Assembly (NCBI RefSeq): GCF_031851795.1
Contig: NZ_CP134696.1
Coordinates: forward strand, 2,713,001-2,777,000
DNA length: 64,000 nucleotides
Origin: Pontibacter sp. G13
GTDB lineage: Bacteria > Bacteroidota > Bacteroidia > J057
Direction of reading: 5' to 3'
Shown: in pieces, positions 1 through 64,000 of the stretch
Layout of the letters: every line of letters begins with the position of its first letter
Numbering within the stretch: the first letter of the stretch is position 1
Notes under the pieces: model-generated
Seen by the model: the letters and a program-made list of their open reading frames with translations, nothing else
The model's database searches: none
What the model was told of the DNA's origin: nothing
Translations under genes and position numbers: made by a program

Positions 1-132
1 GAACCCGTACGGCTTGATCACCATACAGCCACGGACATCGGAATTTTCGGCCAGATCGGCCTTTTTGACGATTTCATTGTACCACTCGGAGTAGTTTTCG
101 GCCCGGGTGGTCAGATGCTTGGATTTTGCCAT
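1..132 (-). CDS. proS: Prolyl-tRNA synthetase, N-terminal fragment
   Basis: The first 44 codons of a gene that leaves the window on the left. The reading begins [20 protein letters not shown] and continues to KPYGF at the edge. This matches the start of the archaeal/eukaryotic-like (type 3) prolyl-tRNA synthetase, which charges tRNA-Pro with proline in the cytoplasm and is the usual form in Bacteroidota. The ATG at 132-130 gives exactly the conserved N-terminus. A promoter-like pair lies about 100 bases upstream (230-260), so the gene is probably transcribed separately from the rluD-like gene behind it. Only the N-terminus is visible; the class II catalytic motifs lie outside the window. Confidence 0.85.
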
Positions 133-229
133 GCGTCGGGTATCGTTTGTGCGTGTATGGCCTTGCAATCAGCGGATCTTGTGCGTGATTCCGCAAGGCC
201 TAAAGCATGCGGTTTGTGCAAACAAGGTG

Positions 230-260
230 CAATATTACGAGGGTCTTGGGGCAAAACAAA
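230..260 (-). promoter_or_regulatory. Candidate promoter of proS
   Basis: On the minus strand TTTG (257-260) is separated by 19 bases from TAATATTG (230-237). This is one base off the Bacteroidota consensus TTTG-N19-TAnnTTTG. It lies about 100 bases before the proS start. Confidence 0.45.
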
Positions 261-300
261 ATGAACACGAACGGCAATTGAAGATTTCCCAAGTCGAGGA

Positions 301-1380
301 TCAAGTGAAGGGATTTCCGCGCAATTTCTCGATCAGTCCCTGCATATCGTCCGGCAGATCTGTATGGAACTCCATCCGCTCGCCGGTGATCGGATGATCC
401 AACGCCAGATACTTGGCGTGAAGGGCCTGACGTGGGCAGATGCTGAAGCAATTGGCCATGAATTGCTGATACTTCTTGGTATTGGGGCCACGCTGAATGG
501 TATTCCCGCCGTACTCCCGGTCGCTAAACAGGGTATGCCCAAGATACTTCATGTGCACCCGGATCTGGTGTGTGCGGCCCGTTTCCAATTTGCACTGAAC
601 CAATGTCGCCAGTCCAAATCGCTCCAACACCTTGTAATGCGTGACGGCATGCTTGCCGATCTCCCCATCTTGATAGTTGAAGTACAGCTTACGGTCCTTG
701 GGGTGGCGGCCGATATGCCCCTCGATGGTGCCTTCATCTTCCTCCACATTGCCCCAGACGATGGCTTGGTACAGCCGATCCGTCGTGCGGTCGAAAAACT
801 GCTTGGAGAGATGGGCCATCGCGTATTCTTTTTTGGCGATCACCAGAATCCCCGTGGTGTCGCGGTCCAGGCGATGGACCAATCCCGGACGCGCGTGCTC
901 TGAGCCTTTGGCGACAGGCAGATGTTCGAAGTGGTGGAGCAGACCATGCACCAAAGTACCCGTACGGTGTCCGAAACTCGGGTGACACACCATCGCAGCG
1001 GGCTTGTGCACAATCAAGAAATCATCGTCTTCATATCGGATATCGAGATCCATAGCCTCAGCCTCCAATTTGGGCGTCGGCGGAAAGGGCAGCATGAGCT
1101 TGACCTTGTCGCCAGCCTTGACCTTGTAGGAGACTTTGACCTCCTGGCCATTAACGGAGATGGACCCCGTGCTGGAGGCATTTTTGATGCGTGAGCGGGT
1201 GGTAAATGGCAGCAGATTGGATAGAAACTTGTCTACACGCAAAGGCTTCTGCCCTTCCGCTGCAATCAGAGAATAATGATCATACAGGGTATCATCGTCC
1301 CGTGCGTCCTCGGAATTGTACAATTCCTTGTCGCTATGATGTCTGACAAAATTCTCTCGTTGGTCTCTATTTCGTCCCAT
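301..1380 (-). CDS. RluD-family 23S rRNA pseudouridine synthase
   Basis: A 359-residue RluA/RluD-type pseudouridine synthase, which isomerises specific uridines in 23S rRNA. An S4 RNA-binding domain lies at about residues 45-105 (LRVDKFLSNLL... SVNGQ). The catalytic domain follows, with the signature HRLDRDTTGILV near residue 170; its Asp is the family's catalytic residue. GRTHQIRVH near residue 270 is the second conserved motif. The N-terminus carries about 35 extra charged residues (MGRNRDQRENFVRHH) not seen in short homologues. The start is ATG. It lies 168 bases behind proS on the same strand, and a separate promoter candidate lies between them. Assignment to RluD rather than RluC or RluB rests on the S4-plus-HRLDRDTTG layout; the exact target uridines cannot be read from sequence. 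Confidence 0.9.
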   Translation of the reverse strand: MGRNRDQRENFVRHHSDKELYNSEDARDDDTLYDHYSLIAAEGQKPLRVDKFLSNLLPFTTRSRIKNASSTGSISVNGQEVKVSYKVKAGDKVKLMLPFPPTPKLEAEAMDLDIRYEDDDFLIVHKPAAMVCHPSFGHRTGTLVHGLLHHFEHLPVAKGSEHARPGLVHRLDRDTTGILVIAKKEYAMAHLSKQFFDRTTDRLYQAIVWGNVEEDEGTIEGHIGRHPKDRKLYFNYQDGEIGKHAVTHYKVLERFGLATLVQCKLETGRTHQIRVHMKYLGHTLFSDREYGGNTIQRGPNTKKYQQFMANCFSICPRQALHAKYLALDHPITGERMEFHTDLPDDMQGLIEKLRGNPFT

Positions 1381-1545
1381 TGCCTACCATTAATGAAGCT
1401 ACGACCCCGAAGGCCATCCCCGGAGTCGCGCCACAAAATTACACAAATATTCTTCGAGATACCGATATCGGTGAAATCTACATGCGGGAAGTCTCTATAC
1501 GAATGCTCGGTCTTCAGGCAATCTTTTGGTTGAGAAGGAGGATAT

Positions 1546-1765
1546 GGGTGTGCCCCCGCGATCAGACCTTCTGTTCCATGCCTGGCAAGATGGTCGCGGC
1601 GTCAGGCTGTCCATGAGTCCGCTATCGCTCCCGTCCTTGCATGTGAGCCGTATGAACCGTGAGATGTTTCCCGAAATACATGTGAAGCTGAGGATCGGAT
1701 CGATTTCGTCGGACCTCGCTGGCGCTCGTCATTCCCATCCTTCACACCGCACCTGCCAGCCGCAC
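1546..1765 (+). repeat. Dispersed structured element, copy 1a
   Basis: Starts GGGTGTGCCCCCGCG and ends CACCTGCCAGCCGCAC. Helix 1 pairs CCGCGATC (1556-1563) with GGTCGCGG (1592-1599). The block GGCGTCAGGCTGTCCA follows, as in copies at 41.3 kb and 57.3 kb. The 3' part, CCCATCCTTCACACCG, matches the ends of those copies. It runs towards copy 1b. Confidence 0.7.
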
Positions 1766-1779
1766 ATAGAAATCTGAAG

Positions 1780-1964
1780 TGCGGATGGCCTTGCCGCGGC
1801 GTAAAGTGCCTGAAGTGGCCGACCTTCGGGAGGAGTCTCCAGTCTGCGGGTGGCGACCTCTCGCCCGCAGACTGGAGACCGAGCGCAGCGAGCACGGAAG
1901 GGACTGGCCCGGCGCATCGATGTTCAAGCGTCATCCGATGGTCCGATCGCCGGGATACGCCCAA
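1780..1964 (-). repeat. Dispersed structured element, copy 1b
   Basis: Read on the minus strand it begins TTGGGCGTATCCCGGCG, directly after the T-tract of the terminator at 1972-1993. Helix 1 pairs CCCGGCG (1948-1954) with CGCCGGG (1908-1914). An apical hairpin of 16 perfect base pairs (arms 1835-1850 and 1864-1879, 13-base loop) replaces the shorter hairpin of other copies. Its 3' end meets that of copy 1a, so the two are convergent. Confidence 0.65.
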
Positions 1965-1971
1965 GAAAAAA

Positions 1972-1993
1972 GCCCACCGAATAATCGGCAGGC
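1972..1993 (-). terminator. Rho-independent terminator of the PhoD-like gene
   Basis: On the minus strand GCCTGCCGA-TTAT-TCGGTGGGC is followed by TTTTTTC. It lies 13 bases behind the stop codon of the phosphatase gene and directly before repeat copy 1b. Confidence 0.7.
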
Positions 1994-2005
1994 CTCCATA
2001 CTGGC

Positions 2006-4366
2006 TTATTTTTCTTGAGCAAAGGGGTGCGAAATCGGCCACCCCTCAAATTGGCTTCCCGTATCGGGATCTTCATCCCAAGGCCAACATGCTAATTCGT
2101 ATGCTTGGGCTTCATGATCCACCCGGATGATTCCATATCCTTCGCTTTTGAGGCTGCGATCTGCGAGGAACATGCCCCATTTGCCATCTCTCCCTTCCAT
2201 GTATTCCTGGTAGGTGAGTTTGGGATTGGCCACTGCCAGGACCCGCATCTTGTTGCCAAATGAGTCGATGAAATGGCCGGTATTGGGATTGCCTCGATAG
2301 GGATTTTCGAGCTTGCCCTCCCCCTCAAACCATCGCTGCCAAAACGCTGCCGCCGCTGGCCCTGCAAAAAATAGGGCTCCATCCTCATAGCCATCCAACC
2401 CTTGGTGCGCCACCATGCCGAGGTGCTGATCGCCAGCCAATACCAACGCTTGAGCTTCCTTGACGAGTTTGACAGCCCGATACCTGCCATCGGCGGGGTA
2501 CCCATTGGCATCAAAATCGATGAGGGGTTCCAAATTGCCCTTGGTCTGCGGCGATCCCCAAATGGAAGCTGTGATGCAGATTTTGGGGAGTCCGGGATGC
2601 ATGTCTTTCCAATCGGCGAGAAACTCCTCTTGGCGCTTCCCGAGCAATTCCCCGGTAGTCGCCAGCAAGTTTGCCTGATAGTCTGGTGGAGACTTGAACT
2701 TGCGGTCCTCCACCAAGGCAAAGCTGACGCCACCATAGACAAAAGCGCCATAGGTAACCGGAATATCGTGCTCGATCGGTGTCGGATCATAGGCATCGGG
2801 ATTGTGGCCATGCTGAATCCGATAGACCATCCGCACCAGATCCTTGTCCCATTTGAACCCGCCATCTTCCTCCTTCTGAGTTCCAGAATCCTTGCCGCCC
2901 TGCCCCCATAGGTTGCCCTGAAGCACATCATGGTCATCTGCCAAGATCACACACGGACGATTCCGGATGGCATCTCGGAAGGTCCAGTACCAGAGATACC
3001 ACCGATACAGGGTATCAAGCTTGGCATCGGACGTATGGCGACCGTATCGAGTGGGATAGGTTTCGTAGTATTGATCCCCACAAAAAACATAGAGATCGGG
3101 ATCGTGCTTGGCCGCATGGGAGACAAGCTCCTTGTGCGGGAAGAAGAGATTGTCCGGCGTAAACCTCCCCAAGACTCGCTCCTGTGTGATCAGCTTGCGA
3201 TAGTGGGGATCGTCTAGGCTTTTGGCGGTGGGAATGATACACGAGAATAGGGCGATATCCATCGACTCGGCCCCGCCATGATCGCGTACGATGGTGCCTT
3301 CAAATAGGCTCTCTCGCTTGCGATTGGGGAATACGATCCGGTATTCATGGTCCCGTTGGAAATCCCAGTCCGGGATTCTAAACAGGCTTACAAATCCATC
3401 CTCGATAGGGGCTATTGGGCCTTTCTTCCACTTATTGGTGCCAAAGACCCGATATTCCAGCCGAGCTTCAGCATGATGTTCTGTAGAGATGGGCAGGAAT
3501 TGCGCAGTCAGTTTGAGGACGGATTGGTTGAGGCTGTACATACATCCCATGACCGGGCCTAGTTGCCTGTCGTCATGGACCCCGATTTTCTGGCCCCCCG
3601 TCGACATCTCAGAAAACCACCATCTGGTTCCGGCCTGTTTTCTAGGCGGTGAGGAGACGAGGGAAATTCCCCCGATCAATTCTTCTGCAGGAACGCCTGT
3701 ACGCACGACGAAGCCGAGCTCATCCCCACTATGGGCATCGGTCGCCACCAATCGCACGTCAAAAGCTCCATCCTCCACCGGATCGATGTGGCAATCCAAC
3801 CAAATGTCTCGCTCGGCAACATCGGAAATGGGCGCAGTCTCTCCTCGGGCGATTGCCTCGAACTTCAGCGTTTCCGACTGATTGGTAAAATCCCGAAAGC
3901 TCAGAGAACCATCCATGTCGAGTACTGCCATGAATCCTCCACCTACTCCAGATGCCCTTTGCACCAAAGCACTCGATTGATAAGGCAGATTGCCTCCGCC
4001 AATTCCAAGGAGGAAGCCGCAAAATCCGGGCTTGTCAGGATCTAGACTACCGACCTTGACGCGGAGGCGCCCCGGAGCATGCTGCTCGGTCAAGCTACGT
4101 GTCAAGACGGAACAGGTACGGATTTCGAAGGACTCACCTCCTTGCAGGCATTCGATTCGCCCTTGGCTCATCCGCCAATCTTGGAGACGATTGGCCCAAA
4201 ATGAACGCCCCAACCAATGGCGGGTTCGATCCTGTGGAAGGGTTTCGAGGGGATAAAGGGGTACTAAATCTGGACGATTGGCTGCCCGAAGCGCCTCCAC
4301 AGAAGGGATCAATGCCGACCCTACTGCCGTGGCTACCCCGAGCTTTACAAAATGTCTTCTTTTCAT
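2006..4366 (-). CDS. PhoD-like metallophosphatase, Tat-exported
   Basis: About 786 residues. The ATG at 4366 gives MKRRHFVKLGVATAVGSALI, a twin-arginine style signal peptide (RRHFVK); an in-frame GTG at 4420 would only add residues in front of it. The body carries PhoD-type metal-site motifs: GDQYYE near residue 430, ADDHDVLQGN near 475 and AGDQHLG near 645. PhoD enzymes are calcium/iron phosphodiesterases or alkaline phosphatases of the periplasm or cell surface that release phosphate from organic esters. The protein is longer than classical PhoD (about 580) because roughly 350 residues of beta-rich sequence precede the catalytic part. Substrate is unknown. It has its own terminator (1972-1993) and appears monocistronic. 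Confidence 0.85.
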   Translation of the reverse strand: MKRRHFVKLGVATAVGSALIPSVEALRAANRPDLVPLYPLETLPQDRTRHWLGRSFWANRLQDWRMSQGRIECLQGGESFEIRTCSVLTRSLTEQHAPGRLRVKVGSLDPDKPGFCGFLLGIGGGNLPYQSSALVQRASGVGGGFMAVLDMDGSLSFRDFTNQSETLKFEAIARGETAPISDVAERDIWLDCHIDPVEDGAFDVRLVATDAHSGDELGFVVRTGVPAEELIGGISLVSSPPRKQAGTRWWFSEMSTGGQKIGVHDDRQLGPVMGCMYSLNQSVLKLTAQFLPISTEHHAEARLEYRVFGTNKWKKGPIAPIEDGFVSLFRIPDWDFQRDHEYRIVFPNRKRESLFEGTIVRDHGGAESMDIALFSCIIPTAKSLDDPHYRKLITQERVLGRFTPDNLFFPHKELVSHAAKHDPDLYVFCGDQYYETYPTRYGRHTSDAKLDTLYRWYLWYWTFRDAIRNRPCVILADDHDVLQGNLWGQGGKDSGTQKEEDGGFKWDKDLVRMVYRIQHGHNPDAYDPTPIEHDIPVTYGAFVYGGVSFALVEDRKFKSPPDYQANLLATTGELLGKRQEEFLADWKDMHPGLPKICITASIWGSPQTKGNLEPLIDFDANGYPADGRYRAVKLVKEAQALVLAGDQHLGMVAHQGLDGYEDGALFFAGPAAAAFWQRWFEGEGKLENPYRGNPNTGHFIDSFGNKMRVLAVANPKLTYQEYMEGRDGKWGMFLADRSLKSEGYGIIRVDHEAQAYELACWPWDEDPDTGSQFEGWPISHPFAQEK

Positions 4367-4554
4367 CTGAGCTTGCGTAGTAGTTCCATTTCTGTCGAGG
4401 GGGTAAGGAAGGATTTCCACTTGAGAAACCCAATTTCACACACTGGACAAAAACTCACGCAACCTGCCCTATTTGGCTAGAAAGAGGATCTGTACGATTT
4501 TTCCTGCGACAAATGGGTAATTCCATCTCCGAATGAAAATTCTTCCCAAAAGAA

Positions 4555-4586
4555 AAGCGAACAGGAGCTTGAATTCCTGTTCGCTT
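4555..4586 (-). terminator. Terminator of lgt
   Basis: Inverted repeat AAGCGAACAGGA / TCCTGTTCGCTT, followed on the minus strand by TTCTTTTGGG, 57 bases behind the lgt stop. Confidence 0.8.
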
Positions 4587-4643
4587 GGATGTGTTTTTAG
4601 CGTGATGGTTTAAGCGCAGTATCTGAAGCAATGCGCCCCAAGT

Positions 4644-5885
4644 TTAGGCCTTCCCTTTGGGTTTGGGCTTGGCTTGTTCGGCAGTTGAGGTTGATGCTAC
4701 AGGATAGGGCTTTTTCATTTTGTAGGTCGCATACCAAAAGAGGAAGATTCCGCCGATAATCATGGCAGAAGAGATGAGTTCCGCTTGGGTGATCTCCAGT
4801 CCGAACAGATTGTAGGTTGAGTTGACTCTGATCTTCTCGATGAGGAATCTTTCGATGCCATTGAGGACGAGATATGCTCCGGTCATTTGGCCCCAGTACT
4901 TGAAACGTTTGCGCATCATCCAGAGGAACGCAAAGATGATCATCGCCATGACCGTCTCATAGAATGGCGTAGGGAAAACAGGCTTGGCGAGTGCATGAAG
5001 CTCCTCCCAATTACAGATGAGATCGGGGTATTGGTTGAAGTCTGGATTGCAGGTTTGATTGACGTTGTTGGGATAGTCGAACGACCACATCCAATCCGGC
5101 AACCAGCTCATCCAATCTGGCTTGGCAGCCTCGTTGATGATCCCCCAGTCACCATCTCCAGCAGTTTGGCAGCCGATTCGTCCAGTACCGTAAGACAGCA
5201 TCATGGCAGGCGCAATGGCATCTGCAAACGGCAAGACTGCATATCCTTTTTTCCGGACATAGTAGGCGATGGCAAATCCTGCACAGATCAACCCGCCATA
5301 GAAAGTGAGGCCGCTGAAGGAAGTCAATTGGCCGATGGGATCAGCCATAAAGTCATCTAGGTACTCGAGATTATGGAAGACTTTCGCGCCCAAGATTCCC
5401 GCGACAAAGGCAATGGTGGTGATGGTGCCGATTTCATTTGGAATGCCCCATTGGATCTTTTCCTTGGTGGGCTTTGAGCCTTTGGATTGGATATGTTGAT
5501 AAAAGCGATAGCCTCCACCAATTGCTCCCAAGATCAGGGCCCACATCCATGAGCCTGTGCCTTTGGTAAATGCATTGCCCAAGGCTACCTGTGGGTTCTC
5601 GGAAAAACTTCCATAATCCTCGAACATCATCCCGATGATGTATCCCATAACTCCGTAAAGCGCAAAATTGAACAACACATCTGTCAAGGGAATTTCTCCC
5701 CCTACAGAAATCTCTCGCTCATGGGTAGGGAAGACGCCAATCTTGGTCATTCGCCTCAACTCCAGCAAAAGGGCCAAGTAGGCCACACCAAATGAGACAG
5801 CGAGAAAAAATCCAAAGGTCTGGATGGGAAGGAGGATGTCCGTGCCGAGGAGATCGTTGATCAGATCACTGATTCGGGGATACAT
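4644..5885 (-). CDS. lgt: Prolipoprotein diacylglyceryl transferase
   Basis: A 413-residue multi-spanning inner-membrane enzyme. Lgt moves a diacylglyceryl group from phosphatidylglycerol to the lipobox cysteine of prolipoproteins, the first step of lipoprotein maturation. The signature [16 protein letters not shown] lies near residue 232, and [11 protein letters not shown], the conserved periplasmic-side helix, near 190. Family members are usually 260-300 residues. This one has an inserted loop (about 245-300, rich in Trp, Asp and Asn) and an Ala/Lys/Pro tail ([14 protein letters not shown]); longer Lgt forms are common in Bacteroidota. The window encodes several likely Lgt substrates (at 16750, 32040, 33804, 46285 and 62733). 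The start is ATG and a terminator follows. Confidence 0.93.
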
Positions 5886-6049
5886 GGAGGTCGGGGTTTG
5901 GATGAAACTTGCCCACCGAAGTTACAACAAAATTGCACATCCCGATCGTCCGAAAGATTCATATTTGGACAATCCCTGTGCAACACTTACCAACCAAAAT
6001 GGGCCACCGAAATCGGCAGCCCCTCATTATTCAATGTGCAAAGGAATCT

Positions 6050-9000
6050 TTATCGGATCAGGGTCACGGTTCCTGCTTTGTAGAAAGTGGTCCCGTCATT
6101 GAGGACTGCATTGACCACAAAGACATAGACACCCTCCTGGCAAGGTTCGCCATTTTTGGTACCATCCCAACGATCAGCCATGCTGTTCAATGTGATGATA
6201 TGGCCGCCCCAGCGATCCCAGATGTTCATTTCCACCTCGACAACTCCGACTCCAATGGGGTGGAAGTATCCGTTGAATTCATCGTAGTTGGGTGTAAAGG
6301 CATTCGGAACGTAAATGGCTCCTGGAGGAATCAGCGTGAAGGTGTACTCAGCCGTATCTGGGCAGGCTCTTCCCAAGTCGTAAGCCACCAATTCAACGGT
6401 ATAGGTTCCGGTCTGGTGATAAACGTGGATTGGGTTGAGATCCGTAGAAGTCTGTCCATCTCCGAAGTCCCATCCATAGGAGAATGCAAACTGGGAACGG
6501 TTGAGGAAATTAATTCCAGCTTGATCCAAGATCAGCGTATCTCCATTTCCGATGAAGTCTGTGGTAAAGTCTGCAATCGGCTGAGAAGATAACTCTACCT
6601 GATACGTGAAGGTCGTTTCACATCCAACAGAGTCCACAATCAATGCGGTGTAAACGCCGTCATCTGGTCCTCCAAAGAGATCTACGGCTACTGGTCCTGT
6701 TTGAGGTGGAGTTGTATTCCAGAAAATTTCATACTCTGGGAATCCTCCTGTCACGTCGATGGTGACACTACCGTTGGCCAATCCACAGAAAGCAGGATCG
6801 CTATCCACAAGTTCCGGCACGATCGGGGTAGGCTGTCCGATTTCAAAATCTTGAGAAATGGAGCAACCCAAACTATCAGTCACGGTAACCGTGTAGGTAC
6901 CAGCTGCCATTCCTGAAGCGATGCTATCCGTTCCAACGGAATCAGTCCATACGTAGGTCAAGCTTGGGGTTCCGCCAACTGCACGGGCAAATGCCTCTCC
7001 ATCTGCAAAATCATAACAACTGGCATCCACATAGGAAATAGAATCGAACTCCATCAATGGAGGTTCGATAACCTCCACGGAGATCGAATATTGACAGTTG
7101 TTGGCATCTGTGATGATACAGTCATAGTTGCCCGGAGGAAGATTATTAACGGTAGAATTGGTTTCGCCTGTGTTCCAGAGATACTGGTAGGCTGGAGTAC
7201 CACCAACGACATCCACCTCGGCGCTACCATCGTTTTCTCCGTAGCAGGAAATATCTTGACTGGTTCCTGATCCAATGAGAGCATCGGGCTCATTCAAGGT
7301 TGCTGCGGTCTCTGCCATACAGCCATTTCCATCTCGGATGACAATGACATAGGTTCCAGCAGCCATTCCTGTGAGGATTGGGCTCGAACCAAACGGCTGG
7401 GCTTCAAAAGCGAATTCGTAAGCAGGCGTACCACCAGATCCTGCTACAGTCACAGATCCATTGGCAATGCCAAAACAGGTGACATCATTGATATCGGTTA
7501 CCGTAACGGCCAATGGGGCAGGTTCAATGATGGTGACATTGGCAGAAGCCAAACATCCATTGGCATCCTGTACATCAAATGTATAGGTACCTGCCGCCAA
7601 TCCAGTGAATACATTGTTCAGGACAAATGGTGAGCCATTCAAGGAATACTTGTAAGGCTTGGTACCGCCAGTAGCATTCATTTCGACACTACCATCTTGT
7701 TCTCCAAAGCAGGAGATGTCCAGCTTATTGAGTGGAGTGGCCAACAATGGGGCCGGCTCCAAAATATCCACGACAAAGTCAGCCTCGCACTCGTTTGAGT
7801 CCTGAACGGTTACGGTATAGGTTCCCGCCACAAGGTCCTCAAACTGGTTGTTGTTGGTGAATCCTCCAAGGCCTGGAGAAATGTCATATTCGTAAGGCTC
7901 CGTACCACCAAACGCAAGCGCTAAAATGGAACCGTCTAGTCCACCATTACAAGAGACATCGCTTAGTGCGCCTGCCTGCGTGTAGAGCGAGTCAGGCTCT
8001 TCAATAACGAAAGAGAGCGAGTATCCACAGTCAAAGAAATCCGCTACGGCAATTTCGTGATAGCCGGGGCAGAGGTTATTGACGAAGGTATCAGAGAGTG
8101 CATTCGCATCCAGCAGGTACAAATATGGAGGAGTTCCTCCCGCAGGACTGAAGGACAAGAATCCATCGCAAACGCCATAGCAGGAAGCATCTCGGGTAGA
8201 ATCGATCACCAAGAATGGGTCATTGGCCTCCTTGATTTCCACTTCAGCCGAAGCCATACACCCGTTGTAGTCGCGGACCATCATGGTGTAAAGTCCTGGC
8301 GGCAATCCACCAAAAGCTCCATTCAGAGACCAAGTTGTGCCACCATCTGCAGAGAACTCATAAGGGATCGCCCCTCCGTTGCCTGAAATCTGGATAAATC
8401 CAAGGTTCAATACACAGTTGGTGCTTTGGACCGAATCGATTACCACCTCAAGCGGAATCGTTGGCTGGTTGATATTGACAGGTGCAGAAGTCGCGGTACA
8501 GCCTTTGGAATCCATCACTGTCACTGTGTATGGCCCTTGTGGCAAGTTGACAAATGAGGTCACATTCAAGAAAGTCGAACTGCCATTGAGCGCAAATGAG
8601 TACCCGGGGGTTCCTCCTGTAGCTGAGACTTCCAACTCTCCAGTCGCCTCACCATAACAACCTACATCAATCGCTGAATCGATTGATACGACCAATACAG
8701 GAGGCTCATTTACTGTGACGGTCGCAGTGGCTTCACATCCTGCATCGTCTATCCCGACCACGGTATAGCTTCCCGGAGGAAGGTTGTTGACAGTAGCAGA
8801 TCCGGGTGTACCGACAGGAGGCAACCATACATAGGCAGCATTTCCACTTCCTCCAAATGGGACAGCCTGAATAGATCCATCCGAAGAACCATTACAGGAC
8901 ACGTCTTCCGCATTCAGGGAAAGGGACAGCGGAGCATACACCACGACATCGACATCCTCGGCAGCCGATCCACAAGAATTGGAAACTGTCAAAGTATAGG

Positions 9001-10864
9001 TTCTAGAAGTAGTCGGAGAAGCGATAGGGTTGGGGATATTCGGATCACTCAATCCCAGTACTGGGGACCAACTGAAGGTCGCAAAATCAAGCCCAGAACC
9101 AGAGGGCACCAATTGAACAGAATCGCCTTGGCAGATTTCTTCCGTTACAAATGGATTCAGTACGGGAGTGGTATCGACAATGACAAAGACCGAGCTCTCA
9201 TAATCACAGGACAATGTGGAGATATTGATCTGATAAGTCTGATTGCTGGTCGGCCATACCGTAGGATTCAGGGTAAACTGTCCATTGATGTTGATGGGAG
9301 GTGCCCATGAAACAGGATCAGTTGCTGACCCAGAATATGTGATCGAACTCAACGTGATAGAGTCCCCCACACAGATTCTCACGGTATCATCCGGAATCAA
9401 CAATTCCGCATCCGGCTGAAGGACGAATGATTCATACACATTACAGCCAATTCCATCATTGTAGATCGTACTGATGCTGATTGGCCCGTCTGGGGGAATG
9501 ATCTGTGCAGATGGTCCTGTAGATGGATTCACCAACATTGAGTCTGGCGCCCATGTGTAAGTCCCCGTTCCTGTCGTCTGCGCGGTCAGGGTAACCGGGG
9601 TTGTATCGGAAGGACAGTAATTGACAAACTGAGGAGGAAGGATCACACCGGGATTGACATAGATCGTAAAGCCAATGTTTGCTGACCCAATAATCGGGCA
9701 ACCATCATCTTCCAATGCGATATTCACATAATAAATACCTGTATCTGCCAAGGTGGTAGGCCAAGAGAAGGAACCAATCAGGCTATTGCCTGGACCATTG
9801 TTGATATTATAGGTGACCCCAGTGATATTTCCGGCATCTCCTGTCATGGTAAGGTTGTCGTTCGGGTTGAGCACATCCTCACCATCAATATCGAAACTCA
9901 GCGTATTGCCAGCACACACAGAGAATACATTTCCGTTGAGTTGGCCTCCAGAAATATTGTAGGGTGCACTCAAGCTAGGCGGATCGTTCAAACATTCAAT
10001 TACGACCATCTGAAGATCCCGCATGGTGGTACCAATCAGTTGTCCATTTCGGTATTCTTTCACCAAGATAGACACGATTCCCTGCTGAATGGCATCGGGG
10101 GTAAAGGCTATCTGCCCAGTCACTGGATCGAAGTTAAATGCTCCGGGAGGAGAGGTAGACATCGGATAACCGACGCTAAATCCACCCATATAGGGGATAT
10201 TGAATGCGGCTCCATTCCCAAAGTCCAAGGGATTGACCAATTCGAAGACTAGGCTGTCTCCATCTGGATCGACTGCTCCATTATTGAAAATAAATGGATT
10301 GTCCTTACAGATATAAGGAACTGGAGGCACTGTAAAGTAAGGGGAATTGTTACAGACAACATCCAAGTTATTCAGATTCCCCTCGATATACATCCGGGTT
10401 TGAGTCGAAATCACCGAGTTGGTGATAGCATAATTCCGGCAACACAGCCTCCAATGGAGATTCCAATCCGGGCATTGCTGCGGGAAGGTGTAGGTCAGCT
10501 CGTAGACATGCTGCTGAACCCCGGGCAAGATTCCATTAGGTCGACATGTACTCAATGGCTGCTGAGCCGGACACAAAGGGGATAGTTCCAAGACACTTGT
10601 TCGATTGGCCACCTGTACCGAACTGGCAACCCCACAAGAATCCGATTTGATATGGATGTTTTGCGTGCTTTGAAGCTCGGCCCCTTCACAGTCTCGGTAT
10701 ACTACCAATCGGATCAAATAGGTATTGCCCCCCAAACACTCCCAAGACAAGTCAGCTCCCATGTTATGGGTAGCATGCGCCTCTTGACTGGGTGCGAGAA
10801 GCAAGAATAATAGACACCCGGCAATCGACAAGATCGACCGGAAAGCGTGTTTCACACAGAGCAT
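6050..10864 (-). CDS. Giant SprB-repeat protein with T9SS type B sorting domain
   Basis: 1604 residues. A signal peptide (LLFLLLAPSQEAHA) is followed by the domain HNMGADLSWECLGGNTYLI that often opens such proteins. Ig-like/PKD-type modules follow to about residue 640. Then come about ten tandem SprB repeats (about 655-1400), each opening with a variant of DVSCNGSSDGSI and containing GGTPPY and PPGTYTV-like turns. A PKD domain (YGWDFGDGQ) lies near 1465. The C-terminal gliding-motility-associated domain (about 1518-1604, YVPNAFTPN... WDRWG) is the T9SS type B signal, so the protein is likely exported and held at the cell surface. SprB-type adhesins in flavobacteria carry gliding or surface attachment; whether this one does is inference. 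The third repeat (STNCVLNLGFIQI) has lost part of the motif. Confidence 0.9.
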   Translation of the reverse strand: MLCVKHAFRSILSIAGCLLFLLLAPSQEAHATHNMGADLSWECLGGNTYLIRLVVYRDCEGAELQSTQNIHIKSDSCGVASSVQVANRTSVLELSPLCPAQQPLSTCRPNGILPGVQQHVYELTYTFPQQCPDWNLHWRLCCRNYAITNSVISTQTRMYIEGNLNNLDVVCNNSPYFTVPPVPYICKDNPFIFNNGAVDPDGDSLVFELVNPLDFGNGAAFNIPYMGGFSVGYPMSTSPPGAFNFDPVTGQIAFTPDAIQQGIVSILVKEYRNGQLIGTTMRDLQMVVIECLNDPPSLSAPYNISGGQLNGNVFSVCAGNTLSFDIDGEDVLNPNDNLTMTGDAGNITGVTYNINNGPGNSLIGSFSWPTTLADTGIYYVNIALEDDGCPIIGSANIGFTIYVNPGVILPPQFVNYCPSDTTPVTLTAQTTGTGTYTWAPDSMLVNPSTGPSAQIIPPDGPISISTIYNDGIGCNVYESFVLQPDAELLIPDDTVRICVGDSITLSSITYSGSATDPVSWAPPININGQFTLNPTVWPTSNQTYQINISTLSCDYESSVFVIVDTTPVLNPFVTEEICQGDSVQLVPSGSGLDFATFSWSPVLGLSDPNIPNPIASPTTSRTYTLTVSNSCGSAAEDVDVVVYAPLSLSLNAEDVSCNGSSDGSIQAVPFGGSGNAAYVWLPPVGTPGSATVNNLPPGSYTVVGIDDAGCEATATVTVNEPPVLVVSIDSAIDVGCYGEATGELEVSATGGTPGYSFALNGSSTFLNVTSFVNLPQGPYTVTVMDSKGCTATSAPVNINQPTIPLEVVIDSVQSTNCVLNLGFIQISGNGGAIPYEFSADGGTTWSLNGAFGGLPPGLYTMMVRDYNGCMASAEVEIKEANDPFLVIDSTRDASCYGVCDGFLSFSPAGGTPPYLYLLDANALSDTFVNNLCPGYHEIAVADFFDCGYSLSFVIEEPDSLYTQAGALSDVSCNGGLDGSILALAFGGTEPYEYDISPGLGGFTNNNQFEDLVAGTYTVTVQDSNECEADFVVDILEPAPLLATPLNKLDISCFGEQDGSVEMNATGGTKPYKYSLNGSPFVLNNVFTGLAAGTYTFDVQDANGCLASANVTIIEPAPLAVTVTDINDVTCFGIANGSVTVAGSGGTPAYEFAFEAQPFGSSPILTGMAAGTYVIVIRDGNGCMAETAATLNEPDALIGSGTSQDISCYGENDGSAEVDVVGGTPAYQYLWNTGETNSTVNNLPPGNYDCIITDANNCQYSISVEVIEPPLMEFDSISYVDASCYDFADGEAFARAVGGTPSLTYVWTDSVGTDSIASGMAAGTYTVTVTDSLGCSISQDFEIGQPTPIVPELVDSDPAFCGLANGSVTIDVTGGFPEYEIFWNTTPPQTGPVAVDLFGGPDDGVYTALIVDSVGCETTFTYQVELSSQPIADFTTDFIGNGDTLILDQAGINFLNRSQFAFSYGWDFGDGQTSTDLNPIHVYHQTGTYTVELVAYDLGRACPDTAEYTFTLIPPGAIYVPNAFTPNYDEFNGYFHPIGVGVVEVEMNIWDRWGGHIITLNSMADRWDGTKNGEPCQEGVYVFVVNAVLNDGTTFYKAGTVTLIR

Positions 10865-11288
10865 AATGCCAGATTTTTACACAGCGACTAGGGAAAACAG
10901 AAACTATACTATATCAGGTACCAAAAATACAATTCCCCGACTTGTCAAAAATAGAAAAAACACCGCGATTACAAATAACCCTCATTATCAGTCAATTCCC
11001 AGAAATTCAACCGCTTAACTTTTCGGACAATTCCAAAATGGGTTAAATCTGGTTCCACTTGTAAGGAATACCGCAAAAATGTCCAATAAATGAAGAGTCA
11101 AATGAACGAAATGGCGTGCTTTTGCATGAGTCTGTCTAGACTCAAATCGGGGAATGAGCCTGCTAGAGGTACCCAAATAGGATCTTTCTGAGTGATCTTG
11201 GCCGAAGAACTGGCCGAAAAAAGGCGTGCGATTAGGAGAGAGGAGAAATATGCCCATCTACTGGGCAAAGCATGCCAAGGCATGCCGA
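10865..11288. other. Gene-free stretch
   Basis: AT-rich leader of the SprB-repeat gene with a promoter candidate at 10922-10949. Near the right end, the inverted repeat TGCCCATCTACTGGGCA (11251-11267) may act as a weak terminator for the gene to the right. No coding signal seen. Confidence 0.5.
10922..10949 (-). promoter_or_regulatory. Candidate promoter of the SprB-repeat gene
   Basis: On the minus strand TTTG is separated by 16 bases from TATTTTTG (10922-10929), a match to TAnnTTTG, about 58 bases before the start codon. The spacer is somewhat short. Confidence 0.5.
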
Positions 11289-14200
11289 TCAGGTTTTGAT
11301 CAGCTTGCCTTGGTAAACTTTTCCGTTGTAAGAAACAACGTAGAAATAGATTCCGGGAGGAAGCATTTGGATATCGAACAAATGCACATCTCCAGGGCCC
11401 ATTTCCCAAAAATCGTGAACTTGGCGTTGCCAGTTCCCATCGAATATTTCCATGTGGACTTGCGCAAGGAATTCGAGGTCCTTGAGGCCCACTTTCAAGA
11501 AGTCGGGAGAAGGATTAGGATAAACCGATACTACCTTGGTCGGATCGTATTGGAAGCGTAATACTTCCGTCTCGAAGGAGAATCCATCTCGGTGCTTTAC
11601 GACCAATTTGTAGTAATTGACACCGGCCTCAGCTTCGTTGATCACCAATCCATAATCCACCCATTCAAAGGAAACGTCCTGCCCCATTACAGAATCAATC
11701 GGCTGGAAGTCCGTTCCATTCAGGCTATGCATCAATACCAATTGAGTGGTTTTCCATTCAGTGGTGGTGGCCCAAGTGAACAATATATCGCTTCCATCCT
11801 GTTCCGCTGCGAATCCTTCGATTGGACGAGGATAGGTAGCTCCGTATGCTTTTCCATCGCCGCCTGTACCAATCCCGTAAGCGGTCAGACGCTCCACCAT
11901 CATAGTGGCTGCGTAGCGATGTTGCTCAATTTTCAGTTGCCATTGGTTTTGGGTAGGCGCAGTTCCGTGGCGATATTCTTTGAACGCCTCCATATTGATG
12001 CCCCGATGGCGGTCTTGTGGTTCGAATTGATCTGCAGGAATAGCGAACATCAGGACATCCGCAGGATCTTGCATCATTCCATCCACAACTCCTTGCTGCA
12101 GATCCCAATAATCAGTCTCATCGAAATACAACCGCATTTCCAAAGGAGAAGTAGGCTGTACCAAAGGTTCCACCACGATAAATCTACCGGCAGTTCGCCA
12201 TCCCAATTGGTTCAAGGCATACCCCGCTTCGCTAAAGTCATGACCACCATCTCCGTATTTGGGGGTAACCAGCATCCTGACGCCAGCAGCAGGAATTTCC
12301 GCACCTGAGAAATCAAGATCCTTGAATGATGCAATCAGAATATCCTCTGTAGTTTGCGGTGCTGATTCGGCCTTTTTCCAGTAGTGGGTCCAACCAAAAT
12401 CATCTTGGCAAGCAAAGTCAGCTACAAATAGTCCGGCAGTGGATGCTGTGTATTGGGGCGCTCGGCAAGCTTGGACAGCGCTAAAGCAGATATTATCCAG
12501 GTACAGGTTTTGACTGTATTCGCCTTCCAATTCCACCTCGATAGCAACCCGAATTTCCTCTCCCAAAAATGCTGAGAGATCGATTGTCTGGGTTGCCCAT
12601 TCGGAACAGGCATCTGGTTCCCATCCAATGATACTTGGATCAAATGCTGTTGCTGATGTTTCTAGGCCAGCACCGGCTTCTTCATACAGCAAGACAAAGT
12701 CTGATTCGCAAGATTTGCGCACCCATACACGGAGTCTTAGATCCTTGCCGGGATCGCTCTCTTTGTAGGCATAGTCAAAGGAAAAGCTCGCTTCAGAAGT
12801 ACCTCCCAAATCGATGGGGCGACTTACCAGCCAATCACTCGTTCCTTGCTCATCTGCACCCGTTCCTAGCCCATCGTTCCAAATTCCACTGGTATTGTAT
12901 CGAATGACCTGCTGGCCAGTATTGACACAGCTCGTCATTTGGTAGGCTTCGAAACCCACGATTCCGTCCTCATCACCCACAACCCAGCCTTCCGGCATCA
13001 AGGCGTCCTCTACGTCAACACAGTAATCGTTTCCATAAACTGGAAGTGCATCTGAAAGGGCGATGAATTGTCCTCCTCGCTTGTTGTTGGTTCTATCGTA
13101 GTCAGAAGAGAATCCGTCAATATCCAACAAAGTACCATGAACTCGATAGCTTCCTTCGGTAAGTGTTTCGATAGGAAATACAATGTCTACTGAATCCCCT
13201 GGATCGATTTTTCCTGACCACTCAATTGGCGGCTTGGAACTCCCGTTGAATTCCATCCCCAAGATGAAGTTGTCCACTTGGAGATTGCCCACGTTGTAGA
13301 CCCGGAATTTTGGTTCCCAGCTAGTCTCACATGACATTCTACCTTTTGGCAAAATTGGACGAAGGGTCAAGTCCTTGATGGCTATCAAGCTCGCCCGAGC
13401 CGTCACCAAGCTATTTCGCATTCGGCTCCGTTGATCCGGGGTGAATGAATTTCGGCAACCCTGAATCCCCGAGTCCATGAAGTTCTCATAGATATCGTGA
13501 ACATCAGTGGTAAATGGAGAGAACCCGGAAGTATCATCCATATCAGAAGAACAGCTATTCATCAACTCTCCAATGGAGCAATCCACAGCTACTCCAGAGA
13601 GATCTGGCGGGGTATCGCAGATTTGATCTCCATCGATCAAGCAATTGCCATTGTCGCAGGAATAGTTGTAGTGTGTATCGAACAGGTTGAGATAAGTACC
13701 GGCTTCGTGTACAGCAACCGTGGTTTTTTCAGGTGTTTCTCCCCAATACTCCGATTCCAAAAGCATTCCGTCATAGAGAAGGCCGTGCGCCCCAGCCTTA
13801 GTCGTCGAGCCGGTGACATCACAGTTGCCATTGGTTTTGGTACAAAGGCTATTGAGCAACCATACATTCATGTAGTCTTTGGTATCCCATCGGGACAAAT
13901 TTTTGAGACATACATGCATGGGTTGTCCAGTACCGCAATTACCGGTATCATCTCTCTTGAGATCGGACATGGTCGTAGGGACCCGGATGATTCCGGTAGT
14001 GGGGTTTCCGCTTGGGTCGAAGGAAGCAAGTGCGAATTCAATCTGGACATCAGCGCTAGGGATTCCTGCGTCTGTGTTCAAAGGATCGCCTGCATAAGGT
14101 CCTCGGTTGCGGAATGCATCATTGAGCCACTCGATTCCTTGGATGATCTGAGCATCTGTCGGATTGGAGGTACCAATAGTCGGGATGGAGTCCTCGGGAA

Positions 14201-14459
14201 GGTGCATGATATGGACGACCACTGGTATCGCAGGCAGGACGCTTCGTCCAGCAGCCAGATCCCGTCCTTGGACTGCCATACGATACAACTCCCCACTAAG
14301 CTGGTCCATATTCGAGCGGTAGGCTGGGTCAGATTGGTAGAGGAGATCATGGAAATCCTCCCCAGGCAATTGGCCCCACAAAGAGGAAAATTGACCGAAG
14401 AGAATTAGGGTCACCATGCCCAACCATCTCGCTTTTTGCCAAACAGGAAAGGTAAACAT
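11289..14459 (-). CDS. M43-like (pappalysin) secreted protein with a degenerate zinc site, T9SS type A
   Basis: 1056 residues from the ATG at 14459 (an earlier in-frame TTG is less likely). A signal peptide (MVTLILFGQFSSLWGQ) is followed by an M43/pappalysin-like region at about 60-345. That family uses HExxHxxGxxH to bind zinc. Here the same position (about residue 250) reads HEAGTYLNLFD: the second His is Thr, the Gly is Asn and the third ligand is Asp. The downstream Met-turn NFMDSGIQGCRNSFTPDQ (about 326) is kept. Two beta-sandwich regions follow (about 470-690). The C-terminus (SVYPNPSPDFLKV... GIYFYVVSYNGKVYQGKLIKT) is a T9SS type A sorting domain. I infer a secreted pseudo-protease or strongly altered enzyme. 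Codon use is like its neighbours, and the frame is intact over 3 kb. Confidence 0.8.
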   Translation of the reverse strand: MFTFPVWQKARWLGMVTLILFGQFSSLWGQLPGEDFHDLLYQSDPAYRSNMDQLSGELYRMAVQGRDLAAGRSVLPAIPVVVHIMHLPEDSIPTIGTSNPTDAQIIQGIEWLNDAFRNRGPYAGDPLNTDAGIPSADVQIEFALASFDPSGNPTTGIIRVPTTMSDLKRDDTGNCGTGQPMHVCLKNLSRWDTKDYMNVWLLNSLCTKTNGNCDVTGSTTKAGAHGLLYDGMLLESEYWGETPEKTTVAVHEAGTYLNLFDTHYNYSCDNGNCLIDGDQICDTPPDLSGVAVDCSIGELMNSCSSDMDDTSGFSPFTTDVHDIYENFMDSGIQGCRNSFTPDQRSRMRNSLVTARASLIAIKDLTLRPILPKGRMSCETSWEPKFRVYNVGNLQVDNFILGMEFNGSSKPPIEWSGKIDPGDSVDIVFPIETLTEGSYRVHGTLLDIDGFSSDYDRTNNKRGGQFIALSDALPVYGNDYCVDVEDALMPEGWVVGDEDGIVGFEAYQMTSCVNTGQQVIRYNTSGIWNDGLGTGADEQGTSDWLVSRPIDLGGTSEASFSFDYAYKESDPGKDLRLRVWVRKSCESDFVLLYEEAGAGLETSATAFDPSIIGWEPDACSEWATQTIDLSAFLGEEIRVAIEVELEGEYSQNLYLDNICFSAVQACRAPQYTASTAGLFVADFACQDDFGWTHYWKKAESAPQTTEDILIASFKDLDFSGAEIPAAGVRMLVTPKYGDGGHDFSEAGYALNQLGWRTAGRFIVVEPLVQPTSPLEMRLYFDETDYWDLQQGVVDGMMQDPADVLMFAIPADQFEPQDRHRGINMEAFKEYRHGTAPTQNQWQLKIEQHRYAATMMVERLTAYGIGTGGDGKAYGATYPRPIEGFAAEQDGSDILFTWATTTEWKTTQLVLMHSLNGTDFQPIDSVMGQDVSFEWVDYGLVINEAEAGVNYYKLVVKHRDGFSFETEVLRFQYDPTKVVSVYPNPSPDFLKVGLKDLEFLAQVHMEIFDGNWQRQVHDFWEMGPGDVHLFDIQMLPPGIYFYVVSYNGKVYQGKLIKT

Positions 14460-14742
14460 AGCCAACAAGTCAGTTTAGTTGCACACATGATCGCCAAATC
14501 ATGTCTGCGGAAAGTAATGGATGGACCATCCCGAGATCCGATCCAAGATAAGTTTGGGGTGTTTGGGGATCAGCCTAGACTGAGCACCCATATTTGGGGT
14601 ATCGTGTAAAAACCAAAAATCGCGCCGATTTGAGCAAATTCGGGTAGGGAATGTAAGAAATCGTGTAGGATTGGGGAAAATGCGTGAAATGACAATAATA
14701 TCAACTTTCGGGGATGGTCTGACAGGCTGATTGGGGAAGGAT

Positions 14743-14783
14743 AAAAAAAATAGGGAGCGACTCTATTTAAGAGCCGTCCCTAC
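14743..14783 (-). terminator. Terminator of the small-RNA unit
   Basis: On the minus strand AGGGACGGCTCT-TAAAT-AGAGTCGCTCCCT, with a small internal loop, is followed by ATTTTTTTT. Confidence 0.75.
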
Positions 14784-14886
14784 AGCACAACCATGAAAAC
14801 ACAATACACTTTCAATCCCGAAGGACTATTTTATATGAATATCTGCTTTTCTCTTTCAAGATTTAGCAGAACTTCTTTCTATCTGT
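14743..14886 (-). ncRNA. Candidate small RNA (about 145 nt)
   Basis: A perfect Bacteroidota promoter (14893-14922) is followed about 140 bases later by a strong terminator (14743-14783). Between them no frame exceeds a few codons. The RNA start (CAGTATA) can pair, with G-U pairs, with TGTGCTG just before the terminator hairpin, closing the molecule; a TCC-TTCG-GGA tetraloop hairpin lies inside. The size and closed shape would suit a 6S-like RNA, but I see no decisive motif, so the class is open. Confidence 0.5.
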
Positions 14887-14892
14887 ATACTG

Positions 14893-14922
14893 CAAATATA
14901 ACACAAACTTCATATCCGCAAA
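14893..14922 (-). promoter_or_regulatory. Promoter of the small-RNA unit
   Basis: On the minus strand TTTG (14919-14922), an 18-base spacer, then TATATTTG (14893-14900): an exact match to the Bacteroidota housekeeping promoter. Confidence 0.7.
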
Positions 14923-15205
14923 AAAAAATCGCCCGTTTCTGCGCAAAATCACAAACTTTGTGAGTATAGGTAATTTCCGCAGAACCCTTTCCTTTGGGAC
15001 TCAATAAGTTTGAGTCATACCTACATTTCAAATAACCTACGCACAATTCAGCGCGCTTTGTCAAATTCGGGTATTATACGGCTCCTTCATGAAGATTATT
15101 GCCAAAGTGTCGATTTTTTTGAAATCAATTGCACAAAAAACTACACACTTTTCTCTCAACTCCTCAAAAACACCGTTTTCTGGCAACTCACCTTCTATTC
15201 TTCAT

Positions 15206-16132
15206 TTATTCCAACCAACCCATCCTATTCATCCAGTCCCAAATCCACTGTGGCCAGCCCTTCAAATGAGCAATCTCCTCGGCCATTCCGAACCCATGAC
15301 CGCCAGTACTGGGAATGTGGACTTCTACCGAAACACCGGATTGGGCCAATGCATCTGCGAATGCCAAGCTATTTCTTACCGAAACCTTGTCATCAGCTGC
15401 ATGTAACAAAAAACACGGAGGTGTCTCTGGATCTACTTGCTTTTCTGCCGAATAGGCCTCCACTGTTTCGTATTTTGGCCAATCGCCCAATAGTTGTCTT
15501 CTACTCCAGACATGCCCGAAGGCTTCTCCCATAGAGATCACCGGATAGATGAGGATACCAAAATTGGGCTTGACCGTAAAACGCTGTTCTTCATCCCCCT
15601 CAATCACCGGTTCATGAGTCAATGCGGTAGCTGCAAGGTGCCCGCCTGCCGAAAATCCCATGACTCCTACCCTTTCAGCATTTATCGACCATTCCGCTGA
15701 TCGTTCGCGAACCACCTGCAACGCTCGCTGAAGATCCATCAAAGGCCCTTTTTCGGGCTGTTTCATCCAATAGTCAGTGGGAAGCCTGTACTTCAATACA
15801 AAAGCCGCCACCCCTCGATCCGCAAACCATTGGGCGAATTTGTGCCCTTCATGATCGATTGCCAATACACGATATCCCCCTCCCGGACATATAATTACCG
15901 CAGCGCCAGTGGCCAATTCGGGATCAGGCAAATACGGATGTAAGGTAGGATGCTGGACGTACTGGACGAGCTTCACCCCATTTGGGTTGAATGAAATCGT
16001 CTCTTCTAAGGTGTCAAGAGCGATGGAGTTTGGTGCTCCTTCGGGCCATAGAAAAAGAGAATCTTGCTGAGCCCACCCCAGTGAAGCGATCCCAGACAAC
16101 ATTATCAAACAAAAGAGAGCCTTGAGGTCCAT
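15206..16132 (-). CDS. Alpha/beta hydrolase, secreted esterase type
   Basis: 308 residues from the ATG at 16132; a TTG further upstream would place residues before the signal peptide MDLKALFCLIMLSGIASLGWA and is rejected. The fold is that of BD-FAE/acetyl-xylan-type esterases. It has the oxyanion-side motif CPGGGYRVLA, the nucleophile elbow GFSAGGH (Ser near residue 155), an acid in HAADDKV (about 250) and the catalytic His in STGGHGFG (about 280). It should hydrolyse acyl or acetyl esters in the periplasm or outside the cell. The substrate, possibly acetylated polysaccharide, is inference, since no polysaccharide locus surrounds it. No terminator is obvious directly behind it. Confidence 0.85.
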   Translation of the reverse strand: MDLKALFCLIMLSGIASLGWAQQDSLFLWPEGAPNSIALDTLEETISFNPNGVKLVQYVQHPTLHPYLPDPELATGAAVIICPGGGYRVLAIDHEGHKFAQWFADRGVAAFVLKYRLPTDYWMKQPEKGPLMDLQRALQVVRERSAEWSINAERVGVMGFSAGGHLAATALTHEPVIEGDEEQRFTVKPNFGILIYPVISMGEAFGHVWSRRQLLGDWPKYETVEAYSAEKQVDPETPPCFLLHAADDKVSVRNSLAFADALAQSGVSVEVHIPSTGGHGFGMAEEIAHLKGWPQWIWDWMNRMGWLE

Positions 16133-16267
16133 GTTTTTGGAGGGAAATATCCCAAGTTTTTGGGCGAATTGTGAGGCCAATTGTCCACAATTGGACGATT
16201 CCTGAATAACTATGCGTTTCTGCCAGGTGACCTATATCTGATCTTTCCCAAACTGGGGGATATTCAA

Positions 16268-16275
16268 TAATTTTG
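16268..16275 (+). promoter_or_regulatory. -7 element before the GroES-like gene
   Basis: TAATTTTG matches TAnnTTTG and ends 28 bases before the ATG. The region upstream (CTTTCCC) gives only a weak -33 match. Confidence 0.45.
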
Positions 16276-16303
16276 TGGGATTAATTGAAGGATAAATTGT
16301 GGT

Positions 16304-16678
16304 ATGAGCACGAGTAAAGCAGACTTGGATAAATTGGTCATTATCGGCGATAGATTACTGATCAAACCTAGAAGCGAGTCGGATCGCACCGCCAGTGGCC
16401 TTTTTCTTCCTCCCGGCATCAAGGAGAAAGAGCAGGTTCAGAGTGGATATGTCATCAAAGTGGGACCAGGTTATCCAATTCCCGTTCCCACAGAAGACTC
16501 CGAACCTTGGAAGGAAAAAGAACCGATCAAATACATTCCACTTCAAGCACAACCCGGAGACTTGGCCATTTTCTTGCAGAAAGGCGCCTACGAGGTATTC
16601 TATCAGGACCAAAAATACTTCATCGTTCCCCAGAATTCAGTGCTGATGCTGGAGCGGGATGAGGGATTATTCGACTAG
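16304..16678 (+). CDS. GroES-like co-chaperonin (stand-alone)
   Basis: 124 residues with the Cpn10 fold pattern. GDRLLIKPRSESDRTASGLFLPPG aligns with the start and mobile loop of GroES, where the loop's hydrophobic GroEL-binding triplet would be LFL. EQVQSGYVIKVGPG and an ending PQNSVLMLERDEGLF complete it. It is longer than GroES (about 95) because of an insertion with TEDSEPWKEKEPIKYIPL. No groEL gene lies beside it; the neighbours are an esterase and a cyclophilin. It may be a second, specialised GroES-like protein. The functional claim that it works with GroEL is inferred from the mobile loop alone. Confidence 0.75.
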   Translation: MSTSKADLDKLVIIGDRLLIKPRSESDRTASGLFLPPGIKEKEQVQSGYVIKVGPGYPIPVPTEDSEPWKEKEPIKYIPLQAQPGDLAIFLQKGAYEVFYQDQKYFIVPQNSVLMLERDEGLFD

Positions 16679-16749
16679 ATGCCCATGTTTTTGGCGGTTG
16701 GCCAAAAAATTCACCCATTTTGCTAAAAAATTTGACATTGATAAAAATT

Positions 16750-17565
16750 ATGCTCACCTTGCACAAAGATTTAGTAAAGTTCCTTTACGTCTTGACCGTT
16801 GGGACCCTTGGACTGGGGATAACCGGCTGCTCTGAATCAGAAAAAGCCACGACTCTCCAACCGCATATCATCATGGTAACGGATTTTGGCGAGGTGGGCA
16901 TGCATCTTTACGATGACACACCCATCCACCGGGACAACTTCCTAAAACTCGCCCAAGAGGGGTTTTTCAACGGAATGGCTTTCCATAGAGTCATCAACAA
17001 CTTTATGGTTCAGGTGGGCGATCCTCGTACCAAGGATCAATACCCAGCACAGGATACTTCTGCTGCCGATGGGCCCGGTTATACCTTGCAGGCCGAGTTT
17101 TCGGACCAGCATGTGCATCGGCGGGGCGTAATTGGAGCGGCTAGATGGGGAGATGAGCAGAATCCTGAACGGAGATCATCTGGAAGTCAATTTTATGTGG
17201 TAACAGGAAGGCCCATATCGGTTGCCAAGCTCGATTCCATGGAACAGGTCAGAACTGGAATGCTCCGAGGAGAATTACTAACCGAGTGGCAAACAGCGAC
17301 CGAATCAGGTCAATTCACTGGTGGATTCTCTGATTATCTGGCTCAACATCCGGTCAAGGATTACAAGTATCCGGCTAAAGACAAAACCACATATCTGACT
17401 GACGGTGGCGCTCCATGGCTTGATTTTACCTACACCGTATTTGGAGAGGTAACTCAAGGGATGGAAGTGATTGACCAAATAGAGGCGACTCCAGTATTTG
17501 GTGGATCTTGGCCAAAATCCCCGATTCGCATTCAGGAAATGCGCGTACTGACTAGCACCAACTAA
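16750..17565 (+). CDS. Cyclophilin-type peptidyl-prolyl isomerase lipoprotein
   Basis: 271 residues from the ATG at 16750. The signal peptide ends in a lipobox (LGLGITGC), so it is a lipoprotein. The cyclophilin domain has FHRVINNFMVQVGDP, with the catalytic Arg of FHRV, and GSQFYVVTG. These enzymes speed cis-trans isomerisation of proline bonds. Here it probably helps fold outer-membrane or periplasmic proteins. An insertion of about 70 residues (SMEQVRTGMLRGELLTEWQTA... HPVKDYKYPAKDK) sits between the two halves of the domain, a feature of several Bacteroidota homologues. It is followed by recA, with about 210 bases in between and no clear shared operon. Confidence 0.9.
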   Translation: MLTLHKDLVKFLYVLTVGTLGLGITGCSESEKATTLQPHIIMVTDFGEVGMHLYDDTPIHRDNFLKLAQEGFFNGMAFHRVINNFMVQVGDPRTKDQYPAQDTSAADGPGYTLQAEFSDQHVHRRGVIGAARWGDEQNPERRSSGSQFYVVTGRPISVAKLDSMEQVRTGMLRGELLTEWQTATESGQFTGGFSDYLAQHPVKDYKYPAKDKTTYLTDGGAPWLDFTYTVFGEVTQGMEVIDQIEATPVFGGSWPKSPIRIQEMRVLTSTN

Positions 17566-17776
17566 ATTGAACTTCAGTTGCCTCAAGCAACTCGCAATAT
17601 TGAGAAGAACACGACAGCTTGCCTGATCGCGATGAGATTCATCCAAAGGCTTTCGGCAACAGCAAGTCCAAGTGGCAAAGCGCGTGTTTTGATCCTGCCT
17701 CCCTTCGGGTGGGCCCCGGAATTCACCGGAACAACTTCATGTATATCCGATCCCTGATCAACACACATTCTTTGTC

Positions 17777-18841
17777 ATGTCAAAAGAAAAAAATTTAGAG
17801 AAGCTGAAATCCCTCCAGACCACTATGGACAAACTGGAGAAGACCTATGGAAAAGGTATTGTCATGAAGCTCAGCGACAACGCTGTGGAAGACGTACCTG
17901 CTCTTTCTACAGGTTCACTCAGCCTGGATATAGCCTTGGGAATTGGCGGAATCCCCCGCGGCCGAATCGTGGAAATCTACGGACCCGAGTCCTCTGGTAA
18001 AACCACCTTGGCCATGCATACAATCGCTCAAGCCCAGAAAGCCGGTGGCCTCGCTGCATTCATCGATGCCGAACATGCTTTTGACCGTGTATATGCAGAA
18101 AAATTGGGAATTGATGTAGAGAGCCTCTACGTATCCCAACCTGATTATGGTGAGCAGGCGCTCGAAATTGCCGAGTACTTGATTCGCTCTGGTGCCATCG
18201 ACATTCTCGTTATTGACTCTGTGGCTGCCTTGACGCCAAAAGCAGAGATTGAAGGCGAGATGGGAGACTCCAAAATGGGCCTTCAGGCGCGTTTGATGTC
18301 TCAGGCATTGAGAAAATTGACTGCGGCCATCTCCAAAACCAACTGTGTCTGTATCTTCATCAACCAGTTGCGTGAGAAAATCGGGGTGATGTTCGGCAAC
18401 CCTGAGACCACTACAGGGGGCAATGCCTTGAAATTCTACTCTTCTGTACGATTGGATATCCGCCGTACTGCCCAAATCAAGGAAGGAACCGATAGCATCG
18501 GTAACCGCGTCAAAGTCAAAGTTGTCAAGAACAAGGTTTCACCTCCATTCAAGATTGCCGAATTTGACGTGATGTTTGGTGAAGGCATCTCCCACGCTGG
18601 GGAAGTGCTTGACCTTGCGGTTGAATTGGACATCGTCCACAAAGCTGGATCTTGGTTCTCCTACGACGGGAGCAAGCTTGGCCAGGGGCGCGACAGCGTC
18701 AAAAAGTTGATCCGAGACAACCCTGAATTGATGGAAGAGATCGAGCACAAGGTTTTGGTCAAAAAAGGCATTCGTTCGGAAGAAGCTCCCAAAGAAGATA
18801 AAGCCAAGGCAAACGGAAAACCTGCTAAGGCAAAATCCTAA
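17777..18841 (+). CDS. recA: Recombinase A
   Basis: 354 residues, standard RecA length. The Walker [10 protein letters not shown] lies near residue 70 and the Walker [10 protein letters not shown] near 150. Loop L1 and L2 regions follow ([41 protein letters not shown]). RecA coats single-stranded DNA, carries out strand exchange and triggers LexA self-cleavage in the SOS response. No palindromic SOS box is evident in the leader, in keeping with the uncertain SOS regulation in this phylum. The C-terminal tail is Lys/Ala-rich and acidic ([20 protein letters not shown]). The ATG start is clear and a strong terminator follows at 18873-18904. Confidence 0.98.
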
Positions 18842-18872
18842 TAGATGATTCATCTGACCGATGAATAACCCA

Positions 18873-18904
18873 AAACGGCGACCCGCTTATGCGAGTCGCC
18901 GTTT
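18873..18904 (+). terminator. Terminator of recA
   Basis: Inverted repeat AAACGGCGAC / GTCGCCGTTT with a GCGAGTC-like inner stem, about 32 bases behind the recA stop codon. It may also serve the minus-strand gene on the right. Confidence 0.75.
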
Positions 18905-18947
18905 CTGTATGATTACATCCAAATATTAAGATCAGGAATCTAAACGT

Positions 18948-19418
18948 CTACTCCTTGGGATTCCTCCAATCTTCCACCAGATAGAGCGTAGCCTCACTTC
19001 CCCCTTCACATTCTGGTCCGAGATCCAATTCACCAAGAACAGATACCACGCATTTCCTAGGGGGAAATCCTACCATCCGTTCAAGTTCCGCGATCAATTT
19101 TTTCGCGCGGAAAAAATCCAGATTGGGCTTCACCAGCAATTCTTGAGAGCACGTCCGAATTTCTACTACCAAAACGGTATGGGTCAACATCCCGGGAAGC
19201 AGCATGAGCTGTTTGCCTAGGTATTGAAGGCTATCTACGCCCGCATCGGTCAACTCAAATGAAAAAGGCTGATAATGAAGAACATGAGCATCACCAAAAA
19301 TCACTTTGGCATCCTCGGGATCAAGCCCTTGTCCCCAGATTCTAGAATGAGGAAAGATGCTCAACGTCAGGCTAGCAAGGAGAAGTACAATAAGCCTTCG
19401 GGGATCAAGATTCGCCAT
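18948..19418 (-). CDS. Exported OmpA-like small protein, function unknown
   Basis: 156 residues with an N-terminal signal ([23 protein letters not shown]). The rest has the rhythm of an OmpA/MotB-like domain: [20 protein letters not shown], then VVEIRTCSQ, then [32 protein letters not shown]. In that family this order gives the helix-strand unit that can bind peptidoglycan. The match is weak and the family call is inference. Two Cys pairs are present. Its ATG (19418) lies inside the last codons of floA, overlapping by 14 bases, so the two genes are translationally linked and probably co-transcribed. Confidence 0.65.
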
Positions 19419-20460
19419 CTTCTTCCTCAGGATTAGTTTCTTCAGGCTCAGAGAATGATCGACGCATTTTGGTATCAGCCTCCATGTTCTGGAGACGGTA
19501 GTAATCCATGACCCCCAAATTGCCTAAACGGAATGCTTCTGCAATGGCCATCGGAACTTGGGCTTCTGCCTCGATGAGCTTGGCGCGCATTTCCTGCACA
19601 CGCGCCTTGTAGTATTGTTCCTCGGCAACGGCTTCGGCTCTTTTTTCCTCTGCCTTGGCCCGAGCAACTTGAAGTTCGGCTTTTGCTTCTTCTGCCTTCA
19701 GCTCTGCACCAATACTTTTGCCGATATCTACATCTGCGATATCAATAGACAGCACCTCATAAGCCGTACCCACCGAGAGTCCTTCAGCATCAATTTTTCG
19801 GGAAATCTGCTCTGGATCAGCCAAAATATGTTCATGGCCTTCAGCAGAACCAATGGCAGAAACAATCCCCTGACCGACACGGGCGACGACGGTCTCTTCA
19901 CCAGCTCCCCCCACCAATTTGTCGAGATGGGCCCTAACGGTAATCCGAGCTTTCACGATAAGCTGGATACCATCTTTGGCTACCGCTTCAATCTGCGGGG
20001 AATCAATCACCTTGGTATTCACCGAATCTTTGACGGCTTCGAATACGTTTCGACCTGCCAGATCAATGGCCGCAGCCTCCTCAAAGGACAGCGGAATCCG
20101 CGCATTCTTTGCAGAGATCAGAGCATCTACGACCGTAGTGATATTCCCTTTGGCGAGATAGTGAGCCTCAAGAGAGCCAAACTTGACGTCTCCAAGTTCA
20201 GCCTTACTCGCCTTGATTAGCTCTTCAACAATGATAGAGGGCTGAACTCTGCGAAGCCTCATTCCAATCAGCTGAGGAATTCCAAGTTTTACTCCCGAAA
20301 ATCTCGCAGTTACCCAAAGCCCCATTGGCACATAGTAAAAGAATGCCACCAACAGTGCAAGCAGGACAATGATCGAAGGAATCCATACCCAAAGGTTAGG
20401 AGATTGATTGAGAAGGATAAATAGCATAGCCAAGATGATTGAATAAGTAGGAAGCGTCAT
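19405..20460 (-). CDS. floA: Flotillin-like membrane protein FloA
   Basis: 351 residues of the FloA (YqfA) family. A hydrophobic N-terminus (about 5-48, with the hairpin-like segment [20 protein letters not shown]) anchors it in the inner membrane. Then follow the conserved FloA core ([36 protein letters not shown]) and a C-terminal Ala/Glu/Lys coiled coil (about 255-310, [20 protein letters not shown]). FloA oligomerises in membrane microdomains and affects fluidity and signalling complexes. The C-terminal tail is strongly acidic ([14 protein letters not shown]). The downstream OmpA-like gene overlaps by 14 bases, so a joint envelope role is likely but unproven. Confidence 0.93.
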
Positions 20461-20565
20461 TTGGGGAAAAGATGGCTCATCTACTTAACACGAACATACG
20501 GATATTTTACAACTCTATGCCAAGGAGGAGCCATAAATCAAAAAATGGAACTTTACCTCGTGAAA

Positions 20566-20777
20566 GGTGCGGCTGGTCAGTGTGGCGTGAGGCATATGTA
20601 GGATTCAGTCGGTGGAATCAAACGTGGACATCGGCGCACCTTCCAATCCAAGCATGAAAGGCCTGTGTCTGCATAATCCTCCCACCGACCGAGCGAACAG
20701 CGAGTCCGGAATACGCCGACCCGGCGACCTTCTACCTCCGCAGAAACTTGTTGCCGGATCGCCGGGGCACGCCCAAA
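20566..20777 (-). repeat. Dispersed structured element, copy 2
   Basis: Minus strand: TTTGGGCGTGCCCCGGCG at the 5' end and GACCAGCCGCACC at the 3' end. Helix 1 pairs CCCGGCGATC (20757-20766) with GGTCGCCGGG (20720-20729), ten pairs with one G-U. A second helix pairs GTCGGTGG with CCACCGAC. The element begins 17 bases after the terminator at 20794-20826. Confidence 0.7.
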
Positions 20778-20793
20778 TCCCTCATAAACAGAA

Positions 20794-20826
20794 AAAGCCT
20801 ATCCTGAAAAATTCAGCATAGGCTTT
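20794..20826 (-). terminator. Terminator of the enoyl-CoA hydratase gene
   Basis: Minus strand AAAGCCTATGCTGAA / TTCAGGATAGGCTTT followed by TTC, 23 bases behind the stop codon. Confidence 0.75.
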
Positions 20827-20848
20827 GGAGCGAAAGTTTGGTAGAAAA

Positions 20849-21628
20849 CTACTTTCCTTGCCACTCAGGCTTCCGCTTTTCGACGAAGGCCTTCATCCCT
20901 TCTTTTTGGTCCTCCGTGGAGAAGAGGGCATAGAAATTTTTCCGTTCGAAGACTAGGCCTTCATCCAAGGAGGTATTGAAAGCGGCGAGCACAGATTCTT
21001 TGGCCAACTGTGCAGCGATGGGCGGCATAGCAGCTACAGACTGAGCCAGTTCAAAGGCGGCATCCAGATATAGCTCTGCAGGAACTACCTTGTTGACGAG
21101 CCCCGCTGCATAAGCTTCTTTGGCAGAAATAAATGCACCTGTGAGGACCATTTCCATGGCGCGGGCCTTCCCGATTGCCCGAGTCAATCGCTGGGTTCCG
21201 CCCGCACCTGGCATGACGCCAATCTTGATTTCAGGCTGCCCAAATTTGGCCGTTTCAGAAGCGACAATCATGTCGCACAACATGCTCAACTCGCACCCAC
21301 CGCCCAACGCGAATCCGCTGACGGCAGCGATAATCGGGGTTTTGCATCGTTTGATGCGTTCCCAGTTGGAAAACTGGTCGACCTTGAGCATATCAATGGA
21401 GCCTTTACCGGCCATTTCCTTGATATCTGCACCAGCGGCAAAGGCCCTTTGGTTGCCGGTCAGGACGATGCATCGGATGTCTTCATCTTGATCAAGCGCC
21501 TCGATCGCGGAAACCAATTCCTGCATGAGGGCCAGACAGAGGGCATTGAGTTCCTTGGGTCGGTTGAGTTGAACCAAGGCAATGTGAGGCTTAATTCCGG
21601 GGGTAACGATGATATGTTGAAAATCCAT
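20849..21628 (-). CDS. Enoyl-CoA hydratase/isomerase family protein
   Basis: 259 residues from the ATG at 21628; an upstream in-frame GTG lacks conservation. It is a crotonase-fold protein. The oxyanion-hole segments AFAAGADIKEM (about 65) and ALGGGCELSMLCD (about 105) are both present. The two glutamates that act in hydration are also present (GCE near 110 and the Glu of PEIKIGVMPGAGG near 130). The typical reaction is addition of water to 2-trans-enoyl-CoA in fatty-acid or amino-acid beta-oxidation. An acyl-CoA dehydrogenase is encoded at 51.5 kb but is not linked. It is transcribed alone, with its own terminator, and repeat copy 2 lies behind it. Confidence 0.9.
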   Translation of the reverse strand: MDFQHIIVTPGIKPHIALVQLNRPKELNALCLALMQELVSAIEALDQDEDIRCIVLTGNQRAFAAGADIKEMAGKGSIDMLKVDQFSNWERIKRCKTPIIAAVSGFALGGGCELSMLCDMIVASETAKFGQPEIKIGVMPGAGGTQRLTRAIGKARAMEMVLTGAFISAKEAYAAGLVNKVVPAELYLDAAFELAQSVAAMPPIAAQLAKESVLAAFNTSLDEGLVFERKNFYALFSTEDQKEGMKAFVEKRKPEWQGK

Positions 21629-21683
21629 CAAACGTGAATTGAAGGGTTGGGATCGATTCGATCTAAACACGAAGATACCAAAA

Positions 21684-21711
21684 AGCCCAGATCCTTCTAA
21701 GAATCTGGGCT
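21684..21711 (-). terminator. Terminator of MarR paralogue 1
   Basis: AGCCCAGAT / ATCTGGGCT inverted repeat followed on the minus strand by TTTTTGG. Confidence 0.8.
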
Positions 21712-21734
21712 GTGATGCCGAATGTCGAGTCGAT

Positions 21735-22184
21735 CTATTTGTTCAAAAAATCGATCATCTCGTCAATTCTTTTCTGGAGAGACGTAAGCTCGCTCGACTT
21801 GGCGTTGTCATTCACGAATGCAGCTACATTTTGAGCTGGTCCGGTCAAGTCAGTCAAAAGGGTCTGCCCTTTGTTGGTGGGACGGATGAAGATGACCCGA
21901 CGGTCTTCCTTGGAATTCTTACGCTTGACCAACTTGTTTTTTTCAAGTTTGTCGATGGTGCTGGTCAGTGTGCTCAACTTGATGTTGAAATGCTCACCAA
22001 CTTCCTTCATCTTCTTCTGTTCCTCCTCAGTCAAGTACCGGATGATGTCAACCTCCATCTCGTTCACATTGTACTTGTTAAGGATGGCATTTCTTCTAGA
22101 ATTCAAAGCTAGGACCAAGTTGTTGAGGGAAGCCTCAAGGCGAGCCACGTTCGGCTCTGTTACTACGTTGCTCACAGTATTCAT
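21735..22184 (-). CDS. MarR-family regulator, paralogue 1
   Basis: 149 residues, the usual MarR size, with a winged helix-turn-helix DNA-binding domain. The recognition-helix segment HFNIKLSTLTSTIDKLEKNKL (about 65-85) is followed by the wing KRKNSKEDRRVIF (about 86-100). MarR proteins bind as dimers to palindromic operators and are released by small ligands. It is the most divergent of three codirectional copies (21.7-23.8 kb), which all share the block HFNIKLSTLTS...DRRV. It has its own terminator at 21684-21711. A -7-like TATCTTTG on the minus strand at 22531-22538 would give a 340-base leader. The ligand and targets are unknown. Confidence 0.88.
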   Translation of the reverse strand: MNTVSNVVTEPNVARLEASLNNLVLALNSRRNAILNKYNVNEMEVDIIRYLTEEEQKKMKEVGEHFNIKLSTLTSTIDKLEKNKLVKRKNSKEDRRVIFIRPTNKGQTLLTDLTGPAQNVAAFVNDNAKSSELTSLQKRIDEMIDFLNK

Positions 22185-22838
22185 TAGGTTTGCACAAGTT
22201 AAGAATCAGCGGATCGTGGCACCAGGCATTAATCCTGAATACCAAAATAGTCGTTAAAAGGCTATTAACCAATAGAAAATCATTTTGGCGAAGGGAGTAC
22301 AATCGCGAGAGGGTACTTTACCAAGCTTCTACTATTGGACAAAAGGCTCCATTTGACTTCCGAAACATTACCAAGATATATAATATATCTCCACTATAAT
22401 TTTGCCCAATCAACCGATTCTAAGCTATGTAAGGGAATCGGGGAAAAGAGCAGGAGAACAGATGAAAAGCACCTATTCGAACAAAAGTCTTGATATGTTA
22501 AATGAAAATATCCTGCAATTGTTTCGCGGGCAAAGATATGAACCTTTCGGTGAAAACATACCTTGAATCGCCACAACTGTACCCAATAGCGTAATTTATC
22601 GCTTTTGGAGTATCATTTTATTTTCCAATAGAGGAAATTCACCCAAAAATTCAGTGCCTATTTATGAATACATCTAGCGGGCTTTTTCCCCGAATGAAAT
22701 GTAATGAAGGAAGCTTGAGGGAGGTGGGAATATTTGATTCGACTTTCAAAATGCACAATAAGTCAAAAATACAACAGGCTTCCCTAAACTGGGAAGCCTG
22801 TAGGGCCATTGTGGAAAGGTAGTATATTCAACGTGTGA
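22185..22838. other. Gene-free stretch between MarR paralogues 1 and 2
   Basis: AT-rich, 654 bases. It contains the terminator of paralogue 2 (22774-22802) and a -7-like TATCTTTG on the minus strand (22531-22538). No coding signal seen. A leader this long before a small regulator gene is unusual. Confidence 0.5.
22774..22802 (-). terminator. Terminator of MarR paralogue 2
   Basis: ACAGGCTTCC / GGGAAGCCTGT inverted repeat followed on the minus strand by TGTATTTTTG. Confidence 0.8.
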
Positions 22839-23291
22839 TCAATTTCTAACAGTGAGTTGGGTGAAAATCTCCATGCTTTTGACAAAGTCATCGAATCCTT
22901 CTTCTTCAAAGGACAGTTTGACTTCTTCGGCAAGCTTTCGGAGAAATTGATTGTATTCCTCAAATACGGATTTGCCTTTTTTGGTGACATCCAGAAAAAC
23001 CACCCGGCGATCCTCACGAGAATGTACGCGTTTGAGGATTCGATGCTTCTCTGCCTTGTCGATGATGCTGGTCAGGGTACTCAATTTAATATGGAAGTAC
23101 TCAGAAACAGCTTTCATTTTCTGAGGACCTTCTCGCATCACATACTGAATGAGTTCCATTTCCAAGGCAGAAATCTTGTATTTCTCCTTGATAAAATCCC
23201 TGTGCTTGCGGAACACCAAGTTCAAGGCTATAAGGCTTTGCTCTAACTGGTCGGCCTGCTGTTCGGCTGGTATTGTGGTTAAAGATTTCAT
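22839..23291 (-). CDS. MarR-family regulator, paralogue 2
   Basis: 150 residues from the ATG at 23291 (MKSLTTIPAEQ); an earlier TTG is less likely. The winged-helix core (YFHIKLSTLTSIIDKAEKHRI then HSREDRRVVFLDV) is nearly the same as in paralogue 3 and close to paralogue 1. The order KYKISALEMELIQYVMREGPQKMKAV places helices 1-3 at the same positions in all copies. It starts 78 bases after the stop of paralogue 3 and ends in its own terminator (22774-22802). This suggests three separately tuned regulators rather than a single operon. Its function is not evident from its neighbours. Confidence 0.88.
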   Translation of the reverse strand: MKSLTTIPAEQQADQLEQSLIALNLVFRKHRDFIKEKYKISALEMELIQYVMREGPQKMKAVSEYFHIKLSTLTSIIDKAEKHRILKRVHSREDRRVVFLDVTKKGKSVFEEYNQFLRKLAEEVKLSFEEEGFDDFVKSMEIFTQLTVRN

Positions 23292-23368
23292 TTTGGTAGA
23301 GGTAATTAGGTAGCTCAACAGGAACGGGAGACATGATGAGATGGATCACAGTCTCCAACGAAGGACAA

Positions 23369-23830
23369 TCAGGCAGTTTCGGCCTGCTCGACCAATCCAG
23401 TCATTCGATCCAATCCCTTGATGAGGGCATCGTGTTGACTGTCGGTCAGGGACGACTTGATTTTTTGGGAAATCACATGGAGATACCGACTGTACTGATC
23501 GTACAAGGTTTTGCCTTTGCGGCTCACCTCTAGGAATACGACCCGACGGTCCTCGCGAGAATTGATCCGCTTCACGAGTTTTTGGCGCTCGATCTTGTCG
23601 ATGATGCTTGTCAAGGTAGACAGCTTGATGTTGAAGTGCTGCCCAATCTCTTTCATCTTCTTGGGACCCTCCAATACAATCAACTGGATGATCTCCATTT
23701 CAACGGCGGAAATCTCGTACTTCTGCTTGATGTAATTCTGGTGGCTACGATATACATCTACCAGCTCATGGAGGCAATGCTCCAATCGTTCGACTGCTGT
23801 CTCTTGGATAGCAGTATCCATCATATCCAT
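23369..23830 (-). CDS. MarR-family regulator, paralogue 3
   Basis: 153 residues from the ATG at 23830. The winged-helix core is HFNIKLSTLTSIIDKIERQKL followed by NSREDRRVVFLEV. The N-terminus is MDMMDTAIQETAVERLEHCLHELVDVYRSH. It is the first gene of the codirectional trio and the only one with a good promoter match (23879-23886 plus TTGG upstream). No terminator separates it from paralogue 2, so these two may be co-transcribed. MarR genes usually control a transporter or oxidative-stress gene next to them; none is adjacent here, since the next gene (24476) is a glycosyltransferase 645 bases away on the same strand. Confidence 0.88.
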   Translation of the reverse strand: MDMMDTAIQETAVERLEHCLHELVDVYRSHQNYIKQKYEISAVEMEIIQLIVLEGPKKMKEIGQHFNIKLSTLTSIIDKIERQKLVKRINSREDRRVVFLEVSRKGKTLYDQYSRYLHVISQKIKSSLTDSQHDALIKGLDRMTGLVEQAETA

Positions 23831-24475
23831 AAGGCACTAGTTAGGATGAATAGGGAGTATTCTGTGTGATTATGCTTTCAAATATAATATACGATTGTCA
23901 AAATACCAACAATCCAACATCCATATTCCAGATCTTCGATAGTACACAAGTCCAAAATGAATGGATTCCGTTGCAAAAAAACGCCCTCTATTGCGTTTAA
24001 ACCGATATTACACATTCAAAATGGCCATTTTTTATTTTTTTGAAAAAAAATCATCAATATGACTCCATAACACGTGTTTTACATTCTATTAATTTTTTCA
24101 ATTCTCTCGCATTTCTTCCTGCATAATCACTCAAAAATGCTTCATGCAATCAAACTTATTCGGAAAAAGTCACAACAAAATAATTAGTTGACCAAACAAT
24201 CAATGATTAATCAAGTTTATGGCTATCCGGTAAATGCTTCATTTTACGAAAGAAAAATCTGGAGCGCCTGTTCAAGCATCCAAAGTCTATGATTTTCAAA
24301 CTTTCCCATCCCTACATTGGTTGCAATCCCAAAAAGTCATGATTTCGTCAGATAACGCCTGTTATTTCTTAAGCCTATCCACCAGCCAATGTTCAACGGA
24401 GATCTGCGAAAATTGAACATGTGAGTTATTCCAAGATGCCCTCTTCATTAATACATCTTATGGTTTGTGAAGAGA
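23831..24475. other. Gene-free AT-rich stretch
   Basis: 645 bases, clearly more AT-rich than the genes around it. It holds the promoter of MarR paralogue 3 at the left. Short frames near 24234-24416 have no protein-like composition. I see no repeats or clear hairpins. Confidence 0.5.
23879..23910 (-). promoter_or_regulatory. Promoter of MarR paralogue 3
   Basis: Minus strand TTGG-N19-TATATTTG, with the -7 element at 23879-23886, about 50 bases before the ATG. Confidence 0.55.
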
Positions 24476-26062
24476 TCAGTCTACAGCATGTCCTCTTTCG
24501 GCCCTTTCGCGTACTTTGACCGCCGGCCAGTCTGCCCAAAAGGAGGGATTTGGATCTAGACAAAGCCAGACAGGCCTCCCGAATTCACGGGCCAAGGAAT
24601 CCGAGATCATATCGATCTGTCTGATCTCCCCAAACCAAGGGGCGATGTCTTCTATCTCGTCATTGACATATATAAGCGCGGTAGCTGAGATGGAATCCGG
24701 CGACCAATAGAAGAAGCTCCCGTGAAAGCTTATGGCTGGAGGCAGATGATACTTTCGGCCCAGATGTGTGATAGCACCAGCGAGGCCATAGTTTTCGGCG
24801 AACACCATCACTTCAGCACGCGCTTCTTCCGGAATTTCATCATAAGCTTTTTTCACGCCTTCGGTCAATTCTTCCCAACCCAACATATCGGCAAAATCCT
24901 GCGGAAGTGTGTAAGCACGCCCATTCTCCCAAATGAGTGGTCCATCAAACCCCACTTTGTCCCTCATCCATGCACCGTATCTGGAAAGATGATGTATCTC
25001 CAATACCGGAGCAGACCACGGCAAAATCCAAATAATGGAGCCTAGGAGCCAGAGCCACCCTCCCAGTCTGAAAGCCCTACCCCATTTACCCAACCAAGTC
25101 GACCAGGCTATTCCTCCCGCTGCAAACAACCAAGGATATACTCCCATCGCATAGTAGCTTTTACCATTGGTCACTAGCAAAAGCGCCACTACCGCCAGAG
25201 CCGTGACGCCAATCGGTCTCCAACGCCGACCATTTGAATCGGTCAACAGCCAGATAAGTCCTCCTAACCAGACCCAGAAAACAGGAAGATGAGCAATCAA
25301 CTGCCCCATGAGAAAGCTCCAGTGATCGACATACACAAGTTGAGTTTCGGCCAAGACCCGCATATGCCATAGAAGCGGAAAATTGTGCGTGATTTGCCAA
25401 ACAAGGTTTGGCATTGCGATAGTCCCTGCAATCAATCCTCCTAACCAAGGCCAACGAGTCAAAAGCACCCCGCGTCGAGCCGAAACCAGCGTGGCAAAAA
25501 CCATACTTGCGGCCACCAAAAGGACCGTGTATTTGGTGAGAATCCCGATTCCAAATATTCCTCCCAACCAGAGCCACCAATGCCCACGATCCGTTTTGAG
25601 CCATTGCAGATAGCAAAATCCCGCCGCGACCCACACGAGTTGATTAAAGGTGACCGGCTGAAATAGCCAATTGCTCCTGAGGAAAGCAGGAGATAGAATC
25701 ATGGCGATCATCATTATCGCCATTGCCCGAGATTTTCCTCCCATGAGGATCAACATCTGGCCAGTCAACCAAAGAGAAAGGGTGCCAGCCACCGCTGGAA
25801 ATATTCGGGCTGCAAGCAAGCTATCTCCGAACAAGGTCCGAGACACAAAACCTAGCAGTCCAATCATGGGAGGAACGCTTTGATATCCCCAAGCCAGGTG
25901 ATCTCCCATTGCCAGATACAGGAATTCATCGCGGTGGAATCCATATCTACTGGCCATTAGAAAGTGGATGAGCAGCTTTGCAAGGCAGCCCAAGAGGAGA
26001 AGTGCATGGCTTGGGTGTTGCTGGACCCAATCTTTTATGGATTTGATGGAAGAAGTAAGCAT
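24476..26062 (-). CDS. GT39/ArnT-like integral membrane glycosyltransferase
   Basis: 528 residues from the ATG at 26062; a GTG at 26137 would add a tail without membrane character. About nine to eleven membrane segments lie between residues 20 and 380. The first periplasmic loop carries HRDE (GFHRDEFLYLAMGDHLAWGY, about 45). In GT39/PMT/ArnT enzymes this Asp-Glu pair follows the first helix and is catalytic. These enzymes use polyprenyl-phosphate sugars to glycosylate proteins or lipid A. The soluble C-terminal part (about 390-528) is of unknown fold. Acceptor and donor are not predictable from the neighbourhood. Confidence 0.85.
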   Translation of the reverse strand: MLTSSIKSIKDWVQQHPSHALLLLGCLAKLLIHFLMASRYGFHRDEFLYLAMGDHLAWGYQSVPPMIGLLGFVSRTLFGDSLLAARIFPAVAGTLSLWLTGQMLILMGGKSRAMAIMMIAMILSPAFLRSNWLFQPVTFNQLVWVAAGFCYLQWLKTDRGHWWLWLGGIFGIGILTKYTVLLVAASMVFATLVSARRGVLLTRWPWLGGLIAGTIAMPNLVWQITHNFPLLWHMRVLAETQLVYVDHWSFLMGQLIAHLPVFWVWLGGLIWLLTDSNGRRWRPIGVTALAVVALLLVTNGKSYYAMGVYPWLFAAGGIAWSTWLGKWGRAFRLGGWLWLLGSIIWILPWSAPVLEIHHLSRYGAWMRDKVGFDGPLIWENGRAYTLPQDFADMLGWEELTEGVKKAYDEIPEEARAEVMVFAENYGLAGAITHLGRKYHLPPAISFHGSFFYWSPDSISATALIYVNDEIEDIAPWFGEIRQIDMISDSLAREFGRPVWLCLDPNPSFWADWPAVKVRERAERGHAVD

Positions 26063-26348
26063 CGTGTATAGATGAGGTTTCGGTGAAATAACCCGTGTTT
26101 CGCTAAAAAGCGGCTTAAGGGAAAGCGAAAAATTCACATTCCCCTTCTACAATCTTTTTATTCCGTTCAAGAACCATTCTCGACCTCTCATCCTGATTCC
26201 ATTGAATAAGGTCGAAGGCGCTGATAACTTTCCACTTTTCCATCCTCTTGTCCATTTGAATCTCTCGAGCGTCAATGGGCGACGGCTTCAAAAGGGGCCT
26301 ATCTGCTCCATGAGGATGGTTTAGCCCTAAACCGAACTGTTCAACTCA

Positions 26349-26960
26349 ATGATCATGCAACGAGGAATCCACATATGGTGGCTCGCGATACTCCTTGCGA
26401 TGCCGAGCGTGGTATTTTCCCAGCTCAATCAAAAGCCATCGATATTCCCGAAAGCTAAAATCACTCATAAACAAGGATTTACGATCAAGGGGCCATGCAT
26501 CATCGATCAGGGAATCCTGATTTATGAAGCAGAGACTTCAGAAGGCAGCACATTTCAAGACACCTTGCAGATTGCGGACTTGTCTGAAGTACAAGTAGCT
26601 CAGCGACATTACATGTTTGAAGGTGCTCTGACCGGATTGGTTTTAGGAGCTGGGGGTATGATCCTGTTGGAACATCGCTACGAGCTTCCGAGGACTGGAG
26701 ATTGGCCAGACAATCTACCTTGGCATGCTTCCAGTATTTATGAATCGGGCCCAGATAAAGGATATGTAGTGGAAATGTCATTCGCACCCAAGCTTTATTT
26801 GGTCACAGGATGCTCACTTGTGGGGATTCTAGTGGGAATGAATCTCTATAAATACAAAAAACTCGACCTCAAAAAAGCCACGAACCGATCGATCAGTTGG
26901 GCCCCCATTGCTCGACCTAGTGGTCAGGGTCTCTTGGCAGGGTTGGATGTGAAGTTCTAG
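26349..26960 (+). CDS. Exported hypothetical protein
   Basis: 203 residues, family not recognised. An N-terminal signal peptide (WWLAILLAMPSVVFSQ) is followed by a beta-rich stretch (FTIKGPCIIDQGILIYEAET) and two Gly-rich hydrophobic segments: GALTGLVLGAGGMILLEH (about 95-112) and KLYLVTGCSLVGILVGMNLY (about 158-177). The second is long enough to cross a membrane. The start at 26349 has a second Met at codon 3. It stands alone between two minus-strand genes, the glycosyltransferase and the ECF sigma factor, and is convergent to the sigma gene. I infer an envelope location only. Confidence 0.6.
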   Translation: MIMQRGIHIWWLAILLAMPSVVFSQLNQKPSIFPKAKITHKQGFTIKGPCIIDQGILIYEAETSEGSTFQDTLQIADLSEVQVAQRHYMFEGALTGLVLGAGGMILLEHRYELPRTGDWPDNLPWHASSIYESGPDKGYVVEMSFAPKLYLVTGCSLVGILVGMNLYKYKKLDLKKATNRSISWAPIARPSGQGLLAGLDVKF

Positions 26961-27096
26961 AATCGAGGCTAAAACCAATTAATCAGGAATTTTTCCATGT
27001 GGAAGGATTCCTGTTTTTCATTGGGGAGCAAACGAAAAGAGGTCGTCCCAATTGACAACCTCTTTCATAAAATGTCCTTCAGAAAACGATAGTCGC

Positions 27097-27687
27097 CTAG
27101 CAGGCAAATTCATGGCTAGCGGTGGCTGTGCGGGCGAGCATTTCTCGCAATTTCTTTTTGGCTCTGCTAAACTGGGACTTTGAAGTCGCTTCACTGATAT
27201 TCAGAATAGATCCGATTTCTTTGTGATCGTACCCTTCCATTTGATAGAGCTGGAACACCTTGCGATATCCTTCTGGCAAAGCGTACACCGCTTGAAGGAT
27301 TTGATCCATATTCCAACCATAAGGATTGGTACGTGGTTGATCTTCCACCAATTCGATCTGTTCCGCTTCTACATTCACGGTATCCATTCGACGCTTTTTG
27401 ATGTGATTAATGGAAGTATTGATCACAATTCGCTTGAGCCAAGCTCCAAATGTTGCATCTCCTTTGAAGGAATGCAGATTGCGAAACGCGCGTACGAATG
27501 ACTCCTGCAACACATCTTCGGCTTCCATAGAATCTCCCGTCATTCGAAGGGCAATTCGGAACATCGCACGTACATAGCGATCGTAGAGTTGCTTTTGAGC
27601 TTTAGCCTCACCTTGCTTGCATCTTTCGATCAAGGCCATTTGTCTTTCTTGGGTGAAAGCTGGGGCGAAATTGGGAGTATGTACCAT
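27097..27687 (-). CDS. ECF-type sigma-70 factor
   Basis: 196 residues from the ATG at 27687. Region 2 is present (YDRYVRAMFRIALRMTGDSMEAEDVLQESFVRAF, about 35-70), including the core-binding and -10-melting parts. Region 4 is also present (LPEGYRKVFQLYQMEGYDHKEIGSILNISEATSKSQFSRAKKKLRE, about 140-185) with its helix-turn-helix. ECF factors direct RNA polymerase to a small stress or envelope regulon. Most Bacteroidota copies work with a FecR-like anti-sigma beside them; none is seen here. A GTG at 27768 would add an unlikely extension. It is convergent with the hypothetical gene to the left and divergent from the YqgE-like gene to the right. Confidence 0.9.
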   Translation of the reverse strand: MVHTPNFAPAFTQERQMALIERCKQGEAKAQKQLYDRYVRAMFRIALRMTGDSMEAEDVLQESFVRAFRNLHSFKGDATFGAWLKRIVINTSINHIKKRRMDTVNVEAEQIELVEDQPRTNPYGWNMDQILQAVYALPEGYRKVFQLYQMEGYDHKEIGSILNISEATSKSQFSRAKKKLREMLARTATASHEFAC

Positions 27688-27900
27688 GACAATCGTATTG
27701 GTTCGTTGAAGGATTGTTAGCTCGTTGAAGACAATATCAAATACGCCCCATTTATCCCCTTTTCCCACTCATCGGGAGTGAACCCATGCTGTGCCGGAGT
27801 GAACCTGTAGGGAGTTGGACTGAATCTCATCTAAGAGCGTCTTCCATATCTCAGGCCATCCTTGTATATTGGTTTAGCCATTCACCAGAATACCCTTCCC

Positions 27901-28467
27901 ATGATCACGAGCTCATTTCGACCCAAAGCAGGCAGATTTCTCATTTCGGAACCCTTCTCGGCCGATACTAATTTCCAGCGAACGGTGGTCTTGCTAGTAG
28001 AGCATGGAACGGAAGGAAGTTTAGGCTTTGTACTCAATCGGCAGATTCAGTCGAGGCTTCATGAACTGGTTTCGGGCATGGACAATATGGATCCTCCAGT
28101 ATTTATGGGTGGACCTGTTGAGCAAAATTCCCTTCACTATATCCACCAACTTGGCGACCTACCGGGAGCACGTGAGATTGTTCCGGGACTCTACTGGAGT
28201 GGTGATTTTGAATCTCTCAAAGAAAGGGTACAACACGGAAGGGTAAAGGAAGAGGACATTCTCTTTTTTGTAGGGTACTCAGGTTGGGCACCCGGACAGC
28301 TGGACCAGGAACTTTCTCGGAAATACTGGATCATCGCTCCTGAAGGCTCCCACCCTCTATTTGGTGATCCCGCTGCGAATGAGGATATGTGGCGTACCAT
28401 TCTTCAGCAAATGGGAACCAAATACAAGATCATCTCCAACTACCCCGTAGATCCTCGATTGAATTAG
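27901..28467 (+). CDS. YqgE/AlgH family protein
   Basis: 188 residues from the ATG at 27901; the upstream TTG extension is not conserved-looking. Family marks include GRFLISEPFSADTNFQRTVVLLVEH, GSLGFVLNR, FMGGPVEQNSLHYIH and YSGWAPGQLDQEL, then NPVDPRLN-like SNYPVDPRLN at the C-terminus. The family (UPF0301) is widespread; AlgH was linked to alginate regulation in Pseudomonas, but the biochemical activity is not settled. It is probably cytoplasmic. A TATATTGG at about 27864 resembles a -7 element, placing the transcription start close to the ATG. It is followed 85 bases on by the TlpA-like gene on the same strand, which has its own promoter. Confidence 0.88.
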   Translation: MITSSFRPKAGRFLISEPFSADTNFQRTVVLLVEHGTEGSLGFVLNRQIQSRLHELVSGMDNMDPPVFMGGPVEQNSLHYIHQLGDLPGAREIVPGLYWSGDFESLKERVQHGRVKEEDILFFVGYSGWAPGQLDQELSRKYWIIAPEGSHPLFGDPAANEDMWRTILQQMGTKYKIISNYPVDPRLN

Positions 28468-28491
28468 TGTGTCTCCTCTCTGATTCTTGTG

Positions 28492-28499
28492 TAAATTTG
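28492..28499 (+). promoter_or_regulatory. -7 element before the TlpA-like gene
   Basis: TAAATTTG, an exact match to TAnnTTTG, 53 bases before the ATG. The -33 part is weak. Confidence 0.45.
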
Positions 28500-28552
28500 G
28501 ATAGGTCGCTCGTCCAAGTTCGGCCGTTCATGCATGATAAGAATCGAGAGAT

Positions 28553-29941
28553 ATGCGTAATCTTTTCGCTTGGTTGGTCCTTTCCTTCTGGGGCTTGATG
28601 CAGGTTTCTGCCCAAACTCCGCAGGGAAAAGACGTAAATTTGGCCGGCAATCTCACTGACTGTAGTCGGGACACCCTTCTGCTGTTTATGCCAGATGGAA
28701 CGTCCCTTCGTCCCATTGCCCATGTTCCCATGTCTTTGGTGGGAGAATCTCACCAATTCAATCTCAATCTCACGGGGGTACCTGAGGGAGCATTCTTCCT
28801 AGGTGATGGCACTCAGAAAGGGACCAAAATGCTCCTGCTTGGCCATGATCCTCAGGTACTCATTTCGGGTAGTTGTGCCACACTGGACCAATCCTCCATT
28901 TCGGGATCTCCCACCAATCTCTTATTTGAGCAGGCAATTGCTGCTACCAACCAGCTTTCAGGCAATTACAATAAGCTGATCAATCAATACCGGCAGCACC
29001 AACGAACGGGGCAATCCACCGACTTACTGGATGCCCAAATGGCCCAACTCGACAGCCAAAAGCTGGCTATTCTTCAAGATGTGAGATCGATGTCCCCTTT
29101 TGTGGCAAAAGCAGTTGCTCTCAGAACTTACCTGAGCTTTCAGCACAATGGCTCAGCCTACGATAGTGAAGGGGAATTTTTTGCTCGTAGGTATTTCCAC
29201 TATGCAGACTTGACAGACCCCGCATACAATCGGATGCCTATGGTGATGGAGAGTTTTCGAGCATTCGCGTCCAATCTTCCCAAGGTTGGGCTTTCCCATG
29301 ATCGCCAAATGGAAATCCTCGACCAATATATTGCCCAAACCGAAGTAGCTGGTCCAGGAGCTCACAAATTGGCTTTGATTGGAGCTGCACAGGGGTTGGC
29401 AGGATCTTCGGAGGATGGATATCTCCAAATAGCTTCCCAATATTTGACGTTGTACGGGGCCTCAAATCCCAGTTTTTCTGCCCAGATGCAGAAACAAGCT
29501 CAGGTATTTCAGGCTCGAGCATTGGGAGCCACAGCTCCTGACCTGAGATTTCCCACCCCAGCGGGCGATACATTGGCACTGAGCGATCTTCGAGGGAAGT
29601 ATGTACTGGTTGATTTCTGGGCGAGCTGGTGCGGCCCCTGTAGGCGTGAGAATCCCAATGTCAAGCGGGTTTATGCGACCTACCATGATCAGGGATTCGA
29701 GATATTGGGTGTGAGCTTGGATCGAAGCAAGGATGCTTGGGTGAAAGCCATTGCCAAAGACGACCTTCCTTGGCATCATATTTCTGATCTCAAGCAGTGG
29801 AAAAGCCAAGCGGCCCAGATCTACGGAATTCACTCCATCCCTTCGACAGTTCTGGTTGATCCTTCTGGAGCCATCGTAGCTAAAGGCCTTCGCGGCAAGG
29901 CATTGGAAGAAAAACTTGCGGAGATTTTTGAGCAGCCTTGA
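28553..29941 (+). CDS. TlpA-type thioredoxin with DUF4369-like N-terminus
   Basis: 462 residues. A signal peptide (LFAWLVLSFWGLMQVSAQ) is followed by a beta-rich N-terminal domain of the DUF4369 kind (about 25-130) and a helical linker (about 130-320). The C-terminal thioredoxin/AhpC domain (about 325-460) has WASWCGPCRRENPNVKRVY, whose CGPC is the redox pair, and the cis-Pro segment IHSIPSTVLVDPSG. Proteins of this layout are abundant in Bacteroidota and act in the periplasm as disulphide reductases, for instance in cytochrome c maturation. The particular client is unknown. The ATG is clear and a terminator follows (29978-30008). Confidence 0.9.
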   Translation: MRNLFAWLVLSFWGLMQVSAQTPQGKDVNLAGNLTDCSRDTLLLFMPDGTSLRPIAHVPMSLVGESHQFNLNLTGVPEGAFFLGDGTQKGTKMLLLGHDPQVLISGSCATLDQSSISGSPTNLLFEQAIAATNQLSGNYNKLINQYRQHQRTGQSTDLLDAQMAQLDSQKLAILQDVRSMSPFVAKAVALRTYLSFQHNGSAYDSEGEFFARRYFHYADLTDPAYNRMPMVMESFRAFASNLPKVGLSHDRQMEILDQYIAQTEVAGPGAHKLALIGAAQGLAGSSEDGYLQIASQYLTLYGASNPSFSAQMQKQAQVFQARALGATAPDLRFPTPAGDTLALSDLRGKYVLVDFWASWCGPCRRENPNVKRVYATYHDQGFEILGVSLDRSKDAWVKAIAKDDLPWHHISDLKQWKSQAAQIYGIHSIPSTVLVDPSGAIVAKGLRGKALEEKLAEIFEQP

Positions 29942-29977
29942 TTGGATTTGCTCATGACTGGAATCAATAAACAAAAT

Positions 29978-30008
29978 GCAGGCTGCCAGAAGAATACTGA
30001 CAGCCTGC
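29978..30008 (+). terminator. Terminator of the TlpA-like gene
   Basis: GCAGGCTG / CAGCCTGC inverted repeat followed by TTGTTTTTTG. It probably also serves the minus-strand gene at 30027. Confidence 0.75.
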
Positions 30009-30026
30009 TTGTTTTTTGTGGTCGGA

Positions 30027-30269
30027 TCAAGCCCCCTCTTCAGGTAGCTTGACACTGTAGATGATTTTCCGGACGGTGTCGAATTGCAGGTAGGGGTATT
30101 CCTCTAACACAGCTTCGATCGCTTCGGCGGACCTGAGCCCGTCGGTCCGGTAGTCTTGATACTTGCGCTTGATCGAGAAATCGCGAATCACCTTGTGATT
30201 CAGCAAGTTGAACTGATCCAGCTTTTGATACAATTCATCAGAGATGATTTGGCAGATAGGATTTTCCAT
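30027..30269 (-). CDS. Small conserved-looking protein, function unknown
   Basis: 80 residues, cytoplasmic, no membrane segment. It is rich in charged residues with a helical pattern: ISDELYQKLDQFNLLNHKVIRDFSIKRKYQDYR, then LRSAEAIEAVLEEYPYLQFDTVRKIIYSV. The second half looks like a small helical domain (a helix, EEYPYLQFDTVRKIIY, then a helix) of the kind found in recognition or adaptor proteins. ATG start, clean codon use, own space between two genes. I do not recognise the family. Confidence 0.7.
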   Translation of the reverse strand: MENPICQIISDELYQKLDQFNLLNHKVIRDFSIKRKYQDYRTDGLRSAEAIEAVLEEYPYLQFDTVRKIIYSVKLPEEGA

Positions 30270-30334
30270 AGCTCCTCCTATAGAATGATACTTGGTTGAT
30301 CTAGAGGTAGCTTTGTTTCATACACAAACCGTCA

Positions 30335-31942
30335 TTAAAAGTTGAATCCCAATGAAGTAACGATGGAGTTGCTGGATCTCTTATTCACGAAGGGAGAGAC
30401 ATAGTCAGCAGATAATTGATAGGGCCAGATGAGGCTTTTTTGGGACTGACTAACCAAAGAAACGTCCCAATAAAAATTCGGTTGCCTGACACCAAGGCCT
30501 AAAGTGAACATTCTCCGGTCTCCGCCAATTTGTTGGGTAGTTTCCAAATCTTCGAAATCGAGGTATTCCAATGATTCCGAATCATAGGGACTTCCGTACC
30601 ATGCACCTCCAGCGCGAAATCTGAAAATGTCGATTCGGTACTCCCCGCCTACCCTCACATTCACCGCGCTCTGAAGGGACTCAGCAATGGTCTGATTCTC
30701 TTCATTAAAGCTGTAATAGCCTGCGCTCCCCACGGATTGAACAGCCGATTGCAAAGAACCGGAGGCATAGTTCATATAATCAACATCCAATGTGATAAAG
30801 CCTTGTTTGGGGATCAAATACATCCCCCCAGCAGTCACTTTGAACGATGTGGTCACATTATAATCAAAGATTGCATCTTCGCTAGTACTAAAAAATTCCT
30901 CTGTGTTACCCGCTAAGTCTATCTCCAAAGCGTGTCGAATTTCGGTAGAGAAGCTATCTGACAAGGCCAAGAAGGTCGGAGTCTGAGCACTGATACCGAA
31001 TCGAAATGCATCAGATGGCTTGAATATCACCCCAAACCGAGCATTGATCCCTACACCTGAAGTGGAAAACCGATCTTCATACGTAAGGCCTGCAGAAGGT
31101 ATTTCCAATGGAAACCCATTGCTGGTAGGTGGTAATGTATCATATACTTGATACAGTCCATCCACATCTGATTCCGTCCACCGAAATGTTTGAGAGTAGG
31201 ACAACGTCTGCATTCCAATCGTTCCCCCCAGATAGACCTTGTCCTGAATATTTCCCGCGAGCGAGACAAACCATTCTCCGCGTCTGCCGGTCTGCTCTAA
31301 CTCAAGACTTTGGGTAATTCCAGGCCCCAAGGCAGCAAAATATTGATCGGCCGTCAGCCCTACTCGATCAATCCCGAATGTCTCGTAAGCGAGAAAGGAG
31401 GTACCAAAAAGCTCGGAAGGCAGAAATCCATTGGCTTGCTCTGCCCAATCTTGTGTGATGGAATTACGCTCATTATACGCGTCGACCAGATTGGATCGAA
31501 AGGCGTAATCTTCCAGTTGATGGTAGCCGAAAGCAAACACATAAGATCGAAATGCTCCTCGATCCTGCATGTCTCCATTACCGGAATCATAATAGTTAGG
31601 ATTGTAGAAGGCCGCACCAATTTGAGGCAGCCGTACCTGAAATTTGGAGGTCTGCTGAAGATTCCCAAGGTACGATAACTCCGAGGATTGTGATCTCACG
31701 CCTGGGGTGACGATGAAGTTGGAGCTACGATATACCCCCAAACCCGCAGGATTCAGGTATGCGGATGAAAGGTCCGCCCCAGCAGCCGAATAAGCTCCGC
31801 CCATTCCCTGTACGCGGGCAGAGCCCACTAATCCCGTTTGAGAAAGACGCACCACATCGTGCTGGTTTTGTGAAAATGCAAGGCTCGGCAATAACCCACA
31901 ACAGGCAAATACCAGCCAAACTATCTGTCTAGAAGTCCTCAT
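30335..31942 (-). CDS. FadL/TodX/OmpP1-type outer-membrane transport protein
   Basis: 535 residues from the ATG at 31942. This start gives a clean signal peptide, MRTSRQIVWLVFACCGLLPSLAFSQ; upstream ATGs would bury it. The mature N-terminus is typical of the family: SQTGLVGSARVQGMGGAYSAAGADLSSAYLNPAGLG, with the Asn-Pro-Ala-Gly motif. The rest shows alternating beta-strands and ends SIVTSLGFNF, an aromatic-terminated strand suited to BAM-dependent insertion. FadL-type barrels let long-chain fatty acids and other hydrophobic compounds cross the outer membrane. The specific substrate is unknown. It is preceded by a lipoprotein gene with its own terminator (31985-32005). Confidence 0.88.
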   Translation of the reverse strand: MRTSRQIVWLVFACCGLLPSLAFSQNQHDVVRLSQTGLVGSARVQGMGGAYSAAGADLSSAYLNPAGLGVYRSSNFIVTPGVRSQSSELSYLGNLQQTSKFQVRLPQIGAAFYNPNYYDSGNGDMQDRGAFRSYVFAFGYHQLEDYAFRSNLVDAYNERNSITQDWAEQANGFLPSELFGTSFLAYETFGIDRVGLTADQYFAALGPGITQSLELEQTGRRGEWFVSLAGNIQDKVYLGGTIGMQTLSYSQTFRWTESDVDGLYQVYDTLPPTSNGFPLEIPSAGLTYEDRFSTSGVGINARFGVIFKPSDAFRFGISAQTPTFLALSDSFSTEIRHALEIDLAGNTEEFFSTSEDAIFDYNVTTSFKVTAGGMYLIPKQGFITLDVDYMNYASGSLQSAVQSVGSAGYYSFNEENQTIAESLQSAVNVRVGGEYRIDIFRFRAGGAWYGSPYDSESLEYLDFEDLETTQQIGGDRRMFTLGLGVRQPNFYWDVSLVSQSQKSLIWPYQLSADYVSPFVNKRSSNSIVTSLGFNF

Positions 31943-31984
31943 GAAATACAGCAGCATTCTGATTCGAAACCCAAGATAATAAAA

Positions 31985-32005
31985 ACGGGCAGGATGTACC
32001 TGCCC
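31985..32005 (-). terminator. Terminator of the Tyr-rich lipoprotein gene
   Basis: CGGGCAGG / CCTGCCCG with a 5-base loop, followed on the minus strand by TTTTTATTATC. Confidence 0.8.
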
Positions 32006-32039
32006 GCCAAATATGCGTGTATGTTTTTTGATCATCAGA

Positions 32040-33215
32040 TCACAACCCTCCGCGACCTCCACTTCTGCGAGTGGTGGTAGAACGGCTTGGAGAAGCAGAT
32101 CTGCTTGGTGTAGACATTCGTGATGGAGAAGGCGATGTACGGTTGAAGCTTCCTCCAGAAGATGGACGCGTTGTGCGAGAAGGGGTGCTCATCCGGCTTG
32201 GTGTAGAGGCGGGGCTCAATGTCCGGCTGTTGGAACTATTGCGCGTCGTTCTAGTTGCCCGAGTTGAACGGGTGGTAGAACGATTGTAAGTGCCTTGGGT
32301 GGAGTTGCGGGTACTCGTTGTGCTCACACGAGGAGTAGAGCGAGTAGCACGGGTAGTTGCGTTTCTACCAGAAGTAGTGGCGCGACGGGTAGCCGATGGG
32401 GTAATGGCTTGGCGAGGACGTGTGTAATCGTTAGAGGCCGTAGCGGTACGAGTCGTTCTGCTAGCAGTATTGGCAACTCTCGAATTGTTGGGGCGAGTAT
32501 TGGTCAGTGTTGGTCTAGTGGAAGAACCTGAAGTAGGTCTAGCTGCATTCCGAGGCTGAATACGTGCCTGAGGTTGAGCGGTGCTTCCACCTCCTACGTA
32601 GGCTCCCGGTGGGCAATAGACTGCACCGTAATACCCGTTGTACAATCCTCCTCCAAATCCACCAAATGTGGTGGCATATGTGGAATACCCAAATCCGGGA
32701 CGATAGCCATAATAACTACCTACCCATGGATTGTAGGAATCGTACGCATAGGTGTTCCCCCAAGAGTTCCAAGGCCGGTAAGGATTGTAGAAAGGATCGT
32801 TCCATGAATAGAAGGAATTGAATCCTGGACGATTCCAGCTATACCATCCGCTGCTGTACCAAGCATCCCAGTAGGGAGTGCCCATTACATAGTACAGGTC
32901 GTTGGAGTAATATGGATCGTAGTAACGCCAGTTGGACTGGGCATTGTTGTCAAATCTTCGGATGCGACGAGAAAAATAAAAGTCGTCGTCGCTGTAGTAG
33001 TAATCACGGTAGTTGTCTATATCCTGATTCTGAGCCTGGTAGGTATAATTCCGATCATAGTTGTCATCGGAAACCTGAACCGAAGGCTCAGCGCGATCGG
33101 TGGAGGTGTAGTACACGTCGTCGTATTCAGTGGTGGAGCTGTACCGAGGCCCTGTGCACGAAGCCAAGATCATCGCTCCAATCCCCATGAATAGAAAGTG
33201 TCGAAGAAATCGCAT
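32040..33215 (-). CDS. Low-complexity lipoprotein, Tyr/Trp/Asn-rich then Arg/Ser/Thr-rich
   Basis: 391 residues from the ATG at 33215. The signal peptide ends in a lipobox (MILASC), so Cys is the likely lipid anchor. Residues about 60-215 are rich in Tyr, Trp, Asn, Asp and Pro (NRDYYYSDDDFYFSRR, SWNRPGFNSFYSWNDP). Residues about 220-391 are basic and dominated by Thr, Arg and Ser (SRMSTPSRTTRPSSGG repeats; C-terminus RRSGGRGGL). There is no known domain. The acidic/aromatic half and basic half could interact with each other or with surface polymers; this is inference. Repeat units like SRMSTPSR occur at least twice. Transcribed alone, with a terminator. Confidence 0.7.
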   Translation of the reverse strand: MRFLRHFLFMGIGAMILASCTGPRYSSTTEYDDVYYTSTDRAEPSVQVSDDNYDRNYTYQAQNQDIDNYRDYYYSDDDFYFSRRIRRFDNNAQSNWRYYDPYYSNDLYYVMGTPYWDAWYSSGWYSWNRPGFNSFYSWNDPFYNPYRPWNSWGNTYAYDSYNPWVGSYYGYRPGFGYSTYATTFGGFGGGLYNGYYGAVYCPPGAYVGGGSTAQPQARIQPRNAARPTSGSSTRPTLTNTRPNNSRVANTASRTTRTATASNDYTRPRQAITPSATRRATTSGRNATTRATRSTPRVSTTSTRNSTQGTYNRSTTRSTRATRTTRNSSNSRTLSPASTPSRMSTPSRTTRPSSGGSFNRTSPSPSRMSTPSRSASPSRSTTTRRSGGRGGL

Positions 33216-33803
33216 ATTGTGGGTTAGGTTAATTGGATCTCGAGATTGAAAAATATACCAGTTTATCAGCCTTTTTTCCAGCTTGATGTCCGGAAAATTT
33301 TGCATGGTTTCTCAAGGTACGAAAAAACGGCCATTTCAGATGATTGATTGAGGAACCGTGTCAATATCAGCAAGATCCGTGCAAGCTTTTCTGGCCCAAT
33401 ATGAGATCTACCTGCTAGCCAGAGATTCTGATTATAGCTTTTGGTCTATCAAGGCTGGCTTCGGATGCGGTTTTCCCCAATATGACTGATGACTAGGTCA
33501 AAAGCCCCAGACCTGATCCTAGGAGGATATCTAGCCTCATTGATCACTCCGGTAGCAGGTCTTTTTCCAGCCCTGAATCAATCATCTGTCTGCGCCAATT
33601 TGGGCAACTGGCCACTACTCTCAATCTTTCCGGGCAAATCTTCTGGACTCTTTTCGCAGAGTGCGACAGCTGGACATCCACATTCTTGAACCCAAATACT
33701 GGTCTGACACAAAAGTAAAAGGACTGCCCCAAGAGGCAATCCTGTCTGCTAACCGGCAAGGTCCTGCATGGTTTTCACCACGGTCCGGTTTCTACTGTGT
33801 TTG
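33216..33803. other. Gene-free stretch
   Basis: 588 bases without a convincing gene. It contains the terminator at 33721-33742 for the lipoprotein gene on its right and the leader of the lipoprotein gene on its left. Several short frames on both strands do not look coding. Confidence 0.5.
33721..33742 (-). terminator. Terminator of the hypothetical lipoprotein gene
   Basis: Minus strand GGATTGCC-TCTTGG-GGCAGTCC followed by TTTTACTTTTG, 62 bases behind the stop codon. Confidence 0.65.
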
Positions 33804-34961
33804 TCAGTTGATCATCATATTTCCTTTCCCGCCCTCAAAATTCACGGGCTGCAAAAACAGCCAAGGTTCTCCGAGGGCCTCCTCAACCTCCTGAGAACTT
33901 GGTTCAAATGCCACCCAATCATCCGCAAACCGCATATTGGCCATCATCGTGAATCCATGACAATTCCCAATTGCCTTGGGAGTAGCGTACCAATCCCGCT
34001 CATACACATTCAGGCAGATCGAGGATTTGGGGGGCAAATGTGGAGTGATCATTTTGTTGAGCGTGTGGGTTTGCCCCATCTGAGTGGCTGAACAATTCAG
34101 GAGAAATTGCTCAGGATCTTGAAGGACACGATACACAAGCTGATCGGGAAGTTGTGCATATACCTGTCCATAGATCTCCGCCTGCCCGGACTCTTCTTGC
34201 AAAGCATTCAAGTTCAACGTTTGAATGACTCGGGGAGGAAGTGTGGAGGTAGCAGGGTTTTTCCCTGCCCAATACATAGGAACCTCAGAAGGTTGAGGAT
34301 TCCAGTCCCAATCCCGAATCTGTAGAGACATGATCCAGAACGGTGCGACCATGTTCTCGGCAACGGACTCCCCGATGAATAGCGGCAAACGGCTTCCATC
34401 CGAATCGAGCCCCCATCCCCATATTACATCTGCAGCCAAAGACTCTGTGGGATCAGGCATGGGCACCTCCGTTCCAAACACTGGAAACAGACTGGTATCA
34501 GCTTGATCGATGTTGGGAATGTGTATCACCAAATCGTACAAAAACCCGCGATGATTCAGGTCATTCAAGGTGGTATGCCAATTGGCGTATGGCCATTGAG
34601 CCGCGGCAAAGAAAGTGTCCAGCACTTGCTCAAACATCGTCTCCGTATCTGGAAACTCCGCCACGATCGCCTCGACTCCCACGCTTTTAGATCGGGTATG
34701 ACTCGCCCAATAATGTACAAATGACCGAATTGTTGAGTCCAGAGCCGCCTCGGTCATCGCCAACGCTGCAACGTACTGGGTCTCTTGAATAATGGTCAAA
34801 CTCGTGTCCGGGCACTGCAAGAGGTCTACAGCTGATTGAGTGGCCAATAAAACACCGGGGGGAATTTGGGTGCCAGGAAACTGGGAACTCGATACGGACC
34901 AAGGGCTGCAACCCGATAGCCATAGAGTCAGCCAGATCCCCACCATGTAAATTGTTCGCAT
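33804..34961 (-). CDS. Hypothetical lipoprotein
   Basis: 385 residues from the ATG at 34961, which gives MRTIYMVGIWLTLWLSGC, a lipoprotein signal with lipobox LSGC. Another ATG at 35006 would add 15 polar residues in front and is less likely. The mature part has no family I know. It contains acidic and Trp-rich segments (IWGWGLDSDGSRLPLFIGES; QIRDWDWNPQPSEVPMYWAGK) and ends in FEGGKGNMMIN. It lies downstream of the RND exporter and the PLD-like gene on the same strand, with a terminator-like hairpin (35093-35123) between it and the exporter. A role in the envelope is all that can be inferred. Confidence 0.65.
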   Translation of the reverse strand: MRTIYMVGIWLTLWLSGCSPWSVSSSQFPGTQIPPGVLLATQSAVDLLQCPDTSLTIIQETQYVAALAMTEAALDSTIRSFVHYWASHTRSKSVGVEAIVAEFPDTETMFEQVLDTFFAAAQWPYANWHTTLNDLNHRGFLYDLVIHIPNIDQADTSLFPVFGTEVPMPDPTESLAADVIWGWGLDSDGSRLPLFIGESVAENMVAPFWIMSLQIRDWDWNPQPSEVPMYWAGKNPATSTLPPRVIQTLNLNALQEESGQAEIYGQVYAQLPDQLVYRVLQDPEQFLLNCSATQMGQTHTLNKMITPHLPPKSSICLNVYERDWYATPKAIGNCHGFTMMANMRFADDWVAFEPSSQEVEEALGEPWLFLQPVNFEGGKGNMMIN

Positions 34962-35092
34962 AAGTCTGTGTTTGTTGATGTTGTCCCAAAATGAAAAGTC
35001 ATTCATCGGAACGAAAACACAGATTTTGACGATTGCTCAAGCCGTTTTTACCCAAACAGGCACCACCGATTCACTACCCGCCAAAAAGCACG

Positions 35093-35123
35093 TTGCCTGC
35101 TCAGATTTTGACTAAGCAGGCAA
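35093..35123. terminator. Terminator-like hairpin behind the exporter gene
   Basis: TTGCCTGCT / AGCAGGCAA inverted repeat. A T-run follows on the plus strand and a weaker one (GCTTTTTGG) on the minus strand, behind the exporter stop at 35150. Confidence 0.55.
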
Positions 35124-35149
35124 TTTTTAAATGGGGGCCGAAGATTTAA

Positions 35150-37450
35150 TTAGCTTGATGATCTTAGGGAATTGTCTCGGGAAATCTCTGTCGGATAGAC
35201 CCACCTGATCAATACGGGCAAGAGAACCAAATCAGACAGCAGGGCAAACCCAATCGTGAGAGAGGTGAACATTCCCGTGCTCCAAGTCCCTCCAAAATCG
35301 GAAAAACAAAGCATCATGAATCCCGCCACCAGGATCAGTGAAGTGATGATCATCGCTTTTCCGGTCCCGTGTAGGGTATTGCGGATCGCCACATCCACAG
35401 GATTGCCGATTTGGATTTCTTTGCGGTAACGCATCAGGAAATGAATAGTGTCGTCCACTGCAATCCCAAATGCAATCACGAATACCAAAGCGGTGGAAGC
35501 TGTCAGATTGATCTGGAACGCCCCCATGATGCCGCCCGTGAAAATCAGTGGAATGACATTCGGTACCATGGAGATGAGAAGCATGCGCCAAGATTTGAAT
35601 AGCATCCCCATAATCAATCCCACAATCGCAAAGGCAATTCCCAACCCAAACAGTAGGCTTCTCCGGACATACATCAGATTATGCTCCGTCAAAAAAGCTT
35701 GCCCCGTGTACCGATAGCTGAACATGGAGGTATCACAGTGCGCCAGAACATATTCATCCAAGTCCCGATAAAGCTTTTCGAATTCATCGGTCCCCAAATC
35801 AGGTACACGCGAACTGATCCGTGCCTGCTTGAAATCTTGTGTAGTGACCTTGGCCATAAGGTCATTGCCGCCATAATTCGCCATGAACCCAATCATGCGG
35901 TCGATTTCTTCCTGCGAATCCGGAATCCTGCGGTGATGTGCGCGATTGAAATGTGCAAGGTAGTTGGCCTCCTTCACGAGGGTCGCGGGAGAAAGGAATA
36001 TTCCGAACTGCTGACGCCCATCGAGCCATTCCTGAATGCTATCCAACTGCACCAGAAAATCTCGATCCGTGGCCAGATGCTCTCCTTTCATATGGATCCC
36101 CAGTTCGAAAGGTCGAAGTCCCACAGATTGCTCCTCGAAGAAATACATGGATTGTTTGATCGGATCGTCCTCCCCAATATCCTCAATGAGGAAGGTATTG
36201 GTGGGAATCGTGAAAATGAGGGCAATACTCAAGGCAACAAGCCCGCCAAACGTCCAGCCAATCAAACGGCCTTCCTGCATGACCCATCGAAACACCTGAT
36301 CCATCCAGGTATTCCACTGCGGTTGGTTTCCGAATCCTCGTTTCTGGGTGAGTTTCTTTTTTCGGCTCAACCAAAGGAATGCATTCGGTAGCAAAATAAT
36401 GGTGAGGATATAGGTCAAAACCACCCCGATAGCAGCATACAGACCAAAGTTTCGAATAGGCGGCACCCTTGAAACCAGCAGGGAGGCAAACCCTACAGCG
36501 GTCGTCAAGGAAGTCAAAAAGATAGAGAGGCCGATTTCCTTGAGCGTGATGCGCATGGCTTCGTGGGGAGAATCGCTGCGCTCATTTTCCTGAAGAAATC
36601 TCGTGGTTAAATGAATCACATCACTGGTACCGACTACGAACATCAGCGGAATGAGCAGATTCGAGATCAAGTCCACCGACTGGCCGGTATATCCCATGAT
36701 ACCCATGATCCACATCAGTCCCAATAGAACTGCTGCAACCGGAATCCATACGCCCCATCCCGTTCGATAAATCCAAAATAGGACCGAGATGATCAGGCAA
36801 ATGGAGATGGACATGAACATGAGGAGCTCTCGCCCAATTTTGCCAATATATTGGGTCCGGATGTAGGGAATGCCGGATATCACGTATGGAATGCCCGAGG
36901 ACTCCAAGACCTCGACCACCGATTGGTTGAATTCATCTCGCTTCCGCGTATCGAAAATCTCCGGTTCAATGAATACAAATGCACAGACATGCTGAAAATC
37001 TCGCGTGATCAATCCGCCTATCAGGAGAGAATCCTGCTCAATCCGCTTACGACTCTTCCTCAAATCAGCCTCGGTCTCGAACTCCATCCAGGGCGACGAC
37101 ACCATTTTCAGCGTTTTCAGGCGATACTGCTCCACGCTCGTGGCCGAAACCAACGAGTCGGTTCCGGGCAGGGCCCTGATAGCTTCAAAAACGGAGTCGG
37201 CACGTTTTAGGAATTCTCGATCAAAGACATCTTCCCCCGGTGCCTTGAGCGCGATATAGTTGATGAAGTTTTGCTCTTCTTGAAATTGCTGGATGTACTG
37301 CGAATAATAGGTGTACTCGGGATCATCCTTGGGATAGAATTGGTCGAAGCTAAAATTGATCCGGACCTTGGTCACACCATATCCCAGTATCAAGGTTCCG
37401 AGCATCAAAATACCCAGCCAGATTCTCCGGTACTTCAAAAGGTGGTTCAT
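35150..37450 (-). CDS. RND/MMPL superfamily exporter
   Basis: 766 residues, twelve predicted membrane segments in two repeated halves with large periplasmic loops after helices 1 and 7. The helix-4 equivalents carry the buried acidic positions seen in RND pumps (FVVGTSDVIHLTTRF in half one; FVIAFGIAVDDTIHFLMRY in half two). The layout fits the smaller hydrophobe or MMPL-type exporters (HAE3-like) rather than AcrB (about 1040). They use the proton gradient to move lipids, hopanoids or hydrophobic drugs outward. The PLD-like gene starts the pair upstream with a 53-base gap, so they are probably co-transcribed. The start is ATG, and the C-terminal tail is short and hydrophilic. Confidence 0.88.
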   Translation of the reverse strand: MNHLLKYRRIWLGILMLGTLILGYGVTKVRINFSFDQFYPKDDPEYTYYSQYIQQFQEEQNFINYIALKAPGEDVFDREFLKRADSVFEAIRALPGTDSLVSATSVEQYRLKTLKMVSSPWMEFETEADLRKSRKRIEQDSLLIGGLITRDFQHVCAFVFIEPEIFDTRKRDEFNQSVVEVLESSGIPYVISGIPYIRTQYIGKIGRELLMFMSISICLIISVLFWIYRTGWGVWIPVAAVLLGLMWIMGIMGYTGQSVDLISNLLIPLMFVVGTSDVIHLTTRFLQENERSDSPHEAMRITLKEIGLSIFLTSLTTAVGFASLLVSRVPPIRNFGLYAAIGVVLTYILTIILLPNAFLWLSRKKKLTQKRGFGNQPQWNTWMDQVFRWVMQEGRLIGWTFGGLVALSIALIFTIPTNTFLIEDIGEDDPIKQSMYFFEEQSVGLRPFELGIHMKGEHLATDRDFLVQLDSIQEWLDGRQQFGIFLSPATLVKEANYLAHFNRAHHRRIPDSQEEIDRMIGFMANYGGNDLMAKVTTQDFKQARISSRVPDLGTDEFEKLYRDLDEYVLAHCDTSMFSYRYTGQAFLTEHNLMYVRRSLLFGLGIAFAIVGLIMGMLFKSWRMLLISMVPNVIPLIFTGGIMGAFQINLTASTALVFVIAFGIAVDDTIHFLMRYRKEIQIGNPVDVAIRNTLHGTGKAMIITSLILVAGFMMLCFSDFGGTWSTGMFTSLTIGFALLSDLVLLPVLIRWVYPTEISRDNSLRSSS

Positions 37451-37503
37451 GAAATGGGCTAGAAAGTCAAAAATTAGGTTTGATATCCCTTATTCGTCCC
37501 GGT

Positions 37504-38193
37504 TTACAATTCGGCCATTTTGGGCCATAGCTGGTCAAATTCCCGCTGATAGGCAGTCACCACGGAAGGCTCATGGGTAATCAACAGATTCTCGTGGTTA
37601 TGGTTGGCTGCACTGCGCGTCCAGTTGTAGCTGCCTGTCAATGCGACCGTCTGATCGATCAGGGCAAACTTGTGATGCATGTGATCATCCGTACGATCTT
37701 CCCGCACCGTGAGTCCCGCGCGGACCAATTCATGAATATCTGATCCTCGGTCGTATTTCTTGTCATTGTCCGTCAAGATCCGGACGCGGACGCCACGACG
37801 GTGACAGGCTTCGATCCGATCGGTGATGCGGTCATCTGAAATGGTGAACACACAGATATCCACTTGCTTTCTCGCAGCATCCAAAAATTGACGAATCGCA
37901 TCTAGGCAATCATTGCCGGGACTGAATAGCACCCGATCCTTGGGCAATTGGGAACCGTCATTCCGGTTGGGCAGCAGCAACTTATTGGCACTACGAAGCC
38001 ACTCCAAGAGGCGCTGATCCCGCATATCATCCATTTCCTCCTCCACAATCTTGAAGATTCTCGACCGGAGCACCCCCAATTCCTGTTCGTTCAAGGACTC
38101 TTCAGTGAGGATTTTGGCCAATGCTCGACGTTCAGATCTTGTCAGTACCTCGTCTTCAAAGGTTTGGCGGAACAGTTCTTCCAGATTTTGCAT
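37504..38193 (-). CDS. Phospholipase D-like protein with one HKD motif
   Basis: 229 residues. The C-terminal half is a PLD fold with a single HxKxxxxD motif (HMHHKFALID, about residue 174), followed by the family's TGSYNWTRSA and NHENLLI. One motif per chain is typical of Nuc-type nucleases and the PLD6-like group, which act as homodimers with two motifs per active site. The N-terminal 80 residues are a helical charged segment (LTRSERRALAKILTEESLNEQEL) of unknown function. It lacks a signal peptide and is probably cytoplasmic. The RND exporter gene follows. Nuclease versus phospholipase activity cannot be decided from the sequence. Confidence 0.85.
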   Translation of the reverse strand: MQNLEELFRQTFEDEVLTRSERRALAKILTEESLNEQELGVLRSRIFKIVEEEMDDMRDQRLLEWLRSANKLLLPNRNDGSQLPKDRVLFSPGNDCLDAIRQFLDAARKQVDICVFTISDDRITDRIEACHRRGVRVRILTDNDKKYDRGSDIHELVRAGLTVREDRTDDHMHHKFALIDQTVALTGSYNWTRSAANHNHENLLITHEPSVVTAYQREFDQLWPKMAEL

Positions 38194-38282
38194 AGGTAGA
38201 GGATTTCATTGAAAATGGAGGGACATTCGACTGCTGATCAAATGCCCTAGCAAGATTCGTGGATTTTTCGACCATACACAAA

Positions 38283-38310
38283 CGCCCGGCCTCAAAATTG
38301 AAGCCGGGCG
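38283..38310 (-). terminator. Terminator of the GH31 gene
   Basis: CGCCCGGC / GCCGGGCG inverted repeat behind the GH31 stop. On the minus strand it is followed by a short T-poor run, so efficiency is uncertain. Confidence 0.55.
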
Positions 38311-38343
38311 GTGTTATCGTATGCTAAACGGGATTAAACCCTT

Positions 38344-40785
38344 TTAGGAGAGGCGAATCTTGGAGAATCCACTTGGAACGCGGACCTCGACAATCTTCCC
38401 ACTGCGATCAAATGGAACTTGCTTCCCATCTACCAGACATTGGGTGATTCTGAAAGGACTTCCATGCACTTTGAGTCGGTAAGTCGTATGATCCGGTGTC
38501 AATTGTCCGTCGATCGATTGCTCGATGATCCATTCATTGTCCAATCCTTCTGTTTCGAAGGTGGCGTGGAAATACTGACCATCCTCGTGATCGTATCCGT
38601 CTCCGGCATCCACGTATAGCTGGCTGGATTCGGTTCCGAGCTTGAAATATGCGTGGAGGTCCAATTCTTCGACCTTTTTCTCACCTACATATTGTAGAAC
38701 TGGTCCGAATGGCAATACCGCTCCTGCACGGGCATACATCGGAATGCCATCCAATTCGACCGCCTTCCAGATTTCCTGATTGCCTTCGATGAGCTGGTCG
38801 GTATGGAAGTCATACCATTCGCCTTGTGGCAAATAGAGGTATCTCCCTTTGGCACCTTCCTCGGAGATTGGGCAAGCCAGCAAGTGATCTCCCAGGCAAA
38901 ATTCCTCCATGCGGTTGAATGTCTCTGGATCTTCCTGATCGAGGAATGCCAGCGGACGGAGCATCGGAGTACCTGCGTTGGCGTATTGGTGGAATGCCGT
39001 ATAGAGCTGAGGAAGCAATTTGTAGCGAAGCTCGATCGCTTTTCTTGCCACAGCGGTAAATGGCTCTCCGAATGACCAAGGCTCCTGGTCCCGATTGGCT
39101 TTGGTAAGGTTGGCGGCTTCTTTCTCTTTGTCAATGGCAGCATCCCCTGCATCATTGTATCCGATGGAATGTACGCGGCACAATGGATGAAAAATCCCCA
39201 ATTGCAGCCAGCGAACAAACAATTCTCCATCAGGCACCTCATTGAAACCACCGATGTCTGATCCTGCGAATGACAATCCCGACACACTCAACCGCTGAGT
39301 CTGCGTAGAGGCCATCTTCAGGTGATCCCACGTAGCGATGTTGTCTCCTGTCCAGACGGAAGCAAAACGCTGGCCACCGGAATAGGTCGCACGGGTGATC
39401 AAAACTGGGCGGCGTGGGTAGCCATGTTCCTTGACGCCTTCGTAGGAAGCGCGGGACATCTGCATCCCATAGACATTGTGAGCCTTGCGGTGGCTGGTTG
39501 GATGGCCGTCATAATCATGGCGAGCATCGTCCACCATCGTCTTGGAATCTACTTCGAATAGCGCAGGCTCGTTCATATCGTTCCAGACGCCTCTCACTCC
39601 GATTTTGCGGATCAGGTCTCGGAACAAGCCAGACCACCACTCGCGAACATCTGGGCGGGTAAAGTCAGGGAAGAAGCAATCTCCCGGCCATACCAGACCT
39701 TCGACGTAAGGTCCATCAGAAGATCTGATAAATGCATCACGATCCATCCCTTCCTTGAACACCCAATAGTCAGGATCTTTCTTGATGCCCGGATCGATGA
39801 TCACGACCGTCTTGAACCCATCCTCTTCCAGCTCACGGATCATGCGGACTGGATCGGGGAAATATTCATTGTTCCAAGTGAAGCAGCGGTAGGCATCCAT
39901 GTAGTCGATGTCCAAATAGATGGAATCGCATGGAATCTTGCGGCTCCGGAATCCGTGAGCCACTTCCTTGACCAAGCTCTCTGGATAGTAGCTCCAACGA
40001 CACTGGTGGAAACCCATCGCCCACAATGGGGGAAGTTCTGGGGTCCCTGTCAGAAGGGTATATCTTTCGGCAACACTCAACAATTCTGGGCCATTGATGA
40101 AATAGTAGTTCATCTCACCGCCATGTGCCCAAAAACTGGTGGCATCGTCGCGTTCTGCTGCGAAATCAAAATAGGTGCGGAAGGAATTGTCAAAGAACAG
40201 TCCATATCCGACTCCGGCAGTCAAGCCATAATAAAATGGTATCGCCCGGTACAGCGGATCGGTATCCTCCACATAGCAGAAGCTATCCGTAGCCCAGTTC
40301 TGCAAGCGATTGCCTCGCAGGTTGAGGGCGCAACTCTTGTCTCCCAATCCGTAGTAAGCCTCGTCATCCTGAGCATGCTTGCTCATGAAAATGATGTCAC
40401 TTTTCTCTTCTCGCTCTTCCCAGTGGAAGCCTTTTTCGTCGGCCAGAACGACTTGTCCATCCAAGTCCAGCATCGTCTGACGCAGATCAGAGCGATCTAG
40501 GCGGCATTCCATGGTTTGGGTTTTGATGGAGACGTATTCAGCGTGCTCTTCGACAGAGAAGTCTACCGTTTCGATTTGAAAGGCGGGGTCGATCGCATAG
40601 GAAAAATCGCGATCGAAGTAGCCTTGCGTAGAAAACCGGAATCTCAGGATATCGTCGGTCAGCACATGCACGCGCAACATTACGCCGTCCTCTGTGTGAA
40701 ACTCGCAAGTATTTTCTTCGCGGGTCCACCGAACAAGGGTTCCGGGGGCATTCTGCCGTTTGACGGCAACTGATTTTTGGCTCAT
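38344..40785 (-). CDS. Glycoside hydrolase family 31 (alpha-glucosidase-like)
   Basis: 813 residues, no signal peptide, hence cytoplasmic. The GH31 nucleophile motif GVWNDMNEPALF lies near residue 400 and the acid/base motif SVWTGDN near 478. A galactose mutarotase-like N-terminal domain with the usual beta content and a proximal C-terminal domain (about 640-800) with LPFGPVLQYVG follow the family plan. The family mainly removes alpha-1,4 or alpha-1,6-linked glucose, and related enzymes act on xylose or sulfoquinovose; the exact sugar is not readable here. It appears monocistronic. Repeat copy 3 and a terminator lie in the gap to its right, belonging to the next gene. Confidence 0.92.
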   Translation of the reverse strand: MSQKSVAVKRQNAPGTLVRWTREENTCEFHTEDGVMLRVHVLTDDILRFRFSTQGYFDRDFSYAIDPAFQIETVDFSVEEHAEYVSIKTQTMECRLDRSDLRQTMLDLDGQVVLADEKGFHWEEREEKSDIIFMSKHAQDDEAYYGLGDKSCALNLRGNRLQNWATDSFCYVEDTDPLYRAIPFYYGLTAGVGYGLFFDNSFRTYFDFAAERDDATSFWAHGGEMNYYFINGPELLSVAERYTLLTGTPELPPLWAMGFHQCRWSYYPESLVKEVAHGFRSRKIPCDSIYLDIDYMDAYRCFTWNNEYFPDPVRMIRELEEDGFKTVVIIDPGIKKDPDYWVFKEGMDRDAFIRSSDGPYVEGLVWPGDCFFPDFTRPDVREWWSGLFRDLIRKIGVRGVWNDMNEPALFEVDSKTMVDDARHDYDGHPTSHRKAHNVYGMQMSRASYEGVKEHGYPRRPVLITRATYSGGQRFASVWTGDNIATWDHLKMASTQTQRLSVSGLSFAGSDIGGFNEVPDGELFVRWLQLGIFHPLCRVHSIGYNDAGDAAIDKEKEAANLTKANRDQEPWSFGEPFTAVARKAIELRYKLLPQLYTAFHQYANAGTPMLRPLAFLDQEDPETFNRMEEFCLGDHLLACPISEEGAKGRYLYLPQGEWYDFHTDQLIEGNQEIWKAVELDGIPMYARAGAVLPFGPVLQYVGEKKVEELDLHAYFKLGTESSQLYVDAGDGYDHEDGQYFHATFETEGLDNEWIIEQSIDGQLTPDHTTYRLKVHGSPFRITQCLVDGKQVPFDRSGKIVEVRVPSGFSKIRLS

Positions 40786-41206
40786 ATATGAATGGGAAAA
40801 TGTCTAAGTGGGAGATTCCGGCGAGAATGGAGGGAATCCAGTTTACAAAGGCTATTGCGCGGAATTAGTTCCAAAAACAAAAACCTTCCAAGGCACAGAT
40901 AAACCAATTGTTACAAGGTCTAATTTACGGAAATTTTGTACAGAAAGCTCGTTTCAGCGTACAAATCGTGGTTTGGAGAGAACGCCGGGATCGAAATTCA
41001 GGGCCCAAATCGGCCTGAGATGGACGAATATGCACATTTAGCCCAATGGAATCAAGCGGTTGGCGAGCAACAGCATTGACCAAATCTGCCGAAATCGTTT
41101 GCAATCTCCGTTTCTGGTCAAAGTTTTTTCCCAGAGGTACGATTCTGGCCCATATTGGCTGAAAATATCCGAAAGGAAGACTTTGTCAGGGGAAGATAAC
41201 GCCTCT

Positions 41207-41372
41207 GGGGTGCGGCTGGCAGGTGAGGCGTGAAGGATGGAAACGGTGCGAGGCACGAGCAGTCCGGAGCCTTCAGCGGAGGACGGAGCTTGCGAACCCG
41301 TGCACAGCCTGACGCGGCGACCATCCAGCTGAGCGCAGGATCTCCTGTCAAGCACGCCGGGGCACGCCCAAA
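41207..41372 (-). repeat. Dispersed structured element, copy 3
   Basis: Minus strand: TTTGGGCGTGCCCCGGCG to CACCTGCCAGCCGCACCCC. The block GGCTGTGCACGGGTTCGC and GCTCCGTCCTCCGCTGA are almost the same as in copy 4. Helix 1 is short here (CGGCG with CGCCG). It begins 18 bases after the terminator at 41390-41420. Confidence 0.7.
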
Positions 41373-41389
41373 TCGCGATCAAACAAGAA

Positions 41390-41420
41390 AAGGGCCCCCT
41401 CCAAGTTGGAAGCGGCCCTT
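41390..41420 (-). terminator. Terminator of the DUF4199 gene
   Basis: AAGGGCC / GGCCCTT with an inner CTCCAA / TTGGAG stem, followed on the minus strand by TTTC, 19 bases behind the stop codon. Confidence 0.7.
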
Positions 41421-41438
41421 GATATCATTACAGCGAAA

Positions 41439-42005
41439 TTAGACGGTGCCAATCTCGTCTACACTTGGGGTCAAATCTGGGTCACGCTGCATGATCAGTG
41501 CGACAATCGAGGCAAAAACAGCGCCTCCGATCAAGGTACCAAACGCTCCAACGATGAGTTTGCCAGTTGCACTAAATATGAAGGAGTACATATTGTCCAT
41601 GATCTCCAGCATGCTATCAGTCATGCCTGGGGAGGATTCCATAGTTCCCATGGTCATGGCGTACATCTCTTCATTGTAATCAGGCATGATGACGGCATCC
41701 ATGAGGTAGGAGAAGATCAAAGAAATGATAGATCCTACGATGATGGTGAGCATGATCACCTTGAAGCCTTCGCCGAAAGAAGATCCGCCATCATTGATCT
41801 TGCGAAAATCTTTGACCGCCATGACATAGCAGACGATAGCCAGTGCGAATACAAGGACTCCGATAACAGTCCCGGCAATATTGAATTCGCCGACTTGGGG
41901 AACTCCAACAACAAAGTACGTGTAAATCACATTCAAAATGGACAGCACGCCTAGGATGGTGCCCCATTTGACCGCGATGGGTCGGATGGAAGGAGAAGGA
42001 TTCAT
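41439..42005 (-). CDS. DUF4199 membrane protein
   Basis: 188 residues from the ATG at 42005. It has four membrane helices (about 12-32, 40-62, 84-104 and 142-170). The pattern VKDFRKINDGGSSFGEGFKVIMLTIIVG between helices 2 and 3 is the core of DUF4199, a family nearly confined to Bacteroidota whose role is unknown. The loop after helix 3 is rich in Met and acidic residues (YNEEMYAMTMGTMESSPGMTDSMLEIMDNMYS). It stands alone between a GH31 gene and a DUF2461 gene on the same strand, with its own terminator. Confidence 0.82.
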   Translation of the reverse strand: MNPSPSIRPIAVKWGTILGVLSILNVIYTYFVVGVPQVGEFNIAGTVIGVLVFALAIVCYVMAVKDFRKINDGGSSFGEGFKVIMLTIIVGSIISLIFSYLMDAVIMPDYNEEMYAMTMGTMESSPGMTDSMLEIMDNMYSFIFSATGKLIVGAFGTLIGGAVFASIVALIMQRDPDLTPSVDEIGTV

Positions 42006-42491
42006 AGTCTTGTTTTCTGAAGGTAAGGAAGTAAGCAAGCCTTTCCAGACTTATCAGCAATGAATAGGTTCAGGCTGAAAAGTCCAAGGTTGGGCATAAA
42101 AAATTTTCATTTTTCTCCTTCCATCAAACATCAGAAAAAGGAGCTGGATTTGGGGGAGTCTCTGAAAGCGGAAATGGGACCTTACATGCGCTTCATAGAA
42201 AAGCCCCGGAAGCAGAAACCGGGGCTTACCTGTCGTTTACACCTGATGGTGCCGTGTGATAATGTGTGAAAGCGTTGTCTGGCTATCTGCAAATGAGATG
42301 CCTGTGATCCCATCCATCCCGACATTCGTGGGGAGATGCTTTCATCGCCATGCTTGATATTTGGCGATGGGCGGTAGCGCTCTCCCTGAGGAATTTCCCT
42401 CATCCCTTCCGATTTGCGACCAAAGTAGGCCAAACGTTACATCCATTTTCGCACGACACAATATGAAACGCACAAATCCCCAAATATTGCC
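42006..42491. other. Gene-free stretch with a terminator and structured region
   Basis: 486 bases. The terminator at 42201-42227 ends a minus-strand transcript, so 42228-42491 is either the 3' leader-out of the DUF2461 gene or a separate RNA. In it TGAAAGCGT pairs with ATGCTTTCA and CATCGCC with GGCGATG (about 42266-42370). No coding signal; no promoter match seen. Confidence 0.45.
42201..42227 (-). terminator. Terminator behind the DUF2461 gene
   Basis: AAGCCCCGG / CCGGGGCTT inverted repeat, followed on the minus strand by TTCTATG. It lies 265 bases behind the stop codon at 42492. Confidence 0.65.
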
Positions 42492-43172
42492 TTACTGATC
42501 AATGGGTTGTCCAATTGCCTGTGTGAGGTAATTCTTCATGGGGGTGCCTGCCCGATACAATTCCATCAATTGCTCATCCAAATCATCAGCGAGGATGTTG
42601 GCTGCTGGCAAGTGGGTGTAATAGTAGAAGGTCTTGTTGAAGATCAGCGGTTGTTGCTTGGCTGGCTCCTGCAGGTCTTTGGGAAGGCGTTTGTGCTTAT
42701 CGCCGTGAATCTCTCCGTACGTTTCGCGGAAAGTCTTGTCGTACAATGCGCGGTTGAAGGCGGGCAGATCGGCTGCCATGAAATGTCGGATCTGGGAGAG
42801 GGTGTCTTTATCGGTGAAATAAATCCCCCCATACACGCCAATAGCAGCTGGACTCAGCTCGAAATAGAATCCGGGAGTCAGCTTGTCTTTCTTGCCGATC
42901 GGAGAAATCAATGCTGATACATTTTCCTTGTAGGGGCGCTTGTCCTTGGAGAATCGGATGTCGCGGTTGATGCGAAAAATGGCATCCTTGGGGGCGATCA
43001 TGACTTGTGGATCTTCTTCGTGAATGAGGTCGATCATCCGATCCACGAATTCCTCGAAGGGTTTTTTGATGGTATGCAGATATCGCTTGCGATGCTCATC
43101 AAACCAGTCCTTGTGGTTGTTCTCTTTGAGCTCGGAGAAGAAGTCGAGGAAGTCTTGGGTAAAAAAAGCCAT
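42492..43172 (-). CDS. DUF2461 domain protein
   Basis: 226 residues, cytoplasmic. It opens FFTQDFLDFFSELKENNHKDWFDEHRKRYL, and the family core follows: INRDIRFSKDKRPYKENVSALIS, then GFYFELSPAAIGVYGGIYF, and near the end FYYYTHLPAANILADDL. This is the TIGR02453/DUF2461 family, widespread in bacteria and fungi without a known reaction. Length is normal (about 220). It is divergent from the cyclase gene at 43417 and is followed by a long 3' region (42228-42491). Confidence 0.85.
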   Translation of the reverse strand: MAFFTQDFLDFFSELKENNHKDWFDEHRKRYLHTIKKPFEEFVDRMIDLIHEEDPQVMIAPKDAIFRINRDIRFSKDKRPYKENVSALISPIGKKDKLTPGFYFELSPAAIGVYGGIYFTDKDTLSQIRHFMAADLPAFNRALYDKTFRETYGEIHGDKHKRLPKDLQEPAKQQPLIFNKTFYYYTHLPAANILADDLDEQLMELYRAGTPMKNYLTQAIGQPIDQ

Positions 43173-43416
43173 CGGTTGTCAGTATGGATTGGGAATTGGC
43201 CAATGCTAGTGGTAGTTATGCAGATCAGTTGCAGACGTTGGCCGTCTATCCTTTCAATTTCTGGTCATTTGGGCAACTATCCCAGCCAGAACTGTCCATT
43301 TTATGCACCAAGCCCCTAGAAAATCGTGGAAAACCCAGCAGGCATCCCGAAATTTTTCCAACTCGGACATAAAGTGTAATTTACCGACCGCTGAATTTCC
43401 CGGGCATCCCCAACCT

Positions 43417-44538
43417 ATGAATACGAGCTTCAAGTTATTTTTCCGGAACATCGGTTACACCACCTTGGCATGGATCTTTGCCGCGACGCTCTTTAGCTTT
43501 ATTCGGCTATATGGTGTGGAGGAGGCCCACCTGTACGATTTGCAGATCGACCAGATTGACTTGGCCGAGATCATTTTGCTCCAGGGGATTCTGATTGGGG
43601 GCATTTTCGGTCTGTCCTTCGGGACGCTCGACTACTTCATGGATCGAAAAATCCAGCGCACGCTCTCCTATTCATGGCTGATCCTCATTCGCAGTGTTGC
43701 CCACCTGATATTCACACTGATCATTTTGTTGGTGACGATTTTTGCGAATCAATGGGTCCTTGGGGGAAATTTCGATGAAGCCACCGGCAATCGCACCATG
43801 GAGATTCTCACGTCCAAAACTGCTTTGGTGGTGCTGGTCTACACGGGGATTGTCTCTATGATCTTTTCGCTGATTCGGCAGATCAATGGGATGTTTGGTC
43901 CCGGTATCCTCGTCAATATCATCTTCGGAAAATACCACCGCCCACAAGAGACGGAGCGAATCTTCATGTTTCTCGACCTGAAGAGTTCCACCACCTACGC
44001 CGAACGATTGGGACACAAGCTCTACAGCGAGTTGATCCAAGATTGCTTCTATGACCTCACAGATACCCTCCAAAAGCACAAGGCCACGGTGTACCAATAT
44101 GTGGGAGATGAGGCGGTCCTGACTTGGGAGGTGGAAAATGGGTTGGAGGCTGCCAACTGCATTCGGGCCTATTTCTCCTACGACGCAAGCATCCAAGAAC
44201 GGGCACGCTACTATTTCGACAAATACGATTTGGTCCCAGCCTTCAAGGCGGGCTTGAATATCGGTCGGGTGATGGTGGCAGAGGTAGGAGTCCTGAAACG
44301 CGAGATTGCCTATCACTCCGACGTGCTCAACACCGCTGCACGGATTCAGGGAAGATGCAACGATTTTGGCCAGCGACTCCTGATTTCGGAATACCTCTAC
44401 GAGCGAATCCCCAAGGTCGAAGATCTCGCTTTTGAGCACGTGGGAGAAGTTTCCCTCAAAGGTCGCAGCAAAAAGGTCAATATCTACGCAGTCAGTCCCA
44501 CGGAGGAGATCGAGCACGAATTTGCGTTCTCGGAATGA
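43417..44538 (+). CDS. Membrane-anchored class III adenylate/guanylate cyclase
   Basis: 373 residues from the ATG at 43417; an earlier frame opening at 43303 would add 38 polar residues. Four membrane helices lie at about 8-160, then a short linker (NIIFGKYHRPQETERIF) and the catalytic domain (about 180-360). The metal-binding Asp lies in MFLDLKSSTTYAE (about 185), and a second acidic site is in YVGDEAVLTW (about 228). The transition-state pair Asn/Arg lies in VLNTAARIQGRCNDFG. The site therefore looks complete. It should make cAMP or cGMP at the inner membrane, with the helices as a possible sensor. The NSS transporter gene follows 118 bases downstream on the same strand. Confidence 0.9.
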   Translation: MNTSFKLFFRNIGYTTLAWIFAATLFSFIRLYGVEEAHLYDLQIDQIDLAEIILLQGILIGGIFGLSFGTLDYFMDRKIQRTLSYSWLILIRSVAHLIFTLIILLVTIFANQWVLGGNFDEATGNRTMEILTSKTALVVLVYTGIVSMIFSLIRQINGMFGPGILVNIIFGKYHRPQETERIFMFLDLKSSTTYAERLGHKLYSELIQDCFYDLTDTLQKHKATVYQYVGDEAVLTWEVENGLEAANCIRAYFSYDASIQERARYYFDKYDLVPAFKAGLNIGRVMVAEVGVLKREIAYHSDVLNTAARIQGRCNDFGQRLLISEYLYERIPKVEDLAFEHVGEVSLKGRSKKVNIYAVSPTEEIEHEFAFSE

Positions 44539-44656
44539 ACCTAGCCCTGTCAGGTTGGTACGATTGGTCAAATTATCTGTGATTTTCCTATCTTGGATGT
44601 GAATCCCTTCAAGGGGATTGTCCCACAGACTACACACAAACCTGACGTACCCCACT

Positions 44657-46084
44657 ATGGCTACTGTTCAAAAACCCAACACATCTAAAGGAACCCGATC
44701 CGGTTTTTCCAGCCGACTCGGATTTATTGCCGCTGCTGCAGGATCTGCGGTTGGCCTCGGCAACATTTGGCGATTTCCTGCTGAGACAGGCGCCAATGGA
44801 GGCGCCGCCTTTCTGGTCATCTATCTCCTGTGTACTGTCCTGATCGGTTTTCCCATCATGGTGGGAGAGATCACCTTGGGTCGTCGTGCCCAATCCGACC
44901 CCTTTGGCGCCTACAGCAAAGTAGGAAAAGGCGGCTGGGGCATTGTCGGGCTTTTGGGCGTGCTTTGCGGAATCATGATTCTGTCTTTCTACAATGTAGT
45001 GGCAGGCTGGGCTTTTGGCTATTTCCTTCAAATTTCATTTGGAGACCTGTTGGCACAACCTGATTTCGGTGCCTACTTCGGTCAGTTTGCGGCTGGCTGG
45101 TACGAAAATCACATCTTCTGGTATGCGCTGGCATTCATGGCCATCACTGCGTTTGTGGTGCTGAAGGGAATCAAGGACGGGATCGAGACCATCGCCAAGG
45201 TGTTGATGCCTGCGTTGTTTTTGCTGTTGGTGGGACTGATCATCTATGCCCTAACGTTGGACGGAGCTGGAGACGGACTGGCCTATTACCTGCTTCCCGA
45301 TTTCTCCAAAGTCACTCCCAAGACTTTCTACACCGCTATGGGGCAGGCATTCTTCTCCCTATCACTTGGGATGGGCGCATTGATCACCTACGGTTCCTAT
45401 ATCTCCAAAAAAGAAAACATCATCAGTTCGGCTGCGATCGTAACCATTGCGGATATTTCTGTCGCATTTCTCGCTGGCTTGCTGATCTTTCCCTTGGTAT
45501 TCTCCCAAGGCCAAGCACCAAGTGGTGGCCCGGGGTTGGTATTTGTGGCATTGCCCGGGATTTTCCAAAGCATGGGGCCAATCCTTGGACGCATTGTCGG
45601 TGGAGGATTTTTCCTGCTCCTGTGTGTAGCTGCCCTGACATCGACCATCTCCCTACTCGAAGTTCCTGCTTCGCATTTGATCGATGAGCGTAAAGTGCCA
45701 CGTAAATTTGCCGTTATCGGGCTTTCGGTAGTCATTTTCATCTTGGGCATCCCTTCCATGCTTTCAGCGGGCGGATCAGAATTTTTCACCCAAATGCTCG
45801 TGTATGAAAACGGTTCTGACAAGTCGTTTCTCGATCTGATCAATGATGTCTTTAGCGACACCTTCCTGCCATTGGGAGGCCTGATTCTGTCGCTTTTCCT
45901 TGCCTACCGTTGGAACCTCGCAGACATGGCCAAGGAGATCGAACAAGGAAACGAAGGCTACATCGGCTCCGCGCTGAATAAATATCTCGATATCTCTATC
46001 CGGTTTATTTGCCCGATCATTTTGGGCGGGATCACCTTGGTGACGATTCTCGAGAAATTCCTGTCAATCCAGATCTTTGGATAA
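44657..46084 (+). CDS. Sodium-dependent NSS/SNF family transporter
   Basis: 475 residues from the ATG at 44657. Twelve membrane helices; helix 1 holds the sodium and substrate site segment AAAAGSAVGLGNIWRFP. This is the LeuT (neurotransmitter:sodium symporter) family, importing amino acids or related solutes with Na+. The intracellular-gate and helix-8 features (GALTSTISLLEVPAS-like CVAALTSTISLLEVPASHL) also fit. The substrate cannot be told from sequence. The preceding cyclase gene on the same strand suggests, but does not prove, a link. A strong terminator follows at 46106-46143. Confidence 0.92.
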   Translation: MATVQKPNTSKGTRSGFSSRLGFIAAAAGSAVGLGNIWRFPAETGANGGAAFLVIYLLCTVLIGFPIMVGEITLGRRAQSDPFGAYSKVGKGGWGIVGLLGVLCGIMILSFYNVVAGWAFGYFLQISFGDLLAQPDFGAYFGQFAAGWYENHIFWYALAFMAITAFVVLKGIKDGIETIAKVLMPALFLLLVGLIIYALTLDGAGDGLAYYLLPDFSKVTPKTFYTAMGQAFFSLSLGMGALITYGSYISKKENIISSAAIVTIADISVAFLAGLLIFPLVFSQGQAPSGGPGLVFVALPGIFQSMGPILGRIVGGGFFLLLCVAALTSTISLLEVPASHLIDERKVPRKFAVIGLSVVIFILGIPSMLSAGGSEFFTQMLVYENGSDKSFLDLINDVFSDTFLPLGGLILSLFLAYRWNLADMAKEIEQGNEGYIGSALNKYLDISIRFICPIILGGITLVTILEKFLSIQIFG

Positions 46085-46105
46085 CGATTGAGGAATGATG
46101 AAACC

Positions 46106-46143
46106 AAGAGCGGGATCTGGGCTGAGGCCTAGATCCCGCTCTT
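46106..46143 (+). terminator. Terminator of the NSS transporter gene
   Basis: AAGAGCGGGATCT / AGATCCCGCTCTT inverted repeat followed by CTGTTTTC, about 22 bases behind the stop codon. Confidence 0.8.
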
Positions 46144-46284
46144 CTGTTTTCGGGAGCGTTTTCCACCCCTTTTGAGAATTTTGCCTCACAGGAAGGAGCT
46201 ATCGATTTGCCACGGTTTCAACCATAATCCAACGTATCGGCCGATTTTGCTTAACCTTTCCGCATTTCATCTGGTTGATTTTTC

Positions 46285-46725
46285 GTGAAATGGTTGTACC
46301 ACGCTTTCGCCTTCCTTGCTTGTCTGGCTTTGACCCATTGCCAATCCCACAAAACGATATCCCCAGCCTACATGGGCTATGAACTATATTTTGGTTCTGG
46401 AGGAGGCGCTACCGGCGAAATCAATGCCTATTGCCTTCTGGACAATGGCAGACTTTATCATCGTCCTACCAAAACCGGGGAATTCTTCCTTGTAGATCGA
46501 ATCCCCAAGCGACGGCGCAACGACCTCTTCTGGCAAGTTGATAATCTGGACTTGTTTGGGGTCCAGTTCCTTGAACATGAAAACCGTTTTCGGTTTCTCC
46601 AAATCAAGGGACAAGAGGGCGTAAATCGGGTCATGTGGGGAGATCGCACCGCTTCCCAACTTCCTGACGGGATCACTGATTTGTACAAAGAGCTACAGGT
46701 GATCGCTGCCGAGTCCCGTGATTAA
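46285..46725 (+). CDS. Small hypothetical lipoprotein
   Basis: 146 residues starting at GTG (46285). This gives a lipoprotein signal, KWLYHAFAFLACLALTHC, with the lipobox LTHC. No ATG is better placed. The mature part contains MGYELYFGSGGGATGEINAYCLLDNGRLYHR and ends with ELQVIAAESRD. This resembles small Bacteroidota proteins in which a Gly-rich segment precedes a beta-sheet, but I do not recognise the family. It sits alone between the transporter and the T9SS protease, all on the plus strand; the gap to the protease is 57 bases, so they may be co-transcribed. Confidence 0.6.
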   Translation: MKWLYHAFAFLACLALTHCQSHKTISPAYMGYELYFGSGGGATGEINAYCLLDNGRLYHRPTKTGEFFLVDRIPKRRRNDLFWQVDNLDLFGVQFLEHENRFRFLQIKGQEGVNRVMWGDRTASQLPDGITDLYKELQVIAAESRD

Positions 46726-46782
46726 TTCCCTCTTTCCTGCGCACTGCTACCTCCTTTGAACGTACATACCCTCTTTTCCGGC

Positions 46783-49700
46783 ATGTCCAAATCGCCCAAT
46801 GCATCCTCCTGGCTCATCTTCATCTTTTGTGTCCTATCTATTCCTGCGAATGCACAAGGACCATTTTCCCAAAAACTCAAATCCGCCCCATCAGGAACAA
46901 GCGCACAGACGGGGGTTTCGACCCAATTGGTCAGACAGCCAACGATCCATCATTTTCCTACACACGCACAATCCATTTCTTGGCATCGCCCTACCTTATC
47001 AGAGGCATCTACGGGTTATCAGCGGCTTTTCCAGGCCCTTCCTCCGCATGCTTCCAGATCCCAAGATTGGATATCTTCAGCCAAGCAATTCCTCTCCATT
47101 CCCTCCCAAACTCAAGGAAATACCCGCTCCTCACAGGATTTCCAAACGCTCAGAACCTTCGATGATGAACTTGGCCAATCACATGCCTTACTGCAGCAGA
47201 CTTTCGCAGGAGTGCCGATTTATGGCGCAGAGATTTGGATTCATCGCCAACACCACCAAATCCTCGTTAATGGCTGGTTTGGAAGTTTTCGGGAGATTCA
47301 CTCACCAAGTCCGCGACTTACTCGTGAGGCTGCCCAGACGGTCATGGAGCGCATCACAGGCCCTGCTGCACATTGGGACACCACACAGCATCCACTCAAA
47401 CAACTACTGGCCCAATCCACGCCCCATCCCGAATTGATCTATTACGCTTCTCCAGATAAGCCAGAGGTCCTTCACCTTGCTTGGCAGGTCGTGCATTTTC
47501 CCCACGGAATTCATCGACATATTGGATTCGTAGACGCGCATACGGGGGAACTGCTCCACAGCTTGGACCATACTTGCACGGTCGGTCCTGAAATCGGAAC
47601 AGGCACAGACCTGAATGGAGTTTCTAGATCCGTCGATGTATTCGAAACCAATGGAACTTACACGATGCTAAATGCATCAGAACCCATGTACACGGGCCCT
47701 ACCAATCAACTTCCAGATCCGGGAGCCGGGTATATTCTCACCGTGGACATGAACAATACCACCACACAGAATCCGAGCTTTTTCTATATCAATTCTGGCA
47801 ACCTTAATAGCTGGCCTGCTGTGGCGATTTCTGCTCATTACAATGCGGCAACTGCTTATGACTATTTCCTCAACACCTTCGGGAGGAATTCTATCAACAA
47901 CCGTGGAGGCGATATTCTCTCTATGGTGAATGTCGCGGATGACGATGGAGGAGGGCTTGACAATGCCTTTTGGAATGGGGCTGCGATGTTTTATGGAAAT
48001 GGACGAACGAGCTTCAAACCATTGGCTGGGGCGCTAGATGTTGGCGGTCACGAGATGAGTCATGGGGTTATAGAAGCCAGTGCCAATCTCGAATACCAGA
48101 ACCAGTCAGGCGCACTGAATGAATCTTTTGCGGACATCTTTGGGGCGATGATTGATCGTGATGACTGGCAGATTGGCGAAGATATCGTCATGCCTCAGGT
48201 CTTTCCATCCGGCGCCCTTCGAGACCTAGAAGATCCAAACCAAGGTGGCACAGGGCTCAATGATCGTGGTTGGCAGCCCAAGCACATGGATGAATTCGTC
48301 AATACCGAGCTGGACAATGGAGGGGTACACATCAATTCAGGAATCCCCAATCACGCCTATTATTTGTATGCCAGCGCCATTGGAAGATCTTCGGCAGAAC
48401 AAGTATTCTATCGGGCACTAACGGTGTATTTGACAAGAAGAAGTGATTTTCAAGATGCTCGAAATGCAGTACTCCAAAGTGCTGAGGACCTATTTGGATC
48501 AAACTCCAATGAGGTGACCGAGGCTGGAAACGCGTTTGATGATGTTGGCTTGTTCGATGATGGCGGTGGCGGAAATGGCGGGTCGGGGGAAGTGCCCTCC
48601 AATCCTGGAGACGAGTTCCTGTCTTTCACCAATCTTGATCCCGCAGATCCCAACTCTATTTACATCGCTCCACTGAGCACTGGTGAGGCTGTCCCTGTAA
48701 GTCAAACTCCGCCCTTCAATAAGATCAGCATCACCGATGATGGGGATTTTGGCTATTTCGTAGGAGAAGATCACCACATCTATCAATTGAGCCTGAATCC
48801 GGACAACCCTAGCCAGACGCAGGTTTCAGTTTCGCCAGACTGGGACAATGTAGCCATTTCCAAAGATGGGCTACGTTTGGCCGCTGTTTCGAACCTCATC
48901 GACACATCGATCTATGTATTCAATTTGGCAGCTTCTCCCATCACAGCTACACAATACATCCTGTTCAATCCCACGACTGCACCCGGAGACAACTCCTCAG
49001 GGGGCGTCTTATATGCGGATGCCATTTCTTGGGATTTGACGGGGGAATTCATCCTTTATGATGCATTCAATCAATACAACAATCCCACAGGACCCAATCT
49101 CGAATACTGGGATGTCGGATTTCTGCATGCTTGGGACCCCGAAACAGATGACTTTGGGGATGGCTCCATTCTCAAGTTGTTCACCAATCTTCCGGAAGGC
49201 GTCAATCTAGGTAATGCAGTATTCTCCCAAAATGCCTTCGATAACATAGCCTTCGACTTCTTCGACGTCAATTCAGGCGAGATTTCGGTACTGTCAGCCA
49301 ATGTCAATACGGGGGAAATCGGGACCATCTTTGCCAACAATCAAGTGCTAGGCTACCCTTCCTTTTCTGTGGAGGACAATGCCTGCTATTTTGACGCAAG
49401 AGACAACCAAGGGAGTGATGTCTTGGGCGTCCAACCGCTTTCTGAAGATCGGCTTCAGGGGGTAGGAGATGCATCTATCGTGATTGGAAATGCCAGATGG
49501 GGAGTTGGGTATGCAGATGGGAGTCGTGTCATCCAAGTAGCAGTTGATCGAGCAGAAATCTCATTGCCATGGAATCTGTTCCCAAATCCCGTGCAAGAAC
49601 AGCTCGTGATCGAATGGGAGCAAATCGGGCCGGGGAAAGTGGTAGCTATTGAGATTCTGGACATGCAAGGACGAAAAGTGTGGGAATCTGATGAAGAATT

Positions 49701-49812
49701 GGCTGGGAGGGATCGTTTGGCGATTTCTACTTCGGAATGGAACCGAGGGTTATATGCGGTCCGGATAATGAGTGCGGGGAGCTGGGAAGCGAAACTGATC
49801 CAGAAAAGATAG
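46783..49812 (+). CDS. Thermolysin-like (M4) metalloprotease with T9SS type A domain
   Basis: 1009 residues from the ATG at 46783 (a TTG 27 bases upstream is rejected). After the signal (FIFCVLSIPANAQ) comes an FTP/PepSY-type propeptide (about 90-260). The M4 catalytic domain (about 290-600) has the zinc motif HEMSH (VGGHEMSHGVIEAS, about 422), the third ligand Glu in NESFADIFG (about 445) and the catalytic His region HINSGIPNHAYYLYA (about 520). A Gly-rich linker (DDGGGGNGGSG) leads to a six-bladed-propeller-like region (about 630-900). The C-terminus (NLFPNPVQEQLVIEWEQ... GLYAVRIMSAGSWEAKLIQK) is a T9SS type A domain. It is a secreted, active-looking protease, in contrast to the ruined M43-like protein at 11.3 kb. 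Confidence 0.93.
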   Translation: MSKSPNASSWLIFIFCVLSIPANAQGPFSQKLKSAPSGTSAQTGVSTQLVRQPTIHHFPTHAQSISWHRPTLSEASTGYQRLFQALPPHASRSQDWISSAKQFLSIPSQTQGNTRSSQDFQTLRTFDDELGQSHALLQQTFAGVPIYGAEIWIHRQHHQILVNGWFGSFREIHSPSPRLTREAAQTVMERITGPAAHWDTTQHPLKQLLAQSTPHPELIYYASPDKPEVLHLAWQVVHFPHGIHRHIGFVDAHTGELLHSLDHTCTVGPEIGTGTDLNGVSRSVDVFETNGTYTMLNASEPMYTGPTNQLPDPGAGYILTVDMNNTTTQNPSFFYINSGNLNSWPAVAISAHYNAATAYDYFLNTFGRNSINNRGGDILSMVNVADDDGGGLDNAFWNGAAMFYGNGRTSFKPLAGALDVGGHEMSHGVIEASANLEYQNQSGALNESFADIFGAMIDRDDWQIGEDIVMPQVFPSGALRDLEDPNQGGTGLNDRGWQPKHMDEFVNTELDNGGVHINSGIPNHAYYLYASAIGRSSAEQVFYRALTVYLTRRSDFQDARNAVLQSAEDLFGSNSNEVTEAGNAFDDVGLFDDGGGGNGGSGEVPSNPGDEFLSFTNLDPADPNSIYIAPLSTGEAVPVSQTPPFNKISITDDGDFGYFVGEDHHIYQLSLNPDNPSQTQVSVSPDWDNVAISKDGLRLAAVSNLIDTSIYVFNLAASPITATQYILFNPTTAPGDNSSGGVLYADAISWDLTGEFILYDAFNQYNNPTGPNLEYWDVGFLHAWDPETDDFGDGSILKLFTNLPEGVNLGNAVFSQNAFDNIAFDFFDVNSGEISVLSANVNTGEIGTIFANNQVLGYPSFSVEDNACYFDARDNQGSDVLGVQPLSEDRLQGVGDASIVIGNARWGVGYADGSRVIQVAVDRAEISLPWNLFPNPVQEQLVIEWEQIGPGKVVAIEILDMQGRKVWESDEELAGRDRLAISTSEWNRGLYAVRIMSAGSWEAKLIQKR

Positions 49813-49888
49813 GGAAAAAGCTTTCCTCATTTGCTGAAAGGGCGCATTCAAGTGCTATTGGAGCAAATTAGACCTTGAAAATCGGGAC

Positions 49889-50143
49889 AAAAAAAACCCC
49901 GGAAAATTAAATGACCGGGGATCGATTAAAAAGGACTACTACTACTCGCGAGCTGCAGGAGAAGGAGTCGAACCTTCATGAGGTGGTTAGGCTCCCCCAC
50001 AAAATGCGGGGGAGCTTTATCCCAAACCCTCGCCCCCGAGACCAGAGGGTACGGCTACCCATTTCGTCATCCTGCAGTATATGAGGTATTGGATAAAATA
50101 TCCAGTGTATGTTTTATGTCAGAAGAACTTTTTCCCTTTCGGT
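49889..50143 (-). ncRNA. tRNA-like RNA 1 with a very long variable arm
   Basis: Minus strand, about 255 nt from promoter to terminator. A perfect 8-bp stem closes the core (CTGCAGGA, 50070-50077, with TCCTGCAG, 49953-49960). A D-arm-like part (ACG-AAATGGGTAGC-CGT) and a perfect T-arm (GAAGG-TTCGACT-CCTTC, 49961-49977) are present as in class II tRNAs. The region where the anticodon arm should be (CCCTC...GGGGG or GAGGG) gives a loop without U33. The variable region is about 55 nt and folds into a long hairpin with an 8-bp GC stem (GCTCCCCC / GGGGGAGC). The core is 125 nt, too long for a tRNA. After the closing stem come CTCGCGAGTAGTAGTAGTCC and a terminator. Function is unknown. Confidence 0.6.
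49897..49920 (-). terminator. Terminator of tRNA-like RNA 1
   Basis: CCCCGG / CCGGGG inverted repeat followed on the minus strand by eight T residues. Confidence 0.85.
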
Positions 50144-50149
50144 ATGATA

Positions 50150-50181
50150 CAAATGTAGAGTACGGGATTTAGAATTGCAAA
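50150..50181 (-). promoter_or_regulatory. Promoter of tRNA-like RNA 1
   Basis: Minus strand TTTG-N20-TACATTTG, with the -7 element at 50150-50157. It matches the Bacteroidota consensus. Confidence 0.7.
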
Positions 50182-50256
50182 TGTTTTAAGAAAAAAAGTC
50201 AAAAAATATCAAATTATCAGCGAGGGAGGCAAACGGCTGATAGATTTCACACAAAC

Positions 50257-50386
50257 AAAAAAATCCCCAGTGTGCACACCGGGGACCAACAAAAAAGGAC
50301 TACTACTACTACTCGCTTGGACAGGTCAGAGGACTTGAACCTCAGTGGGACGGCCTATGTTCCGAAACCCGTTTTGCCTTGATTGA
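50257..50386 (-). ncRNA. tRNA-like RNA 2 (short relative of RNA 1)
   Basis: Minus strand, about 130 nt. It shares with RNA 1 a T-arm (GAGG-TTCAAGT-CCTC, 50329-50343), the tail GCGAGTAGTAGTAGTAGTCC (50297-50316), a T-run and a terminator. The 5' half does not pair with TGACCTG after the T-arm except in a few positions, so no acceptor stem forms. Instead ACGG / CCGT and a GTT-TCGG-AAC hairpin can form. It is either a reduced relative of RNA 1 or a tRNA remnant turned into another RNA. Confidence 0.55.
50264..50285 (-). terminator. Terminator of tRNA-like RNA 2
   Basis: Minus strand CCCC-GGTGTGCACACT-GGGG followed by ATTTTTTTG. Confidence 0.8.
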
Positions 50387-50392
50387 ACATTA

Positions 50393-50425
50393 CAAATATA
50401 GAACTCTCCAGATAACATTTGCAAA
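50393..50425 (-). promoter_or_regulatory. Promoter of tRNA-like RNA 2
   Basis: Minus strand TTTG-N21-TATATTTG, with the -7 element at 50393-50400. The upstream part (TTTGCAA) is the same as in the promoter of RNA 1. Confidence 0.7.
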
Positions 50426-50545
50426 CTTTTCAAATAGTTTTTGAAAAAATTAAATATTTATAACCAATCGCGCCAATCAATGAAAAAATTTCAAGTGTGC
50501 ATGCCCTCCATACGAACTCCGGATAATTCATGCACTAAATCAGAT

Positions 50546-51397
50546 TCAAATATCTCCCTTTTTTTCCAGAGATTCTGCCGTTTCGGCAGGGTTTGAATCC
50601 AATTCATCAGCTTTTTGACGCTGCTGGTCAATGAGTTCATCCAACTTGCGCTCGATACGAGTTACCTGAGCTTCCAATTCATCGTTGTTATCGCGGACCA
50701 TTTCCTCCACAAAAATGGCGTTTACGATAGATAGACCGAACATACCGCCAGCCATGACAATGAGAATGAAATATAGCTTGGTGAAGAAGCTCTCAACTTC
50801 CCCTAAACGACCATACCGGATAATCTGTTCAGGAATTTCATACCAACCTTCAATCGTAAATACCTTGAAAATCTGGTAGAAGGAGCTTACGGGGTCTCCA
50901 AACATGTGCGGAGCGATATCCTGAAAGAGCCTACAGCTGATCAGCGAAATGATAAAGCTGAAACTGAAGAACGCCAGCACAACAAATATTGAGGCCTTAA
51001 ATGCTCGCTTGATTCCGGCAGCCAACTCATGGATGTCTGGAATGAAGCGAATAAACTTAAAGAACCTCAAAACCCGAACTATACGAAAAACAAAGATGAT
51101 GCCTAGATTCAGGAATTCCGTCCTAAATAGCAATAGAAGTGAGGGAATGGTGAAAATAAGAATCACAAAGTCGAATCGATTCCATCCATCTCCCCAGTAT
51201 CGTTCCCATCCTTGTAGCTTAATCTTGAGCACCGCTTCCATCAAGAAGTAGACAAGACATGCGGCATCTATTGCCTCAAGGAGCATGACATCTTGCCATT
51301 CATTGAAGGAAAGCAAAAACAAGGTGATTGCATTGAGGATAATCACCCAAGCCACCGTCCGTTCGGCGGTAAAAAATCTGATCCAGAGTCGATTCAT
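50546..51397 (-). CDS. Bacterial voltage-gated cation channel (NavBac type)
   Basis: 283 residues with one six-helix channel unit; four subunits form the pore. S4 carries regularly spaced basic residues (FRIVRVLRFFKFIRF, about 103-117) for voltage sensing. The pore reads FKVFTIEGWYEIP (about 177-190). The selectivity filter TIEGW corresponds to TLESW of NaChBac/NavAb, with Ser changed to Gly and Leu to Ile. The Glu that binds Na+ is kept. The C-terminal part (about 230-283, VRDNNDELEAQVTRIERKLDELIDQQ) is a coiled coil as in NavBac channels. A -7-like TATCTTTG lies at 51422-51429. Sodium or mixed selectivity is plausible; the substitution makes it a candidate for altered ion choice. Confidence 0.9.
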   Translation of the reverse strand: MNRLWIRFFTAERTVAWVIILNAITLFLLSFNEWQDVMLLEAIDAACLVYFLMEAVLKIKLQGWERYWGDGWNRFDFVILIFTIPSLLLLFRTEFLNLGIIFVFRIVRVLRFFKFIRFIPDIHELAAGIKRAFKASIFVVLAFFSFSFIISLISCRLFQDIAPHMFGDPVSSFYQIFKVFTIEGWYEIPEQIIRYGRLGEVESFFTKLYFILIVMAGGMFGLSIVNAIFVEEMVRDNNDELEAQVTRIERKLDELIDQQRQKADELDSNPAETAESLEKKGDI

Positions 51398-51421
51398 GGC
51401 AAGTCAGTTTGGCTGTCTCCC

Positions 51422-51429
51422 CAAAGATA
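51422..51429 (-). promoter_or_regulatory. -7 element of the channel gene
   Basis: Minus strand TATCTTTG matches TAnnTTTG, 25 bases before the ATG. No good -33 element; the T-tract of the preceding terminator is just upstream. Confidence 0.4.
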
Positions 51430-51445
51430 GTGTTCCATCCAAAAA

Positions 51446-51475
51446 AATGCCCACAAGTATCAACCTGCGGGCATT
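51446..51475 (-). terminator. Terminator of the acyl-CoA dehydrogenase gene
   Basis: AATGCCCGCAGGTT / AACTTGTGGGCATT type inverted repeat followed on the minus strand by TTTTTGG. Confidence 0.75.
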
Positions 51476-51498
51476 TATCTATGGGTTTCTGTTGCAAT

Positions 51499-52641
51499 CT
51501 AGGCGCGGATCAGGTTTCGCGAGATCACGATACGCTGAATTTCGCTTGTGCCTTCATAGATCTCGGTGATCTTGGCGTCACGAAGCATACGCTCTACGTG
51601 GTATTCACGTACGTATCCGTTTCCTCCGTGGATCTGAATAGATTCGCTGGCACACTTCATCGCCGTTTTGGAAGCATAGAGCTTGGCCATCGCGGAAGTA
51701 GTGGAGAAATCCAATCCTGCATCTTTCTCAAAAGCAGCCTTGAGCACGAGTTGACGGGATGCTTCAATCTCAGTCGCCATGTCAGCCAGCTTGAACTGGA
51801 TTGCCTGATGGTTCATGATCTCAGTTCCGAAAGCTTTGCGGATCTTGGAGTATTCAAGTGCACGCTCAAAGGCTCCTGCAGCGATACCGAGCGCCTGAGC
51901 GGCAATCCCGATCCGTCCACCATTGAGGACCTTCATCGCGAATTTAAATCCGAATCCGTCCTCACCAAGGCGGTTTTCCTTAGGCACCTTGACGTCAATA
52001 AAGCTCAAAGAGTGTGTATCTGACCCTCTGATACCCATTTTGTCTTCCTTCGGCCCAAGTTGGAATCCTTCTGCTTCACGCTCGACGATCAAGCAGTTGA
52101 TGCCTTTGTGCTTCAACTCTACGTCTGTCTGCGCCATCACCATGTAGATACTCGCGATATCGGCATTGGTGATCCAGTTCTTGGTCCCGTTGAGGAGGTA
52201 GTGATCACCTTCGTCAATAGCGGTGGTCTTTTGCTGAGTAGCATCAGAACCCGCTTCAGGCTCAGAAAGGCAGAAAGCGCCGATCATTTCACCAGTGGAG
52301 AGTTTGGTTAGATACTTTTGCTTTTGCTCCTCAGATCCAAATTTTTCGAGTCCCCAGCATACAAGGGAGTTGTTGACGGACATGATCACGGCAGCGGAGG
52401 CATCCCACTTGGCGATTTCCTCCATGGCCAATACATAGGAAACGGTATCCATTCCACCGCCACCGTATTGTGGATCGACCATCATACCCAAGAATCCCAG
52501 TTCTCCCATACGCTGGAGCAACTCCTTGGGGAAATATTGCTTTTCATCGCGCTCGATCACGCCAGGCTTGAGTTCGTTTTCAGCGAAATCACGCGCCATC
52601 TGCTGGATCATGCGATGCTCTTCAGTCAGCTCGAAGTTCAT
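51499..52641 (-). CDS. Acyl-CoA dehydrogenase
   Basis: 380 residues, the standard length. The ACAD signatures are present: GAFCLSEPEAGSDA (about 130), GTKNWITNADIASIYMVMAQT (about 155) and the C-terminal IQIHGGNGYVREYHVERMLRDAKI. The catalytic Glu lies in TEIYEGTSEIQR (about 364). The enzyme oxidises acyl-CoA to trans-2-enoyl-CoA with FAD and passes electrons to ETF. The sequence pattern (short N-terminus MNFELTEEHRMIQQMARDFAENELKP) is nearest the short-chain/butyryl-CoA type, but chain length preference is inference. It has its own terminator and probably forms part of beta-oxidation with the enoyl-CoA hydratase at 20.8 kb. Confidence 0.95.
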   Translation of the reverse strand: MNFELTEEHRMIQQMARDFAENELKPGVIERDEKQYFPKELLQRMGELGFLGMMVDPQYGGGGMDTVSYVLAMEEIAKWDASAAVIMSVNNSLVCWGLEKFGSEEQKQKYLTKLSTGEMIGAFCLSEPEAGSDATQQKTTAIDEGDHYLLNGTKNWITNADIASIYMVMAQTDVELKHKGINCLIVEREAEGFQLGPKEDKMGIRGSDTHSLSFIDVKVPKENRLGEDGFGFKFAMKVLNGGRIGIAAQALGIAAGAFERALEYSKIRKAFGTEIMNHQAIQFKLADMATEIEASRQLVLKAAFEKDAGLDFSTTSAMAKLYASKTAMKCASESIQIHGGNGYVREYHVERMLRDAKITEIYEGTSEIQRIVISRNLIRA

Positions 52642-52790
52642 ATGTTAGCGATTTGAATTTGGTAGAAGTGACCTTCTAAAAATTACGAAAACCGTTTGGG
52701 CTGCTTACACACTAATCTAGCGAAAGTACTACTTTTCACAGGATTTTGGAAGCGATGATCTCGGATTTAGCGAAAATTCTCTAACAAAAA

Positions 52791-52821
52791 AATGCGCCAT
52801 TCCTCCGAGGAATGGCGCATT
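52791..52821 (-). terminator. Terminator of LolA-like gene B
   Basis: AATGCGCCATTCC / GGAATGGCGCATT inverted repeat followed on the minus strand by seven T residues. Confidence 0.85.
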
Positions 52822-52843
52822 GAGTCTTATAGAGGTCAAGGGA

Positions 52844-53500
52844 TTAGCGTTGATCCTGAATCTCGAGATTCGGGTCAGCACTGGGGTCAAAGGAAAACAT
52901 GGAATCCACAAGGCCCAAATTGACCCGGATTTCCGAGAACGTATAAGTGGTTACCACCTGTCTAGCATCCACAAATGCATATTTGACAGGAAACTTGGTC
53001 TCCGCATCGATCCAAACATAGGCTTGGCGATAGCTGGAGAAGTTGGGATCCATCGTCAGATAGATCTTGTGGAACTGTCGGCCTTCCTGCTCCACCATTC
53101 CCTGATAGCTGGAACTCGCTGGAGAATCGAATACTCGATAGATGTATTCTACCAGATTGACGCTTTCCCCTGGGATGTAAGAATTGGCAATAGCCAGATT
53201 CTGTTCCGGAATGATCAACCACTCCGTCTCCAGATCATTGTAGATGTTGTGCTCATTTAGGTTGATCACATACTTTCCCTTCTTGTAGCTCAATTCGCCC
53301 ACAAGAGAAACGGGGGCAGTTTTGCCGGTAGGGACAATCTCATATTGAAATCTGGCAGTCAAATCCTCCAGATTGGTCAGCATCGCTTGCGAGTTGCGTA
53401 GTAGGATTTCAGCCTTCTCGTCTTGATCGGAGAACGCCAAACTGAAAAGTGACAATACCAACAGTGAAAGGTTCAGGACCCAATTTTTAAAAAACTTCAT
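52844..53500 (-). CDS. LolA-like outer-membrane lipoprotein carrier, copy B
   Basis: 218 residues. A signal peptide (WVLNLSLLVLSLFSLAFS) is followed by the LolA/LppL-type fold: LLRNSQAMLTNLEDLTARFQYE, LSYKKGKYVINLNEHNIYND, WLIIPEQNLAI. Near the C-terminus is TYTFSEIRVNLGLVDSMFSFDPS. LolA accepts lipoproteins from the LolCDE exporter and hands them on in the periplasm. It is a diverged paralogue of the upstream LolA-like gene (53634) and has its own terminator. The pair may carry different cargo or have divided the role; this is inference. Confidence 0.82.
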   Translation of the reverse strand: MKFFKNWVLNLSLLVLSLFSLAFSDQDEKAEILLRNSQAMLTNLEDLTARFQYEIVPTGKTAPVSLVGELSYKKGKYVINLNEHNIYNDLETEWLIIPEQNLAIANSYIPGESVNLVEYIYRVFDSPASSSYQGMVEQEGRQFHKIYLTMDPNFSSYRQAYVWIDAETKFPVKYAFVDARQVVTTYTFSEIRVNLGLVDSMFSFDPSADPNLEIQDQR

Positions 53501-53578
53501 ACCTGTTAGTTCAACAAACTAAAAAAAGAGCGCGTGAAATAATATCTATCTAAAAGACCAAAAATCTCACCAAAAAAA

Positions 53579-53597
53579 ACTCCGGTATTACCGGAGT
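53579..53597 (-). terminator. Terminator of LolA-like gene A
   Basis: ACTCCGGTA / TACCGGAGT inverted repeat followed on the minus strand by eight T residues. Confidence 0.8.
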
Positions 53598-53633
53598 GCT
53601 GTTATTTCGTGCTAAATGGTAAAAATAAGCGGC

Positions 53634-54314
53634 TTATCGCTCATCGTAAACATTCAGTTCGATGGATTGCTGGGCAAGTTCGGCCTTTTCCGACTCAATG
53701 TCCATTCTAAAATCGGAAACGGTCAAATCCTGATTCAGCTCATAGTTTGAAAACTCAAACGTAGTCATGGATTGTGTGCGTTCCACGAGGGAAGCCTTTT
53801 CTGGCATCATGGTCTTTTTGTTGACCCATACCACAGCTTGGTTATAATCTGCTTGAGGATCTTTCACCGCGACATAGATCTTGAAGCAATCCTGTCCGTG
53901 GATTTTCTCGCTTCCTTGAACTTGGGCTTCAGACGCATCTTCGTATACCTTGAACACCTCGGTGATGTCCAATACTTCCTCCTCATCATACTCCATGATG
54001 GTAACCTCCCGTGGTTGGGTGGAAGTGTTGTATTGCCAGATGGTCTGCTTGTCGCAGAAGATCTGCATGTCGTCCAGCTTGAGTACAAAGCTTCCGCCTT
54101 TCATGTACTGGACGGTCCCTGATTGCTCTACCGGCTGTGTGTTCAGGGCTGGATTGCTGAGCTTGTATTTGAAGTTGGCAGAGAAATCATCCAAACTTTC
54201 AAATTTGGCCTTGGACTTCAACAGGATGTCGCGTCCGTTTTGGGCATGCAAGCTTATGGGGGATACCCACATCATCAACAATAGTGCGGGTAAAACCAGG
54301 ATTACGCGTTTCAT
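53634..54314 (-). CDS. lolA: LolA-like outer-membrane lipoprotein carrier, copy A
   Basis: 226 residues. A signal peptide (ILVLPALLLMMWVSPISLHA) is followed by the LolA domain: LLKSKAKFESLDDFSANFKYKL (about 30-52), GGSFVLKLDDMQIFCDKQTIWQY (about 72-95) and a C-terminal strand FEFSNYELNQDLTVSDFRMD. Lipoprotein transport between the inner and outer membranes is the established role of the family. The ATG at 54314 starts 33 bases behind the ftsK stop, so the gene probably belongs to the ftsK transcript. The ftsK-lolA order is common in Bacteroidota. It has a terminator (53579-53597) before copy B. Confidence 0.85.
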   Translation of the reverse strand: MKRVILVLPALLLMMWVSPISLHAQNGRDILLKSKAKFESLDDFSANFKYKLSNPALNTQPVEQSGTVQYMKGGSFVLKLDDMQIFCDKQTIWQYNTSTQPREVTIMEYDEEEVLDITEVFKVYEDASEAQVQGSEKIHGQDCFKIYVAVKDPQADYNQAVVWVNKKTMMPEKASLVERTQSMTTFEFSNYELNQDLTVSDFRMDIESEKAELAQQSIELNVYDER

Positions 54315-54347
54315 GCAATGTGTAAATTTGTTCGATTACCGTAAGTT

Positions 54348-57017
54348 CTAGAGGTTACTCAAATACCGTTCCAACTCAGCCTCGTCACTCAGCAGCACAT
54401 CGCGAGCCTTTGAGCCTGAGTGCGGTCCTACAATCTTCGCTCGTTCCAGCTGGTCGATGATCCGCCCTGCGCGGTTGTACCCGAGTTTCATCTTCCGTTG
54501 GATCAAGGATGCAGAACCGATCTGGTATTTGACTATCAGCCTTGCTGCCTCTTCAAAACGGCTATCCTTTTCAAATGGTTCATCCTCGCCAGTATCTCCG
54601 CCATCTTCAGATGGTAGCTCTGGCAGGAAATATGGCTCCAGAAATCCCTGTTGGTCAGCGATATGATCCACCACTCGCTCAACCTCTGGGGTATCGATAA
54701 ACGCATTCTGTATACGTATTAGGTCACTGCCAGTGGAGAGCAAAACATCCCCTCGCCCGATCAATTGGTCAGCACCATTGGCATCCAAAATAGTCCGGGA
54801 ATCCACCTTGGATATCACTCGATAAGACATTCGAGCCGGGAAGTTGGCCTTGATGATCCCCGTAATGACATTCACAGAAGGACGTTGGGTAGCCACCACC
54901 AAATGAATTCCCACCGCTCGAGCTAGCTGTGCAAGACGAGCAATCGGCATTTCGACTTCCTTTCCCGCAACCATCATCATATCTGCCAATTCGTCGATCA
55001 CAAGCACGATGTAAGGCAAGAATCTATGGCCTTTCCGAGGACTTAGTTTCCGTCCAGTGAATTTAGTGTTGTATTCCTTCAGGTTTCGTACCCGTCCCTT
55101 CTTCAACAGATCGTAGCGATTGTCCATCTCCACACAGAGACTTTTGAGGACATTCACCGCCTCCCTGACATCTGTGATAATCGGCTCATCTCCCTGATCC
55201 GGCAATTGCGCAATGAAGTGATGCTTCAACTGTTGGTAGAGGCTCATCTCGACCTTCTTGGGGTCAATAAGCACAAATTTCACCTCGGCAGGATGCTTCT
55301 TGTACAGCAAGGAAGTGATGATGGTATTCAATCCAACCGATTTTCCCTGCCCTGTGGCACCTGCAATCAGCAAATGGGGCATTTTATTCAAATCGGCGAT
55401 ATAGACCTCATTGGAGATTGTACGGCCGATAGCGATAGGCAATTCGGCCTTTGTGTTGATGAACTTTTCGGTGGTCAATACCCCGCGAAGAGATACCACC
55501 TCGGGCTTGGAGTTCGGCACCTCGATGCCGATCGTCCCTTTCCCCGGAATCGGAGCAATGATCCGGATTCCCAAAGCTGCCAAAGAAAGGGCAATGTCGT
55601 CCTCAAGATTCTTGATTTTGGAGATACGCACCCCGGGAGCAGGAACAATTTCATAAAGGGTCACGGTCGGACCGATCGTCGCCTTAATCGATACGATCTT
55701 AATGCCATAATCCTCAAGGGTCTTGACAATCTTATTCTTGTTCCCCTCCAATTCGTCTCGATTCACTTCCCGACCACGGCCAGCGCCATGATCTTCCAGC
55801 AACTCGAATGCAGGTTTTTCATAACGGCTCAAGTCGAGCTTGGGATCGTAATCCGCAGCCTCAAACAGCTCGTCGGCATTTTCCAATTCCTGATCGGTCT
55901 CGGGTACGATCTTCTCTACACGGTCAGAAGTTCCATCTACCACCCCAATATTGTCCTCGCCAATTTGATTGAACTGCTTCACGGGGCCTACGGGCAATGC
56001 AGGATCCACTTCCTGATCTTCGATGATCAATTCAAGTCCTCCGGCATCTTTGGACTTGGAAGAAGGGGCGGGAGGAGTCTTGGAAGACAACTCCAATTCC
56101 ACAGGCGCATTCGGTTCCACACGGGGTGTAGCAGGCTTGTGAGATACCACCGGGAGGGAATCCTTGGGCGTTTCGACAATCTCTAGCGAAAGCCCTGTTT
56201 CTGGCTTTGGAGCTTCTGCTGCGGGGGGATTCTCGGGCTGAATGGGCTTATTCTTCTTCTCCTCGTTGCGTTTTCTGAGCGCATCAGCTGTGGATTTCTT
56301 CTGGCTCGCAGGCTTCTTCGGAACCTTTTGGGCGACCTTGGAAACTTGTTGCTTGAACTGGGAAAGATTGGTGGTTTTCAATTGTTCCAACAGCTTGGAG
56401 GCCCGCAGTTCGGCATTGAAATTCACCACCGCAAATATCACGAGCGAAAACAACAGCAAAAACGCCACCCCCACTTCTCCGACATAGCTCATAAGCCAAT
56501 AATTGATGGAGTGCCCTACCCCACCCCCTAAGCTTGTGGATTCGGCCTGTGTCAGAATTTCGATGTATGAGATGAATACCGAACCAAAGATCGTGATGAA
56601 CAGCACGTACTTCAGAACCTTTCGCAACATGTCGTAATAATCATCCTCCAGCAGCACCAAACCGATCAGCAATCCATACAGGATCGGAATGAAACTAAAT
56701 ACCCCGACTCCATTTCGAACCAGCAGGTCTGCCAAGCTCGCCCCCAAAAGGCCCAGCCAATTGTTGACCTGCTCGGCATCGCCCAAACCCGCCTGAACAG
56801 CAGACTGATCGGCATTGCCGGAGTAGAAGAATGAAATACATGCTACCAGTGAGATGATGGACAAAAAGATCAGGCCCCAGCCACCGAGTTTCCGGTTTCT
56901 TGCCTTCGTTTCCTCATCGGCATTGCCGCCTCCAAACCACTGAATCAGAGCCGATATCGGACCTTTGGGCTGGTCCTTGGCTCCTTTCCGCTTTGTCCTA
57001 GGAGAATTTTTTGCCAC
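54348..57017 (-). CDS. ftsK: DNA translocase FtsK/SpoIIIE
   Basis: 889 residues. Four to five N-terminal membrane helices (about 45-220) anchor it at the division septum. A charged, Pro-rich linker (about 225-380) follows, then the alpha/beta motor. The Walker A is LLIAGATGQGKSVGLN (about 555) and the Walker B LVIDELADM (about 655). The C-terminal gamma winged helix (EEAARLIVKYQIGSASLIQRKMKLGYNRAGRIIDQLE) reads the KOPS-type sequences. FtsK pumps DNA at the septum and activates XerCD resolution. The start is GTG at 57017; the sequence before it is GGAG, which would serve as a Shine-Dalgarno-like site but overlaps the start. A promoter lies 95 bases upstream. LolA-like genes follow. Confidence 0.95.
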   Translation of the reverse strand: MAKNSPRTKRKGAKDQPKGPISALIQWFGGGNADEETKARNRKLGGWGLIFLSIISLVACISFFYSGNADQSAVQAGLGDAEQVNNWLGLLGASLADLLVRNGVGVFSFIPILYGLLIGLVLLEDDYYDMLRKVLKYVLFITIFGSVFISYIEILTQAESTSLGGGVGHSINYWLMSYVGEVGVAFLLLFSLVIFAVVNFNAELRASKLLEQLKTTNLSQFKQQVSKVAQKVPKKPASQKKSTADALRKRNEEKKNKPIQPENPPAAEAPKPETGLSLEIVETPKDSLPVVSHKPATPRVEPNAPVELELSSKTPPAPSSKSKDAGGLELIIEDQEVDPALPVGPVKQFNQIGEDNIGVVDGTSDRVEKIVPETDQELENADELFEAADYDPKLDLSRYEKPAFELLEDHGAGRGREVNRDELEGNKNKIVKTLEDYGIKIVSIKATIGPTVTLYEIVPAPGVRISKIKNLEDDIALSLAALGIRIIAPIPGKGTIGIEVPNSKPEVVSLRGVLTTEKFINTKAELPIAIGRTISNEVYIADLNKMPHLLIAGATGQGKSVGLNTIITSLLYKKHPAEVKFVLIDPKKVEMSLYQQLKHHFIAQLPDQGDEPIITDVREAVNVLKSLCVEMDNRYDLLKKGRVRNLKEYNTKFTGRKLSPRKGHRFLPYIVLVIDELADMMMVAGKEVEMPIARLAQLARAVGIHLVVATQRPSVNVITGIIKANFPARMSYRVISKVDSRTILDANGADQLIGRGDVLLSTGSDLIRIQNAFIDTPEVERVVDHIADQQGFLEPYFLPELPSEDGGDTGEDEPFEKDSRFEEAARLIVKYQIGSASLIQRKMKLGYNRAGRIIDQLERAKIVGPHSGSKARDVLLSDEAELERYLSNL

Positions 57018-57111
57018 TCCTTTTATTATTTTGGTAAAACTAACCGATCCGTCTTATTCTTTCCAATACGCACATAATCAACTGACATATAATCAGTTAC
57101 GCCCTCACATT

Positions 57112-57145
57112 CAAATATACCGCTTTTCGCAACAAGAAACAATGC
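57112..57145 (-). promoter_or_regulatory. Promoter of ftsK
   Basis: Minus strand TTG, about 22 bases, then TATATTTG at 57112-57119, an exact -7 element, 95 bases before the GTG. Confidence 0.5.
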
Positions 57146-57287
57146 ACGCCCCGAATGTCCCAGATTGATAATTATGTTAGCAATCGGGCAATCAAGACGT
57201 GCATACAGACTGAATGCGTTAAGATTTGGCAAAAAGACAGCCTAACTCTGAAAGGGATGAAAAAAGGATTATTCTCTGAGAGAATTT

Positions 57288-57451
57288 GGGCGTATCTCGA
57301 CGAGCTTGGCATTGGATGACGCGCCAGAAAAGACTGGTCGTCGAGCCGGGCTGTCCACGGGTTCGCGTTGCTCCGTCCTCCGCTGATAGCTACGGACTGC
57401 TGCTGGCGCAGCACCATTCCCATCCCTTACGCCGCTGCATGCCTACCGCAC
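57288..57451 (+). repeat. Dispersed structured element, copy 4
   Basis: Plus strand GGGCGTATCTCGACGAGC at the 5' end and CATGCCTACCGCAC at the 3' end. Helix 1 pairs CTCGACGA (57296-57303) with TCGTCGAG (57338-57345): the same helix as in other copies but with different bases. The block GGGCTGTCCACGGGTTCGC is shared with copy 3. The 3' end points at the in-frame extension of the barrel gene, on the opposite strand. Confidence 0.7.
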
Positions 57452-57456
57452 AACCA

Positions 57457-58050
57457 TCATTTTCCCGGCAAAAACAACTTGAGCCCAAGCCGGAATTCGA
57501 GGGCTCAAGCGTACAACGTTTCCCCGGTAGTGGGATCCGCGACTCGTTGCCATTCGCTGTTCCGAACAGACATCTCCAATCCAACATGATCAATGATACG
57601 ATACAGCAATCCGGCTCCCAGTTCGGCATATGGGTCAAATCTTTGATTGAAACTCTGATTTCCAGCGTCTTTTCGCCAACCAGAATAGCTTTCCAATCCC
57701 AATCCGACCAAGACAAATGGTCTCATTCGACCGGAAGGATGCCCGAAATAGAAACGACCTTCCGCACCAAGTCCAATATGGAAATTGGTAAACTGACCAT
57801 CGATTGTCTGAAAATTCGAATAGGAAATGGGAAGATGTGCACCGAGACTAATCCGGTCAGTGAGGAAATAGGCTGCGGAAAAATCTCCGCCCAAGTTCAT
57901 ACTCCCCCGAGTACCAAGTCTTAGGCCGCCTTGCAACGAGAGGCCTGCTGCCCATGTACCTGGCGTGAAAGGCCGTAACTCCGATTCTTGAGCGACCAAG
58001 GATCGAGGGACAAACAGTAAGATTCCGAAAACGATCAGGAAGGTTTTCAT
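57457..58050 (-). pseudogene. Outer-membrane barrel gene interrupted by an in-frame UGA
   Basis: From the ATG at 58050 the frame runs 181 codons to TGA at 57505-57507 (DPTTGETLYA-stop). It then continues in the same frame for 15 more codons, ALEFRLGLKLFLPGK, to a second TGA at 57457-57459. The paralogue at 58172 ends with a matching strand (FDFRIGLKIALG). The stop therefore removes the last beta-strand, which outer-membrane barrels need for BAM recognition. The remaining protein has a signal peptide (FLIVFGILLFVPRSLVAQ) and the same barrel plan as the neighbour (GRFYFGHPSGRMRPFVLVGLG). A hairpin (57478-57509) surrounds the UGA. It is either a nonsense mutant, a readthrough gene or a sequencing error. 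Confidence 0.65.
57478..57509 (-). terminator. Hairpin over the in-frame UGA, terminator-like
   Basis: CTTGAGCCC (57501-57509 read on minus) pairs with GGGCTCAAG (57478-57486), followed by TTGTTTTTG. It lies inside the reading frame that continues past the UGA, so it could be a terminator or a recoding signal. Confidence 0.5.
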
Positions 58051-58171
58051 AGAGGATGTTGTAGGGTTGGTTCTGTAAATGGTTGAATGGGGTCTCTTCT
58101 TACCGAAGAGAAATATATCAGGAACTTGCCCCAAATAAGTTGGAGCAAGTTCAAAATCAAATTAACGATGA

Positions 58172-58780
58172 TCAGGCCTTCTTACGCCGCCCTAGGGCGA
58201 TTTTGAGTCCTATCCGAAAGTCAAACTGACCGTCTTTTACGACTCGATTCGTGACGTTGTCCTGATACATGCTCATGCCTTGCGTCCGGGTGGAAACCTC
58301 CAAACCAATGCGTTTAGATAACCTCACAAGCAATCCTGCTCCCGCTTCCACATAGAGATTCTGCCCCTTCATCGAATAGGGAACTGCTTGTGGCCTATCC
58401 ACAATGTTTTCAGACCATTGGTAGCCAAAGCCCCCCAACAGGAATGGACGAAGCCTTGATTCTGGCTTGCCAAAGTAGTAGCGTCCTTCCAAACCCACTC
58501 CATAATGACTCAAATCATGATTGACATCGTCAAAGGTGTACTTAAAGCTGGAAAATGGTAAATGAACTCCCAGGGAAACTCGGTCCGTGAGCATATAAGA
58601 CAGGGAAACATCTCCTCGAAGATCTACTCCTCGAACACTTCCGAAGATTCCTCCCCCAGCAAAAGTTGCCCCGGCTTGCCAAGTGCCCTTCTGAAGGGGG
58701 CCGACGGATGGAGACTGCGCCGACAAGGCGTAAGGTACCAGCCCGCTGATGATGACCAGCAGAATTCTCAATGCATGCAT
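58172..58780 (-). CDS. Small outer-membrane beta-barrel protein
   Basis: 202 residues from the ATG at 58780. A signal peptide (LLVIISGLVPYALSAQ) is followed by an eight-stranded barrel pattern with alternating residues: GTWQAGATFAGGGIFG, GDVSLSYMLTDRVSLGVHLP, GVGLEGRYYFG, LRPFLLGGFGYQW, ending DFRIGLKIALGRRKKA. It is close to the interrupted gene at 57457-58050; the shared segments (LTDRxSLGxHLP, RxYFGxPxxRxRPF) show a tandem duplication. It probably sits in the outer membrane as an OmpX/OmpW-like barrel, with function unknown. The gap between the two genes is 121 bases without a terminator, so they may be co-transcribed. Confidence 0.8.
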   Translation of the reverse strand: MHALRILLVIISGLVPYALSAQSPSVGPLQKGTWQAGATFAGGGIFGSVRGVDLRGDVSLSYMLTDRVSLGVHLPFSSFKYTFDDVNHDLSHYGVGLEGRYYFGKPESRLRPFLLGGFGYQWSENIVDRPQAVPYSMKGQNLYVEAGAGLLVRLSKRIGLEVSTRTQGMSMYQDNVTNRVVKDGQFDFRIGLKIALGRRKKA

Positions 58781-58902
58781 AAAATGAAAAGATTGTTGAT
58801 AATGAAATTCCCTGCATGGGAACTACACCTTTCAGTCTATTCATCTTTTAAAATGGTTGTATGATAAGATATTTTTAACACACAAACCTTTAGCACAAAA
58901 AA

Positions 58903-58926
58903 AGCACCCCAAAAACCCAGGGTGCT
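58903..58926 (-). terminator. Terminator of the T9SS type A gene at 58962
   Basis: AGCACCC / GGGTGCT inverted repeat followed on the minus strand by TTTTTTTG. Confidence 0.8.
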
Positions 58927-58961
58927 CTTATCAAAATCGTATTACCGCAATTCTCTTAAAA

Positions 58962-60830
58962 TCACTGCTTCCAGACAGTCTTCGAGAATACCATTCCTGA
59001 TATTTCCACTTGCAGGATATACATTCCAGCAGCCAAATCCTGAACAGCAAATTCGCCAGAGACATCCCCCACCTTGGGCGAAATGGGCACTACCTTCAAT
59101 CTCCTACCCATCATGTCAGATAGGGATATCTGGAGCGATTGAGGTTCCGACCCGACATTGAGTTTCCATCGCAAGACATCGGTGGCTGGGTTGGGATATG
59201 CCTCAAAGGCCATCTTAAAAGCTGCCTCATCCAAGCTCGTCAAAATCGTCTGCAAAGTAGCAGAAGGAAGCGAGCTACACCCTGTGGTGGTATCCACAGC
59301 GATCGCATAGAATCCCCCAGAATACGGAATGGAAAACTCCGCTCCTATCCCAACGCTATCTCTAGCTTCATTGTACCAAACGTAAACGAGAGATTGCTCA
59401 GGAGAAGCGACCAGCAAAGTCATATTGCCATCGTAGGCAATGGAAGGGGTTGGAACTGTCCATGTATCTACTGAAACTGAAGCCCCCAAAGTACGACAAA
59501 AGGTCTGGCGATTGATGGATTCGACCCCGTAGACCCCCGGCTCGGAAACGTAGATCATAGAATCGTGCATCCCCGGCCAGATCAATCCATTTCGGTACCA
59601 CTGCACAGAATCAGATGTTCCGGCAGCAATGGCAATCGAATCTCCCTCACAGAAAAACAAAAGGCTATCCGACACGACCGAATCACCAAACATCACATCA
59701 GCAGCCAAAGGCACATCGAAGATTTCGAAGGTGTCCGAGCAACTGATGGTTTGGGTGAGATGTGTCACAAAGAAGGTCGCACTCAACCCACCATTCGTTA
59801 CCGTAAAGCTTCCTCCACCAGTGGGCGGTGTGACAAAGAATACGGAAGCGTCTGAGCCATTGTCTGCGCATCCATCATCTCCGAAGAGGAGATCATTGTC
59901 CCAAACCTCCAATTCGTAACTACCTGTATCGAGCATGAATCCGGGAATTCCCAGATCAAAAGGCACGGTATTGCCAGAATTGGACAATGGATTGGCGCTA
60001 GTATTGACTATTTCGGTACCATCAGGTGCCGTGAAAATCCAGTAGAGGTCAGCTGGGTCTGCGATGTCTGTACACCCAATCGACTCCAGACGCACACTGT
60101 CTAGGAAATACCCAATGGTATCAATCTCGGCATCATAATTCAGTACATACGTACCGGGGTCGGTCAACAGTTGATCGAACGGATCTTCTAGATTAGAACT
60201 AAACTGGTATCCATTCGGTCCTGTAATTTCCCAATCATAGCTGAATCCAGCCTCTCCATTGGATGGGATCTCATTGTCCATGGAAATCGTTACAGGCGCA
60301 CAGCTGCTACTCAAGGAAAGCGTGTAACAAGCACCTGTGTAGGAACATGGGTCCACCGTAAGACTCGAATACAATTCTCCGGGATTGTCAATCAGGTTTC
60401 CGAACACCAACGCTCTCGCAGTCAGCTTCACTTGCACAGCGTAAATCGCGGGAACGGTAGGAGTTCCGTAAAGCCTAATACATCCGATAGGGTTTTGGAC
60501 GGCACTATCAGGATCAATGACATATCGACAGTCGGGGGCTAGGTTACATTCCCATGAAATACCGTCAGGAAGGCCCAAAATGCTATCGACCGTAAAGGAC
60601 ACAAATGGAACGGTGAAGGGGACACCTGATACTGATACAGTCGTGTCTTCAGGAAGTCTAAAGGTAATGGACTCATCGTACCATTGGCAGCCAGTTGCGG
60701 GCGGGAGGGGGTTGGGATAGATTCCGGGGAGGGAAGGAATGGTGGAATCAGGGACACACTGTGCATTTGCCGAAAGCGTAAAGCAACACAGCAAGAGTGC
60801 CCCTGCAAGCAGACGTAGAGAGTGAATCAT
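58962..60830 (-). CDS. Secreted protein with T9SS type A sorting domain
   Basis: 622 residues. The signal peptide (LLAGALLLCCFTLSANAQ) is followed by Ig-like beta modules without a catalytic motif that I recognise. Segments such as CQWYDESITFRLPEDTTVSVSG, GSYELEVWDNDLLFGDDGCADNG and GTSDSVQWYRNGLIWPGMHDS are typical of adhesin-like or propeller-free cell-surface proteins. The last 80 residues (FEAYPNPATDVLRWKLNVGSE... GMYILQVEISGMVFSKTVW) are a T9SS type A sorting domain. It is rich in Cys (at least 18), unusual for a protein of this class, and may be stabilised by disulphides. Function unknown; exported or surface-held by inference. Confidence 0.85.
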   Translation of the reverse strand: MIHSLRLLAGALLLCCFTLSANAQCVPDSTIPSLPGIYPNPLPPATGCQWYDESITFRLPEDTTVSVSGVPFTVPFVSFTVDSILGLPDGISWECNLAPDCRYVIDPDSAVQNPIGCIRLYGTPTVPAIYAVQVKLTARALVFGNLIDNPGELYSSLTVDPCSYTGACYTLSLSSSCAPVTISMDNEIPSNGEAGFSYDWEITGPNGYQFSSNLEDPFDQLLTDPGTYVLNYDAEIDTIGYFLDSVRLESIGCTDIADPADLYWIFTAPDGTEIVNTSANPLSNSGNTVPFDLGIPGFMLDTGSYELEVWDNDLLFGDDGCADNGSDASVFFVTPPTGGGSFTVTNGGLSATFFVTHLTQTISCSDTFEIFDVPLAADVMFGDSVVSDSLLFFCEGDSIAIAAGTSDSVQWYRNGLIWPGMHDSMIYVSEPGVYGVESINRQTFCRTLGASVSVDTWTVPTPSIAYDGNMTLLVASPEQSLVYVWYNEARDSVGIGAEFSIPYSGGFYAIAVDTTTGCSSLPSATLQTILTSLDEAAFKMAFEAYPNPATDVLRWKLNVGSEPQSLQISLSDMMGRRLKVVPISPKVGDVSGEFAVQDLAAGMYILQVEISGMVFSKTVWKQ

Positions 60831-60944
60831 AGGATATGGGGTTAGGTGATCAGGGAAAACTCCCTGTAAGGCAGTATCTAGGTATTAACCTTACGTTATT
60901 TGAAGATATTGCCTTAACCCAAATAGACCTAATCCCAAAAAGAA

Positions 60945-60966
60945 AGGTGGCCTCAAATGGCCACCT
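60945..60966 (-). terminator. Terminator of pyrD
   Basis: AGGTGGCC / GGCCACCT inverted repeat followed on the minus strand by TTCTTTTTGG. Confidence 0.75.
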
Positions 60967-60977
60967 CATCGATGTTT

Positions 60978-62015
60978 TTAAGAATATGTTTCCAAGTGTT
61001 CCAAAATCTCCTTGACAAAGGCAGGGCCTTGATATATAAACCCGCTGTAGATTTGAACAAGACTCGCTCCAGCATCCAATCGCTCTGAGGCATCTTGGGG
61101 AGTCATGATCCCGCCTACTCCGACGAGAGGCAAAGAACCGTCCGTTTTTTCTGCAAGCATTTTGGTTACCTCTTGAGCGCGCTCGGTTAAGGGTTTTCCG
61201 CTCAGACCTCCTGCTCCAATATGGTCAACCTCTTCTTTGGGAGTTTGAAGGCCCGCTCGACTAATGGTCGTATTGGTAGCGATCAATCCATCCAACTTGG
61301 CATCTGCAGCAACCGCAACGATATCGTCAATTTGAGATTCATTGAGGTCCGGAGCGATCTTCAACAGCAACGGCCGCTGAACAGACTTGCCGGCGTTCAT
61401 TTCTTGAAGCGTGAGCAAGATCCGAGTCAAAGGCTCTCGCTCCTGTAGAGAACGTAGACCTGGCGTATTTGGAGAACTCACATTCACCACAAAGTAATCC
61501 ACGAGATCATGGAGTCGGTCAAAGCAGATTTCATAATCCTTGACAGCCTCTTCATTGGGCGTGACCTTGTTTTTGCCAATATTGGCACCAATGATCATGT
61601 CTCCCTTATCCATATTGGACAAGCGTTTGGCCATCGCTTCGACTCCTTCATTATTAAATCCCATCCGATTAATGAGTGCCTGGTCAGTCGGCAAGCGAAA
61701 TAGTCTCTTTTTGGGATTCCCAGTTTGCGGTTTGGGAGTGACAGTACCCAGTTCGACAAAGCCGAAGCCCATATATTTCCAGGCATCTCCCACGAAAGCG
61801 TCTTTGTCCAGACCAGCAGCCAACCCCACCGGATTCTTGAAATGCAGACCAAACATCTGTTTGGAGAGCTTTGGGGTATCCTTGGCGTACATGGATCGCA
61901 GGATAGGTCCCATTCCTGGGACTTTTATGGCGTTTTTGAAGGAGTTGAGGGTCAAGTGATGGGCCTCTTCCGGGTCCATATTGAAAAGCCAGGGACGAAA
62001 TATCTGCTTGTACAT
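60978..62015 (-). CDS. pyrD: Quinone-dependent dihydroorotate dehydrogenase
   Basis: 345 residues, class 2 PyrD. A short amphipathic N-terminus (MYKQIFRPWLFNMDPEEAHHLTLNSF) fits membrane association. FMN and orotate sites are visible: FKNPVGLAAGLDKDAF, NRMGFNNEGVE, and VVNVSSPNTPGLRSLQ (about 180), the loop with the class 2 catalytic Ser. The enzyme oxidises dihydroorotate to orotate with quinone, the fourth step of pyrimidine synthesis. The ATG is 42 bases after the end of a perfect terminator (62058-62098), so the promoter must lie in that small gap or the terminator be leaky. Confidence 0.95.
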   Translation of the reverse strand: MYKQIFRPWLFNMDPEEAHHLTLNSFKNAIKVPGMGPILRSMYAKDTPKLSKQMFGLHFKNPVGLAAGLDKDAFVGDAWKYMGFGFVELGTVTPKPQTGNPKKRLFRLPTDQALINRMGFNNEGVEAMAKRLSNMDKGDMIIGANIGKNKVTPNEEAVKDYEICFDRLHDLVDYFVVNVSSPNTPGLRSLQEREPLTRILLTLQEMNAGKSVQRPLLLKIAPDLNESQIDDIVAVAADAKLDGLIATNTTISRAGLQTPKEEVDHIGAGGLSGKPLTERAQEVTKMLAEKTDGSLPLVGVGGIMTPQDASERLDAGASLVQIYSGFIYQGPAFVKEILEHLETYS

Positions 62016-62057
62016 GCCGATCAGTGATCAAGGGATGAATGCGGCTGTTCAAAATGA

Positions 62058-62098
62058 CAGACCGCTGAATGCAGCGCAAAGGTAGCATTCAGCGGTCT
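62058..62098 (-). terminator. Terminator of the redoxin gene
   Basis: Perfect 15-bp arms CAGACCGCTGAATGC / GCATTCAGCGGTCTG; on the minus strand followed by TCATTTTG. Confidence 0.75.
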
Positions 62099-62125
62099 GG
62101 GAATAAAGTTTTGAAGAGAAATGGA

Positions 62126-62722
62126 CTATTTCCATTTGATATTGCAACCATTGGGGGTCGTCTGTTCTTCGCCGGGTTCTTTTCCTAAAATGACGCAATC
62201 CAGTGCATCCTCCAAATAATGATGTTTGACAAGTGAGGCATCTAGGGGATTATCATCGATTTTCCCTTGATAGATAATCTTAAACTTCCCTCCATCAGGT
62301 CGGAGGACGAACACCTCTGGATTCTTGGTGGCACCAAACTGCTTGGCTACCGCTTGATCTCCGTCTTTGAGATATTGAAAGCTATAGGAGGAGTTTCGCG
62401 TCATTTGGGATGCTTCGTCCCGGCGACTCATAGAAGCATCATTGCTATTGATAGCAATGAATGCGACATCCTTGGTTTTGTACTTGTCATACAGCATTTG
62501 CAATCGGCCTTCGTATTTGACTGCCCAAGAACAGTGAGAACTTGTAAAAACGACAACTACAGCCTTCTTCCCTTGAAAATCAGAAAGAGAAACAGAGGTC
62601 TCTGCACCATCGGTCAGGGTGAAGTCCGAAATATATCCTTTGTTTTGGGCGAGGAGCGGGTGTGCCCAGATGAGCATGCCCAACAACATGCCTGTAAACA
62701 AGCTGAATGTGGTCTTGACCAT
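62126..62722 (-). CDS. Redoxin/AhpC-like protein with a single active-site Cys
   Basis: 198 residues. A signal peptide (FSLFTGMLLGMLIWAHPLLAQ) and a thioredoxin-fold domain. The active-site segment is FTSSHCSWAVKYEGR: only one Cys stands where redoxins usually have CxxC. A C-terminal GCNIKWK supplies a second Cys. This layout fits the DUF-redoxin group whose typical motif is TSNDCPYAKKY and whose C-terminal Cys is in GCSIKWK. It probably reduces peroxide or a disulphide in the periplasm. It starts 10 bases after the stop of the CKPC thioredoxin gene, so the three genes (PPTase, CKPC protein, redoxin) form one operon. Confidence 0.8.
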   Translation of the reverse strand: MVKTTFSLFTGMLLGMLIWAHPLLAQNKGYISDFTLTDGAETSVSLSDFQGKKAVVVVFTSSHCSWAVKYEGRLQMLYDKYKTKDVAFIAINSNDASMSRRDEASQMTRNSSYSFQYLKDGDQAVAKQFGATKNPEVFVLRPDGGKFKIIYQGKIDDNPLDASLVKHHYLEDALDCVILGKEPGEEQTTPNGCNIKWK

Positions 62723-62732
62723 GAAGATCGGA

Positions 62733-63239
62733 TTAACGATGAAACATTTGATCCTGATGAATGATCATTCGGATCTCGCTTGGGTTGGTCATTCCGGTCT
62801 TTTCCACCAGTCTCCCGCCTTGGGTGAAAATGAGATTGACAGGAATGCTTCGATCCCAATCCGGCACGTATTTCACCATAAATTCTTCCGCGAGGGTAGG
62901 ATCAAGGTGATAAGTGACGAAGTCTACGCCACATCGTTCCAGATATTGTGCCAGAAACAATTTGGAAACTGCGGGTTCATCCATTGATACAAGTAGAACG
63001 TCCGCTTCCCGATCGGAATCTTGCTGAAATTTGGCCAATTCGGGAATTTCTTCAAGGCAGGGCTTGCAGTAGGTCGTGTAGAAATTGACTACTACATAGG
63101 ATTGGGGATGGTCGGAGATCAATTTGTCCAGCTCCGAGGGAGACACCTTCTGTACTTCTGGTCCTTCACCGCCGCTGCTACACGCAAGTTGCAGCATAAG
63201 TAAGGACAAAATCTGGACGTATAAGGTAATGGATCTCAT
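62733..63239 (-). CDS. Thioredoxin-like lipoprotein (CKPC)
   Basis: 168 residues from the ATG at 63239, giving the signal MRSITLYVQILSLLMLQLAC with a lipobox. The thioredoxin domain has VVNFYTTYCKPCLEEIPELAKFQQD, with CKPC near residue 58, and the cis-Pro region DRSIPVNLIFTQGG. Such proteins act as periplasmic disulphide reductases. Its start lies 62 bases inside the PPTase gene on the same strand, an unusually long overlap. The redoxin gene follows after 10 bases, so a shared redox role for these two products is likely. Confidence 0.82.
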   Translation of the reverse strand: MRSITLYVQILSLLMLQLACSSGGEGPEVQKVSPSELDKLISDHPQSYVVVNFYTTYCKPCLEEIPELAKFQQDSDREADVLLVSMDEPAVSKLFLAQYLERCGVDFVTYHLDPTLAEEFMVKYVPDWDRSIPVNLIFTQGGRLVEKTGMTNPSEIRMIIHQDQMFHR

Positions 63240-63834
63240 AACGCTGGAATAGGTCGTCCTTTTGTACGAAGGCAGGAAGAATTCCGTTTCCTTCCAACTG
63301 AAATCCTGCCAAATCCATACCCAAGTTATGCTTAAATGCATGCCCTTCTCCTACGATTTTGTATAGAGTCTCCTTGGCACTCCAAATCAACAAAAACAAT
63401 TCGAAGGATTCGGTCTGGTCATAAAAAGCCAACTCTTCATCGTTCATGAAGAGGAACCGAGTACGGATATTTCTTTTTCTGTGTAAATCTTCAATATCAA
63501 TCCCCACCTCCAAGTTGGGTGATGCAATAGCGGCAGAAAATCCCCCAGAATGAGAATATGATATCTGATTGGTATTGTTGGTCAAGTAAGGCTTCCCAGA
63601 ATGCGTATTGAGCGACTCCACTCGGGAAGTATTGGCAATCTTTAACAGTTCCTTGAGACAAAGCCTACTAGATAGCCATTCCAATCTTTTTTGGGGATGT
63701 ACGATATCCGCCAATCGAGTCCACTCGTTTTCATATAGCTTCACCCGTTCTAAAAAGAACAGCTCGTCTTCCTCAATGTTCCACAAACCAAGGGAGGTGT
63801 TTGGGATGGTGCTTTCGAAGGGGATAAATGGCAT
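63178..63834 (-). CDS. 4'-phosphopantetheinyl transferase (Sfp type)
   Basis: 218 residues, the length of Sfp/HetI-type enzymes. The metal-binding motif is VGIDIEDL (about 109), where Asp-Ile-Glu bind Mg2+. The downstream motif WSAKETLYKIVGEG (about 150) supplies further Glu and Lys. The enzyme moves the phosphopantetheine arm of CoA onto a Ser of acyl, peptidyl or aryl carrier proteins. No polyketide or peptide synthase lies in the window, so the target could be the primary fatty-acid ACP or a distant pathway. It is the first gene of the operon with the CKPC and redoxin genes. Confidence 0.88.
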   Translation of the reverse strand: MPFIPFESTIPNTSLGLWNIEEDELFFLERVKLYENEWTRLADIVHPQKRLEWLSSRLCLKELLKIANTSRVESLNTHSGKPYLTNNTNQISYSHSGGFSAAIASPNLEVGIDIEDLHRKRNIRTRFLFMNDEELAFYDQTESFELFLLIWSAKETLYKIVGEGHAFKHNLGMDLAGFQLEGNGILPAFVQKDDLFQRYEIHYLIRPDFVLTYAATCV

Positions 63835-63890
63835 AGATGTAATATCTGTTCAATGAATTTAACAATATTTAAGTGATTGGGCAATGAAAA

Positions 63891-63925
63891 AAATGGCCAT
63901 CTCGGAATCACCGAGATGGCCATTT
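63891..63925 (-). terminator. Strong terminator at the right edge
   Basis: AAATGGCCATCTCGG / CCGAGATGGCCATTT, 15 perfect pairs, followed on the minus strand by TTTTCATTG. It ends a transcript that enters from the right. Confidence 0.85.
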
Positions 63926-63945
63926 TGAGGGATTATATATAACAA

Positions 63946-63999
63946 TCAATCCGTAAGGAAGGATGATTGCCCTTGATTCTGCAAATATTCGTTGGCTTC
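63946..63999 (-). CDS. C-terminal fragment of an unidentified gene
   Basis: On the minus strand one frame from the right edge reads EANEYLQNQGQSSFLTD and ends at TGA (63946-63948). This is 21 bases before the strong terminator at 63891-63925, as expected for a real gene end. The other two frames are less protein-like. Only 17 residues are visible, so no family can be given. Confidence 0.4.
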   Translation of the reverse strand, partial: EANEYLQNQGQSSFLTD

Positions 64000-64000
64000 A

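Follow-up and report, generated by a model that had tools for sequence, protein, structure and literature searches.

Roles outside decoding are played by the cell-wall tRNA-Gly of staphylococci and by the pseudo-tRNA of Bacillus cereus. In Deinococcus, Thermus and Bdellovibrio asparagine is synthesized on tRNA-Asn (available part of PMC4206432), and the same text lists the Bacteroidetes among the genera that lack an Asn synthetase while possessing AsnRS, GlnRS and GatCAB. According to the available sections of PMC9976931, G73, G34, U35, C36 and C38 are the strong determinants of Asp identity, the pairs G1-C72 and G2-C71 are strictly conserved in bacterial tRNA-Asp, with G10 also appearing in the table, and it is U1-A72 that makes Asp-tRNA-Asn a substrate for amidation, while G1-C72 and U20a prevent amidation in tRNA-Asp.

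The 64-kb stretch of Pontibacter sp. G13 DNA analysed here (the window) contains RNA 1, a member of a conserved tRNA-like RNA family that is almost certainly real and that we did not find described earlier, no such RNA being recognised in the literature searched (without bioRxiv and with few subscription papers). Judging by its conserved bases, the RNA is likely to be charged with aspartate. Conversion of this aspartate into asparagine by GatCAB is its probable function, and we are inclined to see the RNA as a carrier that takes no part in decoding and on which asparagine would be made by AspRS and GatCAB. The broader proposal of a dedicated class of carrier RNAs for amino-acid synthesis, with an added domain of its own, served by ordinary AspRS and GatCAB, replacing asnA under AsnC-type control and present in viruses in the role of an auxiliary metabolic RNA, could hold or fail with about equal chance.

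A preliminary description had placed two adjacent tRNA-like genes, RNA 1 and RNA 2, on the minus strand, and on re-reading the window the strand, the sequence and the tails shared by both are as it gave them (Table 1). The class-II-like D-arm, the 7-nt anticodon-like loop without U33, the long variable hairpin and the T-arm that it ascribed to RNA 1 are likewise present. In a covariance-model search of the genome, model R1 scores RNA 1 at 108.9 bits (C1:2762953-2763077), and the fold beats 200 of 200 shuffles (z −4.15). The coordinates of the D-arm were counted off alignment A2, in which RNA 1 is row 1. Both proposed promoters match the TTTG-N-TAnnTTTG pattern, which occurs six times in the 64 kb on both strands, two of these occurrences being the promoters of RNA 1 and RNA 2; the TAnnTTTG motif also lies upstream of 19 of 27 hand-picked family loci. 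Strong terminators had been claimed for both RNAs. The terminator scan returned that of RNA 2 as its single find, against 1.1 expected in shuffles, and did not list the hairpin past RNA 1, whose loop is too long for the scan and which is visible in the sequence only.

Table 1. Features of the RNA 1 and RNA 2 region (positions in the window) and of the array elsewhere in the genome (positions on C1).
Feature	Coordinates	Strand	Basis
RNA 1, tRNA-like, position 1 (50076) to discriminator G73 (49953)	49953..50076	minus	family model R1 and fold
C74 directly after G73 of RNA 1	49952	minus	C there in 46/46 unique members and 26 listed own tRNA rows
D-arm of RNA 1, class II tRNA type: 3-bp stem, GGUAG loop	50051..50067	minus	covarying pairs 11-13 with 27-29 of alignment A2
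Anticodon-like loop UGGUCUC of RNA 1 (G33, G34-U35-C36, U37, C38)	50038..50044	minus	alignment; family loop counts
Variable-arm domain of RNA 1: outer stem GAGG/CCUC, GAUAAA ... CUAAC internal loop, apical hairpin	49980..50031	minus	fold and family covariation
T-arm of RNA 1, GAAGG-UUCGACU-CCUUC	49961..49977	minus	sequence, alignment, covariation
Bacteroidota-type promoter of RNA 1, TTTG-N20-TACATTTG	50150..50181	minus	pattern match
Trailer GAGTAGTAGTAGTCC past RNA 1, local	49933..49947	minus	pattern search; missing from array copies
Terminator-like hairpin (CCCCGG ... CCGGGG) and T run past RNA 1	49889..49920 (about)	minus	seen in sequence
RNA 2 candidate, including promoter (50393-50425), T-arm-like hairpin (about 50329-50343) and trailer	50288..50425	minus	sequence, pattern match
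Terminator of RNA 2	50262..50287	minus	terminator scan
Three-copy head-to-tail array, 130-bp units (TRF: 98% matches)	C1:5110192-5110562		DNA search of genome

RNA 2, which had been taken for a second unit of the same layout, finds no support as a family member from alignment, fold or copy search. Of 1000 shuffles, 113 align to RNA 1 at least as well as its core does, its fold is no better than that of shuffles (z 0.00 and +1.26), and no further copy was found in the genome, the next best match being the tail (E 0.016); it does have a T-arm-like hairpin and the tail. Between 50246 and 50430 (minus) RNA 2 shares the promoter type, tail and terminator of RNA 1, but not a supported core; it could have arisen by decay of a duplicate, or be a small RNA with no relation to RNA 1. 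The tail, previously regarded as a hallmark of the unit, had to be given up as a family mark and is better read as a local trailer, since the array copies lack it and it occurs at a third place where no tRNA-like RNA was seen. Allowing up to two mismatches, GAGTAGTAGTAGTCC has three matches at the RNA 1 and RNA 2 places against 0.03 expected. The AGTAGTAGTAGTCC tail also precedes a terminator at C1:292485-292499 (L019:3486-3500, minus), the third place, where a tRNA-like RNA was found neither by eye nor by ARAGORN or Rfam. This place lies downstream of an ORF that resembles, by eye, an enolase-superfamily enzyme.

Four copies of the family are present in the genome, namely RNA 1 and the three units of the tandem array, which has a promoter match of its own and lies ∼180 bp from a divergent AsnC-type regulator gene. 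Similarity to the DNA of the array unit was detected in 15 of 60 genomes, the own genome included. Alignment A2 comprises 19 members, and the covariance model R1 was used for the later searches. Over 295 genomes of the class, R1 gave matches of at least 75 bits, 108-176 nt long, in 49 genomes; among the matches listed, those below 75 bits reached at most 62.6 bits and, one exception aside, had ordinary class II tRNA lengths, their identity as class II tRNAs being judged by length and a few inspected sequences. The exception, a 145-nt piece in genome G243 at 58.9 bits, proved on a regional re-search to be a full 196-nt member of 92.8 bits. As long members can be missed, the 50 carriers among the 295 sampled genomes are a lower bound. 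In a draw across the phylum, 13 of 148 genomes had a strong match, all of them the own genome or others of the same class. A pattern scan of named genomes returned at least 120 stretches, and the titles among the 80 matches listed include Chitinophaga, Dyadobacter, Cyclobacterium, Algoriphagus, Niabella, Neolewinella and Fulvivirga (Bacteroidota). As far as sequence can tell, the family is common to many Bacteroidota and to viral contigs.

Rfam and ARAGORN do not recognise these molecules. Neither Rfam at gathering thresholds nor ARAGORN returned anything in the window, RNA 1 included; the Rfam tRNA model RF00005 stayed below its gathering threshold at the family places tested, ARAGORN called no tRNA on family places in the window, the own copies, 34 viral contigs and 10 loci, neither program gave a tmRNA match on members, and no Rfam 15 model reached its gathering score on the members tested. 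Sub-threshold Rfam matches near the locus (NsiR1, anti-hemB, tRNA-Sec and others) were rejected, all lying below gathering scores; those to NsiR1 and anti-hemB fall on the terminators. Three queries against named phage and plasmid records gave no match.

The family structure was drawn by hand on A2 as a cloverleaf in which 99.8% of 475 cells are standard pairs, a percentage that leans towards the structure, as it was drawn from the same sequences. Covariation was counted as well: 11 of 25 pairs changed on both sides against a shuffled mean of 3.3, with 0 of 500 shuffles as high, although this count includes an outer acceptor pair later rejected. Sliding the pairing partners destroys the cloverleaf signal, and the number of further pair types (17) was not above that of shuffles (16.4). 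Covariation thus keeps a 7/5 acceptor branch and the D-, anticodon and T-stems. Base identities were counted in 46 unique members, a set gathered with the model or through DNA similarity rather than with an anticodon pattern. The 8-bp acceptor stem formerly read in RNA 1 shrinks to 7 bp, for the base 5' of position 1 is C in 33, U in 9 and A in 4 of these relatives and unpaired with the invariant G opposite, which is therefore the discriminator G73. A tRNA-Sec or allo-tRNA identity, with an 8- or 9-bp stem, was rejected together with that outer pair. Within the acceptor, U1-A72 and G2-C71 occur in all 46 members and U3-A70 in 44; pairs 3 to 7 covary. G73 is followed by C74 in 46 of 46. This C74 is the ordinary tRNA 3' end for the organism, since C74 is likewise present, in most cases with no CA after it, in the 26 listed rows of its own tRNAs.

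The variable region, 35-103 nt in the 46 members and 36-128 nt in the pattern-selected set, forms a domain built from an outer stem of 4 bp, an inner stem of 3 bp, an asymmetric loop GAUAAA/CUAAC and a further stem, to which long forms add a GG-RUNGA-CC hairpin followed by AC. Among the unique variable regions folded (95 long and 67 short), the outer stem of the short set falls outside the predicted consensus and some pairs are present in only 52 of 67. By eye, the apical part often holds a short palindrome (UUGUGCACAA, GCUUGCAAGC, GCUAGCUAGC, CGAGCUCG), as in the viral contigs L203, L205, L231 and L235 and in Cyclobacterium loci such as L094; a mini-hairpin or a kissing dimer might result from it. 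The D-arm is like that of the genome's own tRNA-Leu, so that the family may have its origin in tRNA-Leu.

The bases that would matter to AspRS are nearly invariant. G34 is found in 45, U35 in 46, C36 in 46, C38 in 45 and G73 in 46 of the 46 members. Positions that matter to decoding and are absent from the AspRS and GatCAB sets have drifted: position 33 is U in 32, G in 12 and C in 2, so that the U33 of decoding tRNAs is not kept, and neither is a purine at position 37 (U 41, G 3, C 2, A 0). The D-loop reads GGCAG in 46 of 46 (GGUAG in RNA 1), with A where the own tRNA-Asp has U20a in our numbering. Hence the base combination expected of a GatCAB substrate, U1-A72 without G1-C72 or U20a, occurs in 46 of 46; in the same genome tRNA-Asp carries G1-C72 and U20a, and tRNA-Asn carries U1-A72. 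U1-A72, invariant here, is the pair that lets GatCAB select Asp-tRNAs for amidation. Against the carrier reading stand the absence of G1-C72, said to matter for AspRS, and the rarity of G10, a bacterial Asp determinant (position 10 is A in 27, U in 11 and G in 8), and the big variable arm may hinder AspRS.

Gene content points in the same direction, with exceptions. gatB (TIGR00133) scored over the cut-off in 214 of 291 genomes. Every one of the 50 carriers is among them, compared with 164 of the 241 other genomes (Fisher P 6.5e-8, a value that ignores phylogeny). In genome families f1, f42 and f47 it was present in 14 of 14 carriers and 0 of 6 non-carriers, with exact chances of 1/5 x 1/15 x 1/84 by our own arithmetic, these families having been chosen after seeing the data. 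The 164 gatB-positive genomes without detected RNA, spread over many other families, count against the carrier reading, as do families f9 and f22, where RNA and gatB vary without a strict match, and genomes G016 and G205, which have gatB and neither asnA, asnB over the cut-off nor a detected RNA. AsnRS (TIGR00457) was over the cut-off in 275 of 291. Asparagine synthetases were searched in 80 picked genomes, the 50 carriers and 30 non-carriers, the latter chosen by hand and including losses already seen. asnA (TIGR00669) occurred in five of them, the non-carriers G008, G060, G269 and G077 and a single carrier, G203, whose RNA (L068:1501-1616, minus) has the loop CUCUCUC, the only G34 change among the 46, and may be losing its role. 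The association of asnA with the RNA has a Fisher P of 0.06, or 0.007 when G203 is treated, by post hoc choice, as lacking an intact RNA. asnB-type genes (TIGR01536), over the cut-off in 72 of 80, are uninformative as a discriminator, and on their account many carriers may have another route to asparagine; below the cut-off were the carriers G002, G176, G255 and G301 and the non-carriers G008, G016, G095 and G205, with G095 having none of gatB, asnA, strong asnB and RNA.

AsnC activates asnA, and asparagine abolishes this activation (PMC4482635, in the part available). The E. coli K-12 genes asnC and asnA run in opposite directions from a 151-bp gap, and many family RNAs stand to an AsnC-type gene as asnA does to asnC. 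Such a gene was found in 54 of 82 family loci. Of the 65 loci whose upstream sequence extends for 1.5 kb or more, 43 have it in divergent orientation no farther than 1 kb away, the gap to the RNA being 132-190 bp in 37 of 44 distances. We use the label 'AsnC-type' because AsnC was the best NCBIfam model for five of five proteins, ahead by 82-95 bits, with scores (149.8-169.2 bits) that do not reach the curated NF008384 cut-off of 227 bits; the best PDB match was the E. coli-type AsnC 2cg4. The remaining 22 of the 65 loci have no adjacent AsnC-type gene and the whole 64-kb window around RNA 1 yielded no such protein match, observations that speak against the carrier reading. In the stretches fetched from the five asnA-positive genomes, asnA was not found beside an AsnC gene.

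The family pattern also occurs in 34 viral contigs, every one of which R1 matches, with scores of 70.8-105.1 bits; one copy is cut by the contig end, and some of these contigs carry identical RNA copies. RNA kinship suggests that the hosts of these viruses are Bacteroidota. A second irregular set of tRNA-Leu-like molecules was seen in viral contigs (L210:4343-4505, 4588-4707 and 9980-10113, minus; L232:2999-3088 and 3169-3298, plus; L234:5950-6099, plus), sharing exactly or nearly the acceptor TAGTCAGG ... CCTGACTA with a C behind it; in several of them the variable region is long or odd.

Under the carrier reading, the transcript would be trimmed and given CCA as in a tRNA, after which AspRS would load Asp by means of G34-U35-C36, C38 and G73, with help from G2-C71. 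GatCAB should then accept the Asp-RNA and convert it to Asn-RNA, given U1-A72 and the lack of U20a, unlike tRNA-Asp. The relaxed positions 33 and 37 and the large variable-arm domain would exclude decoding and keep Asn-RNA off Asp codons. The RNA would take the functional place of asnA under an asparagine-responsive regulator of AsnC type, and the viral copies might act as auxiliary metabolic RNA, with which viruses would keep asparagine flowing.

An aspartylated RNA without amidation is unlikely, though not unreasonable. Such an RNA could supply Asp for some reaction off the ribosome, or the extent of its charging could report the Asp supply and so serve regulation; it would explain why AspRS determinants are fixed while decoding positions drift, and the structured extra domain could bind a partner, but it leaves the invariant U1-A72, the missing U20a and gatB in 50 of 50 carriers unexplained. 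The preliminary description had thought of a tRNA-mimic regulator or an RNase P/Z substrate, ideas that we favour less, as the conserved bases, and the gene content with them, speak for aspartylation and amidation. A regulatory mimic without product, for instance one that titrates AspRS, GatCAB or a nuclease, or a viral decoy against anticodon nucleases, would suit the carriage by viral contigs, the own promoter and the added domain; it seems improbable, having no need for C74, G73 and U1-A72 to be fixed all at once and predicting no asnA pattern.

The RNA could also be a working, if odd, tRNA-Asp isoacceptor, kept by viruses like their other tRNAs. In the stretches examined, 10 of the 34 viral contigs have ARAGORN tRNA genes near the RNA, six of these ten also holding a tmRNA (in L231 it is separate from the family RNA), and the GUC anticodon, C74 and T-arm would serve such a role. 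In L234 the tRNA genes lie ∼4 kb from the RNA, among them an ARAGORN tRNA-SeC (TCA) at L234:5575-5661 (plus), and in other contigs the RNA sits between genes that look, by eye, like phage genes. Against an isoacceptor, a normal tRNA-Asp(GUC) exists in the own genome and in viral contig L235, position 33 is G or C in 14 of 46 members and position 37 is never A, and U1-A72 would make the molecule a GatCAB substrate and bring Asn to Asp codons, all of which renders it decidedly improbable. Decayed tRNA genes or a chance resemblance, to which the misses by ARAGORN and Rfam lend some colour and of which RNA 2 may be a remnant, are next to negligible given the covariation, invariant bases, promoters and wide distribution; for RNA 1 the covariation and the R1 search refute them, and with four genome copies and relatives across the class and in viral contigs the earlier view of a lineage-specific family has been borne out.

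If the carrier reading is true, tRNA-like molecules would acquire one more role, that of a metabolic carrier with an amino acid as product; a bacterium with strict AspRS and AsnRS could make Asn on an RNA without the risk of Asp/Asn miscoding, and viruses would carry a metabolic gene in the form of RNA. The carrier reading also offers an explanation for why Bacteroidota keep GatCAB beside AsnRS.

Among known systems, tRNA-dependent synthesis on tRNA-Asn shares with the family the predicted use of AspRS and GatCAB, the U1-A72 signal and the making of Asn on an RNA; that route, as presented in the available part of PMC4206432, relies on a decoding tRNA-Asn and a non-discriminating AspRS, whereas a separate RNA with an Asp anticodon and an added domain would serve here. 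Bacterial tRNA-Asp is matched in the GUC anticodon, C38, G73 and G2-C71, and differs in having G1-C72 rather than U1-A72 and U rather than A at 20a; the long structured variable arm and the relaxed 33 and 37 set the family further apart. The D-arm and core resemble the own tRNA-Leu, and class II tRNAs are the next best R1 matches, but the family has G73 instead of A73, another anticodon loop and its 35-103 nt variable region. Allo-tRNAs and selC* tRNA-Cys are likewise irregular with a long variable arm, and GUC is among the common anticodons of the 8/4 type; in the available text of PMC7609411 they have 8/4 or 9/3 branches or an 8-bp acceptor and belong to other phyla, in contrast to the 7/5 branch found here. 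From the staphylococcal tRNA-Gly and the Bacillus cereus pseudo-tRNA the family differs in amino acid, pathway and structure.
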